This document shows positions 1 through 46,375 of a stretch of DNA of 46,375 nucleotides, piece by piece. Source of the stretch: Acidobacteriota bacterium (GTDB lineage: Bacteria > Acidobacteriota > Thermoanaerobaculia > UBA5066); assembly GCA_029567505.1 (NCBI GenBank), contig JAKPXO010000117.1, positions 1-46,375 on the forward strand, written 5' to 3'. The notes beneath the pieces are model-generated. The model had not been told where the DNA came from and ran no database searches. It was given only the letters and a program-made list of their open reading frames with translations. Position 1 is the stretch's first letter. Every line of letters begins with the position of its first letter. The translations under genes were made by a program, and so were the position numbers.

Positions 1-1
1 C

Positions 2-376
2 GCGGCGGCGGCCGCCGCCGCGACGGGGGCGGGTTCGGCCTCAGCGTCAGGTACTGCCGGAAGCGCCGTGGCCGGCCAAGCCTCGTCTTCTGCTCCCGGT
101 GCCAGCCCCGCGCCGGCGACTCTTCCCACGGGGCCCGTCCCCCCGCGCCGCTATCACGGCACGGTGAGGCTCGATCCGGCTCGCGCCGGAAGGGACGCGA
201 GCCGGATCGCCGACGAGGTCATCGCCCATCTCGCCGGCCTGCAAGGCGCCACCGTCACCGTGACGCTCGAGATCGAAGCCACGATTCCTGGCGGCGCCTC
301 CGAGCAGCTCGTGAGGACGGTGACCGAGAACGGCCGGACGCTGAAGTTCGAGAGCTTCGGTTTCGAGGAGGAGTAG
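2..376 (+). CDS. C-terminal end of a probable DUF499-type ATPase (partial)
   Basis: The frame is open from the left edge to a TAG at 374-376, so this is the last 124 codons of a longer protein. The first 45 or so residues are an Ala/Gly/Ser/Pro-rich linker. After it comes a compact domain with the pattern YHGTVRLDPARAGRDASRIA, a valine-rich strand VTVTLEIEA, and an end built on RTVTENGRTLKFESFGF. From memory this matches the conserved tail of large DUF499 (Swt1-associated AAA-like) ATPases. In other genomes these sit beside DUF1156 DNA methyltransferases in restriction- or defence-like loci. The ATPase core is outside the window, so the family call rests on the tail alone. A GTG at 68 is internal and not needed as a start. 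Confidence 0.5.
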   Translation, partial: AAAAAAATGAGSASASGTAGSAVAGQASSSAPGASPAPATLPTGPVPPRRYHGTVRLDPARAGRDASRIADEVIAHLAGLQGATVTVTLEIEATIPGGASEQLVRTVTENGRTLKFESFGFEEE

Positions 377-470
377 GCCGAACGCCGTGGGCTAACGGTG
401 TCGCGGTACCTGCCAGATCGGCACACGAGCACCTGAATGAAAGACCAAGGCAATCGCGCTTGTCCGACGC

Positions 471-490
471 CCGGTCGGAGAAGCGACCGG
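471..490. terminator. Possible bidirectional terminator hairpin
   Basis: CCGGTCG (471-477) and CGACCGG (484-490) form a perfect 7-bp stem around the six-base loop GAGAAG. It lies in the 181-base gap between convergent genes ending at 376 (+) and 558 (-). There is no clear T tract, so its role is inferred from position. Nothing else is recognisable in this gap. Confidence 0.35.
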
Positions 491-557
491 AGGAGCGGGC
501 GAGAGCCGAGCGCGATTCGGCAGGAGTGATCGACGGCGCGACAGCGCTAGATGCCGC

Positions 558-1592
558 TTACCGAAAGGTGTAGGTGAGGGAGACGCTTCCTTCCGTGAAG
601 TCCTCACCAGTGGATGTGTCCGACTTTCTCGTCCATAAACGTCTCTTCCCCACAGTGAACCGAGGCGTCACCTTGTCTGCAACGCGGAGCTCGATCGCCG
701 CCCCGACGAGTCTGTCTCGGATCAGGCCCTTCGGGCATGCGGCCTGCTCCGCGGCATCCGCGCGGCATTCCTGGTACGAGAATGCGGGGCCAACCGAGAC
801 GCCACGCTGCAGGAGGTTCCTTCTGTAGTAATCGTCGTATGCGGTGGCGCCAAGCAGCTCCGGAATCGTCACGAGGAGCACGGCGCCCGCTGAGAGCAAC
901 CCGACGAGAGGGCTGGTCTCGTCAGCCCGTTGGTGGCCGATCGACAGATTCGATTCGACGTCGACGTAGACACCATATCGCCAGGAGAGGTTCAGGGATG
1001 CCAGTCCGCGGGCCATGCTGCTCGCGTCGGTGCCGCCGAGCCGTGCAGGGAACAGGTCGATCTGGTAGCCGACGGTGAGTATGGGGATGAGGCTGAGTGT
1101 CTCGAGATCGGCGATGCGGAGCATCGCGCGGTCGACTTCGGCCGCTCGCTTCTCGTCGGATACCGAGCTGGTCATCTCCGCCGCGCGCCGATGAGCGTCG
1201 ACGGTCCTACTCGTCCACTGCGCAGCGAAGAGCCAGCGCCATTCGAAACGATAGCCAAGACCGAACCCAGTCGTCTTCTCTCCACTGTCGTAGCCGCCTG
1301 TCGTCCGGATACCCCAGAGCGCCCTCTGCGAGCCGACCCTGAAGGGATGGCTGGTGATGGCGATCGCAGTCCCCTCTCGCTTCAGGGAGAAGTGTGCTGC
1401 GAGGAGGTCTGGAGTAGCCGGGAGGAAGCCCGGCCCTGCGTCAGCCGGGAGCCTTGACTGAGCGGGCGGCCAGTCCTCCGAATCCGTCCTCGAGGTCGGA
1501 GGTTCGAATACGGGGCCGTCGACCGGTTGTGCGGTGGATGTTGCCGGGAAGGCCAGGCACGCGATGACGCAGAGGAGACGCGTGTGCCTCAC
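558..1592 (-). CDS. Exported protein of unknown function, beta-rich, outer-membrane-like end
   Basis: This 344-residue protein starts at a GTG whose bases overlap the stop of the upstream gene (GTGA), so the two are probably translationally coupled. The N-terminus VRHTRLLCVIACLAFPATS is a signal peptide with likely cleavage after STAQ. The body alternates aromatic and polar residues (for example GFGLGYRFEWRWLFAAQW) and ends in VSLTYTFR. A terminal phenylalanine preceded by alternating residues is typical of outer-membrane beta-barrels. I do not recognise the family. An exported or outer-membrane barrel is the best guess from composition. The longer in-frame ATG at 1625 would overlap the neighbour by 37 bases and spoil the signal peptide. 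Confidence 0.6.
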   Translation of the reverse strand: MRHTRLLCVIACLAFPATSTAQPVDGPVFEPPTSRTDSEDWPPAQSRLPADAGPGFLPATPDLLAAHFSLKREGTAIAITSHPFRVGSQRALWGIRTTGGYDSGEKTTGFGLGYRFEWRWLFAAQWTSRTVDAHRRAAEMTSSVSDEKRAAEVDRAMLRIADLETLSLIPILTVGYQIDLFPARLGGTDASSMARGLASLNLSWRYGVYVDVESNLSIGHQRADETSPLVGLLSAGAVLLVTIPELLGATAYDDYYRRNLLQRGVSVGPAFSYQECRADAAEQAACPKGLIRDRLVGAAIELRVADKVTPRFTVGKRRLWTRKSDTSTGEDFTEGSVSLTYTFR

Positions 1593-2017
1593 GGTGTCAC
1601 CCGAAGGCGCGACTCGCCCTTCCACTGTCCCTGGTACTGGAGTGGCACCTTGTCATCTAGCCGTTCCCAGGGGCGGCTTCCGGTCCGCGCAAACGAGCGG
1701 ATGCCGTGCAGGTCCGCGAAGGCCCGTATCACCCAGGAGATGGTGATTTCCGCGCCATCCGGGAACGCGCCGAGCGCGAGAAGATAGGGGCTTGCGGGGT
1801 CGACCTCACCGGAAGGAGGCGTCCGTGGGTTGCCGTTCACGGCGACCACCTGGATGAAGACCGGTGAGTTCTCGGTTGGAGACCACGCCAACGCAAAGGC
1901 GACTGGCACGAGCGCATCGACCGCGGCCGCCAGGTCGCGGACGGATCGATCGAAGTCACTGGCGAGTGGTCCGGAAAGCCGTCCAGTCGCCGTGGGTGTC
2001 CTCCTGCGCTTGATCAT
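1589..2017 (-). CDS. Hypothetical protein, first gene of a two-gene unit
   Basis: The product has 142 residues. The ATG at 2017 is chosen because GGAGGAG lies eight bases upstream; the longer in-frame start at 2047 has nothing comparable. The protein begins MIKRRRTPT and contains an amphipathic stretch (DFDRSVRDLAAAVDALVPVAFAL) and a beta-rich middle (SPVFIQVVAVNGN, AEITISWVIRAFADL). There is no signal peptide or known motif. Its stop overlaps the start of the exported protein at 1592 by four bases, so the two are one transcription unit and may act together. Function unknown. Confidence 0.55.
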   Translation of the reverse strand: MIKRRRTPTATGRLSGPLASDFDRSVRDLAAAVDALVPVAFALAWSPTENSPVFIQVVAVNGNPRTPPSGEVDPASPYLLALGAFPDGAEITISWVIRAFADLHGIRSFARTGSRPWERLDDKVPLQYQGQWKGESRLRVTP

Positions 2018-2107
2018 GCGTCGAGCTCCTCCAAGGGGCCCAGTCAAGTGTGTGGAACGAGAGTCGGCGAGGAGACCGTTGACTCAGCCGGGGCGCCGCA
2101 GAAGGGA

Positions 2108-2135
2108 CCCGCGGCCGACGCGAGCCGGCCGCGGG
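2108..2135 (-). terminator. Hairpin downstream of the Cys-rich secreted protein gene
   Basis: CCCGCGGCCG (2108-2117) and CGGCCGCGGG (2126-2135) pair perfectly over ten bases with an eight-base loop. It lies just after the stop at 2158 on the minus strand and before the next gene's start at 2017. It is a likely terminator, although no T run follows. Confidence 0.4.
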
Positions 2136-2157
2136 CTTGGCCCGAGTGACGGGAGGC

Positions 2158-2532
2158 CTACTGACAACTGCAGTAGGTGAAGGTTGTGCCCGTCTGTTTG
2201 CAGGACTTGCCCGAGGGGCACGAGCCACTGCTGCATTGATTGCCCGCTGTCTTTGCGCACTCGCGAGCAGCCCAAAAGGCTGTAGTCAGCATCTCCTTCT
2301 TGACCTTTGGAATCGATCGCAGGGCGGCGACGAGCTTCGCGATGTCGTCGTCGTTCTTCCTGTACGCAAGTACGGACCCGTCCTTCTGTTTGATGTCGGC
2401 GATCCACGTGTCACCGGGCTTGGCCACCGAGCCATCCAGGAATCGAATTGTCGTGTCCTCGGCTCTGCTCGGCAGGGAGCAGAAGACCGCGAACGCCGCA
2501 GCGAACAGAGAGAGGAGTGTCAGTCGCTTCAT
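2158..2532 (-). CDS. Small secreted cysteine-rich protein
   Basis: The 124-residue product has a clean signal peptide (MKRLTLLSLFAAAFAVF, cleavage near SRA/ED) and a good ribosome site (AAGGAGA). The mature part has a first half with the pattern TTIRFLDGSVAKPGDTWIAD, followed by a helix. The last 35 residues hold six cysteines (REC, NQC, SGSC, KSC, TYC, SC), enough for three disulfides as in a knottin-like mini-domain. I do not recognise a family. Export plus a C-terminal disulfide-rich module suggests an extracellular or periplasmic role such as binding, inhibition or toxicity, but this is inference. Confidence 0.6.
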   Translation of the reverse strand: MKRLTLLSLFAAAFAVFCSLPSRAEDTTIRFLDGSVAKPGDTWIADIKQKDGSVLAYRKNDDDIAKLVAALRSIPKVKKEMLTTAFWAARECAKTAGNQCSSGSCPSGKSCKQTGTTFTYCSCQ

Positions 2533-3145
2533 GGGACGTCTCCTTGTGGGGGCAATGGCGCAGTATTGGATGAGGCGGACAGGGAGGCAGCGGACCGGAG
2601 GGGCCGGAGCACCCGGGGATGGAGAGGGGCGGCGCCCTCGGGGGACCTCGAAGGAGCGCCACGACGATCGTGCACAGGGTCCCGGCGAAGTCGAATGAGG
2701 CGGGTACGAGTGTGAGATACAAGTTTGTGAATGCCGGATCGAGCGCGTTCCCCCAGCGCACGAGGCCCGCTGACGACGCGCATGACCGGAGGTCGGCCTC
2801 GAGGAAGTTCGATGGTGGCCCGGACGGGTGGTGTCAGCGCCGAGGAGGCCCGAGGCGGGTTTCGAGGATCCGCGCCACGTCAGGGGACTCGGTGCGATCG
2901 CCTCCGTACCGGTGAGCGCTCGGGCGACATGCTCTGCCTGTTGCGACTGGCTAGCGGAAGCTGCCCTCGGGGATGTGTTCTCGAGGAACGGGACGAGGCT
3001 GATGCCTCCGGGACGGGTCGGAGGCGGGGGGTCGCTCGTTTCGGAAGGGGCCTCCGGGGAAGACCTGTGCGGGGCTGCCGGCGGGGACGGAAAGTCTCGA
3101 TCTCTTGCTGGTTGAGGCGCCTTCGAGCCGCCCGCGGTTCGGGCA
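2533..3145. other. 613-base intergenic stretch with no recognisable gene
   Basis: Both strands were read. The open frames here lack ribosome sites and protein-like composition. The stretch must carry the promoter of the Cys-rich protein gene (start 2532) and the end of the patatin transcript, but I see no convincing element. Confidence 0.4.
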
Positions 3146-4066
3146 CTACCAGAACCGCTTCAGCCAGTCGATCGTGACGTCGAGCGGGACCTTCGCGGCG
3201 AAGTCGAGCATGTAGGGGATCTTCTTCACGTCGTCCAGCGGGATGTTGACGTCGTTCGGGAACGTGGGCGCGAGGCGGTGGTACCGGTCGCCGAGGAGCT
3301 GGCTGCACTGGTAGTCGGCGATCCCGGCGGTTCCGTCGAGCATGAGGCTGATGAGCGGTCGGGCCCACTGAACGTATCCCCAGTCGAGGGTCGTGCCGGC
3401 GACGTACTGGAGATTGGTGCCCGTCCCGAGGGAGAGGAGCCGGACCTGGTTCATCGGCGGTGTCGGCGAGTAGCGTGCGTCCTGGGTCTGCGCGAGGGCG
3501 CACATGGAGGGGTTCCCGGCGTAGACCCCGCCATCCACGAAGCCGTCCACGGAAGGGAAGTAGGTTGGCGCGGCGCTCGTGTAGAGCCCGACCTTCCACG
3601 CCGGAAGGGCGCCGTCGGACCCCTTGCCCTGGAAGTTGTGGAAGAGCTTCGGCTTCCACGTTCGGTGGGCGGGATCTTCGTTGTCGAGGTCGAAGGCGGT
3701 CACGAGGACCTTCTTCCGGAGCTTCCCGAGCGTCGTGTCGCCGAACAGCCTCCGCAGCTCGCGGCGGAGCGGCCCGGTGTCGTAGTCCGCTCCCCGCAAC
3801 TGGCCGAGGTCGACCAGGTCGTCGAGCCAGGAGTCGTCGAAGATCTGCGGGCCCTTCTTCACGTACATGTCTCGCATCTCGGCGAGGCTGAGGCCGTTCG
3901 CGATCGCGAGCGCGAGGAGCCCGCCCGTCGACGTGCCCGAAACCAGGTCGGTCTTGTCGAGCAGGTTCTCCAGACCGGGCGTCGCCGCGAGCCGTTCGAG
4001 GAGGACGGTCGTGACGAGACCCCGGATCCCGCCTCCGTCCAGGGAGAGGACGCGGTATGTGGGCAT
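3146..4066 (-). CDS. Patatin-like phospholipase
   Basis: A patatin-family acyl hydrolase of 306 residues, expected to cleave fatty acids from phospholipids or related esters with a Ser-Asp dyad. The oxyanion loop DGGGIRG is at residues 10-16, the nucleophile elbow GTSTG at 44-48 (Ser46), and the catalytic Asp in VDGG at Asp178. The length is typical for a single-domain bacterial patatin. There is no signal peptide, so it acts in the cytosol or at the inner leaflet. The ribosome site GGAGG precedes the ATG at 4066. It is the last gene of a five-gene minus-strand cassette that also contains a second potential lipid-cleaving enzyme. Patatins are known effectors in several phage-defence systems (for example CapV in CBASS), but no cyclase is visible here. 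Confidence 0.9.
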   Translation of the reverse strand: MPTYRVLSLDGGGIRGLVTTVLLERLAATPGLENLLDKTDLVSGTSTGGLLALAIANGLSLAEMRDMYVKKGPQIFDDSWLDDLVDLGQLRGADYDTGPLRRELRRLFGDTTLGKLRKKVLVTAFDLDNEDPAHRTWKPKLFHNFQGKGSDGALPAWKVGLYTSAAPTYFPSVDGFVDGGVYAGNPSMCALAQTQDARYSPTPPMNQVRLLSLGTGTNLQYVAGTTLDWGYVQWARPLISLMLDGTAGIADYQCSQLLGDRYHRLAPTFPNDVNIPLDDVKKIPYMLDFAAKVPLDVTIDWLKRFW

Positions 4067-4112
4067 GCAGACCTCCGTTCCGGCGGCGTTGGGAAGGGCG
4101 GAAGGCCGGCGG

Positions 4113-4670
4113 TCAGGTGGCCAGCGGCCGCTGAAGGAACGGCGCTATGAGCCCGAGCAGGGTCGAGACGATCAGGACGGCGAGGCCCGACAGCGCCGAC
4201 GAGTACCAGGGGTAGGTACTGAACGGGGAGTTCGGAAGCGCGAAAGCCCAGGCCGAGTACGCGGCCGTAGCCGCGAACATCTCCCACACCGGCCAGGTGC
4301 CGATGCGGAGGGGAAGGGGCTTCTGAAGAGCCTTCAGCTTCGCCCCGTAGACGAGCCACACGATGACCGGCGTCGCGGCCAGGAAGATCCAGAACGCGAG
4401 CCAGTCGGCGCGCGTGACTTCGGACTCGCGATGGAGGGCGGCGAGAACCGCGACGTAGAGTGTGAGGACTTCGGTAGGGATGTACCCGAAGAGGACGTGG
4501 AGCGCCGTGTCCGTCGACCCGGAGGAGCCGACCGCGAGCCTGCCCGGGCCGGGCGACGGCTCGGCAGGCGCTGGTGGCGTCGCGGCTGCGCTGGCGATCT
4601 GGTCCAGGGTCCTCGGGAAGTCGTTGGCCGGGACTGTGTCCGGGCGGCGTGCGGCCGCGGCGTTCGCCAT
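4113..4670 (-). CDS. Four-helix membrane protein of unknown function
   Basis: This 185-residue protein has a Pro/Ala-rich, probably cytoplasmic N-terminal 60 residues. Four hydrophobic segments follow, around EVLTLYVAVLAALH, WLAFWIFLAATPVIVWLVY, WEMFAATAAYSAWAFAL and SGLAVLIVSTLLGLIAPF. The ribosome site before the ATG at 4670 is weak. It sits 46 bases upstream of the patatin gene on the same strand, so a membrane partner or anchor for the patatin is plausible. I do not recognise a named family. Confidence 0.65.
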   Translation of the reverse strand: MANAAAARRPDTVPANDFPRTLDQIASAAATPPAPAEPSPGPGRLAVGSSGSTDTALHVLFGYIPTEVLTLYVAVLAALHRESEVTRADWLAFWIFLAATPVIVWLVYGAKLKALQKPLPLRIGTWPVWEMFAATAAYSAWAFALPNSPFSTYPWYSSALSGLAVLIVSTLLGLIAPFLQRPLAT

Positions 4671-4848
4671 GGCATTGATGCTCAGGGGACGCCCCCTTCT
4701 GCGGCTATGGACCGGGCGAGACTTGAGCGCTGGAGCCCGGAGCCGCGTTCACGGAATCGGCGACGGCTCGAACGCCGCGAGGTGATCCGCGTGGCAGCAG
4801 GTGTCGTCGACGTCGTTCCGTCGGCGAGACGGTCGGCGCCACTGCCGC

Positions 4849-5886
4849 TCAAAGGGGGCCGGTGTTCCACGTCGTCTTCGAACCCTGGCGGTCCCAGAAG
4901 ACGAGGCGGATGACCGGCTGCGACGCGGCGCCTGCAGGTCTCTCGATCTCGATCGCGGTCACTCCGTTGCTGTAGAGACCGCAGCCGGTGTTGTAGTACC
5001 AGGCTCCCGGGGCGCCGCCGGCGTCGAGGGGTCCGATGTCTCGCCCCTTCTTCCGTTCGTCCTCCAGCTCGGCGCGCAGACCCTCGAGCTGCTTCAGGGT
5101 GGAGGACTTCCGGGCCGAGGATCGAGCGGGGGCCGGCGAGCGGGAGAGACGATCCTGCTCGTCACGGAGCTGTTCCGCCCGGGACCTCGACGCGAAGTAG
5201 GCTCGATGAGAATGCCCGCAGATGAGGACTCGCCCGTGCGTCTTCCCCCACGAGTAGAGCGTCCGCTCGAAGTCGCCCAGGACGTCCGAGGCGGTGGCGG
5301 CGGGGTTCGTCGGATGAAGGCCGAGTGCGTGGACGAAGGGCTCGAGCGATCCCCAGATGTGGACGAAGAACCTCGAGAACCAGGCACCGCGGTCGGAATC
5401 GAGAGTGCCCTGATGGCCGTGGACGAGGAGAGCCCGAGGCACGCGGTCGACGATGAGGCGAACGCCCTCGGGGAATCCGTCGCGGGTCGGGTCCGGGAGG
5501 GCCGCCGCGGGATCGCGGAGCTGGCGCCACTCGATGTCGTGATTGCCGAAGATGCGCAGGGCCGGCGTCGGAAAGGCGCGAAGGTCTTTGTAGACGGTAT
5601 CCCGGTACCGTCGCTCGACGGGGTCGAGGTCGAACTTCCAGAAGTCCTCGATGTCGCCGAGGAGAACGAGGCGCACGCCGTCGTCCCTGTAGCGGCGAAG
5701 GGCAGCCCGGAGTGCAGGCTCGTTGTCGCGGAAGTCATCGGAGGCCGTGCCGTCGCCGAGGTGGAGATCGGAGAGGATCGCCAGCTTGAGGCCGGCCTCG
5801 AGGTCGAGATCGATCGAATGGCCGTCTTTCGGCTCCCAGAGCGAGTTCAGTTGTGTCTCTGTCAGGGCCTGGTCGGACCGGCTCAT
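4849..5886 (-). CDS. Calcineurin-like metallophosphoesterase
   Basis: A cytosolic two-metal phosphoesterase of 345 residues. The ATG at 5886 has AGGAA upstream, and the longer in-frame extension has unnatural composition. Motifs appear in the family order: SDLHLGD (Asp40, His42), GDIEDF (Asp78), FGNHDIEW (Asn115, His116), then LVHGHQG and the closing CGHSH. Such enzymes hydrolyse phosphomonoesters or phosphodiesters, including nucleotides and lipid head groups (UDP-diacylglucosamine hydrolase LpxH has a similar layout). The substrate cannot be read from sequence. It lies between two membrane-protein genes in a cassette with two candidate phospholipases, so a phospholipid or second-messenger substrate is the natural guess. 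Confidence 0.85.
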   Translation of the reverse strand: MSRSDQALTETQLNSLWEPKDGHSIDLDLEAGLKLAILSDLHLGDGTASDDFRDNEPALRAALRRYRDDGVRLVLLGDIEDFWKFDLDPVERRYRDTVYKDLRAFPTPALRIFGNHDIEWRQLRDPAAALPDPTRDGFPEGVRLIVDRVPRALLVHGHQGTLDSDRGAWFSRFFVHIWGSLEPFVHALGLHPTNPAATASDVLGDFERTLYSWGKTHGRVLICGHSHRAYFASRSRAEQLRDEQDRLSRSPAPARSSARKSSTLKQLEGLRAELEDERKKGRDIGPLDAGGAPGAWYYNTGCGLYSNGVTAIEIERPAGAASQPVIRLVFWDRQGSKTTWNTGPL

Positions 5887-5983
5887 GAGGGCGTTCCTTT
5901 CTTCGGCGGGTGGCTTCGGCGAGCGGCCGGCCGAAAAGCGACTGGACGGAAACGAGGAAAGAGGACGAGGACGATGGGGAGGG

Positions 5984-6934
5984 TCACTCGCGAGACGGGC
6001 TCGGAGACCCGGCGGAGTCCCCGGTCTCGGCAGGAGGCGGCGATGGCGCGCCGGACGGCACGCTCGGGGACTCGTCCGGGCGCAGCTGCTTCTCGAACTG
6101 GCCGATGAGCTCGGGGATGAGCCGTTCGCTGAAGCCGGCGACGAGCGATGCGGCATAGAGCGCGTACGGGTTCGAGTCGAGGAGGTTCAGCACGAGCCCG
6201 GCTTTCTGAAGGAGGAGGAGGGCGGCGCCGAAGACCGCGCCGAAGAAGATCCTCGAGCCGCCGCCCGCGACGGCGTAGAAGCGTGAGGCGTATCGAGGGA
6301 TAGCGATCTTCCGGGACCTCTGCGAGATCGAGATCAATGCACCCAGGCTGCCGAAGTGGGCGGCGAGGAGGATGGATCGGCCGTTCGCCTCGATCGGGAG
6401 GAGCTGGCTCAGGAGGGAGACGGCGGAGATGGCGACGACGCTCAGAAGGGCGGACAGGAGATAGACGAATTGAAGCCCCTCGCGGCGCCGGAACCGGAGG
6501 AACTCGCGGGCGTCGCGGAAGAAGTCGGTCTTATCTCCCGCCGTACGCGTGTCGAGGGCCCGGGTGAGCCCGGAGGCGACGAGGCCGAAGGCCCGGCGTC
6601 GAATGCGCCTGCTGAAATGGTTCAGTCGAGCCTGGCAGACGAGGTCGCTCGCCTGAGCCATGGAGTCGTCGCCATCGATGCACGCGTGCTCGTCGAATTC
6701 ACACTGGAGCCGGTCCGCCGGATCCAGGAAGATGAAGCTCTTCTCGCTCCTGTAGAGGATCTCGGAGATCACGGCGCCGGTGGACCGGCAGACGTCCCCG
6801 ACCTTGTAGGACAGCCAGGAGGGCGAACGGGGACTCGGGCCCGGAGGAGTCGCCGGCTGCGACTCCGGGGCGGGGGCGCCCCTCGCGCCGTCGGCATCGC
6901 GAGGCCCGGTAGGACGGGAATCCGTTTCGGCCAT
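5984..6934 (-). CDS. Membrane protein with cytoplasmic N-terminal domain
   Basis: A 316-residue protein with a strong ribosome site (AGGAGGAG). A disordered Pro-rich start of about 40 residues precedes a soluble region of about 130 residues. After that come hydrophobic segments around FVYLLSALLSVVAISAVSLL, LLAAHFGSLGALISIS, RIFFGAVFGAALLLLQ and YALYAASLVAGFSERL. The pattern GSLGALIS...AGFSERLIPEL resembles a membrane module seen at the C-terminus of many uncharacterised bacterial proteins. It is the second gene of the cassette, directly after the protease-phospholipase fusion (60-base gap), and could be its membrane partner, sensor or target. Function unknown. Confidence 0.65.
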   Translation of the reverse strand: MAETDSRPTGPRDADGARGAPAPESQPATPPGPSPRSPSWLSYKVGDVCRSTGAVISEILYRSEKSFIFLDPADRLQCEFDEHACIDGDDSMAQASDLVCQARLNHFSRRIRRRAFGLVASGLTRALDTRTAGDKTDFFRDAREFLRFRRREGLQFVYLLSALLSVVAISAVSLLSQLLPIEANGRSILLAAHFGSLGALISISQRSRKIAIPRYASRFYAVAGGGSRIFFGAVFGAALLLLQKAGLVLNLLDSNPYALYAASLVAGFSERLIPELIGQFEKQLRPDESPSVPSGAPSPPPAETGDSAGSPSPSRE

Positions 6935-6994
6935 TCGCGTCTCCTCCTGAGCGTTCAGGTCGTGGAGCGGGTGTCGCGGGCGCCCGCGCTCTCC

Positions 6995-9211
6995 CTACGT
7001 CCCCTCGATCAGCTGCTTGAGCGTGACCGACGGGATGAACTCCTCGTCGGAGTAGAGCGTCACGAGGTCGTCCTTGTTGCGCGCCGTGAGCTTCGACTTG
7101 GGGATGGCGTCGCCGTTCCCTTCCGCCCAGGCGCTCTCCCAGAGCATCGCGAGGGTGCGGGCGCCCTCGACGCACGTGGCGATCGTGGCGTCGCCGAAGA
7201 GGTCCCAGAGGTCCTCGCCGCCGGCGAAGGCGTCGACGATCGCCTTCGGGGAGAGGTTCTCGAAGGTCTTCCGCATCAGGTCGACGGCGGCGAGGGTCGC
7301 CTCGCGCGCGCCCGACACGTTCGGCAGGGGAGCGGCGGCCGCGAGGCCGGCGTCGATCCCGGCGACGAGCGCCGCCGCGTTCGCGTTGAGCATGTCCGCC
7401 TCGTACGCGTGGTGGACGCCCGCGCCCCTCTTCCCGCCGCCGGGAAGCGGCTCGCCGTCGAAGAGGCTGGAGATGTGGAGCGGCTGGCACGCGTCGCCGA
7501 CGTAGTGGGAGAGGATGCCGGCCGCGCAGACGAAGCGATCGAGGTCTTTCGCCGCGACGGAAGCGACCATCTCCTCGTAGATGAGGCCGACGCGGAAGGG
7601 GAGGACGCCCTTGCTCCGGTCGTCGACGCGCTCGTAGTAGTCCTTCCAGACGGCGGGGTCGACGTTCGCCGGGTCCTCGATGCAGAGGTCGAGGAGCGTC
7701 TTCCCCGCGTGCGGCGCGTCGGGGAGCGGCTTGTCCATGTCGGCGAAGTGGGAGGGGTTGTCGGTCGCCCGGCGGCCGGGGTTGCCGGGGATCTTCCAGT
7801 AGTAGTCCGGGACGTCGGCGAGGGGAACGAAGTCCTTCTTCGAGAGGCCCGGGAAGGTCGACGGCTCGAGGCGCGAGGGCGGGTACGAGACCCGGTCGAC
7901 GTTCTTCCCCATGAGGGTCTTCAGTCGGCCCGTGACGAACCCGCAGGCGAAGGTCGCGATGGAGTAGTGCCCCAGCGCTCCCCAGTACTCCGGGAGGCCG
8001 ATGTTCCAGTCGCGGACGAGGTCGAGCTGCAGCTCGCGCAGGACCGTGCTGACGAACGTCGCGAGCGTGAAGCCGCGCGCCCGGCCGCCGGACGGGCCCT
8101 CCTCGATGACCTGCCCGCCCCACTGGAGGGCGATCGGGTAGAGGCCGCCCTGCCCCTTCGCATCGCGCGTGTCGAGGCACCAGAGGGTGCCCGAGTCGCC
8201 CGGGCGTGTTTCGCGGCCCGCGTCGGGCGCGATGAGGAGGTCGGAGACGTACTCGAACCCGCCGATGGCGTGGTAGCGGAAGAAGAGGGCGCAGATGCGC
8301 CCGGAGAGCGGCCCCGAGGCGGCGCCGTACCCCCGGACGGGCTTCTCGATGAGGTCGAGCGAGATCGTGTCGGGGTTCAGGTCGATCGGGGAGCCGAGCG
8401 GGCCGAGGCCGAGGACCTGGGTCGTGAACATCGACACGTCGTCGACCTTCACGAGGCCGACGTCGAGGTTGACGAAGACCCTGCTTCCCGGCCACGGATC
8501 GTAGATCTCCCCGAATCGTCTCTTCCCCAGGACGAGCGGGCTCGCCCGGCCGACCCTCACCTCCTTGCCGCCGAGAAGGGAGAAGACGGCGTCTCCCTCT
8601 TCGCCCGTCACATGGCGGTTCGTCAGGACGAAGGTCTGGCGGCCGTCGGTGACGAGGCAGCCGACGGATCCGACCCGGCTCGTCCCCTGCACCTTCGTCA
8701 GGAGCGGGTAGCCGCCGCCGACGAGCGGCTCGGGGAACCGCCGCGGAGCGGGCGCCTCCGGCCGGACGTCGCTCTTCCGGAGGAGGACGACGCACGTCGG
8801 GACGACCCGGCCGTCGGGGAGGTAGAGGCTCCGCGGGATGAACTGGTCCGGCTCGAGGCCGCGCCCCGCCTTCCCTCTCTTCCAGTCTTCGCGCTTGACC
8901 CACTCGTCGACGAAGACGAGGACGCACGGCCACGACCAGGCCTTCGTGACCGAGTTGAACAGGTCCCTCGCGTCCTTCTTCTCCTTTCGGCCCCTTGGCC
9001 GCGGGATCTCAGGCGGATGCGTCTCGTACCAGTCCCCCTTCCGGATCCTGTACCGGCCGATCGCCGTCGCCACGACGTGCGCCATGTTGCTCAGGTGGAC
9101 GTGGTAGGCCTCGCGCGCGTCGAGGAGGTCGCGCACGGAAAGCGAGCTGTAGCCCGGATGCGCGCGGAAGCGCGGAGGGAGGGAAGGGGAGGGCGCGGCG
9201 AGCTTGGGCAT
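6995..9211 (-). CDS. Trypsin-like protease fused to S1/P1 nuclease / zinc phospholipase C domain
   Basis: A 738-residue two-enzyme fusion; the start at 9211 has GAGGAG five bases upstream. Residues 180-390 form a trypsin-like fold with the triad His200 (LTNRH), Asp250 (NLDVGLVKVD) and Ser340 (PGDSGT). Residues 410-690 match the S1/P1 nuclease / phospholipase C zinc fold. This part begins WGALGH at 410-415, as mature P1 nuclease does. It continues with Asp466 (tentative), His488, the block HYVGDACQPLH (His569, Asp573, His579), and His600-x3-Glu604. The last pair uses Glu, as in Bacillus phospholipase C; P1 has Asp. In both families the free amino group of the first Trp binds zinc, yet here it is internal. 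There is no signal peptide. It is the first gene of a five-gene cassette. Substrate (nucleic acid or phospholipid) is undecided. Confidence 0.85.
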   Translation of the reverse strand: MPKLAAPSPSLPPRFRAHPGYSSLSVRDLLDAREAYHVHLSNMAHVVATAIGRYRIRKGDWYETHPPEIPRPRGRKEKKDARDLFNSVTKAWSWPCVLVFVDEWVKREDWKRGKAGRGLEPDQFIPRSLYLPDGRVVPTCVVLLRKSDVRPEAPAPRRFPEPLVGGGYPLLTKVQGTSRVGSVGCLVTDGRQTFVLTNRHVTGEEGDAVFSLLGGKEVRVGRASPLVLGKRRFGEIYDPWPGSRVFVNLDVGLVKVDDVSMFTTQVLGLGPLGSPIDLNPDTISLDLIEKPVRGYGAASGPLSGRICALFFRYHAIGGFEYVSDLLIAPDAGRETRPGDSGTLWCLDTRDAKGQGGLYPIALQWGGQVIEEGPSGGRARGFTLATFVSTVLRELQLDLVRDWNIGLPEYWGALGHYSIATFACGFVTGRLKTLMGKNVDRVSYPPSRLEPSTFPGLSKKDFVPLADVPDYYWKIPGNPGRRATDNPSHFADMDKPLPDAPHAGKTLLDLCIEDPANVDPAVWKDYYERVDDRSKGVLPFRVGLIYEEMVASVAAKDLDRFVCAAGILSHYVGDACQPLHISSLFDGEPLPGGGKRGAGVHHAYEADMLNANAAALVAGIDAGLAAAAPLPNVSGAREATLAAVDLMRKTFENLSPKAIVDAFAGGEDLWDLFGDATIATCVEGARTLAMLWESAWAEGNGDAIPKSKLTARNKDDLVTLYSDEEFIPSVTLKQLIEGT

Positions 9212-9617
9212 GGTGGCTCCTCGAAGACGAAGGGACCTGCGTTCCCGGGGGTCGGGGGCTTCCCCGTATTCCGTTATGTGTGAATGGGTTGCGTGGGAGC
9301 GGGCTCGCGCGCTGTCGACGCTCCGCGCCCTTCGGTGTCGCGTTCGCTCTCGTGCCGTCGTGTCTCGCCGCGCCTCCGAGTCGAAGTGGATGGACTTCTT
9401 CGGCGCGGTGCGAGCGGACGAGGACAACCCACCCGAGAGTTCCCCGGGTCGAGGCAACGGAATGGCGACCTTTCCTGAAACGAAGCTCCGCGAGAGGGTC
9501 GGAACTCCTACAGGACGGGAGCGGAAAAGTGCGTTCATCGGTTGTCGGGTCCGAGCCCGAATGCCCCCCCCGAGCGCCCTTCAGCGCAGTCGGCGTCGTG
9601 CCTGGAGCCCTCCGCAC
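9212..9617. other. Gene-free stretch upstream of the cassette
   Basis: About 400 bases carry no frame with protein-like composition and a ribosome site. It should hold the promoter of the minus-strand cassette. A slightly AT-richer patch near 9270-9290 is the only candidate region. No repeat or RNA gene was seen. Confidence 0.35.
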
Positions 9618-9967
9618 TCAGCGGGCGAAGGTTCGGGACGGCGCGAGGGCGAGGCCGAGGATCAGCTGGTCGGCCTTGACGGCGTCCGGCTCGGAGCGGA
9701 GAGGCCCGCAGGATCAGGAGCCGCGTCGCGGATCGGGAAGTCGACCTCGCCCGGCGGGGTGTCGACGAGGTCGACCGCTTTCTCGACCCAGGCCCCTTCC
9801 TCCCACCAGGAGACGACGACCCGGAGGATCGGCGCCTCGGGGGAGCCGGCGCGGGTCACGAAGGCGATGTGGATCCCGTCGTCGTCGTCGAGGGTCGTGG
9901 GGGCGGAGGCCTCTCCGCCCCTGTGTAAGGGGAGACTCTTGGGCGGCCGAGCGATGGCGGACGTCAC
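9618..9967 (-). pseudogene. Small hypothetical gene with an apparent frameshift
   Basis: From GTG 9967 the minus strand reads a coding-like stretch with strong G/C third positions (DDDDGIHIAFVTRAGSPEAP, then ILRVVVSWWEEGAWVEKAVD and VDFPIRDAAPD). After about residue 80 the codon pattern decays in that frame and a stop comes at 9662. In another frame the codon bias resumes as LRSEPDAVKADQLILGLALA and runs to a stop at 9618. This looks like one protein of about 115 residues split by an indel near 9710, either a real pseudogene or a sequencing error. No family recognised, and the true start is uncertain. Confidence 0.4.
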
Positions 9968-10184
9968 GCGCGCTCATGGAGAACCGCCGGGCGGGGCCCG
10001 GGATCCTTCCGCGGCTAGGCTCCGCGAGAGGGCGAAAAGTACGACACCCGGCGAGCAGGATTCTGCGGAAGCGAGGGGGGCAGGGCGCCGCCCCGCGGTT
10101 GGGAGATGGCGAGGGCGGATGCGCCCGGCCGGCTTCGGCGGTAGCCTACCGGGTCGGGCCCGCCGTGCCCGGGAGGAGCAGAGG

Positions 10185-10355
10185 ATGGCCGAAGAGCAGA
10201 TCACCGCGGGGAACATCGCCAAGGAGCTGGGGGCCTCCCCCGCGCAGGTGAAGAAGGCGATCGAGGCGCTGAAGCTCGCGCCCGTCGCGAAGAAAGGCGC
10301 CTGCAGCTACTACTCGCGCGAGCAGGTGAAGAAGATCAAGGGCGCACTGAAGTAG
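10185..10355 (+). CDS. Small helix-turn-helix-like protein
   Basis: A 56-residue protein that begins MAEEQITAGNIAKELGASPA after a strong ribosome site (GGGAGGAG). The sequence AGNIAKELGASPAQVKKAIE is a typical helix-turn-helix. A basic segment and a second helix (SREQVKKIKGAL) follow, resembling the winged-helix half of very small MerR-like or replication-type DNA-binding proteins. Similar short proteins occur in many anaerobes, usually annotated as hypothetical. Nucleic-acid binding is likely; the target is unknown. It is convergent with the flx operon. Confidence 0.65.
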   Translation: MAEEQITAGNIAKELGASPAQVKKAIEALKLAPVAKKGACSYYSREQVKKIKGALK

Positions 10356-10384
10356 GCCTCGCCGGCCGGCCCGAGGGAGCGAGA

Positions 10385-10413
10385 GGCCCCGCTCCGCCTC
10401 CGGGGAGCGGGCC
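10385..10413. terminator. Hairpin between convergent genes
   Basis: The sequence around GGCCCCGCTCC and GGAGCGGGCC forms a strong GC stem with one bulged C. It lies between the small HTH gene (ends 10355, +) and flxA (ends 10428, -). It is a likely bidirectional terminator; there is no T run. Confidence 0.45.
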
Positions 10414-10427
10414 TTCCGGCTCCTCCG

Positions 10428-11258
10428 TCAGAACTCCGGCGGCAGCTTCGCGAGCTCCTCCGCGGTGAAGACCGGCCCGTCCTTGCAGACGTAGACGGGG
10501 CCGATGTTGCAGCGGCCGCACTTTCCGATGCCGCATTTCATCCGGTTCTCGAGCGTCGTGTAGATGCGATCGTCGGCGAAGCCGAGCTTCTTCAGCACGG
10601 GAAGCGTGAACTTGATCATGATCGGCGGCCCGCAGACGATCGCGTAGGCGTTCGTCGCGGACGGGGCCGACTTCTCGACGATCGTCGGGACGAAGCCGAC
10701 CTCGCCCGCCCAGTCCGGCGTCTCGCCGCCGGGGTCGACGGTCTGGTGAAGCCTCACGTCCGCGCGCGCGGCCCACTCCTCGAGCTCGCGCTTGTAGACG
10801 AGGTCGGAGACGGAGCGGGCGCCGTAGACGATCGTGACGTCCTTGAAGCGGTCCCTGAGGTCGAGGGCGTTCCAGATGACGGAGCGGACGGGCGCGAGAC
10901 CGATGCCGCCGGCGATGAAGACGAGGCTCGACCCCTCCATCCTCTCGAGCGGGAAGTGGTTCCCGTAGGGGCCGCGGAAGCCCATCGTGTCGCCGACGTT
11001 CAGGTCGCGCAGGGCCGTCGTCGCCTTGCCGACGGTCTTGAAGCTGCACTCGATGTAGCCCCGGCGGGTCGGGGAGGAGGCGATGCAGAAGGTGCACTCG
11101 CCGGCCCCGAAGGCGGAGTACTCGCCGAACTGGCCCGTCTTGAAGTCGAACGTCCGGGCGACCTCGGGATCGAGGAACTCGAGGCGAAAGGTTCGCGTGT
11201 CGGGGGTCTCGTCGACGAGGCCGGCGATCTTCACGCGGTACGGCTCGTAAAGGTTCAA
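10428..11258 (-). CDS. flxA: FlxA-like FAD/NAD(P)-binding oxidoreductase subunit
   Basis: A 276-residue ferredoxin-NADP reductase-type flavoprotein, the site where the complex exchanges electrons with NAD(P)H. The FAD domain comes first (TFRLEFLDPE, TGQFGEYSAFG), then the nucleotide domain (FIAGGIGLAPVRSVI, YGARSVSDLVYK, CGPPIMIK). A C-terminal [2Fe-2S] site follows with the Cys pattern CGIGKCGRCNIG...C. It matches the gamma subunit of sulfhydrogenase and FlxA. The start is a TTG that overlaps the flxB stop (TTGA) with GGAGGTG upstream; no ATG exists nearby. It is the last gene of the hdrCBA-flxDCBA operon. Confidence 0.85.
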   Translation of the reverse strand: MNLYEPYRVKIAGLVDETPDTRTFRLEFLDPEVARTFDFKTGQFGEYSAFGAGECTFCIASSPTRRGYIECSFKTVGKATTALRDLNVGDTMGFRGPYGNHFPLERMEGSSLVFIAGGIGLAPVRSVIWNALDLRDRFKDVTIVYGARSVSDLVYKRELEEWAARADVRLHQTVDPGGETPDWAGEVGFVPTIVEKSAPSATNAYAIVCGPPIMIKFTLPVLKKLGFADDRIYTTLENRMKCGIGKCGRCNIGPVYVCKDGPVFTAEELAKLPPEF

Positions 11259-12310
11259 GCGGCACCTCCGGCGGGGGCGGCGGCGCGGGCGGCGATCGCC
11301 CCGAGGACGTCGGGGAGGTCCATCCCTCCGGGGCAGGCGCGGCTGCAGCGGCCGCAGCCGGTGCAGAGGAGCTCGCCGAAGCGCTCGGGGTAGATCGAGA
11401 ACTTGTGCAGGACCCTCTGCCGGTAGCGGGCGTCCTGGACGGAGCGCGGGTTGTGGCCCGAGGCGTGGAGCGTGAAGCGGGCCGTCTGGCAGGTGTCCCA
11501 GTTGCGGCGGCGCGTCCCGCGCGTCACCCCCTCGGGCTCGTCGACGATGTCGAAGCAGTGGCAGGTGGGGCAGACGGAGGCGCAGGCTCCGCAGCCGTGG
11601 CAGCGGAGGGCGATGCCGTCCCAGACGGGGTCGTCGAAGTGCCCGCCGAGCCAGGCAGTGACGGGGGCGAGCGATCCGACCGGCTCGACCCTCCCTTCGA
11701 GGAGGCCGGCGCGGCGCCTCGCGACGTCGGCCTCGTTCGGGGGCTCGCCGAAACGTCCCGCGTGGGCGGAGAGGAGCGCCTCCCCCTTCGGCGTGACGAC
11801 TTCGACGGCGAAGCCGTCGTCGAGGGGCAGGAGGAGGAGGTCGGCGCCGCGGGTGCCGGCGGGGCCGTTCCCGGTCGCGCCGCAGAAGCACGAGGCGTCG
11901 CCCTTGCCGCAGGCGACCGAGACGATCGTCGTCGCCTCGCGCCGGCCGAACCAGAGCTCGTCGCGGTAGTCCCAGCCCATGACCTTGTCGAGCGCCGCGA
12001 CGCCCGCGGCGTCGCACGGCACGGCGCCGAGGACGAGGCGGGGCGGGAACGTCGTCGGGACGGAGTCGATCGCGACGTCGGGTCCGCTCTTGCGGAACGA
12101 GAAGAGCGGCTCGGTCGGCGGGAGGAAGAGCGACTTCAGGGAGAGGCGCGGCAGGCCGCCGTCGAGGACGGCCTCCTCGAGGCGCGCGACGGGGCGGTAG
12201 TCGAGGCGGCCGTCGGGCGCGCGGACGGGCGCCACGACGCCGACGCCGGAGCCGACGAGGTCGTCGACGAGGGCGGCGAGCTGGCTGCGGGAGATCGTGC
12301 GTCCGTTCAC
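11255..12310 (-). CDS. flxB: FlxB-like 4Fe-4S protein (sulfhydrogenase beta-type)
   Basis: A 351-residue iron-sulfur subunit that should relay electrons inside the complex between the flavoprotein FlxA and the Hdr core. The N-terminal 200 residues form the HydB/AsrA-like domain, with LGAVPCDAAGVAALDKVM and the Cys-containing stretch CGKGDASCFCG. The C-terminal part carries two 4Fe-4S sites, CHGCGACASVCPTCHC and CTGCGRCSRACPGG. The GTG start overlaps the flxC stop by four bases with GGAG upstream, and its own stop overlaps flxA. The symbol follows the Flx nomenclature of sulfate reducers and is assigned by domain and context. Confidence 0.8.
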   Translation of the reverse strand: MNGRTISRSQLAALVDDLVGSGVGVVAPVRAPDGRLDYRPVARLEEAVLDGGLPRLSLKSLFLPPTEPLFSFRKSGPDVAIDSVPTTFPPRLVLGAVPCDAAGVAALDKVMGWDYRDELWFGRREATTIVSVACGKGDASCFCGATGNGPAGTRGADLLLLPLDDGFAVEVVTPKGEALLSAHAGRFGEPPNEADVARRRAGLLEGRVEPVGSLAPVTAWLGGHFDDPVWDGIALRCHGCGACASVCPTCHCFDIVDEPEGVTRGTRRRNWDTCQTARFTLHASGHNPRSVQDARYRQRVLHKFSIYPERFGELLCTGCGRCSRACPGGMDLPDVLGAIAARAAAPAGGAA

Positions 12311-13179
12311 AGGATGAACTCCTGGGCGTCGTCCTTCTGGAAGGAGCCGACGGGCGACGGGACGGCGGGGTCGTCCGTCGCGGTGTATCCGAACCGCTCG
12401 GAGGCGACTCGGGCGAGCTTCAGGTTCAGGAGGCCGAGCGGGATGTCGACGGGGCAGGCCCGCTCGCACTCGCCGCAGTCGACGCAGCGCCCCGCGAGGT
12501 GAAGGGCGCGCGTCACGTTCCAGGCGAAGGCGCCGCGCGGGTGAGGCGACGAGTCGACCCACTGCGGCTGCGTCTTGTCGGCGACGCACCGCTCGCAGAA
12601 GCACATCGGGCAGGCCTCGCGGCAGGCGTGACAGCGGACGCAGCGCCCGAGCTCGTCCTGCCAGAAGGCCCAGCGCTCGTCGGCCGTCCTCGCCTCGAGA
12701 TCGGCGATCCGCACGTCGCGTCGGCTCTCGCCGGGAGGGGCGGCGGGAAGCTCGCCGACCGTGTGATCGGCGAGCTTCGGCTCTCTCGAGTTGCAGCCGG
12801 GGCAGCGGTCCGCGACGGTCGCGGGGGAGAGCGGCTCGGGAGAGGCGGGGTCGGCGATGACGCCGCCGCACCGCACGCCGATGACGACGACGTCCTCGCG
12901 CGCGAGCTGCGTCTCGCGGACGAGGCCGGCGACGGCCCGGGCGTCGCACCCCTTCACGACGACGGCGGCTTTGCCGAGCTTCTTCACCTGCGTCCGTCGT
13001 GGCGAGAGGTACGGGACGAGGTTCTGCGTGCAGCGGGGGTCGAAGACGAGGCGCCCGGCGGCGGCCGCGTCCGTCGCGAAGGCGGGGCGGACGCCGCGCG
13101 GCCCCTCCTCCCACCCGAGGACGACGTTCACCGTCCCCTCGGCAAGGAGCTTCGTGGCGAGGTCGCGGAGCTCCTTCAT
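12307..13179 (-). CDS. flxC: FlxC-like 4Fe-4S dicluster protein (FrhB-related N-terminus)
   Basis: A 290-residue protein. The first 150 residues have the pattern KGCDARAVAGLVRETQLARE followed by VVIGVRCGGV and CPGCNSREP, related to F420-reducing hydrogenase beta-type proteins. The C-terminal half has two ferredoxin-like clusters: CVRCHACREACPMCFCERC, and CVDCGECERACPVD. The ATG overlaps the flxD stop as ATGA, and the stop overlaps flxB as GTGA, so the genes are tightly coupled. Its role is electron relay between FlxD/HdrA and FlxB/FlxA. Confidence 0.8.
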   Translation of the reverse strand: MKELRDLATKLLAEGTVNVVLGWEEGPRGVRPAFATDAAAAGRLVFDPRCTQNLVPYLSPRRTQVKKLGKAAVVVKGCDARAVAGLVRETQLAREDVVVIGVRCGGVIADPASPEPLSPATVADRCPGCNSREPKLADHTVGELPAAPPGESRRDVRIADLEARTADERWAFWQDELGRCVRCHACREACPMCFCERCVADKTQPQWVDSSPHPRGAFAWNVTRALHLAGRCVDCGECERACPVDIPLGLLNLKLARVASERFGYTATDDPAVPSPVGSFQKDDAQEFIL

Positions 13180-13679
13180 CGCTCACCTCCGCCGCCCGGC
13201 GCGGGATTCGGCGCGGGCGCACCCGCCGCGGGCCAGGCGGGAAGCTCCGTCCCCGGGTAGCCGGAGAACGGGCCGAGGGCCCGGACCCGGGCCGTTGCGT
13301 CGTTCACGACCTCGCGCCACTTCTGCCCCTCGGAGGCCGAGACCCACGAGAACGTGATCCGCCCCTCGGGCAGGCCGAGGAACTCGATCAGCTCCTTGAA
13401 GAACGCGAAGCGGCGCCTCGCATGGTAGTTGCCGGAGGTGTAGTGGCAGTCGGCGGGGTGGCAGCCGCTGACGATGACGCCGTCGGCCCCCCTCTCGAAC
13501 GCTTTGACGATGAAGAGCGGGTCGATCCGCCCCGTGCAGGGGAGCCGAACGATCCTGACGTTCGCGTCCATCTGGAGGCGGCTCGTCCCGGCGAGGTCGG
13601 CGCCGGTGTAGGTGCACCAGTTGCAGACGAACGCCGTGAGGCGGGGCTCAAAGGAGGTCTTGTCGAGGGTGGCGTTCAT
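13176..13679 (-). CDS. flxD: FlxD/MvhD-like [2Fe-2S] subunit
   Basis: A 167-residue MvhD-family protein, the adaptor that docks electron-input modules onto HdrA. Conserved cysteines appear in FVCNWCTYTGAD, RLPCTGRID and SGCHPADCHY, as expected for the family's [2Fe-2S] cluster. The tail of about 25 residues is Pro/Ala/Gly-rich and probably disordered. It lies ten bases after hdrA and overlaps flxC by four bases. The ribosome site GAGGA precedes the ATG at 13679. Confidence 0.88.
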   Translation of the reverse strand: MNATLDKTSFEPRLTAFVCNWCTYTGADLAGTSRLQMDANVRIVRLPCTGRIDPLFIVKAFERGADGVIVSGCHPADCHYTSGNYHARRRFAFFKELIEFLGLPEGRITFSWVSASEGQKWREVVNDATARVRALGPFSGYPGTELPAWPAAGAPAPNPAPGGGGER

Positions 13680-13689
13680 TTCGGTGTCC

Positions 13690-15714
13690 TCAGAGCGCGA
13701 GGGCGTTCACTTCGGCGTAGATCTGCTCGTCGGTGAAGCCCATCAGCTCCACGCTCTTCGACGGGCAGGTCGCCTGGCAGGTGCCGCAGCCCTGGCAGAC
13801 GCCGGGGTTGACGTCGGCGACGACCTTCAGGAGGTTCCCCTTCCGGTCGCGGACCTCCTTGTGCTCCACCGCGCCGTAGGGGCAGACCCTCTCGCAGTGG
13901 AAGCAGCCGGCGCAGAGCGCGGCGTCGACGCGGGCGACGGTCGGCTCCCGCTCGAGCATCTCGTTCGAGAAGAGGCCGAGGACCTTCGCGGCCGCCGCGC
14001 TCGCCATGGCGACGGAGTCGGGTATGTCGCGCGGCGCCTGGCAGGCGCCCGCGACGAAGACGCCGGCCGTGTTCGTCTCGACGGGACGGAGCTTCGGGTG
14101 CGCCTCGTTGATGAAGCCGTGCCGGTCGTAGGAGACCGAGAGCGTCTGGGCGAGCTTCTCGATCCCCTTCCGCGGCCGCATCGCCGTCGCGAGGACGACC
14201 ATGTCGGCGTCGATCTCGACCGGCGTGCCGTTGAGCGTGTCGAAGCCGAGGACCTTCACGACGTCACCGTCCCGGTAGACGCGGGAGACGCGCCCGCGGA
14301 CGTAGACGGCCCCGTCCTCCTCGACGGCCCGGCGCGTGAACTCGTCGTATCCCTTCCCGGCAGCCCGGACGTCCATGTAGAAGACCGTCGCCTCGCCATC
14401 GTGCACCTTGTGCCGGTAGAGCATCGTGTGCTTGGCGACGTACATGCAGCAGACCTTCGAGCAGTAGTCGATCCCCTTCGCCGGGTCGCGCGACCCGACG
14501 CACTGGAGGAAGACGATCTTCTTCGGCACCTTGCCGTCCGAGGGGCGGAGGAGCTTCCCCGCCGTCGGCCCGGAAGCCGAGGCGAGCCGCTCGAACTGGA
14601 GGCCATCGATGACGTCGGGGACGGTCCCGTAGCCGTACTCGCCGTAGCCCTTCAGGCCGGCGGCGGGCTGGTCCTTCCCGATGGAGTAGAGCTCGTAGCC
14701 GGTCGCGACGACGATCGCCCCGACCTTCTCGGTGACGAAGCGGTCCTCCTGGGCGAAGTCGATCGCCCCGCGAGCGCAGGCCTCCTTGCACTTGCCGCAG
14801 GCGTCCTTCTTCATGCCGCGCGCTCTCCCCTTGAAGTACGCGCAGTGCTCGCGGTCGATGACCGGGATGTTCGGGACGGCCTGCGGGAACGGGACGTAGA
14901 TCGCCGTCCTCTTCCCGAGCCGCTCGTCGAACTCGCTCGGGACGTTCTTCACGACGCATGCCTTCTGGCAGGCGCCGCAGCCGTTGCACTTCGTCTCGTC
15001 GACGCTCCGCGCCTTCTGCCGGATCGTGACCTTGAAGTTGCCGATGTACCCTTCGACGGCGTCGACCTCGCAGTAGGCCATCAGCCTGATCCGCGGGTGC
15101 TGGTAGACCTCCACCATCCGCGGCGTCAGGATGCACTGCGAGCAGTCGAGCGTCGGGAAGGTCTCCGAGAGCTGGCTCATGTGCCCGCCGATGGAGGGCT
15201 CCTTCTCGACGAGGACGACCTCGGCGCCGCCGTCCGCCAGGTCGAGCGCCGCCTGGATGCCGGCGATGCCGCCGCCGATGACGAGGGCCCGCTTCTCGAC
15301 CGGGATCCGGATCGTCTCGAGCGGGACGTTCCTCTTGACCTTCTCGACGATGACGCGCGCGAGGTCGATCGCCTTGTCCGTCGCCGCTTCGCGGTCCTCG
15401 TGGATCCACGAGCAGTGCTCGCGGATGTTCGCCATCTCGCAGAGGAAGGGGTTGAGGCCCGCCCCGCCTGCGGCGCGGCGGAACGTCCTCTCGTGCATGT
15501 GGGGCGAGCAGGCCGAGACGACGACGCCCGTGAGCCCCTTCTCGGCGATCGCCTGCTTGATGAGCGCCTGCCCCGGGTCGGAGCACATGTACTTGTAGTC
15601 GACGGAGTGGACGACGCCCGGGAGCTTCCCGATCTCCCCGGCGACGCGGGCGCAGTCGACGGTCCGCCCGATGTTCTCGCCGCAGTGGCAGACGAAGACG
15701 CCGATGCGGGCCAT
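13690..15714 (-). CDS. hdrA: HdrA-like flavoprotein (electron-bifurcating core)
   Basis: A 674-residue heterodisulfide reductase subunit A. In known systems its FAD splits electron pairs between a low-potential (ferredoxin) and a high-potential acceptor. The N-terminal module contains VCHCGENIGRT and VSACSPHMHERTF. The FAD Rossmann motif is VIGGGIAGIQAALDLA near residue 140. An inserted ferredoxin-like region follows (NGCGACQKAC, CGKCKEAC), then CVGSRD and YCSKVCCMY. The C-terminus has two 4Fe-4S sites (CAGCFHCERVCPYG and CQGCGTCQATCPS). The ATG overlaps the hdrB stop by one base (TGATG). Length and domain order are normal for HdrA. Confidence 0.93.
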   Translation of the reverse strand: MARIGVFVCHCGENIGRTVDCARVAGEIGKLPGVVHSVDYKYMCSDPGQALIKQAIAEKGLTGVVVSACSPHMHERTFRRAAGGAGLNPFLCEMANIREHCSWIHEDREAATDKAIDLARVIVEKVKRNVPLETIRIPVEKRALVIGGGIAGIQAALDLADGGAEVVLVEKEPSIGGHMSQLSETFPTLDCSQCILTPRMVEVYQHPRIRLMAYCEVDAVEGYIGNFKVTIRQKARSVDETKCNGCGACQKACVVKNVPSEFDERLGKRTAIYVPFPQAVPNIPVIDREHCAYFKGRARGMKKDACGKCKEACARGAIDFAQEDRFVTEKVGAIVVATGYELYSIGKDQPAAGLKGYGEYGYGTVPDVIDGLQFERLASASGPTAGKLLRPSDGKVPKKIVFLQCVGSRDPAKGIDYCSKVCCMYVAKHTMLYRHKVHDGEATVFYMDVRAAGKGYDEFTRRAVEEDGAVYVRGRVSRVYRDGDVVKVLGFDTLNGTPVEIDADMVVLATAMRPRKGIEKLAQTLSVSYDRHGFINEAHPKLRPVETNTAGVFVAGACQAPRDIPDSVAMASAAAAKVLGLFSNEMLEREPTVARVDAALCAGCFHCERVCPYGAVEHKEVRDRKGNLLKVVADVNPGVCQGCGTCQATCPSKSVELMGFTDEQIYAEVNALAL

Positions 15715-16670
15715 CAGACGGCCTCCGTCCCGGCGGCCGCGGGCGAGGCGGGTTTCGCGGCGGCGGCCGGCGCCGACGGACGTGGGCCGGGCTTCGCCGC
15801 GGGGCCCGGCTTCGACGCGAGGGCCCTCTCGACGAGGGCCTTCGTGTCGACGAAGTGCCGTCCGAGGCCGAGCGTCTCCGCGTCGAGGCCGAGCGCGAGG
15901 CCGACGAGCTCGGAGAGGTAGAGGACCGGGAGCTCCGCCTCGCCGCGCCTCACGAGCGCCTTCTGCCGGAAGTCGAGGTTCGAGTGGCACATCGGGCAGG
16001 CGACGGCGATCGCGTCGGCGCCGGCGGAGCGCGCGTCGTCGAGGATCGCGCGCGAGAGGCGGACGACGGAGCCGGTCCGCGCGACGGAGAAGGCGCCGCC
16101 GCAGCAGTCGAGGCGGCGCCGCCAGGCGACGGGCGTCGCGCCAGTCGCGGTCACGACCTCCTCCATCGAGACCGGGTCCTCCGGGTCGTCGAAGGAGCAG
16201 ACCTCGGAGGGGCGGACGAGGAGGCAGCCGTAGTAGCAGGCGACCTTCAGCCCCGTGAGGGGCCGGACGGCGCGCTCGCGGAGGAGGTCGAGCCGCGCGC
16301 GGAGGACCTCGACGAGGTTCCTCGGCGCGACCGTGGAGGGGAAGGGGCGGCCGAGGACGTCCTCGATCGTCTCCGCGAGCGCCGCGTCGCACGCGACGGC
16401 GTGGCGGGCGCTCGCGAGCCGGTTGTAGCAGGCGGCGCAGGGGGCGAGGAGCTGGTCGTGCCCCTGCTCCTCGGCGAGCGCGAGGTTGCGGGCCGGGAGC
16501 GCCACGGAGAGGAGATGGCTCGTCGCGTGGGCCGAGGTCGCGCCGCAGCACGACCAGTCGTTCACCTCGACGAGCTCGAGGCCGAGCGGCGGGGCGACGG
16601 CCCGGAGGCTCTCGTCGAGCTCCCGGGCCGTTCCGTGGAGCGAGCAGCCGGGGTAGTAGCCGACTCTCAC
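15714..16670 (-). CDS. hdrB: HdrB-like subunit with two CCG domains
   Basis: A 318-residue HdrB homologue. The family binds two noncubane 4Fe-4S clusters and is the site of disulfide or other high-potential acceptor reduction. The first CCG set is YYPGCSLHG, DWSCCGATSAH and APCAACYN. The second is CYYGCLLVRP, RLDCCGGAFS and ACPMCHSNL. Both sets look complete. After residue 280 an Ala/Pro/Lys-rich tail of about 35 residues has no counterpart in typical HdrB and is probably disordered. The start is GTG, overlapping the hdrC stop by four bases. The acceptor is unknown; methanogenic CoM-CoB disulfide is unlikely in this bacterium. Confidence 0.9.
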   Translation of the reverse strand: MRVGYYPGCSLHGTARELDESLRAVAPPLGLELVEVNDWSCCGATSAHATSHLLSVALPARNLALAEEQGHDQLLAPCAACYNRLASARHAVACDAALAETIEDVLGRPFPSTVAPRNLVEVLRARLDLLRERAVRPLTGLKVACYYGCLLVRPSEVCSFDDPEDPVSMEEVVTATGATPVAWRRRLDCCGGAFSVARTGSVVRLSRAILDDARSAGADAIAVACPMCHSNLDFRQKALVRRGEAELPVLYLSELVGLALGLDAETLGLGRHFVDTKALVERALASKPGPAAKPGPRPSAPAAAAKPASPAAAGTEAV

Positions 16671-17260
16671 GCGCCCTCCTTCTTCCCGGAGGCGGCGCGG
16701 GTCGCCTCTTCGCACGCCTCGAAAATCCGCCGGACCTCCTTCACGCCGTCGATCGGGTGCGGGACGAAGCCGAGCTTCCCGCGGGCGACGAGACCGGGCG
16801 CCGTCGCGACGTCCTGGAGGAGCGCGCCCGTGCGGAGCTTGTAGTCGGCGACGAGGCCGAGCTCGAAGGAGCGGCCCGTCCACCGCACCTGGTCGAGGAA
16901 GGCGCGGTGGAAGGCGAGGAGGGCGCGCGGCGGCGAGCCGGGCGAGGCCTCGAGCGCCATCTCGCGGAGGGCGTCCATCGTCCGCGCCGGGTCGCAGCCG
17001 TTCGGGCAGCGCTCCGTACAGGTCTCGCACGTCAGGCAGAGCCAGATCGACTCGTCCGCGAGGAGGCGCGCGCGCGCGTCCTGGTTCACGAGGCGCATGA
17101 CGTCGTGCGGGCGGAGCCGGGTCTCTCCGGCCATCGGGCAGCCGGCGGAGCACTTCCCGCACTGGTAGCAGCGGGCGGTGTTCTTCCCCGTCCGCTCCTT
17201 CATCTCCGCGCGCAGCGACAGCGGGCCGTGCGCGGGAGCGTCCGTTCCGTGAGTCCTCAT
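16667..17260 (-). CDS. hdrC: HdrC-like ferredoxin-type subunit
   Basis: A 197-residue soluble HdrC that carries electrons between HdrA and HdrB. Two 4Fe-4S motifs are intact: CYQCGKCSAGCPMA near residue 31 and CLTCETCTERCPNGC near residue 75. A helical C-terminal half follows. The ATG at 17260 has GGAGG ten bases upstream, and a much longer open frame upstream is an artefact of GC bias. It is the first gene of a seven-gene operon (hdrC-hdrB-hdrA-flxD-flxC-flxB-flxA) in which nearly every junction overlaps. A promoter with a dyad lies 60-105 bases upstream. Confidence 0.9.
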   Translation of the reverse strand: MRTHGTDAPAHGPLSLRAEMKERTGKNTARCYQCGKCSAGCPMAGETRLRPHDVMRLVNQDARARLLADESIWLCLTCETCTERCPNGCDPARTMDALREMALEASPGSPPRALLAFHRAFLDQVRWTGRSFELGLVADYKLRTGALLQDVATAPGLVARGKLGFVPHPIDGVKEVRRIFEACEEATRAASGKKEGA

Positions 17261-17317
17261 TTCCGACGGTCCTCCGGTTCTCTCGCGGGGGCGCGGGCTC
17301 GTGGAGTCCGACCGGGA

Positions 17318-17364
17318 ATCGTAGTCCCCGCCGCGTACGGAGTGAAGCTCGGAGAATCCGTACG
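17318..17364 (-). promoter_or_regulatory. Putative hdrC operon promoter with inverted-repeat operator
   Basis: On the minus strand, TTCACT (17346-17341) and TACGAT (17323-17318) lie 17 bases apart, about 60 bases before the hdrC ATG. The -35 element falls inside an 8-bp perfect inverted repeat, CGTACGGA (17334-17341) and TCCGTACG (17357-17364), with 15 bases between the arms. A dyad over the -35 is a typical operator position. The regulator is unknown. Confidence 0.45.
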
Positions 17365-17497
17365 GGACCGGAGCGGCTCGAATGAAGTGCCCGCTTCCGG
17401 ACCGGCCGGGGCCCCTTTGCCAGCGGGTCACGCCTCGCGAGACGATCCGCCCGGTCGAGCCGGCTCCGAGGCGCCGGCTCGCCAGCGAGGAGCCGGA

Positions 17498-17950
17498 ATG
17501 CGAGAGGGCGAGAGGCGGCGTGCGGGCGCCGGGGTGCGGGAGGGGACCGGGAGGAGCGGCCTCTTCCCCTGGCCGCCGCGGGACCTCCGCTGGGCCCGGC
17601 CCGTGCAGGTCGCGCTCCGGACGCTCCACGTTGCGGCGATGGCGGTCGTCCTCGGCGGCCTCGCGTTCGACGTCCCGGACGCGAGGCTCCACACCGCCGG
17701 GATCGTCACGCTCGCGAGCGGCGCCGGGCTCCTCGCGGTCGAGATCGCGCGGTCGGGCGTCTACCTCTACATGCTCGCCGGCGCCGTCACCCTCCTCAAG
17801 CTCGCACTCCTCGTGATCGGGCAGGCGTATCCCGCCGCGCGCTTCGAGCTCTACCTCGCCGCGACGCTCCTCGCCTCCGTCGGTTCGCACATGAGCAGCT
17901 CGTGGCGGCACTACTCGCTTCTCGAGCGGAGGACGCTCACCCGGGAGTGA
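17498..17950 (+). CDS. Small integral membrane protein
   Basis: A 150-residue protein with a basic, Gly-rich N-terminal 35 residues. Hydrophobic segments follow around LHVAAMAVVLGGLAF, GIVTLASGAGLLAVEI, YMLAGAVTLLKLALLVIG and LYLAATLLASVGSHMS, giving about four helices. The ATG at 17498 follows AGGAG by seven bases. It is divergent from the hdr operon and shares the 237-base promoter region. A membrane-anchored partner of the redox island is conceivable, but no cofactor motif is evident; scattered His residues do not match a known haem pattern. Confidence 0.6.
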   Translation: MREGERRRAGAGVREGTGRSGLFPWPPRDLRWARPVQVALRTLHVAAMAVVLGGLAFDVPDARLHTAGIVTLASGAGLLAVEIARSGVYLYMLAGAVTLLKLALLVIGQAYPAARFELYLAATLLASVGSHMSSSWRHYSLLERRTLTRE

Positions 17951-18049
17951 GGGACCCGGCGCCCGGCGCCGTGCCCGGGGCGGCTCCTCGCGCTCCGGCC
18001 CCGCGTTCTCCCGGTGCGCCGAGCCGGCCGAGAGGAGCATCATGAGCAC

Positions 18050-18928
18050 ATGCGACGGGTGTCGCTCTCCGCACGATGCCTCGTTCCGATCGCGCTCTTC
18101 GCTTTCGTGACGATCGCGGCGGCGGGGGTGCCGCCGAACGATACGGTCACCGTGCGAAGGAGCTCGATCCGCCTCGTCGCCCCGGCGACGGTCGTGCCCT
18201 ACCGCGGCGGCTCCCGGTGCTCGTACCTGTTCGGCCCGTCGTTGCAGGCCGGCCCCTACACGTTTCAGCAGCAGGGCTCCGGCCTCCACCTCCGCGACGA
18301 GCGGACCGGTGAGGAACGGTGGATCGCGATTTCCGAGCTCGCCGAGAGCGCGGGCTGGCCGCTGGACCCGGGGTCGCACCGCATGCTCGACGACACGAGC
18401 GGGATGGCTGTGGGGAACGAGGAGCTCTGGGTCGGGACGAAGGGCGCCGGCATCCTCGCCTACTCTCCCCACGCGGGCACGTGGCGACGCTACGACTGCA
18501 AGGAAGCGATGCTTCCCGGCCATCACATGATCGTCTCGTACGCGGACGACTCGTTCGTCTTCGCGACGAACCTCTACCACCGGGACCTCCCGACGACGAT
18601 CGCGGAGCCGTCCCTCCACGTCTACAGCTACGCGGAAGAAGCGTGGTTCGAGGTCCTCACCGTGCCGTCGGCGGGCGGGACGTTCACGAAGTGCCCTCCC
18701 GAGATGCGCGCCATCCTCCAGCGGGCCTGGGATCACACGGCGCTCGCGAACGAGCCCGCCGTCGCGCTCAAGGCCGCCGGGCTGGTGCACCCTCGCGTCG
18801 TTTGGGTGCCCGAGGAGGGAACTTACATCCTCGAGTTCCCGCACCGCGTGAAGGAGCTCGAGCTCGTCACCCGCCTTCGCCTCGCGCGCGCCGACCTCGA
18901 CGGGGCCCTCCTGCGCTGCCGCGAGTGA
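18050..18928 (+). CDS. Exported protein of unknown function
   Basis: A 292-residue protein with a signal peptide (MRRVSLSARCLVPIALFAFV, cleavage after TIAAAG). The mature part is beta-rich, with repeats reminiscent of a propeller blade or PQQ-like strand (GEERWIAISELAE, EELWVGTKGAGILAYSPHAG, DSFVFATNLYHRDL). Two well-separated cysteines could form a disulfide. The chosen ATG lies 13 bases after GAGGAG, which is long; a GTG at 18014 is the alternative. No family recognised. Confidence 0.55.
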   Translation: MRRVSLSARCLVPIALFAFVTIAAAGVPPNDTVTVRRSSIRLVAPATVVPYRGGSRCSYLFGPSLQAGPYTFQQQGSGLHLRDERTGEERWIAISELAESAGWPLDPGSHRMLDDTSGMAVGNEELWVGTKGAGILAYSPHAGTWRRYDCKEAMLPGHHMIVSYADDSFVFATNLYHRDLPTTIAEPSLHVYSYAEEAWFEVLTVPSAGGTFTKCPPEMRAILQRAWDHTALANEPAVALKAAGLVHPRVVWVPEEGTYILEFPHRVKELELVTRLRLARADLDGALLRCRE

Positions 18929-19033
18929 CGGGCGGCTCCTCTTCGGGCCTCGCAGGGCCTCGCGGCGGCGCTCGGCGCCCCGCGCGCGAGGGAGAGGCGG
19001 GGCCGGGTCGCTCCCCGGGCGGAGGGCGCCGTC

Positions 19034-19762
19034 TCAGGTCTGGATCGGGTTCGCGGGCTCCGGCCAGGGCCTTGGGCCGGCGACGGGGCAGTGGAGCCAG
19101 CGGCGCCGTTCCAGGTCCGCGCAGACGGCCTCGCGCAGCTCGTCCGGGCCGCGCCCGTCGAGGGCCTCCCGGACGTACGGAGCGATCGCGAGGAGCTCGA
19201 GCCTCATCCGGACAGTCCGGAAGACGCGCGGGACCCGCTCCCCGGGAGCCTGGACGTGGTGGAGGCCCCCGCTGTAGGCGACGAGCATCCGGCCCTCGCC
19301 GACCGCCTCGAGGACGTCGGCGATCCCGCCGCGGACGGTCATCGGCCGGCCGTGCGCGTCGAGCCCGTTCGTCCGCATCATCCGGCCCTCGGGGAGGAGG
19401 ACGACCATAGACTCGGGGTCGATCTTCCGGAGGACCTCGAACCACGTGTGGTCCCGGGCGCGGGAGATCGGCACGACCTGCGCGGCGATCATCCTGAAGA
19501 GCATCCCGACGATCGGGCGGGCGGTCGTCTTCTCGGCGGCCGGCAGGACGCCGTGGAAGGCGACCTGGCGGATGAAGCCGTTCGGCGCCCCTCCGAGGAA
19601 GATCGGTTCGTAGAGGCTCGTGTGGTGGAGGAAGACGAGGAGCCGCAGGTGCTCCCACCGGTCGGGCGGAGGGTCGCCGACCCAAGTCATCTCGACGCGG
19701 TAGAAGAGGCGGGCGAGCCCCTTGAGCGCGAGGAGGAACCCGTAGACGAGCCAGGGACGCAT
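19034..19762 (-). CDS. PlsC-like acyltransferase with a variant HX4E motif
   Basis: A 242-residue protein resembling 1-acylglycerol-3-phosphate acyltransferases. A hydrophobic N-terminal helix (WLVYGFLLALKGLARLF) is followed by the block-I motif, here HHTSLYEP (His47 to Glu52, HX4E where the family has HX4D). Block II follows (FIRQVAFHGVLP), and the block-III motif is LPEGRMM. It probably transfers an acyl group at the inner membrane face. The Asp-to-Glu change in the catalytic dyad is unusual and could alter activity. A GTG at 19777 that overlaps the upstream adenylyltransferase stop as GTGA is an alternative start. Why it sits with a MoeB-like gene is not clear. Confidence 0.7.
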   Translation of the reverse strand: MRPWLVYGFLLALKGLARLFYRVEMTWVGDPPPDRWEHLRLLVFLHHTSLYEPIFLGGAPNGFIRQVAFHGVLPAAEKTTARPIVGMLFRMIAAQVVPISRARDHTWFEVLRKIDPESMVVLLPEGRMMRTNGLDAHGRPMTVRGGIADVLEAVGEGRMLVAYSGGLHHVQAPGERVPRVFRTVRMRLELLAIAPYVREALDGRGPDELREAVCADLERRRWLHCPVAGPRPWPEPANPIQT

Positions 19763-19773
19763 CCTGGCGCGCC

Positions 19774-20799
19774 TCACACTCCGAACGTCCTCGCCACGAG
19801 GCTCCTGGCGCGTGCGGGGTCCGTCGTCCCCTTCACGATCGCGCGGCCGTCGGAGAAGAGGGTCATCTCGACGTCGTCCGCGCGGTAGCGCAGCAGGTAG
19901 TCGTTCGACACGACCTCCCCGAGAGGGCGGAGGCGCTCGGCGAGCGCGGCGAAGTCGGGCCTCGACGGGACGAGCGGGCGGACCTGCACCGAGTCCCGGC
20001 CGCAGAGGGCCGAGGCGGGGGACGTCTCGACCGACAGGAAGTCGAAGCGGCGGCCGGCGCAGCAGGGGCACGCCGGGTCGCGGGGCACCGCCATCCGGGT
20101 GAAGCGGGCCTCCCAGACGTCGGCGTAGACGAGCTCGGCCTCGGGCGGTGCCTCGCGCGTCGCGAGGAAGCGGAGGGCGCGACCGACCTGCATCGAGGCG
20201 GCGAGGTGGGCCGCGGGGCCGAGGATCCCCGCCGTGTCGCAGGTGGCGGACGAGCCCGGCTCGGGGATCTCGCCGAGGAGGCAGCGGAGGCACGGCGTGA
20301 CGCCCGGGACGAGGAGCGCCGCGAGTCCGGTCGCGGCGATGCAGGCGCCGTAGACCCACGGCAGGCCCTTCTCGACGCAGGCGTCGTTCAGGAGGAAGCG
20401 GGCCTCGAACGAGTCGAAGCCGTCGATGACGAGGTCGATTCCGTCGAGGAGGCTCCGGACGTTCCCCGGGCCGACGTCGGCGACGACCGGCTCGACCGCG
20501 ACGTCCGCGTTGACGCGGCCGATCCGCCGTGCGGCGGCGATTGCCTTCGGGAGCCCCTCGCGGACGTCGGCCTCGTCGAAGAGCGCCTGCCTCTGGAGGT
20601 TCGAGAGCTCGACGACGTCCCGGTCGACGACCCGGAGGAAGCCGACGCCGGCCCGGGCGAGGAGGCTCGCCGACTCGGCCCCGAGGCCGCCGCAGCCGGC
20701 GACGAGGACACGGGCGGCCCGGACGCGGGCCTGGCCTTCGGCCCCGAAGGGGCGGAAGAGGACCTGGCGGGAATATCGGTCGCCGTGCGGGGGACTCAT
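19774..20799 (-). CDS. ThiF/MoeB-type E1-like adenylyltransferase
   Basis: A 341-residue enzyme expected to adenylate the C-terminal Gly-Gly of a small sulfur carrier with ATP, as in molybdopterin or thiamin synthesis. The Rossmann motif is VLVAGCGGLGAESAS, then VVDRDVVELSNLQRQ and the Asp pattern VIDGFDSFEARFLLN. Zinc-binding pairs are CLRC and CPCC, and a conserved Cys lies in SSATCDTAG. After residue 260 an extra domain of about 80 residues follows. The likely partner is the MoaD/ThiS-like protein at 23178, across a divergent promoter. Together with AOR this suggests a dedicated route to the tungsten cofactor. The start at 20799 has only a weak ribosome site. Confidence 0.85.
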   Translation of the reverse strand: MSPPHGDRYSRQVLFRPFGAEGQARVRAARVLVAGCGGLGAESASLLARAGVGFLRVVDRDVVELSNLQRQALFDEADVREGLPKAIAAARRIGRVNADVAVEPVVADVGPGNVRSLLDGIDLVIDGFDSFEARFLLNDACVEKGLPWVYGACIAATGLAALLVPGVTPCLRCLLGEIPEPGSSATCDTAGILGPAAHLAASMQVGRALRFLATREAPPEAELVYADVWEARFTRMAVPRDPACPCCAGRRFDFLSVETSPASALCGRDSVQVRPLVPSRPDFAALAERLRPLGEVVSNDYLLRYRADDVEMTLFSDGRAIVKGTTDPARARSLVARTFGV

Positions 20800-20846
20800 C
20801 GCGACGGATTCTCTCGCGAGAACGTCCGGTGCAATCCGGCCTTTCC

Positions 20847-20876
20847 TTGCCCCGCTTCGATGCCCGATGCTACCGT
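20847..20876 (+). promoter_or_regulatory. Putative AOR operon promoter
   Basis: TTGCCC (20847-20852) and TACCGT (20871-20876) lie 18 bases apart and about 66 bases before the AOR start. The match to a housekeeping promoter is moderate. The leader contains a C(TTCG)G hairpin at 20901-20915. Confidence 0.35.
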
Positions 20877-20900
20877 TCCAAAGCGGTCGGCCCTTCCCGA

Positions 20901-20915
20901 CGCCCCTTCGGGGCG
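20901..20915 (+). promoter_or_regulatory. TTCG-tetraloop hairpin in the AOR leader
   Basis: CGCCCC (20901-20906) and GGGGCG (20910-20915) pair around a C(UUCG)G-type loop, a very stable RNA hairpin, 26 bases before the AOR start. It could stabilise the message or tune translation. It is too small to be a molybdenum-cofactor riboswitch. Confidence 0.35.
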
Positions 20916-20941
20916 CGCCGGCCGGCCGCGACGAGGCGAGC

Positions 20942-23173
20942 ATGTCGACGAGCCCTGCGACCGATTCCCCGACGACCTCGACCGCGCGCGACTACACCGT
21001 CCGCACGAGCTACACGCAGGGCCTCGAGGAGATGAGGGCGGCCCACAAGGTCCTCCTCGAGGTGCCGTTCACGCCGAGCGAGCCGGAGCGCGGCTACAAC
21101 ATGAGGTCGCTCCACGTCGACCTGACGGCCATGAAGGTGACCGAGAAGAAGGTCACGCAGCAGATGAAGGACATCTTCGTCGGCGGGCGCGGCTTCGGCC
21201 TCTGGTACCTCTGGAACGCGACGACGCCGGCGACGCGCTGGAACGACCCGGAGAACGAGATCGTCATCGCTCCCGGGCCGATCGCCGGCATCACGCAGTA
21301 CCCGGGGACCGGCAAGTCCCTCGTCGTCTCGATCTCTCCCCTCACCGACATCCCGATCGACTGCAACGTCGGCGGCTACTACGGGCCGCTCCTGAAGTTC
21401 TGCGGCTTCGACGCGATCGAGATCCAGGGGAAGGCGGCCGCCGAGGTCGTCGTCGTCGTCGACGGTCCGCGCGGCGTCATCCGGATCGAGGAGTGCCCCC
21501 TCGAGCCGCCCGACAGCCACGTCCTGTCCGAGATCTTCACGCACATGTACGCGACGGGCCCCGAGGACTACAAGAACGTGTCCGTCGTCTCGGCGGGGAA
21601 GGGCTCGGACCACTCGTACATCGGCTGCCTCAACTTCTCCTTCTGGGACCTCCGCAGGAAGGCCGCGCGCCTGAAGCAGGCGGGGCGCGGCGGCGTCGGA
21701 ACGGTCTTCCGCGACAAGAAGCTCAAGGCCCTCGTCGTCCGCGGGCCGGTCATCAAGGCCGACCTGAACCACGTCGCCGACCGGGCTCGAATCCAGAAGG
21801 TCGGGAGCGTCATCAACAAGGAGATCCACGACCTCGACTCCTCGCAGTGCAACATGCGCCGCCAGGGGACGGCCCACCTCGTCGAGGTGATGGACGCCTA
21901 CGACCTTCTCCCGGTGAAGAACTTCCAGTACGGCAACCATCCCGACACGAAGAACATCGCGTCGTGGGTCTGGGACAAGCGCTTCACGCAGGGGATCCCG
22001 GACGGCTGCTGGTACGGCTGCACGATGTCGTGCTCGAAGGGAGCGGACGGGCACGTCGTGAAGACGGGGCCCTACAAGGGCGACGTCGTGACGGTGGACG
22101 GCCCCGAGTACGAGAACGCCGCCGGCCTCGCGGCGAACTGCGGCATCTTCGACCCCGACTGGCTCCTCGAGTCGAACTTCTACTGCGACACCTACGGCGT
22201 CGACACGATCTCCTTCGGCACGCTCTGCGCGTTCGTCATGGAGTGCTGGCAGCGGGGCATCCTGAACGCCGAGCGAACGGGCGGCCTCGACCTGACATGG
22301 GGGAACGCCGAGGCGCAGATGGAGATGCTCCACCAGATGGCGCGCGGCGAGGGCTTCGGCGTGATCGCGGGGAAGGGGATCCGCCAGATGAAGCGGATCT
22401 TCGCGGAGAACGGCTGGGGCGACCCGAAGCTGATGAACGACATCGGCATGGAGGTCAAGGGGCTCGAGTACTCGCAGTACCAGTCGAAGGAGTCGCTCGC
22501 GCAGCAGGGGGGCTACGCCCTGACGAACAAGGGCCCCCAGCACGACGAGGCGTGGCTCATCTTCATGGACATGGTCAACAAGCACCTGCCGACGTTCGAG
22601 GCGAAGGCGGAGGCGCTCCACTACTTCCCGCTCTTCCGGACGTGGTTCGGCCTGAACGGGCTCTGCAAGCTCCCCTGGAACGACATCGAGCCGGCGAACA
22701 ACGCCGAGCAGGCCGAGCCGGCCAAGGTGCCCGAGCACGTCCACAACTACTGCGAGATCGCCTCCGGCGTGACCGGGATCGAGGTCACGAAGGAGAAGAT
22801 CATCGAGCAGTCGGAGAAGGTCTACAACTTCCAGAGGATCTTCAACCTGCGGCGCGGCTACGGGAAGCGCGAGCACGACTGGCCGCCGTACCGCTCCGTC
22901 GGCCCGGTGACGGTCGAGGAGTACGAGTCGCGCGCGGAGCGCTACGACAAGCAGATGCGCGAGGAGATCGGCGTCGACCCGGAGGGGAAGACGACCGAGG
23001 AGAAGATCGCGATCACGAGGCAGTACCGCGAGGACCGCTACTCGAAGCTGTGCGACGCGGTCTACAAGCGTCGCGGCTGGACGACGGACGGCGTCCCGAC
23101 CGTCGCGACGCTCGAGAAGCTCGGCATCGCCCTTCCCGAGCTCGTCGAGCTCGTGAAGCAGCACGGGGGCTGA
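20942..23173 (+). CDS. AOR-family tungsten oxidoreductase
   Basis: A 743-residue member of the aldehyde:ferredoxin oxidoreductase family (tungsten bis-pterin plus one 4Fe-4S cluster), which interconverts aldehydes or related carbonyls and acids with low-potential electrons. Family signatures are GGRGFGLWYLWN near residue 81, the GP-rich stretch PGPIAGITQYPGTGKS near 111, and GRGGVGTVFRDKKLKALVVR near 248. Cluster ligands are Cys356, Cys360 and Cys364 (CWYGCTMSC) and Cys575. The first spacing is x3, where the Pyrococcus enzyme has x2. It is longer than classical AOR (about 600 residues) because of an N-terminal extension of about 50 residues and a long C-terminal region. The MoaD-like gene follows five bases after the stop. 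The hdr/flx operon nearby is the likely electron partner. Substrate unknown. Confidence 0.88.
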   Translation: MSTSPATDSPTTSTARDYTVRTSYTQGLEEMRAAHKVLLEVPFTPSEPERGYNMRSLHVDLTAMKVTEKKVTQQMKDIFVGGRGFGLWYLWNATTPATRWNDPENEIVIAPGPIAGITQYPGTGKSLVVSISPLTDIPIDCNVGGYYGPLLKFCGFDAIEIQGKAAAEVVVVVDGPRGVIRIEECPLEPPDSHVLSEIFTHMYATGPEDYKNVSVVSAGKGSDHSYIGCLNFSFWDLRRKAARLKQAGRGGVGTVFRDKKLKALVVRGPVIKADLNHVADRARIQKVGSVINKEIHDLDSSQCNMRRQGTAHLVEVMDAYDLLPVKNFQYGNHPDTKNIASWVWDKRFTQGIPDGCWYGCTMSCSKGADGHVVKTGPYKGDVVTVDGPEYENAAGLAANCGIFDPDWLLESNFYCDTYGVDTISFGTLCAFVMECWQRGILNAERTGGLDLTWGNAEAQMEMLHQMARGEGFGVIAGKGIRQMKRIFAENGWGDPKLMNDIGMEVKGLEYSQYQSKESLAQQGGYALTNKGPQHDEAWLIFMDMVNKHLPTFEAKAEALHYFPLFRTWFGLNGLCKLPWNDIEPANNAEQAEPAKVPEHVHNYCEIASGVTGIEVTKEKIIEQSEKVYNFQRIFNLRRGYGKREHDWPPYRSVGPVTVEEYESRAERYDKQMREEIGVDPEGKTTEEKIAITRQYREDRYSKLCDAVYKRRGWTTDGVPTVATLEKLGIALPELVELVKQHGG

Positions 23174-23177
23174 GCGA

Positions 23178-23420
23178 ATGGGCGCGGACCCCGGCGCGCC
23201 GCCGGCGGCGGATCGAGACACGCGGCTCGCCGTGAACGGCGAGCCGCTCGACTGGCGCGAGGGGATGACCGTCCGCGACGTGCTGCAGGCGAAGAACTAC
23301 GTCTTCAAGCTCCTCATCGTCACGGTGAACGGCACCCTCGTCCCGCGCGGTTCGTACGACGACTTCGTCGTCCCGGCCGGCGCTGACGTCAAGGTCGTCC
23401 ATCTCATCAGCGGCGGCTGA
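23178..23420 (+). CDS. MoaD/ThiS-like sulfur carrier protein
   Basis: An 80-residue beta-grasp protein ending in Gly-Gly (VHLISGG), the tail that an E1-like enzyme adenylates and a sulfur donor converts to a thiocarboxylate. Core patterns are LAVNGEPLDW, REGMTVRDVLQAKNY and LIVTVNGTLVPR. The length is normal for the family. It lies immediately after AOR, and the matching adenylyltransferase is divergent at 20799. ThiS-like features (VNG, ISGG) and AOR linkage both exist in the family; the position favours molybdopterin/tungstopterin synthesis. Confidence 0.88.
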   Translation: MGADPGAPPAADRDTRLAVNGEPLDWREGMTVRDVLQAKNYVFKLLIVTVNGTLVPRGSYDDFVVPAGADVKVVHLISGG

Positions 23421-23481
23421 GGCCGCCTTCTCGAAAGCAGCGACATCGTGGGGCGGCGCGGCCGCCCGCAGGAGGTCCGAA

Positions 23482-24615
23482 GTGACCCGAGCCTCGAAGA
23501 GCGTCCTTCTCGTCGCCGCCGTCCTCGTCGCGGCGGCATCGCTCCTTCCGCTTCGCGCCCAGGAGCCGGCCGCGGCGCCGACCCCGGCGGCGCCGAAGGG
23601 GATCGCCCTCTCCGGCTCGGTGAAGAAGGCCGGCGTCGTCGACGGCGCCCGGCTTGCCGCCCTGTCGCGCCACGCCGTCCTCGCGAAGGTGCCGGGGGCA
23701 TCGCGTTACCGCGGGACGTTCGAGACCGAAGGGGTCTCCCTGAAGGAGCTCCTCGAGAGCGCCGAGGTCGCGAAGGCGACGAACGACAACTTCGATCGCC
23801 CGCTCGATCTCGCCGTCGTCGTGACGGGGCGGGACGGGAAGAAGGCCCTCTTCTCCTGGGGCGAGCTCTTCCTCGGCGGGGACGCCGGGGCCGCCCTGCT
23901 CGTCGAGAGGATGCGGCCGCTCGTTCCGCACCACCACGAGGCGATCGAAGACCCACGCTTCGCGCCGGGGAGCTGGTTCGGCGTCGAGGCGCGCGAGAAG
24001 CTCGACGTCTCCGGCTGCGCGGGGTGCCACGACGGCGGCAAGCTCGGGAAGATCGACGTCCCGCGCGGCCTCTGCCTCGTCCCGACGCGCGACGCGACGG
24101 GACGCCGCTTCGTCGAGGACGTCGTCTCGATCGAGGTCCGGCAGGCCGGCTTCCCGGCGCCGCCGCGGAAGCGTGACCTCAAGGACCCGTGGGTCGAGGC
24201 GCCGGCATTCGTCCTCCCGGACGGCTCGTCGACGCCGCTCACCGTCGCGGCCCTGAAGGCCGTCCCGCGCGCCGGGGGAGCGGACGACGGGATCGGCCTC
24301 GGGCGGGGCTTTCACGGGCACCGGTCCTTCGAAGGGGCCAGCCTCGCGGCGCTCCTCAAGTCGAAGCTCCCCGCCGGGACCGACCCGGGGCTCCTCTTCG
24401 TCGTCGTCACGGCGAGCGACGGCTACCGCTCGCTCTACTCCGGCGGCGAGGTCCTCCTCTCGCGTCTCCCGGAGAACGTCCTCCTCGTCGACACCGAGGG
24501 GGGCAAGCCGCTCCTTCGGAAGTCGGGGCGGCTCGAGTCGTACGCGCGGGCCGACTTCTTCGTCGACCGCTCGGTGCGGAACCTCGCCGAGGTCCGCGTC
24601 CTCATCGCGCGCTGA
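23482..24615 (+). CDS. Exported c-type haem protein with two sulfite-oxidase-like pterin-fold domains
   Basis: A 377-residue protein with a signal peptide (ending near LRA/QE) and a strong ribosome site (AGGAGG) before GTG 23482. Residues 40-150 (SGSVKKAG, YRGTFETEGVSLKELLE, VVVTGRDGKKALFSWGELF) and 220-377 (FEGASLAALLKSKLP, VVVTASDGYRSLYSGGEVLL) look like two copies of the oxidoreductase molybdopterin-binding fold. Neither shows an obvious catalytic Cys. Between them is Cys179-Ala-Gly-Cys182-His183, a CxxCH site for covalent haem. It probably acts in the periplasm as an electron carrier or sensor. It is the last gene of the AOR operon, 61 bases after the MoaD-like gene. I know no characterised protein with this exact arrangement. 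Confidence 0.7.
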   Translation: MTRASKSVLLVAAVLVAAASLLPLRAQEPAAAPTPAAPKGIALSGSVKKAGVVDGARLAALSRHAVLAKVPGASRYRGTFETEGVSLKELLESAEVAKATNDNFDRPLDLAVVVTGRDGKKALFSWGELFLGGDAGAALLVERMRPLVPHHHEAIEDPRFAPGSWFGVEAREKLDVSGCAGCHDGGKLGKIDVPRGLCLVPTRDATGRRFVEDVVSIEVRQAGFPAPPRKRDLKDPWVEAPAFVLPDGSSTPLTVAALKAVPRAGGADDGIGLGRGFHGHRSFEGASLAALLKSKLPAGTDPGLLFVVVTASDGYRSLYSGGEVLLSRLPENVLLVDTEGGKPLLRKSGRLESYARADFFVDRSVRNLAEVRVLIAR

Positions 24616-24711
24616 GGTGCGCGGGCGGCAGGGGTCGGCGCGAGCCGGCCCCGGGCCGTCCCGGCGGGACGACAGGAGAAGGGTGCCCCCCTTCCCGGCC
24701 CCGGCGGACCG

Positions 24712-24817
24712 CCCCGCTCGGTGCCCCCCCCCGCTCGGTGCCAGGCGTGAAATCGTGTATTGCTTCTAACAATACACGATTTCACGCCTGGCACCATTCC
24801 CCGTGGCACCATTCCCC
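24712..24817. repeat. Nested intergenic repeat with perfect 26-bp hairpin
   Basis: Positions 24737-24762 and 24770-24795 are perfect reverse complements of 26 bases, separated by the seven-base loop CTTCTAA. Outside the stem are short direct repeats on each side: CCCCGCTCGGTGCC occurs at 24712-24725 and 24729-24742, and GGCACCATTCCCC at 24790-24802 and 24805-24817. The stem centre is AT-rich, unlike the surroundings. It lies between convergent genes (24615 and 24844). It may work as a bidirectional terminator; the form and base composition suggest an imported REP-like element. Confidence 0.8.
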
Positions 24818-24843
24818 TGGGGGCGGGCACCAGCCCCGGGGCG

Positions 24844-26073
24844 TCAGCGGTCCTCGGGCTCCTCGATGAGGTGGACGAGGACCTCGTCGCCCGACTTCAG
24901 CTCCGTCGCGTCGGCGGGGACGAGGGCGAGGGCGTTCGAGCGGAGCATCGAGGAGAGGATGCCGGAACCCTGCGGGCCGGAGGGGGAGACGACGACGCGA
25001 TCGCCGTCGCGGCGGGCGCGGACGCGGATCAGGTGGACCTTGCCGTCGGGCGCCGACTTGCGGAAATCCCCCTCAAAGGTCGCCGTCGCCTCGGGGCGGA
25101 GGAGCTTCGAGCGCCCCATCATCTTCCGGAGCGCCGGCCTCACGTACTCCTCCATGCAGACCATGGCGGCGACGGTGTTGCCGGGGACGCCGAAGACCGG
25201 GGTCCCGTCCCAGAGCCAGAAGCCGAGCGGGCCGCCCGGCTTCTGCTGCACCTTCCAGAAGACCTCGCGGGCGCCGGCTTCGGCGAGGACCGCCTTGACG
25301 AAATCGTAGTCGCCGACGGAGATCCCGCCGTTCGTGACGATCACGTCGGCCTCCGCGCGGGCGCGGGCGAGGGCGGCCGTCACCGCCTCGCGCGTGTCGG
25401 GGACACGCGGGATCGGGACGGGGGTCGCGCCGAAGGCCAGGGCCTGGCCACACATCGTCTGGACGTTCGAGTCGCGGATCTGTCCCGGCCCCGGCTTCGC
25501 CGAGGCGTCGACGAGCTCGTCGCCCGTCGTCAGGATCGCGACGCGGACGCGCGGCCTCACGGCGACCTCGGCGATCCCGACGGAGGCGAGGATGCCGAGC
25601 GAGGCGGGGGTGAGGACGAAACCGGCCGGGAGGAGCTCCTCGCCTTCGCGGAGGTCCTCGCCGGCGAGCCGAACGTTCGCGCCCCGCTTCACGGGGGCGG
25701 TGATCCGCACGCGGTTCCCCTCGGAGAGCGTCGATTCCACGGGGACGACGCTGTCGGCGCCGGCCGGAAGCGGCGCGCCGGTCATGATCCGGATCGCGGT
25801 GCCGGACCTCACCTCGTGCGCCGCGATGCTCCCGGCGGGAAGGTCGGCGAGTACGTCGAGGAGGACGGGCGACGCGACCGACGCGGGAGAGAGGTCGTCG
25901 TGCCTCACGGCGTAGCCGTCCATCGCCGAGTTCGTGAACGGAGGGACGGTCTCGGGGGAGACGACGCGGTCGGCGAGGACGAGGCCGAGGGCGTCGAAGA
26001 GACCCGTTGGCCGGGCCGAGAGCGGAGCGGCCGAGGCGAGGATCAGGTCGAGGGCTTCACGACAGGTCGTCAT
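24844..26073 (-). CDS. moeA: MoeA, molybdopterin metal-insertion enzyme
   Basis: A 409-residue MoeA homologue that inserts molybdate, or here probably tungstate, into adenylylated molybdopterin. Motifs are PFTNSAMDGYAVR near residue 45, RIMTGAPLPAGAD near 95, TNGGISVGDYDFV and GVPGNTVAAMVCMEEYV. The C-terminal beta domain ends the protein, and length and order match the family. Its start overlaps the end of tupC by 17 bases. With the tungstate transporter upstream in one operon, tungsten insertion for AOR is the natural role. Confidence 0.92.
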   Translation of the reverse strand: MTTCREALDLILASAAPLSARPTGLFDALGLVLADRVVSPETVPPFTNSAMDGYAVRHDDLSPASVASPVLLDVLADLPAGSIAAHEVRSGTAIRIMTGAPLPAGADSVVPVESTLSEGNRVRITAPVKRGANVRLAGEDLREGEELLPAGFVLTPASLGILASVGIAEVAVRPRVRVAILTTGDELVDASAKPGPGQIRDSNVQTMCGQALAFGATPVPIPRVPDTREAVTAALARARAEADVIVTNGGISVGDYDFVKAVLAEAGAREVFWKVQQKPGGPLGFWLWDGTPVFGVPGNTVAAMVCMEEYVRPALRKMMGRSKLLRPEATATFEGDFRKSAPDGKVHLIRVRARRDGDRVVVSPSGPQGSGILSSMLRSNALALVPADATELKSGDEVLVHLIEEPEDR

Positions 26074-27169
26074 CGGGGCTCCCTTCGCGAGGGATGAGGT
26101 GGACCGAGGATGCGGAGAAGGTCGCCTCGACGGGATGGCCCGGTCGGAGGGCGAGGTCGTGCGCGACGCGGCGCGTGACGAGGGCCTGGAGCGGGCCGGC
26201 GGGGAAGCCGGCGTCGATCCGGACGTGGAGCGTCGCGCCGTGGTCGACGACGCTCTCCACGGCGCCGGGAAATCGGTTCAGGCCTGGCGCGGGGGCTCCG
26301 CCGGCGGGCGGCTCCACGAGGATCTCCTCCCGCCGAACGCAGGCGTCGACGGGCGTCCCTTTCGCGAGGACCGTGCGCGAGAAGAGGAGCCGCTCGCCGA
26401 CGACGACCTCGGAAAGGGCTTCGGTCCGGCGGGAGACGACGCCGGCGAGGACGTTTCCGGTCTGCATGAAGCGCGCGACGGCACGGCTCGCCGGGCGAAG
26501 CAGGACATCCTCCGGCGCGCCCGCCTGGAGAAGCTGCCCGCGTCGGAGAACGGCGATCCGGTCGGCGACGGAGAAGGCCTCTCCCTGCTCGTGCGTCACG
26601 TAGACGCAGGTGATCCCGTGCGCCTTCACGACCTGCGTCAGCTCCTCGAGGAGGTGCCGGCGGATCGGGGCGTCGAGCGCCGCGAACGGCTCGTCGAGGA
26701 GGAGGAGCTCGGGGCGGAGGACGAGAGCCCGGGCGAGCGCCGTCCGCTGGGCCTCGCCCCCCGACAGCGTCCGGGCCCTTCGGTGGGAGAGGTGGTCGAC
26801 CCGAAGGAGCCGGAGCGCCTCCTCCGCCTTCTCCCTTGCGGCGCCACGCGGGACGCCTCGCACCGAGAGGCCGTAGAGGACGTTCTCGAGCGTCGTCCCC
26901 GAGAAGAGGAGCGGGTCCTGGAAGGCCATCGCGATCCGTCGCCGGAGGTCGATCGGAGCCGGCCACGCCACGGGGACGCCACGCCACTCGATGACCCCTG
27001 CGGCGGGCCGATCGAGGAGATGGAGGACGCGCAGGAGGGTGCTCTTGCCGGCGCCGGTCGGGCCGAGGAGGGCGAGGAGCTCCCCCTCGCGCAGCGCGAG
27101 CCCGTCGAGCGAGAGGATCGTCTTCCCGTCGCGGACGACCTCGACGCCCCGGAGCGCGACGAGGCTCAC
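26057..27169 (-). CDS. tupC: Tungstate ABC transporter ATP-binding protein
   Basis: A 370-residue ATPase with Walker A GPTGAGKST, Q-loop AFQDPLLF, signature LSGGEAQRTALARAL, Walker B LLLLDEP and the H-loop YVTHEQGEAF. After residue 235 come two TOBE-like segments (NVLAGVVSRRTEAL; RFPGAVESVVDHG) that can bind oxyanion and regulate transport. The GTG at 27169 is chosen because it overlaps the tupB stop as GTGA and has GAGGAA upstream; a GTG at 27193 is less well supported. It energises the TupB permease. Confidence 0.88.
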   Translation of the reverse strand: MSLVALRGVEVVRDGKTILSLDGLALREGELLALLGPTGAGKSTLLRVLHLLDRPAAGVIEWRGVPVAWPAPIDLRRRIAMAFQDPLLFSGTTLENVLYGLSVRGVPRGAAREKAEEALRLLRVDHLSHRRARTLSGGEAQRTALARALVLRPELLLLDEPFAALDAPIRRHLLEELTQVVKAHGITCVYVTHEQGEAFSVADRIAVLRRGQLLQAGAPEDVLLRPASRAVARFMQTGNVLAGVVSRRTEALSEVVVGERLLFSRTVLAKGTPVDACVRREEILVEPPAGGAPAPGLNRFPGAVESVVDHGATLHVRIDAGFPAGPLQALVTRRVAHDLALRPGHPVEATFSASSVHLIPREGSPDDDLS

Positions 27170-27849
27170 GCCGGCTTCCTCTGCTGGACCCACGTGAAGA
27201 GCCAGTTGATCCCGAGCGCGAGCGCCAGGAGGACGACGCCGAGGACGATCGCGCTCGCGAACTCCCCCTGGCGCGTCTCGAGGACGATCGCCGTCGTCAT
27301 GACGCGCGTCTGCCCCCGGATGTTCCCGCCGACCATCATCACGGCGCCCACCTCCGAGATGATCGAGCCGAAGCCGGCGGCGAGCGCCGCGACGAGAGAG
27401 AGCCGCGCCTCCTTCACGAGCTTCAGGTAGAGCTGCGTCCGGGAGGCGCCGAGCGAGAGGATCTGGAGGTGGAGTCTCTCGTCGAGCCCCTGGATCGCCG
27501 CGAGCGTGATCCCGACGACGAGGGGCGTGGCGATGACGACCTGCGCGAGGACCATCGCGCCCGGCGTGTAGAGGAGGTCGAGGCCCCCGAGCGGCCCGGA
27601 GCGGGCGAGGAGGAGGAAGACGCCGAGACCGACGACGACGGGCGGGAGGCCCATCCCGGTGTTCACGAGCGTCACGAGGAAGGCGCGCCCCGGGAAGCGG
27701 TGGAGGCCGAGGAAGATCCCGACGGGGACGCCGACGAGCATCGAGATGACGATCGCGACGCCGGAGACGACGAGGGAGAGGAGGACGATCCCGAGGAGCT
27801 CTCCCGGCGCCGGGAGGAGCGCGCCGAGGGAGGCGAGGACGCCCGTCAT
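27166..27849 (-). CDS. tupB: Tungstate ABC transporter permease
   Basis: A 227-residue inner-membrane permease with about five helices. The coupling (EAA) loop sits in the cytoplasmic segment IQGLDERLHLQILSLGASRT. Segments such as TLVNTGMGLPPVVVGLGVFL and FGSIISEVGAVMMVGGNIRG are characteristic of TupB/WtpB-type tungstate permeases. The ATG at 27849 overlaps the tupA stop as ATGA; the longer in-frame start at 27942 would lie inside tupA. Confidence 0.9.
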   Translation of the reverse strand: MTGVLASLGALLPAPGELLGIVLLSLVVSGVAIVISMLVGVPVGIFLGLHRFPGRAFLVTLVNTGMGLPPVVVGLGVFLLLARSGPLGGLDLLYTPGAMVLAQVVIATPLVVGITLAAIQGLDERLHLQILSLGASRTQLYLKLVKEARLSLVAALAAGFGSIISEVGAVMMVGGNIRGQTRVMTTAIVLETRQGEFASAIVLGVVLLALALGINWLFTWVQQRKPA

Positions 27850-28658
27850 CCCTTCTTCGCGTCGGGGACGAAGAGCGGCTGGCCGAACCGCTCCTTTCCG
27901 AACGCGCCGATCGCCCGCTGCGCCTCTTCGGAGACGAGCCACTCCGCGAAGCGCCGGGCCTCGGCGGCGCGGACCTTCGGGTGCTTCTCGGGGCTGACGA
28001 CGATGACGCGGTAGGAGTTCCGAAGCGACGCGTCCCCCTCGACGAGGACGTCGAGGTCGAGCGTCTTCCGGAGAGCCAGGTAGGTCCCGCGATCGGCGAG
28101 CGTGTACGCCTTCTTCTCCGAGGCGATCCGCGCGGTCTCGCCCATCCCCTGGCCCGTCGCGACGTACCAGGTCTTCCCCTGCGGGTCGACCCGGGCCTGC
28201 TTCCAGAGGTCGAGCTCGCGCGCGTGGGTCCCGGAGCGGTCGTCGCGCGAGGCGAACGGGGTGCCCGTCCCGGCGAGCCGTGTCATCGCCTCGAAGACCG
28301 GCCGGCCGCGGACGCCGGCCGGATCGGACGGAGGCCCGACGAGGACGAAGTCGTTGTACATGACGTCGAGGCGGAGCGCGCCGAAACCGCCCGCCATGAA
28401 CTCGTCCTCGGCGGCTTTCGAGTGGACGAGGAGGACGTCGGCGTCGCCGCGGCGTCCCATCGCGAGTGCCTCGCCGGAGCCGACGGCGATCGTCTTCACG
28501 CGGATTCCGGTCGCCTTCTCGAAGCGGGGGAGGAGGTCGTCGAGGAGACCGCTGTCCTGCGTGCTCGTCGTCGTGGCGAGGATCAGGGAATCCTGCGCGG
28601 CCGCGGAGAGCGTGAAGGCGAGGAGGGCGAGGGAGGTCGCCAGGATCGTGCGGCGCAT
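27846..28658 (-). CDS. tupA: Tungstate-binding periplasmic protein
   Basis: A 270-residue solute-binding protein with a signal peptide (MRRTILATSLALLAFTLSA, cleavage near AAA/QD). The mature start LILATTTSTQDSGLLD contains the TTTST motif (29-33), the recognised oxyanion-binding signature of TupA. Later conserved parts are VGSGEALAMGRRGDADVLLV, YNDFVLVGP and SRDDRSGTHARELDLW. The ATG at 28658 has GGAGGAG upstream. It heads tupABC-moeA. Confidence 0.93.
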   Translation of the reverse strand: MRRTILATSLALLAFTLSAAAQDSLILATTTSTQDSGLLDDLLPRFEKATGIRVKTIAVGSGEALAMGRRGDADVLLVHSKAAEDEFMAGGFGALRLDVMYNDFVLVGPPSDPAGVRGRPVFEAMTRLAGTGTPFASRDDRSGTHARELDLWKQARVDPQGKTWYVATGQGMGETARIASEKKAYTLADRGTYLALRKTLDLDVLVEGDASLRNSYRVIVVSPEKHPKVRAAEARRFAEWLVSEEAQRAIGAFGKERFGQPLFVPDAKKG

Positions 28659-28698
28659 CGTCGGCTCCTCCCGCACCGGGGCCGGCGCGGGAGGAAGC

Positions 28699-28704
28699 AT
28701 CGTA
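28699..28704 (-). promoter_or_regulatory. Possible -10 element of the tupABC-moeA operon
   Basis: TACGAT on the minus strand lies about 40 bases before the tupA ATG. The same hexamer is the -10 candidate before hdrC and lies before the PAS histidine kinase. No good -35 is seen at 17 bases. Confidence 0.3.
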
Positions 28705-28724
28705 CTTCAGCGCCGGAACGGGAA

Positions 28725-28754
28725 GAGCCCCCCGGTGGTGCCGCCGGGGGGCTC
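28725..28754 (-). terminator. Terminator hairpin after the aminotransferase gene
   Basis: GAGCCCCCCGG (28725-28735) and CCGGGGGGCTC (28744-28754) form a perfect 11-bp stem with an eight-base loop, downstream of the minus-strand stop at 28796. The minus strand continues TTCCCGTTCC, a weak pyrimidine tail. Confidence 0.55.
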
Positions 28755-28795
28755 GAGGGGAGGGACGCGGGGACGCGCGCCGGAACGCGACGAAG

Positions 28796-30019
28796 CTAAG
28801 GAGTCGCCGGGACCTCCTGGAGGACTCCGGCTCGCTCCATCTCCTTTACGAGGGAGGCCGCGAGGCGCTTCACCCCTTCGCGGATCCGCTCGATCGGCAT
28901 GTTCGAGTAGTTCAGCCGGAGGGTGTTCTCGTTGCCGCCGTTCGGGAAGAAGGCGCCGCCGGGGACGAAGGCGACGTTCTGCCGCACGCACTCGTCGAGG
29001 AGCGTCCGGGCGTTCAGGTTCGCGGGGAGCGTCATCCAGAGGAAGAGGCCGCCCTCGGGGCGCGTCCAGCGGACGCCGGCCGGCATCTCCTTCTCGAGGG
29101 CGGCGAGCATCGCGTCGCGCCTCTCGCGGTAGACCGGGATGATGTTCGCGATGTCGGCGTCGAGGTCGTTCTCCTCGAGGTAGCGGTTCACCTGGAGCTG
29201 GGAGAGGGTCGCCGTCTGGAGGTCGGCCCCCTGCTTGAGGATGACGAGCCTCTCGATGACGGAGAGCTCGGCGGCGACCCAGGCGATCCGCAGGCCCGGG
29301 CAGAAGACCTTCGAGAACGTGCCGAGGGCGACGACGCGTCCCTTCGTGTCGAGCGACTTCAGCGACGGGACGGACTCCCCTTCGAGCCGCAGCTCGCCGT
29401 AGGGGTTGTCCTCGACGACCCAGACGTCGTGCCGGTCGACGACCTCCATGAAGCGCCGGCGGCGATCGAGCGACCAGGTGCGCCCCGAAGGGTTCTGGAA
29501 GGTCGGGATGACGTAGATCGCCTTCGCGTTCGGGTGGGCGCGGAGCTTCGCTTCGAGCGCGGTGGGGTCCATCCCGTCGTCGTCGGTCGCGACCTCGACC
29601 CACCGCGGGCGCATCACGTTCCAGGCCGAGAGGGCGCCGAGGTAGGTCGGGCTCTCGCAGAGGACGACGTCCCCCTCGTCGAGGAAGAGCTTGCCGGTCA
29701 GGTCGAGCCCCTGCTGGGAGCCCGACGTGACGAGGACCTGCTCGGGCGTCACCTGCGCTGCCCAGGTCGCCTTCATCCTCTCGGCGATCTTCCGGCGGAG
29801 CGGCGGGTGTCCCTCGGTCGTCGAGTACTGGAGAGCGCGCGGCCCTTCCGCCTCGAAGACCTGCTGCGTCGCGGCGGCGAGGCGCTTGACGGGAAAGAGC
29901 TCGGGCGCCGGCAGCCCGCCGGCGAACGAGATCACCTCGGGCCGCTGCGTCACCTTCAGGATCTCGCGGATCTCGGAGGCCTTCAGGGCTTCCATCCGTC
30001 GTGCGAATCGGGTCGTCAT
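28796..30019 (-). CDS. PLP-dependent aminotransferase, class I/II (LysN/AadR-like)
   Basis: A 407-residue fold-type I aminotransferase that exchanges amino groups between an amino acid and a 2-oxo acid. Motifs are VISFAGGLPAPELFP near residue 29, TSGSQQGLDL, YVIPTFQNPSGRTW, EDNPYGELR, and the PLP lysine in GTFSKVFCPGLRIAW. A closing Arg that binds the carboxylate lies in LRLNYSN. The sequence type is that of 2-aminoadipate or broad-range branched/aromatic aminotransferases. Substrate cannot be fixed. The gene lies 52 bases after the MocR regulator on the same strand; the ribosome site is AAGGGGG. Confidence 0.88.
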   Translation of the reverse strand: MTTRFARRMEALKASEIREILKVTQRPEVISFAGGLPAPELFPVKRLAAATQQVFEAEGPRALQYSTTEGHPPLRRKIAERMKATWAAQVTPEQVLVTSGSQQGLDLTGKLFLDEGDVVLCESPTYLGALSAWNVMRPRWVEVATDDDGMDPTALEAKLRAHPNAKAIYVIPTFQNPSGRTWSLDRRRRFMEVVDRHDVWVVEDNPYGELRLEGESVPSLKSLDTKGRVVALGTFSKVFCPGLRIAWVAAELSVIERLVILKQGADLQTATLSQLQVNRYLEENDLDADIANIIPVYRERRDAMLAALEKEMPAGVRWTRPEGGLFLWMTLPANLNARTLLDECVRQNVAFVPGGAFFPNGGNENTLRLNYSNMPIERIREGVKRLAASLVKEMERAGVLQEVPATP

Positions 30020-30071
30020 GGGGTCCCCCTTGTCGCCGCCGGCCTCGCGGCCCCCGGCGTTCGATTGAAGC

Positions 30072-31580
30072 TCAGACGATGGGCGGCGTGCCCACCACGG
30101 ACCGGCTCGGCCGGCGCGGCTCGGCCTGCGAGGCGCGGAGCGCGCTCCCGAGGCGCCGCGCCCCCTCGCGCAGGTCGTCCTCGGGGGCGAACGTGAAGTT
30201 GAGGCGGATCGAGCTCTCGGACGGCTCCTCCACGAACGAGGCCGCTCCCGGGAGGTAGGCGACCCGCTCGGCCGCGGCGTGGGCGACGAGGCTCGCCGGC
30301 GAGACGTCGTCCGGCAGGCGGCACCAGAGGTAGAAGCCCCCCTCCGGCCGGCTCCAGGAGAGCCCGGGGACGGCCTCTTTCGCGAGCGCCTCGAGGAGGA
30401 CGTCGCGCCTCCGCCGGTAGGCGGCGCGGACCCGGGCGAGGTGGGCCGACAGGAGCCCCGAGGAGAGGAACCCCTCCACGATCCACTGCCCGAGAGTCCC
30501 GGAGTGGAGGTCGACCGTCTGCTTCACGAGCGCGAGCTGGCGGACGAGCGGCCGCGGAGCGGCGATCCAGCCGAGGCGGAGGCCCGGGAAGAGGACCTTC
30601 GAGAAGGAGCTCAGGTGGATCACGTGCCCGTACGGGTCGAGCGCCTTCAGCGACGGGAGCGGCGAACCCTCGTAGCGGAGGTCGGAGTAAGTGTCGTCCT
30701 CGAGGACGGGCACCTGGTGGCGCCACGAGAGCTCCAGGAGGTGGCGCCGTCGTGCGGGCGAGAGGACGGCGCCCGACGGGTTCTGGAACGTCGGGAGCGT
30801 GTAGACGAGGCGGGGCTTCTGCCGGGCCAGGAGCGCCTCGAGGATGTCCGTCCGCATCCCCTCGGCGTCCACGGGGACGCCGAGGAGGCGGACGCGCGCC
30901 GAGCGGAACGCCTCGAGCGCCCCGAAGTAGGACGGCTCCTCGACGACGACGAGGTCGCCCGGGGAGAGGAGGGTGCGCGCGACGAGGTCGAGACCCTGCT
31001 GGGAGCCCGACGTGACGAGGACCTCCTCGGGGCTCGTCCGGATTCCGCGCGGGACCATGTGGCGGCAGAGCGCCTCGCGAAACGCCGTCACCCCTTCCGT
31101 CGGGCTGTGAAGCAGAGCCTCGGGCCCCTTCCGGACGAGGATCTCCTCCTGCACGCGCCGAAGCTCCGCGAGCGGGAGGAGCTCGGCCGCGGGAAGCCCG
31201 GCCTGGAGGCTGATGACGTCGTGCCGCTCGGTCAGCGCGAGGACGTCGCGGACGAGGGGATCGGGCTCGCGCACGCCCCCGTCGCGGGCGAGCTGCGGCC
31301 AGGGGAGCGGTCCGGCCGGCTCCGCTTCGCTCTTCAGAACCTGCTGCGAGGCGACCTCCGTGCCGCGCCCGACGTGCGCCTCGACGAGGCCGTCGGTCTT
31401 CAGCTCCCGGTATGCGGAGAGGATCGTCGTCCGGTTGACGCCGAGCGCCTTCGCGAGCGTCCGCTCGGGAGGGAGCCGGAAGCCGTCGGGGAGGCGTCCG
31501 GAGAGGATCAGGTCGCGAATGCCGCCCCGGATCTGGAGGTAGACGGGAACGGCGCTCTGGCGATCGATCCGGATGTCCAC
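30072..31580 (-). CDS. MocR-type transcription regulator (GntR helix-turn-helix plus aminotransferase domain)
   Basis: A 502-residue MocR protein. Residues 1-75 form a GntR winged helix (VPVYLQIRGGIRDLILSGRL, then LPPERTLAKALGVNRTTILS). Residues 115-480 form an aminotransferase-like fold with the PLP lysine in SSFSKVLFPGLRLGW intact. MocR regulators sense PLP with an amine or amino acid and usually control adjacent metabolic genes, often also themselves. The GTG at 31580 follows GGGAGG by seven bases; the longer in-frame ATG at 31697 would include the promoter. The effector domain is strikingly similar to the neighbouring aminotransferase (shared TSGSQQGLDL, PTFQNPSG, PGLR). Confidence 0.9.
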   Translation of the reverse strand: MDIRIDRQSAVPVYLQIRGGIRDLILSGRLPDGFRLPPERTLAKALGVNRTTILSAYRELKTDGLVEAHVGRGTEVASQQVLKSEAEPAGPLPWPQLARDGGVREPDPLVRDVLALTERHDVISLQAGLPAAELLPLAELRRVQEEILVRKGPEALLHSPTEGVTAFREALCRHMVPRGIRTSPEEVLVTSGSQQGLDLVARTLLSPGDLVVVEEPSYFGALEAFRSARVRLLGVPVDAEGMRTDILEALLARQKPRLVYTLPTFQNPSGAVLSPARRRHLLELSWRHQVPVLEDDTYSDLRYEGSPLPSLKALDPYGHVIHLSSFSKVLFPGLRLGWIAAPRPLVRQLALVKQTVDLHSGTLGQWIVEGFLSSGLLSAHLARVRAAYRRRRDVLLEALAKEAVPGLSWSRPEGGFYLWCRLPDDVSPASLVAHAAAERVAYLPGAASFVEEPSESSIRLNFTFAPEDDLREGARRLGSALRASQAEPRRPSRSVVGTPPIV

Positions 31581-31610
31581 GCTCCGCCTCCCTTTCGGCC
31601 TCTGCGACGG

Positions 31611-31670
31611 GCCAATCTTCAGATTGGCCTGATCTGAATGACAGTATGAGTCATCCATTTTTGTTTTCAA
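31611..31670 (-). promoter_or_regulatory. MocR gene promoter with overlapping palindromic operators
   Basis: This is an unusually AT-rich patch. On the minus strand, TTGAAA (31670-31665) and CATACT (31648-31643) lie 16 bases apart. Just downstream of the -10, the 18-base palindrome GCCAATCTTCAGATTGGC (31611-31628) overlaps a second inverted repeat, TTCAGAT (31618-31624) and ATCTGAA (31632-31638). Palindromes across the start site suggest autoregulation by the MocR protein. Confidence 0.6.
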
Positions 31671-31749
31671 GAGCCATTTCAGGGACGGGCAGGTCATCCA
31701 ATTCGGGCAGAAGGAGCCGCGGACATGAGTGGGGCCCGGTCGATGGGAA

Positions 31750-31810
31750 GGGGTCTGGTCTACACTCTACACTCTGCTCCGAGCAGAGTGTAGAGTGTAG
31801 ACCAGACCCC
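31750..31810. repeat. Perfect 30-bp inverted repeat
   Basis: Positions 31750-31779 and 31781-31810 are perfect reverse complements of 30 bases around a single central C. The left arm contains the tandem heptamer CTACACTCTACACT. It sits in the 253-base gap between the S9 peptidase stop (31834) and the MocR start (31580), outside the promoter. The base composition is less GC-rich than the flanks. It may end the S9 transcript; the form is that of a REP-type mobile hairpin. Confidence 0.85.
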
Positions 31811-31833
31811 AATTCCCCCGGTTCTTCGGGGCG

Positions 31834-33792
31834 CTACTTCGCCGGCACCCCCTTCAGGTGGGTCTCGAGGAACCGGAGGGCGTGGCCGAGCATGAGGACC
31901 TGGTTGTCGCGCTTTCCGGCGCCGTGGCCTTCGTCGGCGTAGACGATCAGCTCGGTCGGGACGCCGGTCTTCGTCGCGGCCTCGTACATCTGGATCGCCT
32001 CGCCCACCGGGACACGCGGATCGGTCGCTCCCTGCTGGATCTGGAGCGGCGCCTTCAGCTTCCCGAGGTGCGTCGTCGCGGAGAGCTCGAGGAGCGCCTC
32101 CCGGTCCTTCGCGGGGTCGCCGTACTCCGTCGTCCGGAGGATGCGGCGGTAGGGGGCGGTGTTCTCGAGGAACGTGAGGAGGTTCGAGATGCCGACGATG
32201 GAGGCCCCGGCGTCGTACGCGCCTGCGAACTTCGTCATCGCCACCAGAGTGGAGTAGCCGCCGTAGCTGCCCCCCGTCACGCCGACCTTCGGCTCCTTCC
32301 CGTTCGCGGCGAACGCCTTCCGGGCCCAGGTCGCGGCGTCCTCGATGTCGGTCCAGACGTCGAGGCGCTTCCGCCCGTTGTCCGCGTCGAGCCAGGTCCG
32401 CCCGTAGCCGTCGCTGCCGCGGACGTTCGGCTCGACGAAGACGAAGCCGGCGTCGACGAAGACCTGCGCCCAGGTCGAGAAGCCGGGCTGGGCCTGCCCC
32501 TCCGGGCCGCCGTGGAACTCGACGACGACCGGGCAGGGGGCCGGGTCGCAGCTCTTCGGCCGCCGGACGAACGCCGGGACCTTCGTCCCGTCGCGCGCCG
32601 GGTAGTGCTCGAGCGTCGCGGCGGCGAAAGTCGTCGTGTCGATCTCCGGGGCGCTCGGGACGACCCAGCGGGTGAGGGCGCCGCTCTGCCAGTCGTAGAC
32701 GTACGAGGTGCGCGGCGCGGTGGCCGTCTCGACGCCGAACGTCGTGAAGCGCCCGTCGCGGGTCGAGGCGCCGGCGTAGACGTGGTCCGCTCCCTCGGGG
32801 AGCTTCGGGAGGTGGACCGGCTGGAACGTCTTCGCGTCGAGGGCGAAGAGCTTCGTGTAGCCGGCCTCGTTCACCGTGTAGAGGACACGCGACTTCGCCT
32901 CGTCGAGGCTGAATCCGGAAACGTCCCAGGTGAGGTCGCCGGTGAGCGGCGTGAGCGTCCCCTTCTCCCATCGGCAGAGCCGGCGGAACTCGCCGAGCTT
33001 CGGCGTCAGGACGAGGAGCTGGCCCGGCGCGGCGCCGTAGACGGCCGTGTACTCCTCGGGACTGTCCTGGCCGAGGAGAGGCGTCAGCTTCCGCGTCGCG
33101 GGGGACCATTCCCAGTACTCGGACGTCAGCGAGCCGGTCCACTTCGCGAGAAGGAGCGTGCCGTCGGAACGGTGGTCGGAGACGCTCCACAGGCCCGGCT
33201 CGGTGACGAGAGCCTCCTTCTGCCGCGTCTCGACGTTCCAGCGGTAGACGGCGTAGGAGTCGGGCTTGACGTCGTTCGAGGCGAAGTAGACCCACCTCCC
33301 GTCGGCGCTGACGAACTGGTGGAAAGTCTGGATCCCCGGCAGGTGCTGGATAGGCGTGAGCGGCCCGCCGGCGGCCGGCATCAGGTAGAGGCCGGGATTC
33401 TCCTCCCCCTTGCGGTCCCGCTGGAGGACCAGAGTCTTCCCGTCGGGGAAGACGTCGACGATCGTCGTCCGGTCCTCGCCGCCCGTGAGCTGGACGGGGA
33501 ACGTGTTCGGGCCGTCGAGGCGCCAGACCTGCGCGGTCCCGGTGACGGACCATCCGAAGAAGAGCTTCGAGCCGTCGGGCGAGACGATTCCCATTCCGGG
33601 CGCGCGGACGTCCATCATCGACTGGATGCGCCGGGCGAGGTCGGGCGGGAGGGGCTTCGGCGCGTAGCGGGCGATCACCTCGGCGGGGACGCTGTCGGCG
33701 CCGTGGCCCTTGTAGGCGGTCTGCGGCTCACCGAGGGCGGGGAGCGCGAGGAGCAACGCGGCGAGAGGGGCGAGGCGGCGGGAGACGGGCAT
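31834..33792 (-). CDS. Secreted S9-family prolyl oligopeptidase-like peptidase (copy 1)
   Basis: A 652-residue serine peptidase with a signal peptide (PLAALLLALPALG, cleavage near the Gly). An N-terminal beta-propeller spans about 60-400 (repeats such as SPDGSKLFFGW, SADGRWVYFAS). A C-terminal alpha/beta hydrolase has Ser509 (GGSYGGYS), Asp591 (TDPRVP) and His623 (DEGHG). It should cleave short peptides in the periplasm or outside the cell. The ribosome site AAGGAGGA precedes the ATG. It is a close paralogue of the next gene, with the same length and identical triad positions. Confidence 0.92.
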   Translation of the reverse strand: MPVSRRLAPLAALLLALPALGEPQTAYKGHGADSVPAEVIARYAPKPLPPDLARRIQSMMDVRAPGMGIVSPDGSKLFFGWSVTGTAQVWRLDGPNTFPVQLTGGEDRTTIVDVFPDGKTLVLQRDRKGEENPGLYLMPAAGGPLTPIQHLPGIQTFHQFVSADGRWVYFASNDVKPDSYAVYRWNVETRQKEALVTEPGLWSVSDHRSDGTLLLAKWTGSLTSEYWEWSPATRKLTPLLGQDSPEEYTAVYGAAPGQLLVLTPKLGEFRRLCRWEKGTLTPLTGDLTWDVSGFSLDEAKSRVLYTVNEAGYTKLFALDAKTFQPVHLPKLPEGADHVYAGASTRDGRFTTFGVETATAPRTSYVYDWQSGALTRWVVPSAPEIDTTTFAAATLEHYPARDGTKVPAFVRRPKSCDPAPCPVVVEFHGGPEGQAQPGFSTWAQVFVDAGFVFVEPNVRGSDGYGRTWLDADNGRKRLDVWTDIEDAATWARKAFAANGKEPKVGVTGGSYGGYSTLVAMTKFAGAYDAGASIVGISNLLTFLENTAPYRRILRTTEYGDPAKDREALLELSATTHLGKLKAPLQIQQGATDPRVPVGEAIQMYEAATKTGVPTELIVYADEGHGAGKRDNQVLMLGHALRFLETHLKGVPAK

Positions 33793-33836
33793 CGGTCCTC
33801 CTTCAGGTTCGTCGGGTGTGCACCGGAATGTTACGG

Positions 33837-33880
33837 GGAGGCGGGGGGGGTGGGTTCGGGGCGGGGGGGCGCGGACGGGG
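33837..33880 (+). other. G-rich tract with G-quadruplex potential
   Basis: Runs of GGGG, GGGGGGGG, GGG, GGGG and GGGGGGG follow each other with short spacers. The tract lies 45-90 bases upstream of the minus-strand S9 copy 1, just behind its possible -10 (TAACAT, 33833-33828). The transcript-template relation means the non-template strand of that gene is C-rich here. Confidence 0.5.
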
Positions 33881-33891
33881 CCGGAAAGGGA

Positions 33892-33923
33892 GAAGGCCCC
33901 GGAGCGGGAGCCCCGGGGCCTTC
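33892..33923 (-). terminator. Terminator hairpin after S9 copy 2
   Basis: GAAGGCCCCGG (33892-33902) and CCGGGGCCTTC (33913-33923) form a perfect 11-bp stem with a ten-base loop, 22 bases after the minus-strand stop at 33946. The duplicated peptidases are therefore probably separate transcripts. Confidence 0.6.
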
Positions 33924-33945
33924 CGTCCGTCGAGGGAGGCGCGGC

Positions 33946-35910
33946 CTACTTCGCCGGGAGGCCCTTTCCCTTCAGGTGCCTGTCGAACCACTGGATCGTG
34001 TGACCCGTCTGGAGGACGCGGTTCTCACGCTTCTGCGCGCCGTGCCCTTCGTCGGGGAAGATGATGAGGCCGGTCGGGACGCCCCTCTTCGTCGTCGCCT
34101 CGTACATCTGGATCGCCTCGCCGACAGGGACGCGCGGGTCAGTGGCCCCCTGGATGAGGAGGAGCGGGTCCTTCAGGCGGTCGATGTACGTCACGGCCGA
34201 GAGCTTCTCGAGGGCCTCCCGGTCCTTCTCGAGGTCGCCGTACTCCGAGGCGCGGAGTATCCGGCGATAGGGAGCGGTGTTCTGCAGGAACGAGACGAGG
34301 CTCGAGATGCCGACGTTCGAGACCCCGGCGTCGTAGGCCCCCGCGAACTTCGTCATCGCGATGAGCGTGGAGTAGCCGCCGTAGCTGCCGCCCATGACGC
34401 CCAGCTTCGGGGCCTTGCCGTCGACGGCGAACGCTTTGCGCGCCCAGTGTGCCGCGTCCTCGATGTCGGTCAGGACGTCGAGCCGCTTCGGGCCGTTGTC
34501 GGCGTCGAGCCAGGTCTTCCCGTAGCCCTCGCTGCCGCGGACGTTCGGCTCGACGAGGACGTACCCCTCGTCGACCCAGAGCTGGGCCATCGGGGAGAAG
34601 CCGGGGGTCGCCTGTCCCTCGGGGCCGCCGTGGAAGAGGACGACGACCGGGCAGGGAGCCGGGTCGCAGCTCTTCGGTCGCCGGACGAACGCCGGGATCT
34701 TCGTCCCGTCGCGCGCCGGGTAGTGCTCGAGCGTCGCGACCGCGAACGACTTCGTGTCGACCTCGGGCGCGCTCGGGACGACCCACCGCGTCAGCCTTTT
34801 CTCCTGCCAGTCGTAGACCCAGCTCTGAGGAGGCGCGGTCGGGGTGCCGACGGCGAAGACGGTGAACCGCCCGTCGGGCGTGGACGAGCCGAAGGTGGTC
34901 TGGTCGGCGGCGGGGAGCTTCGGCATCTCGAGCGGCTTCCACGTCGCGGCATCGAGGCCGAAGACCTTCGAGTAGCCTCCCTCGTTGACCGTGTAGAGGG
35001 CCCTCGTCCGCTTGTCGTCCATTCCCGCGCGTTCGACGTCCCAGCTCAGCTCGGGAGTGATCGGAGTCCACTTGCCCACCTCGAAGAGGTAGCCGCGCGC
35101 GAACTCGCCGAACTCGGGCGTCACGACGACGAGCTGGCCCTCCTTCGGGCCATACCGGGCGATGTACCGGCCGGGCTTCTCGGTCCCGAGCATCGGGGTC
35201 TTCGTCCGCTTCGCCGGGTCCCACTCCCAGTACTCGAACGTCATGGAGCCGGTCGCCTTCATCAGGAGGATCCGGTCATCGGGCCGGTTGTCCACGACGA
35301 ACCAGAGCCCCGGCTCGTCGAAGACGGTCTCCTTCTTCCCGGTGGCGAGCTCGTAGCGGTAGACGGCATACGAGCTCGGCTTGACGTCGTTCGATCGGAA
35401 GTAGAGCCACTTCCCGTCCGCGCTGACGAACGCGAAGGAGGTCTGGACCTTCGGAAGGTGCTGGACGACCTTCATCGGGCCGCCGTCCGCCGGCATCAGG
35501 TAGAGGCCGGGGTTCTCCTCGCCCTTGCGGTCGCGCGAGAGGATGAGCGTCTTCCCGTCGGGGGTGACGTCGGCGAGCGACGTGCGGTCCTCGCCCCCGG
35601 TCATCTGGATCGGGAAGGTGTTCGGGCCGTCGAGGCGCCAGACCTGGGCCGTCCCGGTCACGGCCCAGCCGAAGTAGAGGCGCGCGCCGTCGGGCGAGAG
35701 CCGGCCGCCGCTCGGGGCGCGGACGTCCATCAGGTTCTGGATCTTCCGGGAGAGCTCCGACGGGAGCGGGGGGGCGACGTACTTCGCGAGGACCTCGGGC
35801 GGGACGCTGTCGGCGCCGTGCCCCTGGTAGGCCGTCGGCTGGGCGACGGCCGGGACAGCGAGAAGGGCGAGCGCGGCTGCGAGGGCCGCGGTCCGTCGGG
35901 GTCGATTCAT
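33946..35910 (-). CDS. Secreted S9-family prolyl oligopeptidase-like peptidase (copy 2)
   Basis: A 654-residue paralogue of the downstream copy with the same layout: signal peptide (LAAALALLAVPAVA), propeller repeats (SPDGARLYFGW, SADGKWLYFRS), then hydrolase domain with Ser509, Asp591 and His623. Long blocks such as CDPAPCPVVV, GDPEGQA-type loops and GATDPRVPVGEAIQMYEA are shared with copy 1. AGGAGG precedes the ATG. A possible -10 TATTTT lies about 70 bases upstream (35985-35980). The tandem arrangement implies duplication in place, with divergence mainly in the propeller. Confidence 0.92.
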   Translation of the reverse strand: MNRPRRTAALAAALALLAVPAVAQPTAYQGHGADSVPPEVLAKYVAPPLPSELSRKIQNLMDVRAPSGGRLSPDGARLYFGWAVTGTAQVWRLDGPNTFPIQMTGGEDRTSLADVTPDGKTLILSRDRKGEENPGLYLMPADGGPMKVVQHLPKVQTSFAFVSADGKWLYFRSNDVKPSSYAVYRYELATGKKETVFDEPGLWFVVDNRPDDRILLMKATGSMTFEYWEWDPAKRTKTPMLGTEKPGRYIARYGPKEGQLVVVTPEFGEFARGYLFEVGKWTPITPELSWDVERAGMDDKRTRALYTVNEGGYSKVFGLDAATWKPLEMPKLPAADQTTFGSSTPDGRFTVFAVGTPTAPPQSWVYDWQEKRLTRWVVPSAPEVDTKSFAVATLEHYPARDGTKIPAFVRRPKSCDPAPCPVVVLFHGGPEGQATPGFSPMAQLWVDEGYVLVEPNVRGSEGYGKTWLDADNGPKRLDVLTDIEDAAHWARKAFAVDGKAPKLGVMGGSYGGYSTLIAMTKFAGAYDAGVSNVGISSLVSFLQNTAPYRRILRASEYGDLEKDREALEKLSAVTYIDRLKDPLLLIQGATDPRVPVGEAIQMYEATTKRGVPTGLIIFPDEGHGAQKRENRVLQTGHTIQWFDRHLKGKGLPAK

Positions 35911-36023
35911 CGATCCTCCTGTCGTGTGGTGGGGCCGCGCCGGAGGCGGGGCAAACCTCTCACCGGGTCCGTCTTCCCGAAAATACGTGCGCGGCGCCGG
36001 AAAGTTGACGGCGGCGCGGGGAC

Positions 36024-36500
36024 TCAGGCTCTCGGCTCCCAGGTCTCCGGGACCTTCACGAGGATCGCCTCGCCGCGTGCGCAGAGGGTCCCCTTCGAGG
36101 TGAGCGTCGTGGTGAGGACGACCTTGCGCTCCTTCACCTCGACGATCGTGGAGCGGAGCTCCACCGGCGCGTCGATCGGGGTCGGCTTCAGGTACTCGAC
36201 CTTCAGAGTCCCGGTCAGGAAGCGCGGGTAGGGGCCGATCGCCGGGTCGCCTCCGGCTGCCCGGTGCGCGGCCGCCGCGGCGCTGCCGGTCGAGTGGCAG
36301 TCGATGACCGAAGCGATGAAGCCGCCGTAGACGAAGCCGGGGACCGAGGTATGGTGCGGACGCGGGTGGATCGTCGCGACGGTCTCGTCGCCGTCCCAGA
36401 AGCTGCGGATCTTCAGGCCGTGCTCGTTGAGCCGGCCGCAGCCGTAGCAGTGGGCCCAGTGGTCGGGGTAGAGGTCCTGGAAGGCGGGAGTGTCGGTCAC
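36024..36500 (-). CDS. Hotdog-fold thioesterase (PaaI/YigI-like)
   Basis: A 158-residue acyl-CoA thioesterase-like protein. Features are an N-terminal CYGCGRLNEHGLKI, HTSVPGFVYGGFIASVIDCH (the hotdog helix with its acidic residue), then LKVEYLKPTPIDAPVELRS and a strand-rich end. The GTG at 36500 overlaps the stop of the FMN reductase gene as GTGA. It is the last gene of the propeller-kinase-reductase operon. The CoA substrate is not predictable. Confidence 0.8.
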   Translation of the reverse strand: MTDTPAFQDLYPDHWAHCYGCGRLNEHGLKIRSFWDGDETVATIHPRPHHTSVPGFVYGGFIASVIDCHSTGSAAAAAHRAAGGDPAIGPYPRFLTGTLKVEYLKPTPIDAPVELRSTIVEVKERKVVLTTTLTSKGTLCARGEAILVKVPETWEPRA

Positions 36501-37084
36501 GACGGACTCCTGAGGGCGCGGGTCGCGCGCGCGAGGGCGGCCCCGAGCTCCATGAGGGACTTCCTGCGGGCCGGGTCGACGACGTCGCCGTCGTCGTCGA
36601 ACGCCTCCGCGGCCTTCGGGAGGGCGACCTGGTCGGGGAGGAGGACGACGCCCAGGTTCCCGAGGATGAGACGGACGGAGGCGAGACCGCGGATTCCGCC
36701 GAGCGCGCCCGTCGAGGCGGCGCAGAGGGCCGCGACCTTCCCCTTGAAGCACGCGAGCGGCTTCTCGCCCGGAGCGGGCCGCGAGACCCAGTCGAATGCG
36801 TTCTTCAGCGTCCCGCTGATCGCCGAGTTGTACTCGGGGCTCGCGAAGAGCAGCCCCTCGGCCGCGCGGAAGCGCTCCTTCAGCGCGAGCGCGGCCGAAG
36901 GGAGACCCGACGCCGACTCCAGGTCGGCGTCGTAGACGGGCAGCGGGAAGTCGCGGAGGTCGATCCGCGTCACGTCGGCTCCCGCGGCGCGGGCGCCGTC
37001 GGCCGCGAGGGCCAGAATCCGCCGGTTGTAGGAGCCGGCGCGCAGGCTGCCGGCCAGGGCGAGGATCCGCGGGGCGTCGCTCAT
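36497..37084 (-). CDS. NADPH-dependent FMN reductase-family flavoprotein
   Basis: A 195-residue flavodoxin-like protein. The FMN phosphate loop is GSLRAGSYNR near residue 11, and the second flavin loop is SPEYNSAISG followed by LKNAFDWVSR. These are the standard signatures of the NADPH:FMN/quinone/azo/chromate reductase family. GGAGGA precedes the ATG. It lies 40 bases after the kinase gene and overlaps the thioesterase by four bases. Confidence 0.88.
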   Translation of the reverse strand: MSDAPRILALAGSLRAGSYNRRILALAADGARAAGADVTRIDLRDFPLPVYDADLESASGLPSAALALKERFRAAEGLLFASPEYNSAISGTLKNAFDWVSRPAPGEKPLACFKGKVAALCAASTGALGGIRGLASVRLILGNLGVVLLPDQVALPKAAEAFDDDGDVVDPARRKSLMELGAALARATRALRSPS

Positions 37085-37124
37085 CAGGTCCTCCGGACGG
37101 CGCGGATGATACGGGGCTCCCCCC

Positions 37125-38627
37125 TCAGCTCCGGCTTCGGGAGCGCTCGCGCGAGCGGGAGGAGGAGCGCGGAGAGGGACGGGAGCCGGGCCGTGACGCG
37201 GGACGGGAGGTGGGGCCCTTCTCGCGGCCCGGGCCGCTCTCGCTCGGACGGGAGAAGCCGCGGCGGCGGAGGAGGTCCCAGGTCCGCTCCTCGAGGAGCG
37301 CCTGCGGGACCGGCTCGGGCAGGAGATCCGCGGCGCCGGACTGAAGGGCGAACGCGTGCTTGGCGCGGTCCGGGCCGGGAGCCAGGAGGAGGACGGGGAT
37401 GTGCGCGGCGCGCGGAATCGACTTCAGGATCCGGGCCACGTCGAAACCGTCCATGCCGGGAAGGCGCGTGCTCATCAGGACGAGGTCGACCTGGCGGGAG
37501 AGAGCCGTCTCGAGGGCCTCCTCGGCGCTGCGGACCTCGAGCGTCCGACAGCCGGTCATGCAGAGCGTCGTCGCGAGCTTCAGGAGGCCGCGTACGTCCT
37601 CCTCGACGACGAGGACGACCGGCTGTCGGCGTCGGGGGCGCGCCGTGACGAGCGTCTTCGGTGCGTCGGAGCGCGAGGAGGGCCGCGCCTCGCGGGGCAG
37701 GATGATGGAGTCGATGGCGACCTCCACCTCGCGAAGGAACGCCTCCGCCTCCGGCAGGAGGCGTTCCCCGGGGAGCGGCGAGGCCGGACCGGTGTCGCAG
37801 AGGGCGAGGGCGTCGTCCAGCTCCTGGGCCGATCGGAAGCGGTCCTCCCGCTTCTTCGCGAGGACGCGCAGGAGGACGCCGAAGAGGTCCGCCGGAAGAC
37901 CCGGGACGAGCTCCCGCAGGTCCGGCAGCGGTTCGTGGACGTGCTTCATCGCCGTCGCGACGGGGGAGTCGCCGACGAACGGGAGCTGGCCGGAGAGCAT
38001 CTCCCAGGCGATGACTCCGATCGAGTAGAGGTCGGCCCGCTCGTCGAGGGGGTCGCCGAGCGCCTGCTCGGGGGACATGTACTCGGGAGTCCCGAGGAGG
38101 ACCGACGCGAGCGTGAGGCCCGGGTCGAACGAGCCGCGCGCGAGGCCGAAGTCGAGGATGACGGCGGCACCGTGCCGGTCGACCAGGACGTTCTGCGACT
38201 TGAGGTCGCGGTGGAGGATCCCGAGACGGTGGATCGCGGCCACGCCGCGAGCGATCTGTCGGACGACGGGGACCGCTTCCGCCGCGGGGAAACGCTGCCG
38301 GTTCCCGATCATCGTCCAGAGGTCTTCCCCCTCGATCAGCTCCATCGTGATGAACGGGTAGTCGCCGGCGATGCCGTAGTCGAACATCCGGGCGACGTTC
38401 GGGTGCTTGATCTTCCGGTTGAGCGCGACCTCGCGCTTGAACCGGGCGAGAAGCGCGTTCTCGTCGCGCGCCAGGTTCGGGGAGAGGACCTTGATCGCGA
38501 CGCTCTCCCCGAGCTCGCGATCGAGCGCCCGGAAGACCACCCCGATCCCTCCCTGCCCGAGCGTCCCCTCCCATTCGTAGCGGGGGAGGAGCTCGAAGAA
38601 CCGGCGCCGGAACGACTCGAGCTTCAA
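37125..38627 (-). CDS. Ser/Thr protein kinase with a degenerate receiver domain
   Basis: A 500-residue cytosolic Hanks-type kinase. The Gly loop is GQGGIGVV (24-31), Lys46 in AIKVL, HRDLKSQN with Asp141, DFG Asp159, and GTPEYMSPEQ. The kinase part ends near 280. Residues 336-450 resemble a response-regulator receiver (VVLVVEED, VLMSTRLPGMDG). However, the phospho-acceptor Asp is Ser386, and the usual Lys is Glu438. It therefore cannot be phosphorylated in the usual way and may be a binding or decoy module. The last 40 residues are rich in Ser, Arg and Pro. The partner gene upstream encodes a propeller lipoprotein (19-base gap). Confidence 0.88.
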   Translation of the reverse strand: MKLESFRRRFFELLPRYEWEGTLGQGGIGVVFRALDRELGESVAIKVLSPNLARDENALLARFKREVALNRKIKHPNVARMFDYGIAGDYPFITMELIEGEDLWTMIGNRQRFPAAEAVPVVRQIARGVAAIHRLGILHRDLKSQNVLVDRHGAAVILDFGLARGSFDPGLTLASVLLGTPEYMSPEQALGDPLDERADLYSIGVIAWEMLSGQLPFVGDSPVATAMKHVHEPLPDLRELVPGLPADLFGVLLRVLAKKREDRFRSAQELDDALALCDTGPASPLPGERLLPEAEAFLREVEVAIDSIILPREARPSSRSDAPKTLVTARPRRRQPVVLVVEEDVRGLLKLATTLCMTGCRTLEVRSAEEALETALSRQVDLVLMSTRLPGMDGFDVARILKSIPRAAHIPVLLLAPGPDRAKHAFALQSGAADLLPEPVPQALLEERTWDLLRRRGFSRPSESGPGREKGPTSRPASRPGSRPSPRSSSRSRERSRSRS

Positions 38628-38646
38628 GGCCTTCCCCGCGGCGGCT

Positions 38647-40458
38647 TCAGCGAGCGGCCGCGGACGGCGCGCGGCCGTCGAGGAGGAAGACCTCTCCCCG
38701 CGTCTCGGCCTGCTCGTAGAGGATCCGGTCGCCCTTCGGCGACCAGGCGGGGTAGCGGATGTAGACGTCGAGCCGCAGGTTCTCGGTGAGGCGCCGCTCC
38801 TCGCGCGTCGTCCGGTCGATCCACCAGAGGTTCCAGGTGTCGTCGCGATAGCCCGCGAACGCGATCCGCCGTCCGTCCGGCGAGTAGCTGAACGCCCAGG
38901 AGAGCCCCCGCTTCTGGGTCAGGAGCTCCGGGGTCCCTCCCGCCGAGGGGATGACGCCGATGAAGATGTCGTCTCCCCGCCGGACCTCGAGGGCGAGCTC
39001 GCGTCCGTCCGGCGACCAGCACGGATAGCCGACGAACTCCCGGTCGAACGTCATCTGCTGCGAAGTCCGGGTCGCGAGGTCGACGACCCAGGCGTTGATC
39101 GTGATGCTGTCCCGCTTCGAGTGGTAGGCGATCCGCTTCCCGTCGGGCGAGAGTCGCAGAGCGATGGCGTCGTGCAGCTCGGCCGGGATGCGCCGGAACG
39201 TGCGCGTGGCGATCTCGAGCTCCCACGGAGCGAACGTTCCTCCCTCCCGGTTCGAGAGGAAGAGGAGCCGGCGGCCGTCCGGAAAGAAGTCGCTCGCGTA
39301 GTCGATCGACGGGCCCTCGACCACCGGTCGCTGGTGGTTCCCGTCCGGCTCCATGAGCCAGACGTCGTTCGTCCCGCCCGGCGGGACCCACCCGAACGCG
39401 ACGGTGCTCCCGTCCGGGGAGAAGACGGGCCACGTCGCGCGGCCGTCGCCGCCCGTGAGAGGCGCGGGCGGCCCGGAGGCGAGCGAGGTCGCGGGGTCGA
39501 GCGGAACGCTCCAGATGGCCGCGGTCGTCGTCAGCTCGCTCCAGGCCACCCGGGAGCCGTCCGCGGAGAAGCTGGGGCTGTGGGGGACGGCCGAGCCCGG
39601 AGGCGTCATCGCCTCGGCCGGGCCGGCGGCGGTTCGCCCTCGCTCGTCGAGGGGGATCCGATGGAGGGCGTAGCTCGATCCTTCCCCCTGGCCTCCGAAC
39701 CAGAGAGCCTTCGCTCCGCTCGGGACGCAGACTCCGTAGATCCGGGTGCCGGCGTAGAGCCGCACGAGGTCGCTGCCGTCGGGCTTCACCGACCAGATCT
39801 CCGCCTGCGTGAGGCGCGGCTCGGACGTCACGAAGTAGATGCGGTCGCCGTCGGGCGACCAGGCGGGCGCGCCGTGTCCTCCGATCGGGCTCCCCGGGCT
39901 CGTCACGGCGAGCGCCGCCCCCCCGGCCGCGTCGACGACCCAGATCGTCGACGGGGCGAGCCCCGGCGCCGCCGTCGCCGCCACGTCGGTGAGCGGCGTC
40001 GACTGGAAGGCGACGCGCCGGCCGTCGGGGGAGAAGGAGGGGCGGGAGCCGAAGCTCGCGAGGAGGCGTGCGGAGCCTCCGGCGGCCGGAACGACCCAGA
40101 TCCCCCCGCGGTCCTTCGAATGGAACGCGAGGAGGCGGCCGTCGGGCGACCAGGCGGGCTGCACGTTATTCCGGGCGTCGCGCGTGATGGGACGCGCCGG
40201 CCCGCCGGAGAGCGAGCGGACGTGGACCTCGAGCTTCCCGTTCGTCATCACCGACGAGGCGAGCTCGTCGCCGCCGGGGGAGAGCGCCGGGAAGAGCTCG
40301 AGCGCGCTGGCCCCGCCGAGCGGCCTCGGGGTGCCGGGGGGGAGCGGAGAAGGCGTCGAATTCCCACCGCCGCAGCCGATGGATGCGACGACGAGGGCGG
40401 CGAGGACGGCCCGAAGGTGCGACTTCGCCCCGCGCGGGAGAGCGGCTCGGTCTTTCAT
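38647..40458 (-). CDS. Lipoprotein with WD40/PD40-like beta-propeller
   Basis: A 603-residue exported protein with about ten repeats of the type SPDGxxxAF (for example SPDGRLLAFHS, SPDGRRVAFQS, SPDGDRIYFVT, SPDGSTVAFGW, SPDGKRIAYHS, SPDGRRIAFAG), a TolB-like propeller. The N-terminus has a hydrophobic segment ending VVASIGCGGG, a plausible lipobox with Cys29, followed by a Ser/Pro-rich linker. It is probably a ligand- or protein-binding propeller at the membrane. The gene is just upstream of the Ser/Thr kinase, a pairing common in Acidobacteriota where propellers also occur fused to kinases. A possible -10 TAAGAT lies at 40483-40478. Confidence 0.85.
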   Translation of the reverse strand: MKDRAALPRGAKSHLRAVLAALVVASIGCGGGNSTPSPLPPGTPRPLGGASALELFPALSPGGDELASSVMTNGKLEVHVRSLSGGPARPITRDARNNVQPAWSPDGRLLAFHSKDRGGIWVVPAAGGSARLLASFGSRPSFSPDGRRVAFQSTPLTDVAATAAPGLAPSTIWVVDAAGGAALAVTSPGSPIGGHGAPAWSPDGDRIYFVTSEPRLTQAEIWSVKPDGSDLVRLYAGTRIYGVCVPSGAKALWFGGQGEGSSYALHRIPLDERGRTAAGPAEAMTPPGSAVPHSPSFSADGSRVAWSELTTTAAIWSVPLDPATSLASGPPAPLTGGDGRATWPVFSPDGSTVAFGWVPPGGTNDVWLMEPDGNHQRPVVEGPSIDYASDFFPDGRRLLFLSNREGGTFAPWELEIATRTFRRIPAELHDAIALRLSPDGKRIAYHSKRDSITINAWVVDLATRTSQQMTFDREFVGYPCWSPDGRELALEVRRGDDIFIGVIPSAGGTPELLTQKRGLSWAFSYSPDGRRIAFAGYRDDTWNLWWIDRTTREERRLTENLRLDVYIRYPAWSPKGDRILYEQAETRGEVFLLDGRAPSAAAR

Positions 40459-40683
40459 CGGGGTTTCCGCAGCGGCGATCTTAGCCCGAGGCGCGGGCAG
40501 CCGGACGATCCGGCCGTCCGTTCTCGCGACTCACCGATCGCGGGAGGCCGGGCGGGGCTACGATGGACGGTCGGGCGGCGCCCCGTGTCTCGCGCCGTGG
40601 CGGCGATGGTCCGGCCCTTGCGTTCCCCGAAGCTCTGCGGGGCGAGGCCGGGAGCGGCCGGGGAGCGCCGACTGAGGAGAGCG
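40459..40683. promoter_or_regulatory. Divergent promoter region, propeller/kinase operon and histidine kinase
   Basis: The 225-base gap separates divergent operons. TAAGAT on the minus strand (40483-40478) and TACGAT on the plus strand (40559-40564) are the best -10 candidates; neither has a good -35. No other element is clear. Confidence 0.3.
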
Positions 40684-42567
40684 ATGACGGAGACGGGCGA
40701 GCCGGGGGGCGGGTGGCGAATCCTCACGATGGGTCTCGAGCGCCGGACGGCGCGCGCTCTCGCGCGTTCGCTGGAGCCGGCTCCGGCCGTCGTCGACGTC
40801 GGCCCCTGGAGCGAGGCCGAGCTCGAGGCGTGTCCGTGCGGGCCGGGGGACGTGATCGTCGCCGGGGACGACGGGAGCGGCGCGTACGCGGAGAGGGTCC
40901 GGGTGTTCCGGACGGGTCACCCGGGAGTGCCGGCCCTCGTCTACCTCCCGCGGGGCCGATCGGGTCGCGTCGCCGAGATGCTCCGGGCGGGCTTCCAGGA
41001 GACGTTCCCGGGGGTCGCGGGATTCCGGGAGGCGCTGGAGAGGGCCCGCGCGCGGAGGGACGCCCTCGTTCCGCAGCACGACGCCGCCGCAGCGAGCTCC
41101 TCGGCGGAGGGAAGCGAGACGCCGCTGGAGACGGTCGTCCCGAACGTGTTCGACTGGATCTACGTCGTCGGAATCGCCGAGGACGGCGCGATGGGATTCG
41201 AGACCGTGAACCCGCCGCTCAACGCGGGGGCGGGCTTCCTCAGCCCCGGCTTCGCAGGCCGTCCGGTCCGGGAGTGCCTCGGCGAGCACGCCTTCGCCCG
41301 GTTCCTCCCGCACCTGGAACGTGTCCTCGAGGAGGGGCTTCCGCTCCCGTTCGAGGAGGAGCACACGGTCGACGGGAAGACGCGCGCGTTCCAGACGATC
41401 CTCACTCCCGTCCGGAACAAGTGGGGGCGGATCCACCGGATCGCCGGGATCTCGCGCGACGTGACCGCCCTCCAGGAGGCGCTCTCGGCGCTCCGTGCGA
41501 GCGAGGAGCGCCTGAACCACGCTCTCGAGGGGACGCAGCAGGGGCTCTGGGACTGGGACCTCGGCGCGGGCAAGGTCTACCGGAGCCCGCGCTGGTTCGA
41601 GATGCTCGGCCTCCCGCCCGGAGGCATCGAGGACACCTTCGACGCCGGGCTCCGGCGGATCCATCCCGACGACCGGAGGCAGATCGAGGCCGCGATGAGC
41701 GCGCATCTGGAGGGGCGCGTCCCGCGGTTCGAGGCGGAGTACCGCCTGCGGACGCGGAACGGCGAGTGGATCTGGGTCTTCGACGCCGGGAAGGTCGTCG
41801 CGTGGGACGGTGACCGGCCGGCCCGCGTCGCCGGGATGTGCACGGACATCACCGAGCGGCGCCGCGCGGAGGAGGCGCTGCGCGCGCTCGTCGGCGGCGT
41901 CGTCCACGAGATCCGGAACCCGGTCTACGGGATCCTCATCAACCTCGACGCTCTCGAGGCGACGTTCGGCGAGGATCCTCGCTACGTCCCGTTCGTCTCC
42001 GCGCTCCGCGAGAGCGCCGAGCGGATCGCGAGCCTCGTGAACGATCTGCGCGACTACGGCGAGCCCAGGACGCTGAACCCCGAGCCCCAGCTCGTCCGGA
42101 GCCTCGTCGAGAGCGCCGTCCACGCGTGCGAGAAGCTCGCCGCGGACCGTTCGTGCGCCGTCGTCGTCGACCTGGAGGAGCCCTCGCTCCTCCTCCCGCT
42201 GAATGGTCGCCGGATACACCAGGTCTTCCGGAACCTCCTGGAGAACGCCCTCCTCCACTCCCCGGAGGGGGCGACCGTCCGCGTCGTATCCCGGCGGACG
42301 TTCTCGGACGGCTTCTACTGGTGGACGTTTACCGTGGAGGACTCGGGGGGCGGCTTCGACGCCGAGACGCTCTCGAGGGCCTTCGAGCCCTTCTTCACCC
42401 GGCGCCGCGGAGGGACCGGACTCGGCCTCTCCATCGTCAAGCGCGTCGTCGAGGAGCACGGCGGCGTCGCCTCGGCGTCGAACCGCCCGGAGGGCGGGGC
42501 CTGCGTGTCGGTCCGCCTTCCGGCCCCGCACCAGCCGCTCCACGCGGCGGGAGGCGCCCGTGCCTGA
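40684..42567 (+). CDS. PAS-domain sensor histidine kinase
   Basis: A 627-residue cytosolic kinase with no membrane segment. Residues 1-125 look like a receiver-type alpha/beta domain without obvious acidic pocket. PAS domains follow at about 150-265 (FDWIYVVGIAEDG, ending AGISRDVTALQ) and 275-395 (GLWDWDLGAGKVYRS, ending CTDITERR). The phospho-acceptor is His408 in VVHEIRNPVYG. The ATPase has NLLENALLHS, DSGGGF and GTGLGLSIVKR. The ATG at 40684 follows GAGGAG. It overlaps the regulator gene by eight bases; the two are a cognate pair. Confidence 0.92.
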   Translation: MTETGEPGGGWRILTMGLERRTARALARSLEPAPAVVDVGPWSEAELEACPCGPGDVIVAGDDGSGAYAERVRVFRTGHPGVPALVYLPRGRSGRVAEMLRAGFQETFPGVAGFREALERARARRDALVPQHDAAAASSSAEGSETPLETVVPNVFDWIYVVGIAEDGAMGFETVNPPLNAGAGFLSPGFAGRPVRECLGEHAFARFLPHLERVLEEGLPLPFEEEHTVDGKTRAFQTILTPVRNKWGRIHRIAGISRDVTALQEALSALRASEERLNHALEGTQQGLWDWDLGAGKVYRSPRWFEMLGLPPGGIEDTFDAGLRRIHPDDRRQIEAAMSAHLEGRVPRFEAEYRLRTRNGEWIWVFDAGKVVAWDGDRPARVAGMCTDITERRRAEEALRALVGGVVHEIRNPVYGILINLDALEATFGEDPRYVPFVSALRESAERIASLVNDLRDYGEPRTLNPEPQLVRSLVESAVHACEKLAADRSCAVVVDLEEPSLLLPLNGRRIHQVFRNLLENALLHSPEGATVRVVSRRTFSDGFYWWTFTVEDSGGGFDAETLSRAFEPFFTRRRGGTGLGLSIVKRVVEEHGGVASASNRPEGGACVSVRLPAPHQPLHAAGGARA

Positions 42568-43909
42568 GCCCAGGGTCCTGCTGATCGAGGACGACCCCGC
42601 CGTCCGCCACGGGATGGCCGCCTTCCTCCGGGCGAACGGTCTCGACGTCGACGAGGCCGACAGCTGCCAGAAGGCGATGGAACGCTTCCGGGCCGTCGGG
42701 CACGACGTCGTGGTCGCCGACTACAGCCTCCCCGACGGGACGTCGCTCGACATCCTTCTGCAGGTGAAGAAGCTCTCCGAAGAGACTCCGTTCGTCATCC
42801 TGACGGCGCACGGCTCGATTGACCTCGCCGTCCGCGCGATCAAGGACGGCGCGGAGCAGTTCCTCACGAAACCGGTCGAGTCGAAGGCGCTCCTCGTCCT
42901 TCTCAAGCGGCTCCTCCAGCAGCAACGCCTCCGGAAGAGGCAGGAGATCGTCGCGAGGACCCAGCCCGGCCTCCTCGACCCGTTCGTCGGGACGAGCCCG
43001 CAGATCCGGAGGCTGGACGAGCGAACGCGCCTGATGCTCGAGTGGGACAGTCCCGTCCTGATCCTCGGTGAGACCGGATCGGGGAAGGGGGTCCTCGCGC
43101 GATGGATCCACGCGAACGGTCCGCGGCGCGAGGAGGCCTTCGTCAACCTGAATTGCGCGGGGCTGACGCGGGAGCTCCTCGAATCGGAGCTCTTCGGCCA
43201 CGAGCGGGGCGCGTTCACGGGAGCCGTGAACCCGAAGCCGGGGCTCCTCGAGGTCGGCCACCGCGGGATCGTCTTCCTCGACGAGATCGGCGACATGGAT
43301 CCGGCGATCCAGCCGAAGCTTCTGAAGGCGCTCGAGGAGAAGACGTTCCGCCGCCTCGGCGACGTCCGCGACCGGCACGTCGACATCCGCCTCGTGGCGA
43401 GCACGAACCTCGACCTCGAGTCGATGGTGAGGGAGAAGAGGTTCCGCGACGACCTCTACTACCGGATCTCCACGCTCACGCTGCGGATCCCTCCGCTCCG
43501 CGAGCGCCCCGAGGACATCCTCGTCCTCGCGCGCGAGATCCTCGCGGGCGTCTGCGGTCGGATGGGACGGCCGTCGGCGCGCCTGACGGAGGACGCCGAG
43601 GCCGCCCTCCGGCGGTACTCGTGGCCCGGGAACATCCGCGAGCTCGCGAACGTCATCGAGCGCTCGATGATCCTCGTGAAGGGCGAGACGCTCGACGCGG
43701 CCGGCCTCGGGCTCGACGCCGTCGCGGCGCCGCCGCCACGCGACCACGATCGGCTCCTGACGATGAAGGAGATGGAGCGTCTCCACGTCGAGCGCGTCCT
43801 CGCGACGACGGGGGGGAACGTCACGGAGGCCGCCGCGATCCTCGGGATGGCCCGCCGGACGCTCTACGACCGGATGAAGAGCCTCGGACTCGGCGGCGCG
43901 AGGGAGTGA
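42560..43909 (+). CDS. NtrC-family sigma-54-dependent response regulator
   Basis: A 449-residue activator. The receiver (1-120) has LLIEDDPA with Asp54 in VVVADYSLPDG and the conserved Lys in FLTKPVES. The AAA+ domain has GETGSGKGV (Walker A), the sigma-54 contact loop GAFTGA in FGHERGAFTGAV, FLDEIGDMD (Walker B) and the arginine-finger region RFRDDLYYRI. The Fis-type helix-turn-helix ends the protein (NVTEAAAILGMARRTLYDRM). The GTG at 42560 has GGGAGG upstream. A sigma-54 promoter lies 109 bases after its stop, the likely target. Confidence 0.94.
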   Translation: MPEPRVLLIEDDPAVRHGMAAFLRANGLDVDEADSCQKAMERFRAVGHDVVVADYSLPDGTSLDILLQVKKLSEETPFVILTAHGSIDLAVRAIKDGAEQFLTKPVESKALLVLLKRLLQQQRLRKRQEIVARTQPGLLDPFVGTSPQIRRLDERTRLMLEWDSPVLILGETGSGKGVLARWIHANGPRREEAFVNLNCAGLTRELLESELFGHERGAFTGAVNPKPGLLEVGHRGIVFLDEIGDMDPAIQPKLLKALEEKTFRRLGDVRDRHVDIRLVASTNLDLESMVREKRFRDDLYYRISTLTLRIPPLRERPEDILVLAREILAGVCGRMGRPSARLTEDAEAALRRYSWPGNIRELANVIERSMILVKGETLDAAGLGLDAVAAPPPRDHDRLLTMKEMERLHVERVLATTGGNVTEAAAILGMARRTLYDRMKSLGLGGARE

Positions 43910-43917
43910 GCGGTTCT

Positions 43918-43950
43918 CCGCACGCCGCGTGCGGGATCCCGCACGCGGCG
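43918..43950. promoter_or_regulatory. Palindromic upstream activating site (or terminator)
   Basis: Positions 43923-43950 form a perfect 28-base palindrome. It overlaps a second dyad, CCGCACG (43918-43924) with CGTGCGG (43928-43934). CCGCACG recurs at 43939-43945, 21 bases on, two helical turns. The centre is about 107 bases upstream of the predicted sigma-54 start, a classic NtrC-type enhancer distance. It could also terminate the two-component operon. Confidence 0.5.
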
Positions 43951-44017
43951 CGCGTTCCGGCCCGCGCGGCAGCGTCCTGGAGGGCAGAGCTGCGCGGTCC
44001 CGGCGCGGCCGGGCGGA

Positions 44018-44033
44018 TGGCCCGGCGGTTGCA
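44018..44033 (+). promoter_or_regulatory. Sigma-54 (-24/-12) promoter
   Basis: TGGCCCGGCGGTTGCA matches the sigma-54 consensus TGGCACGNNNNTTGCA at every fixed base except one (C for A). The GG and GC doublets have the required ten-base spacing. The start of transcription should be near 44044, 78 bases before the CYTH gene. Confidence 0.6.
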
Positions 44034-44121
44034 GAAGGACCGGGAGACCGGATGCCTCCCGGGAGCCGGGAATCGCCCGGGGCCGCGGGAGGCCGGGAGA
44101 GAGTCGCGAGGAGGGTATCGA

Positions 44122-45876
44122 ATGCACAAGAGAGTCGTTTCGGGCCTCACGGCCTTGGCGCTCGTTCTCGGCTGCGCCGGCGTCGCCGTCGCCGCCGACG
44201 AGGCCAGGCCGCTCTACGTCCAGACCATCCAGAAGTACCGGGCCCCGGTGCTCGACGACGTGGGCGGGCGCGAGTACAAGTTCCTGATCGACCCGGCGAA
44301 GACGAAGGGGAAGCCCGAGGACGCCTTCAAGGACATCTGGAAGAAGGTGAAGGCGGCCGCGGAGAAGAACGGCTTCACCCTCACCGAGAAGGACAAGACC
44401 CCCTTCAAGGTCGAGCTCGCGACGAAGGAGTACCTCGACACCCCCGACCAGCTCCTCTGGAAGGCGGGGTACCAGATCCGCGTCACGAACAAGTTCGTCG
44501 ACGGCAAGCCCGACAAGGTCGTCGCCGTCAACGTCAAGTGCGTCAAGGAGGACGCCCGCCTCGCGATGGCCGCCCCGCTCGCGGTCAAGGGGGGCGAGAA
44601 GGTCAAGGTCGAGGCCGAGGGGAACGTCGGCATCGGCCCCGGCGGGAACCTCCGCGAGTACATCGAGAAGGGCGCGACGTTCACCGTCCCGGTCGAGGCC
44701 CTCGGGAAGATGACGCTCGCCGACTTCGGGAAGTTCGTGCCGGAGCTCCTCGCCATCGGCCTCCCGGCCGACACCGCCTTCGTCGGGAAGAAGGCCTGGT
44801 CGAGCCGCGTGAAGCCGGGCGCGGTCGTCCTCCCGGGGACGGAGCCCTGCGGCGTCTCCATGGAGGCCTTCGCCGAGAAGGAAGGCGGGGCCCCGTACCT
44901 CTACGACTTCTCCTACGGATACTCCGACCTCTACTTCTACGACATCGCCACGGTCCACGAGGCGGGCGAGCAGTTCCTGCTGAAGGTCCTCCACGCCGAC
45001 CTCGCGGCGATCGCGATGCCCGAGAGCGAGAAATGGGGCGGCTCGAAGGTCCGCAAGCTGATGAACCGGCCCCTCGGCGTCGCCGCGGCCGCGGCGGCCG
45101 GGCCGCTCGTCGACCCGCTCGACGCGCTCTACGGCGTCGCCTCGCAGCCGGCCTACATCAAGCACTACGAGGCCGACCGGAACGGGAAGATCCTCGTCTG
45201 CCCGTACCTCCAGGTCGCGACGAAGGAGTTCCCCGCCATCCTCGACGTGAAGATGGCCCCCTACAACTACGTCATCGACGCCGAGGGGCGCGTCACGATC
45301 ATCCCCGAGGAGGCGCACCCGCTCGGCCGCGTCTACCCGAACGGCTTCTTCCGTCCGGAGGACCAGTCGGAGAAGAAGCCCGGGACCCGCGAGAACTACG
45401 GCCACGTCTCGTCGCTCGCCGGCGGGCCCGGCCGGATCAGCGGCGAGATCCTCTACGACAAGGACACCAAGACCTACGTCGTCAACAACAAGTCCGGCCG
45501 CTACAGCAAGCACAACAAGGACCGGACGCCGCAGCAGCTCGTCAACGCGACGAACCTCATCCGGCAGGTCGTCGACACGGCGGGCGTCGCCTGGGGCCCG
45601 GCCCTCTACCTCCTCGAGTACGCGCCGGCCGACGTCCGCGAGCAGCTGATGAAGAGCCCGGACCTGAGGTACGACGACGAGAAGAAGAAGAAGCGTCCCC
45701 ACGTCGTCGTCCTGCAGGGCGCCCCGGCCGGGCTGAACACCGACGCCCCGATCGCCGTGGCGGCGGCCCCGGTCGCGGCCGCGGCCGCGGCCGCCGTCGA
45801 GGCGCCGAAGGCCGCCGCGCCCGCCGCCCCGGAGAAGAAGAAGGCCAAGGCGGCGCACAACGACGACCCGTCCTGA
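44122..45876 (+). CDS. Exported CYTH-domain (triphosphate tunnel) protein
   Basis: A 584-residue protein with a signal peptide (RVVSGLTALALVLGCAGVAV; Cys18 could be a weak lipobox, otherwise cleavage after AVA). Residues 48-140 match the start of a CYTH / triphosphate tunnel fold: GREYKFLID (the E-x-K signature at 51-53) and KEYLDTPDQLLWKAGYQIRV at 102-121. CYTH enzymes hydrolyse triphosphates or synthesise polyphosphate inside a metal-bound barrel. The remaining 400 residues are not recognised, and the end is a long Ala/Lys/Pro-rich tail. AGGAGG precedes the ATG. The pyrophosphatase gene follows by 43 bases. Confidence 0.65.
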   Translation: MHKRVVSGLTALALVLGCAGVAVAADEARPLYVQTIQKYRAPVLDDVGGREYKFLIDPAKTKGKPEDAFKDIWKKVKAAAEKNGFTLTEKDKTPFKVELATKEYLDTPDQLLWKAGYQIRVTNKFVDGKPDKVVAVNVKCVKEDARLAMAAPLAVKGGEKVKVEAEGNVGIGPGGNLREYIEKGATFTVPVEALGKMTLADFGKFVPELLAIGLPADTAFVGKKAWSSRVKPGAVVLPGTEPCGVSMEAFAEKEGGAPYLYDFSYGYSDLYFYDIATVHEAGEQFLLKVLHADLAAIAMPESEKWGGSKVRKLMNRPLGVAAAAAAGPLVDPLDALYGVASQPAYIKHYEADRNGKILVCPYLQVATKEFPAILDVKMAPYNYVIDAEGRVTIIPEEAHPLGRVYPNGFFRPEDQSEKKPGTRENYGHVSSLAGGPGRISGEILYDKDTKTYVVNNKSGRYSKHNKDRTPQQLVNATNLIRQVVDTAGVAWGPALYLLEYAPADVREQLMKSPDLRYDDEKKKKRPHVVVLQGAPAGLNTDAPIAVAAAPVAAAAAAAVEAPKAAAPAAPEKKKAKAAHNDDPS

Positions 45877-45919
45877 GGCCCCGGCGATGAGTGAAGACAG
45901 GACAAGGAGCCGATAGACC

Positions 45920-46375
45920 ATGAAGAAGACCCCGTTCGCCGCGCTCTCGCTGGCGCTCGTCCTCGCGGCCGCCGCGCTCGCCCCGGCCGTCGCGGCCCAG
46001 GGCGTGACCCCCCACGTCTCCGTCCTCAGGGGCGAGGCCAACTTCCTGACCGACTACGAGCCGATCAACCTCGACGGCACGCTCAACGTCGTCGTCGAGA
46101 TCCCCGCCGGGACGACCGCCAAGTACGAGACGACGAAGGACACCGGGATGCTCGAGCTCGAGCAGAAGAACGGCAAGCCCCGCTTCGTCCAGTACCTCGG
46201 CTACCCGTGCAACTACGGCCTCATCCCCCGCTCGATCCTCCCGAAGAGCAAGGGGGGCGACGGCGACCCGCTCGACGTCTGCGTCCTCGGCCCGACGGTC
46301 CCGATCGGCTCCGTCGTCAAGGCGCGCGCCATCGGCTCCCTGACGCTCCTCGACAACGGCGAGATCGACGACAAG
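45920..46375 (+). CDS. ppa: Exported family I inorganic pyrophosphatase (partial)
   Basis: The first 152 residues of a soluble-type pyrophosphatase, cut by the window end. Signatures are VVVEIPAGTTAKYE, YPCNYGLIPRS and the metal site GDGDPLDVCVLG (DxDPxD). Unusually for a cytosolic family it has a clear signal peptide (MKKTPFAALSLALVLAAAAL, cleavage after VAA), so it should work in the periplasm. Together with the CYTH protein upstream, in the same sigma-54-type unit, a two-step breakdown of triphosphate or polyphosphate to phosphate outside the membrane is plausible. Confidence 0.9.
   Translation, partial: MKKTPFAALSLALVLAAAALAPAVAAQGVTPHVSVLRGEANFLTDYEPINLDGTLNVVVEIPAGTTAKYETTKDTGMLELEQKNGKPRFVQYLGYPCNYGLIPRSILPKSKGGDGDPLDVCVLGPTVPIGSVVKARAIGSLTLLDNGEIDDK

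Follow-up and report, generated by a model that had tools for sequence, protein, structure and literature searches.

Bacterial pro-nucleases can be switched on by site-specific cleavage, the protease being trypsin-like (as in the HamM and Avs1 systems) or of the caspase type (PMC12799240, Science 2025). HamM/HamA, the Avs1 nuclease–protease pairs and canu (PMC12799240) resemble the protein discussed here, as we interpret it, in the general idea of a protease-activated pro-nuclease. In HamM-type systems, however, the nuclease is of the metallo-beta-lactamase (MBL) fold and has a gene of its own, a loop inserted close to the active site gates it, and its partner protease carries a fused sensor (HamA, Avs1a or LmuA) (PMC12799240); in our case the candidate nuclease has the S1/P1 fold and shares one chain with the protease, and the block would be a buried N-terminal amino group. 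A lock of that sort is known from the broad-range PC-PLC of Listeria (PlcB), which has the same fold, and in which an extension preceding the metal-binding Trp1 blocks the enzyme until a protease removes it; but PlcB is a secreted phospholipase, and its propeptide of 26 residues is cut off by another enzyme, the metalloprotease Mpl (PMC10576769).

Other relatives share one part of the architecture or the other. The S1/P1 nucleases (S1, P1, SmNuc1 and plant ENDO2/TBN1) have the fold, the WGxxGH start and the metal ligand set of the fusion, but they are secreted, and their Trp1 is exposed by signal peptidase. Plant NAL1 is like residues 20–406 in its fold (Z 36), its catalytic triad and its match to Pfam Nal1_C, but at 23–24% identity, and without a C-terminal hydrolase domain. 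Trypsin-like proteases do precede nucleases on one chain, in immunity-like loci, in LypC of Caulobacter (PMC13236601) and in the trypsin-NucA fusions described from comparative genomics (PMC7159879); these nucleases, though, are of the NucA/HNH type (read, for LypC, from its His/Asn catalytic pair), with no N-terminal metal ligand, and the nuclease residues of LypC are dispensable for lysis (PMC13236601).

The initial annotation of the window (the whole stretch of DNA analysed, 46,375 nucleotides) had held that no system with this order of domains was described. As regards the single-chain order this stands, in that we found no paper on a protease–S1/P1 architecture in the open-access literature, but the claim has to be qualified by the HamM-type pro-nucleases and by a model in PADLOC-DB, PDLC03017 (‘trypsin-like’). 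Several family members are covered by this model over their full length (E down to 6.6e-127), and in that sense the protein is already on file as a candidate defence component; the window protein itself matches in two stretches, the best covering only residues 32–322 (E 1.4e-21). The name covers the protease alone, with no mention of a nuclease or of a zymogen; the system behind the model was not found in the open-access literature. The adjoining PADLOC model number is ‘TIR-TM’.

A NAL1-type protease joined to an S1/P1-fold hydrolase

The gene lies on the minus strand, with an ATG start codon at 9211 (Table 1). That a protease stands ahead of a P1/PLC-type domain is borne out by Pfam, by an AlphaFold2 (AF2) model and by about 50 relatives, and since the whole architecture is kept in these relatives a chance join is excluded. 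The residue numbers first assigned (H200, D250, S340, Y409, W410, H415, H488, H569, D573, H579, H600 and E604) are all correct on the translation. In the AF2 model, built on 38 family members (mean pLDDT 87), both domains fold; the pTM of 0.57 means that the mutual placement of the halves, and hence the reachability of the junction in cis, is not fixed by the model.

Table 1. Features of the fusion gene, in coordinates of the window
Feature	Coordinates	Strand	Basis
Whole CDS (738 aa + stop), NAL1-like protease and S1/P1-PLC-fold domain on one chain	6995..9211	-	ORF translation, Pfam, AF2 model, fold comparison
Shine-Dalgarno-like GGAG, 5 bases upstream of the ATG	9217..9220	-	sequence inspection
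Protease part, residues 20-406, NAL1-type (N-terminal region + chymotrypsin fold)	7994..9154	-	Pfam Nal1_C; NAL1 chains Z 36
His200, predicted catalytic triad	8612..8614	-	invariant in family
Asp250, predicted catalytic triad	8462..8464	-	invariant in family
Ser340, predicted nucleophile (GDSG)	8192..8194	-	invariant in family
Junction, residues 403-409, low-confidence (disordered) in model, ends Glu408-Tyr409	7985..8005	-	pLDDT
Trp410, proposed new N-terminus; corresponds to residue 1 of mature P1 nuclease and PC-PLC	7982..7984	-	54/54 relatives; structural alignments
S1/P1-PLC-fold metal hydrolase domain, residues 410-701	7109..7984	-	Z 18.6 to S1 nuclease, 18.2 SmNuc1, 18.0 B. cereus PC-PLC

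By its modelled fold, the first half (residues c. 20–406) is a NARROW LEAF 1 (NAL1)-type chymotrypsin-fold serine protease, with a complete predicted active-site triad. Sequence searches of the PDB with this half led to plant NARROW LEAF 1, NAL1 structures aligned with the model by VIA-align, and Pfam Nal1_C was matched at residues 254–399 (E 5e-8; 32.8 bits against a cut-off of 26.1). The trypsin-like domain of the initial annotation is thus intact and can be placed more specifically as NAL1-type: among the 54 distinct sequences of the final set (median pairwise identity 40%), the three triad residues are invariant wherever covered. A different architecture was seen at another locus in the same phylum (L020), where a NAL1-like protease occurs in a protein of 630 aa whose N-terminal region is charged and which probably contains a membrane segment.

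The second half (residues 410–701) is, again from the model, of the S1 and P1 nuclease/zinc phospholipase C fold, and its predicted metal ligand set is complete. S1 nuclease aligned over 227 residues (rmsd 3.2, VIA-align). The Pfam S1-P1_nuclease model matches the window protein from residue 410, which is position 1 of the profile; the match (E 0.002, 18.5–21.4 bits) is below the cut-off of 29.5, and 31 of the 38 intact members (the window protein and 37 copies from the contig scan described below or an earlier search) match the same model, the best with E 1.4e-7. Nine positions (W410, H415, D469, H488, H569, D573, H579, H600 and E604) are invariant wherever covered in the 54 sequences. All of these except D469 had been proposed as zinc ligands from the outset, with Asp466 tentatively named in its place. 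One relative has Asn at 466, whereas the 53 sequences that extend over position 469 all have Asp there, and we therefore prefer D469 as the counterpart of Asp45 of P1.

In two secreted proteins of the same phylum (L005 and L008), S1/P1-like domains are apparently fused C-terminally to a long second domain, which, reading from the sequence, we take to resemble type I phosphodiesterase/alkaline phosphatase.

Is the payload a nuclease or a phospholipase?

The two possibilities cannot be told apart by fold score, as S1 nuclease (Z 18.6) and SmNuc1 (Z 18.2) are matched about as well as the PC-PLCs of B. cereus (Z 18.0) and Listeria (Z 17.7). Zinc-dependent phospholipases C have a W-x12-H spacing and, in the choline-binding B. 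cereus enzyme, a choline-site glutamate (Glu4). The fusion protein does not have this spacing, but W410-x4-H415, correctly noted at the start as P1-like, and the position equivalent to Glu4 (residue 413) is mostly V, T, I or L in the family. Furthermore, when the PDB was searched with a profile of the C-terminal half, only nucleases of the S1/P1 type were matched, and no phospholipase C appeared down to E 10. On the sequence profile, the spacing and the missing choline-site Glu, a nuclease is favoured over a phospholipase. Thus it is unlikely, though deserving of serious attention, that the same zymogen logic controls a phospholipase C that attacks the membrane of its own cell, an idea which draws on the near tie in fold scores and on weak matches to Pfam Zn_dep_PLPC in 16 of the 38 members. 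The last metal ligand in P1 is Asp, and the Glu found here (E604) had at first been read as a mark of phospholipases; that reading has to be given up, because secreted bacterial S1/P1 relatives carry Glu too.

Trp410 as a probable locked N-terminus

Three lines of comparison bear on Trp410. First, the solved relatives begin there: in VIA alignments residue 410 of the model pairs with residue 21 of S1, residue 27 of SmNuc1 and residue 1 of PC-PLC from both B. cereus and Listeria, and in all four the first aligned residue is the mature N-terminus, just as had been suggested from the WG start of the domain. Secondly, in standalone S1/P1 relatives from the same phylum a signal peptide ends directly before the equivalent Trp, so that signal peptidase creates the free N-terminus; in the fusion, where the Trp is at 410, removal of a signal peptide would not expose it, and a check of 56 fusion N-termini showed no signal-peptide-like hydrophobic stretch in any of them. 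Thirdly, in Listeria PC-PLC, W1 must be exactly placed, a single residue added before it abolishes activity, and the pro-form is inactive until Mpl has removed the propeptide (PMC10576769). By homology with this last case, the uncut fusion should be inactive, and the hydrolase should stay off until the chain is cut before Trp410. We regard the locked N-terminal Trp410 as well supported.

Part of the family set was collected with the motif EYWG, which may have introduced a bias around the Trp. Among sequences recovered with an unrelated motif alone, WPCV, however, Trp410 is present in 30/30 and Tyr409 in 23/30, and the Trp is likewise kept in copies added later by profile search.

The Tyr409–Trp410 bond lies in the only internal segment predicted to be disordered: pLDDT falls below 50 only in the first 18 residues and at 403–410. 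The stretch from Leu394 to Trp410 has the same length, 17 residues, in all but two of 47 relatives (45 of 47). The simplest reading is that the fused protease itself makes the cut at 409–410. It is probable, taking everything together, that the protein is a cytoplasmic single-chain zymogen, made up of a NAL1-type protease and an S1/P1-fold hydrolase, in which a self-cut frees Trp410. The NAL1-type half would keep the trinuclear-zinc hydrolase (more likely a nuclease than a phospholipase C) off, for as long as the metal-binding amino group of Trp410 is held in a peptide bond; on some trigger, the protease of the same or a neighbouring chain would cut at or next to Tyr409–Trp410 in the flexible junction, and Trp410, now a free N-terminus, would complete the metal site and turn the hydrolase on, perhaps for cell suicide or defence. 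No sensor domain was found in the fusion protein.

What counts against self-cleavage is that the residue before the Trp is not fixed (Y in 42 sequences, T in seven, F and S in two each, and I in one of the 54). It might therefore be imagined that the zymogen is cut in trans by some other protease (of the host, or induced by phage), the NAL1 half having targets of its own or acting as a sensor that holds the hydrolase. There are precedents, in that Listeria PC-PLC is activated by the separate Mpl (PMC10576769) and the protease that cleaves HamM is a different polypeptide (PMC12799240). We nevertheless consider this improbable: in about 50 copies the halves have stayed together on one chain, the triad never varies and the junction hardly changes in length, and there is no second conserved protease gene adjoining.

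Residue 409 and the protease pocket were checked for co-variation. Of 364 protease columns, residue 366 is the one most associated with residue 409, being other than Gly in 9 of the 12 sequences that lack Tyr409 but in only one of the 42 that have it (Fisher 4e-7); it lies in a QWGG stretch that we equate with chymotrypsin 214–217. This column was picked post hoc and then checked on the tree, where four supported independent pairs were available, of which two to three agreed and none was opposed (p 0.25–0.5), and where residues 366 and 409 were not seen to change together on any single branch. The association is not independent of descent, and so we treat this apparent co-variation as suggestive only, a hint that is not used as proof.

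Lastly, it seems improbable that two enzymes simply share a chain, with a metal domain that works while Trp410 is peptide-bonded and a protease that has other substrates. The tight junction of constant length could be purely structural; but Trp410 is invariant, the junction is predicted to be disordered, and an extra residue before W1 kills the activity of Listeria PC-PLC (PMC10576769). The self-cut zymogen, for its part, makes simple predictions (a single bond, two key residues and clean on/off behaviour) and, if true, would explain why a bacterial NAL1-type protease has been joined to a second enzyme.

Distribution, probable transfer and disrupted copies

In 396 genomes of the same phylum, which were searched first, there were two more full-length fusions (43–44% identity), and a scan of genome contigs revealed the full-length fusion at 46 loci of many phyla. 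With later additions, some of them from a profile search of the kind proposed at the outset, there are about 50 further full or nearly full copies in more than ten phyla. Copies are found in Acidobacteria, Alpha- and Betaproteobacteria, Myxococcota, Ktedonobacter, Actinobacteria, Planctomycetes, Bacteroidetes, Ignavibacteria, Gemmatimonas, Verrucomicrobiales, Rokubacteria and Krumholzibacteriia, and are plasmid-borne in Sphingobium, Ensifer, Sinorhizobium, Neorhizobium and Cupriavidus; wherever annotation was seen, they are labelled hypothetical. Within orders or classes already known to contain a member, about 1–9% of genomes have the fusion, and the deep mixing of phyla on the tree points to horizontal transfer. 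A viral contig scan and phage records yielded no copy, and therefore this is not a typical phage gene. One genome of the class of Ktedonobacter (G1175) has two different fusion copies, on two contigs (L103 and L107).

Some copies are disrupted, either by changes of frame or, in Ktedonobacter racemifer, by c. 1.2 kb between the pieces. Three frame breaks (L071, L080 and L092) fall in one short region past the start of the hydrolase domain, near residues 480–505; the others are after residue 668 (L054), near residue 59 (L082) and near residue 130 (L094). No slippery site of the kind needed for programmed frameshifting was found, and so the broken copies look like decayed genes or assembly errors.

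Possible role

In the cytoplasm, such an enzyme would be expected to be toxic once active. An effector of defence or suicide would fit the sporadic and partly plasmid-borne spread, the several decayed copies and the end-to-end PADLOC model, and a defence role is a reasonable possibility, albeit one that we would not put at even odds. Against such a role stand the lack of a sensor domain and of a defence neighbourhood: no conserved neighbour gene was found around the fusion copies, and PADLOC and Pfam scans of the nearest neighbours gave scattered matches only. Still more tentatively, we suggest a suicide or defence effector encoded by one gene, widespread among bacteria and passed on horizontally, whose NAL1-type protease frees the N-terminal metal-binding Trp of an S1/P1-fold nuclease in its own chain; such unmasking of the N-terminus would be a new route to a self-activating pro-nuclease. 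Activation of pro-nucleases by proteolysis has only recently been recognized in bacterial immunity, and further enzyme classes have been predicted (PMC12799240); if our reading is true, the family adds another nuclease fold, another lock (a peptide bond that ties up the metal-binding N-terminus) and the absence of any separate activator gene.

The idea of a type VI secretion effector can be set aside, as no immunity gene follows the fusion and there are members in Chloroflexota and Actinobacteria, which to our knowledge are without type VI secretion.

Elsewhere in the genome from which the window comes, searches gave no match to Pfam SMODS and none to a standalone S1/P1 nuclease. Downstream of the fusion and on the same strand (3146–6934, minus) are genes for a 316-aa protein that matches no Pfam family, for a metallophosphoesterase, for a small protein that probably sits in the membrane and for a patatin-like phospholipase, the last of which matches the CBASS-type ‘Effector Phospholipase’ models of PADLOC (E 4e-63).
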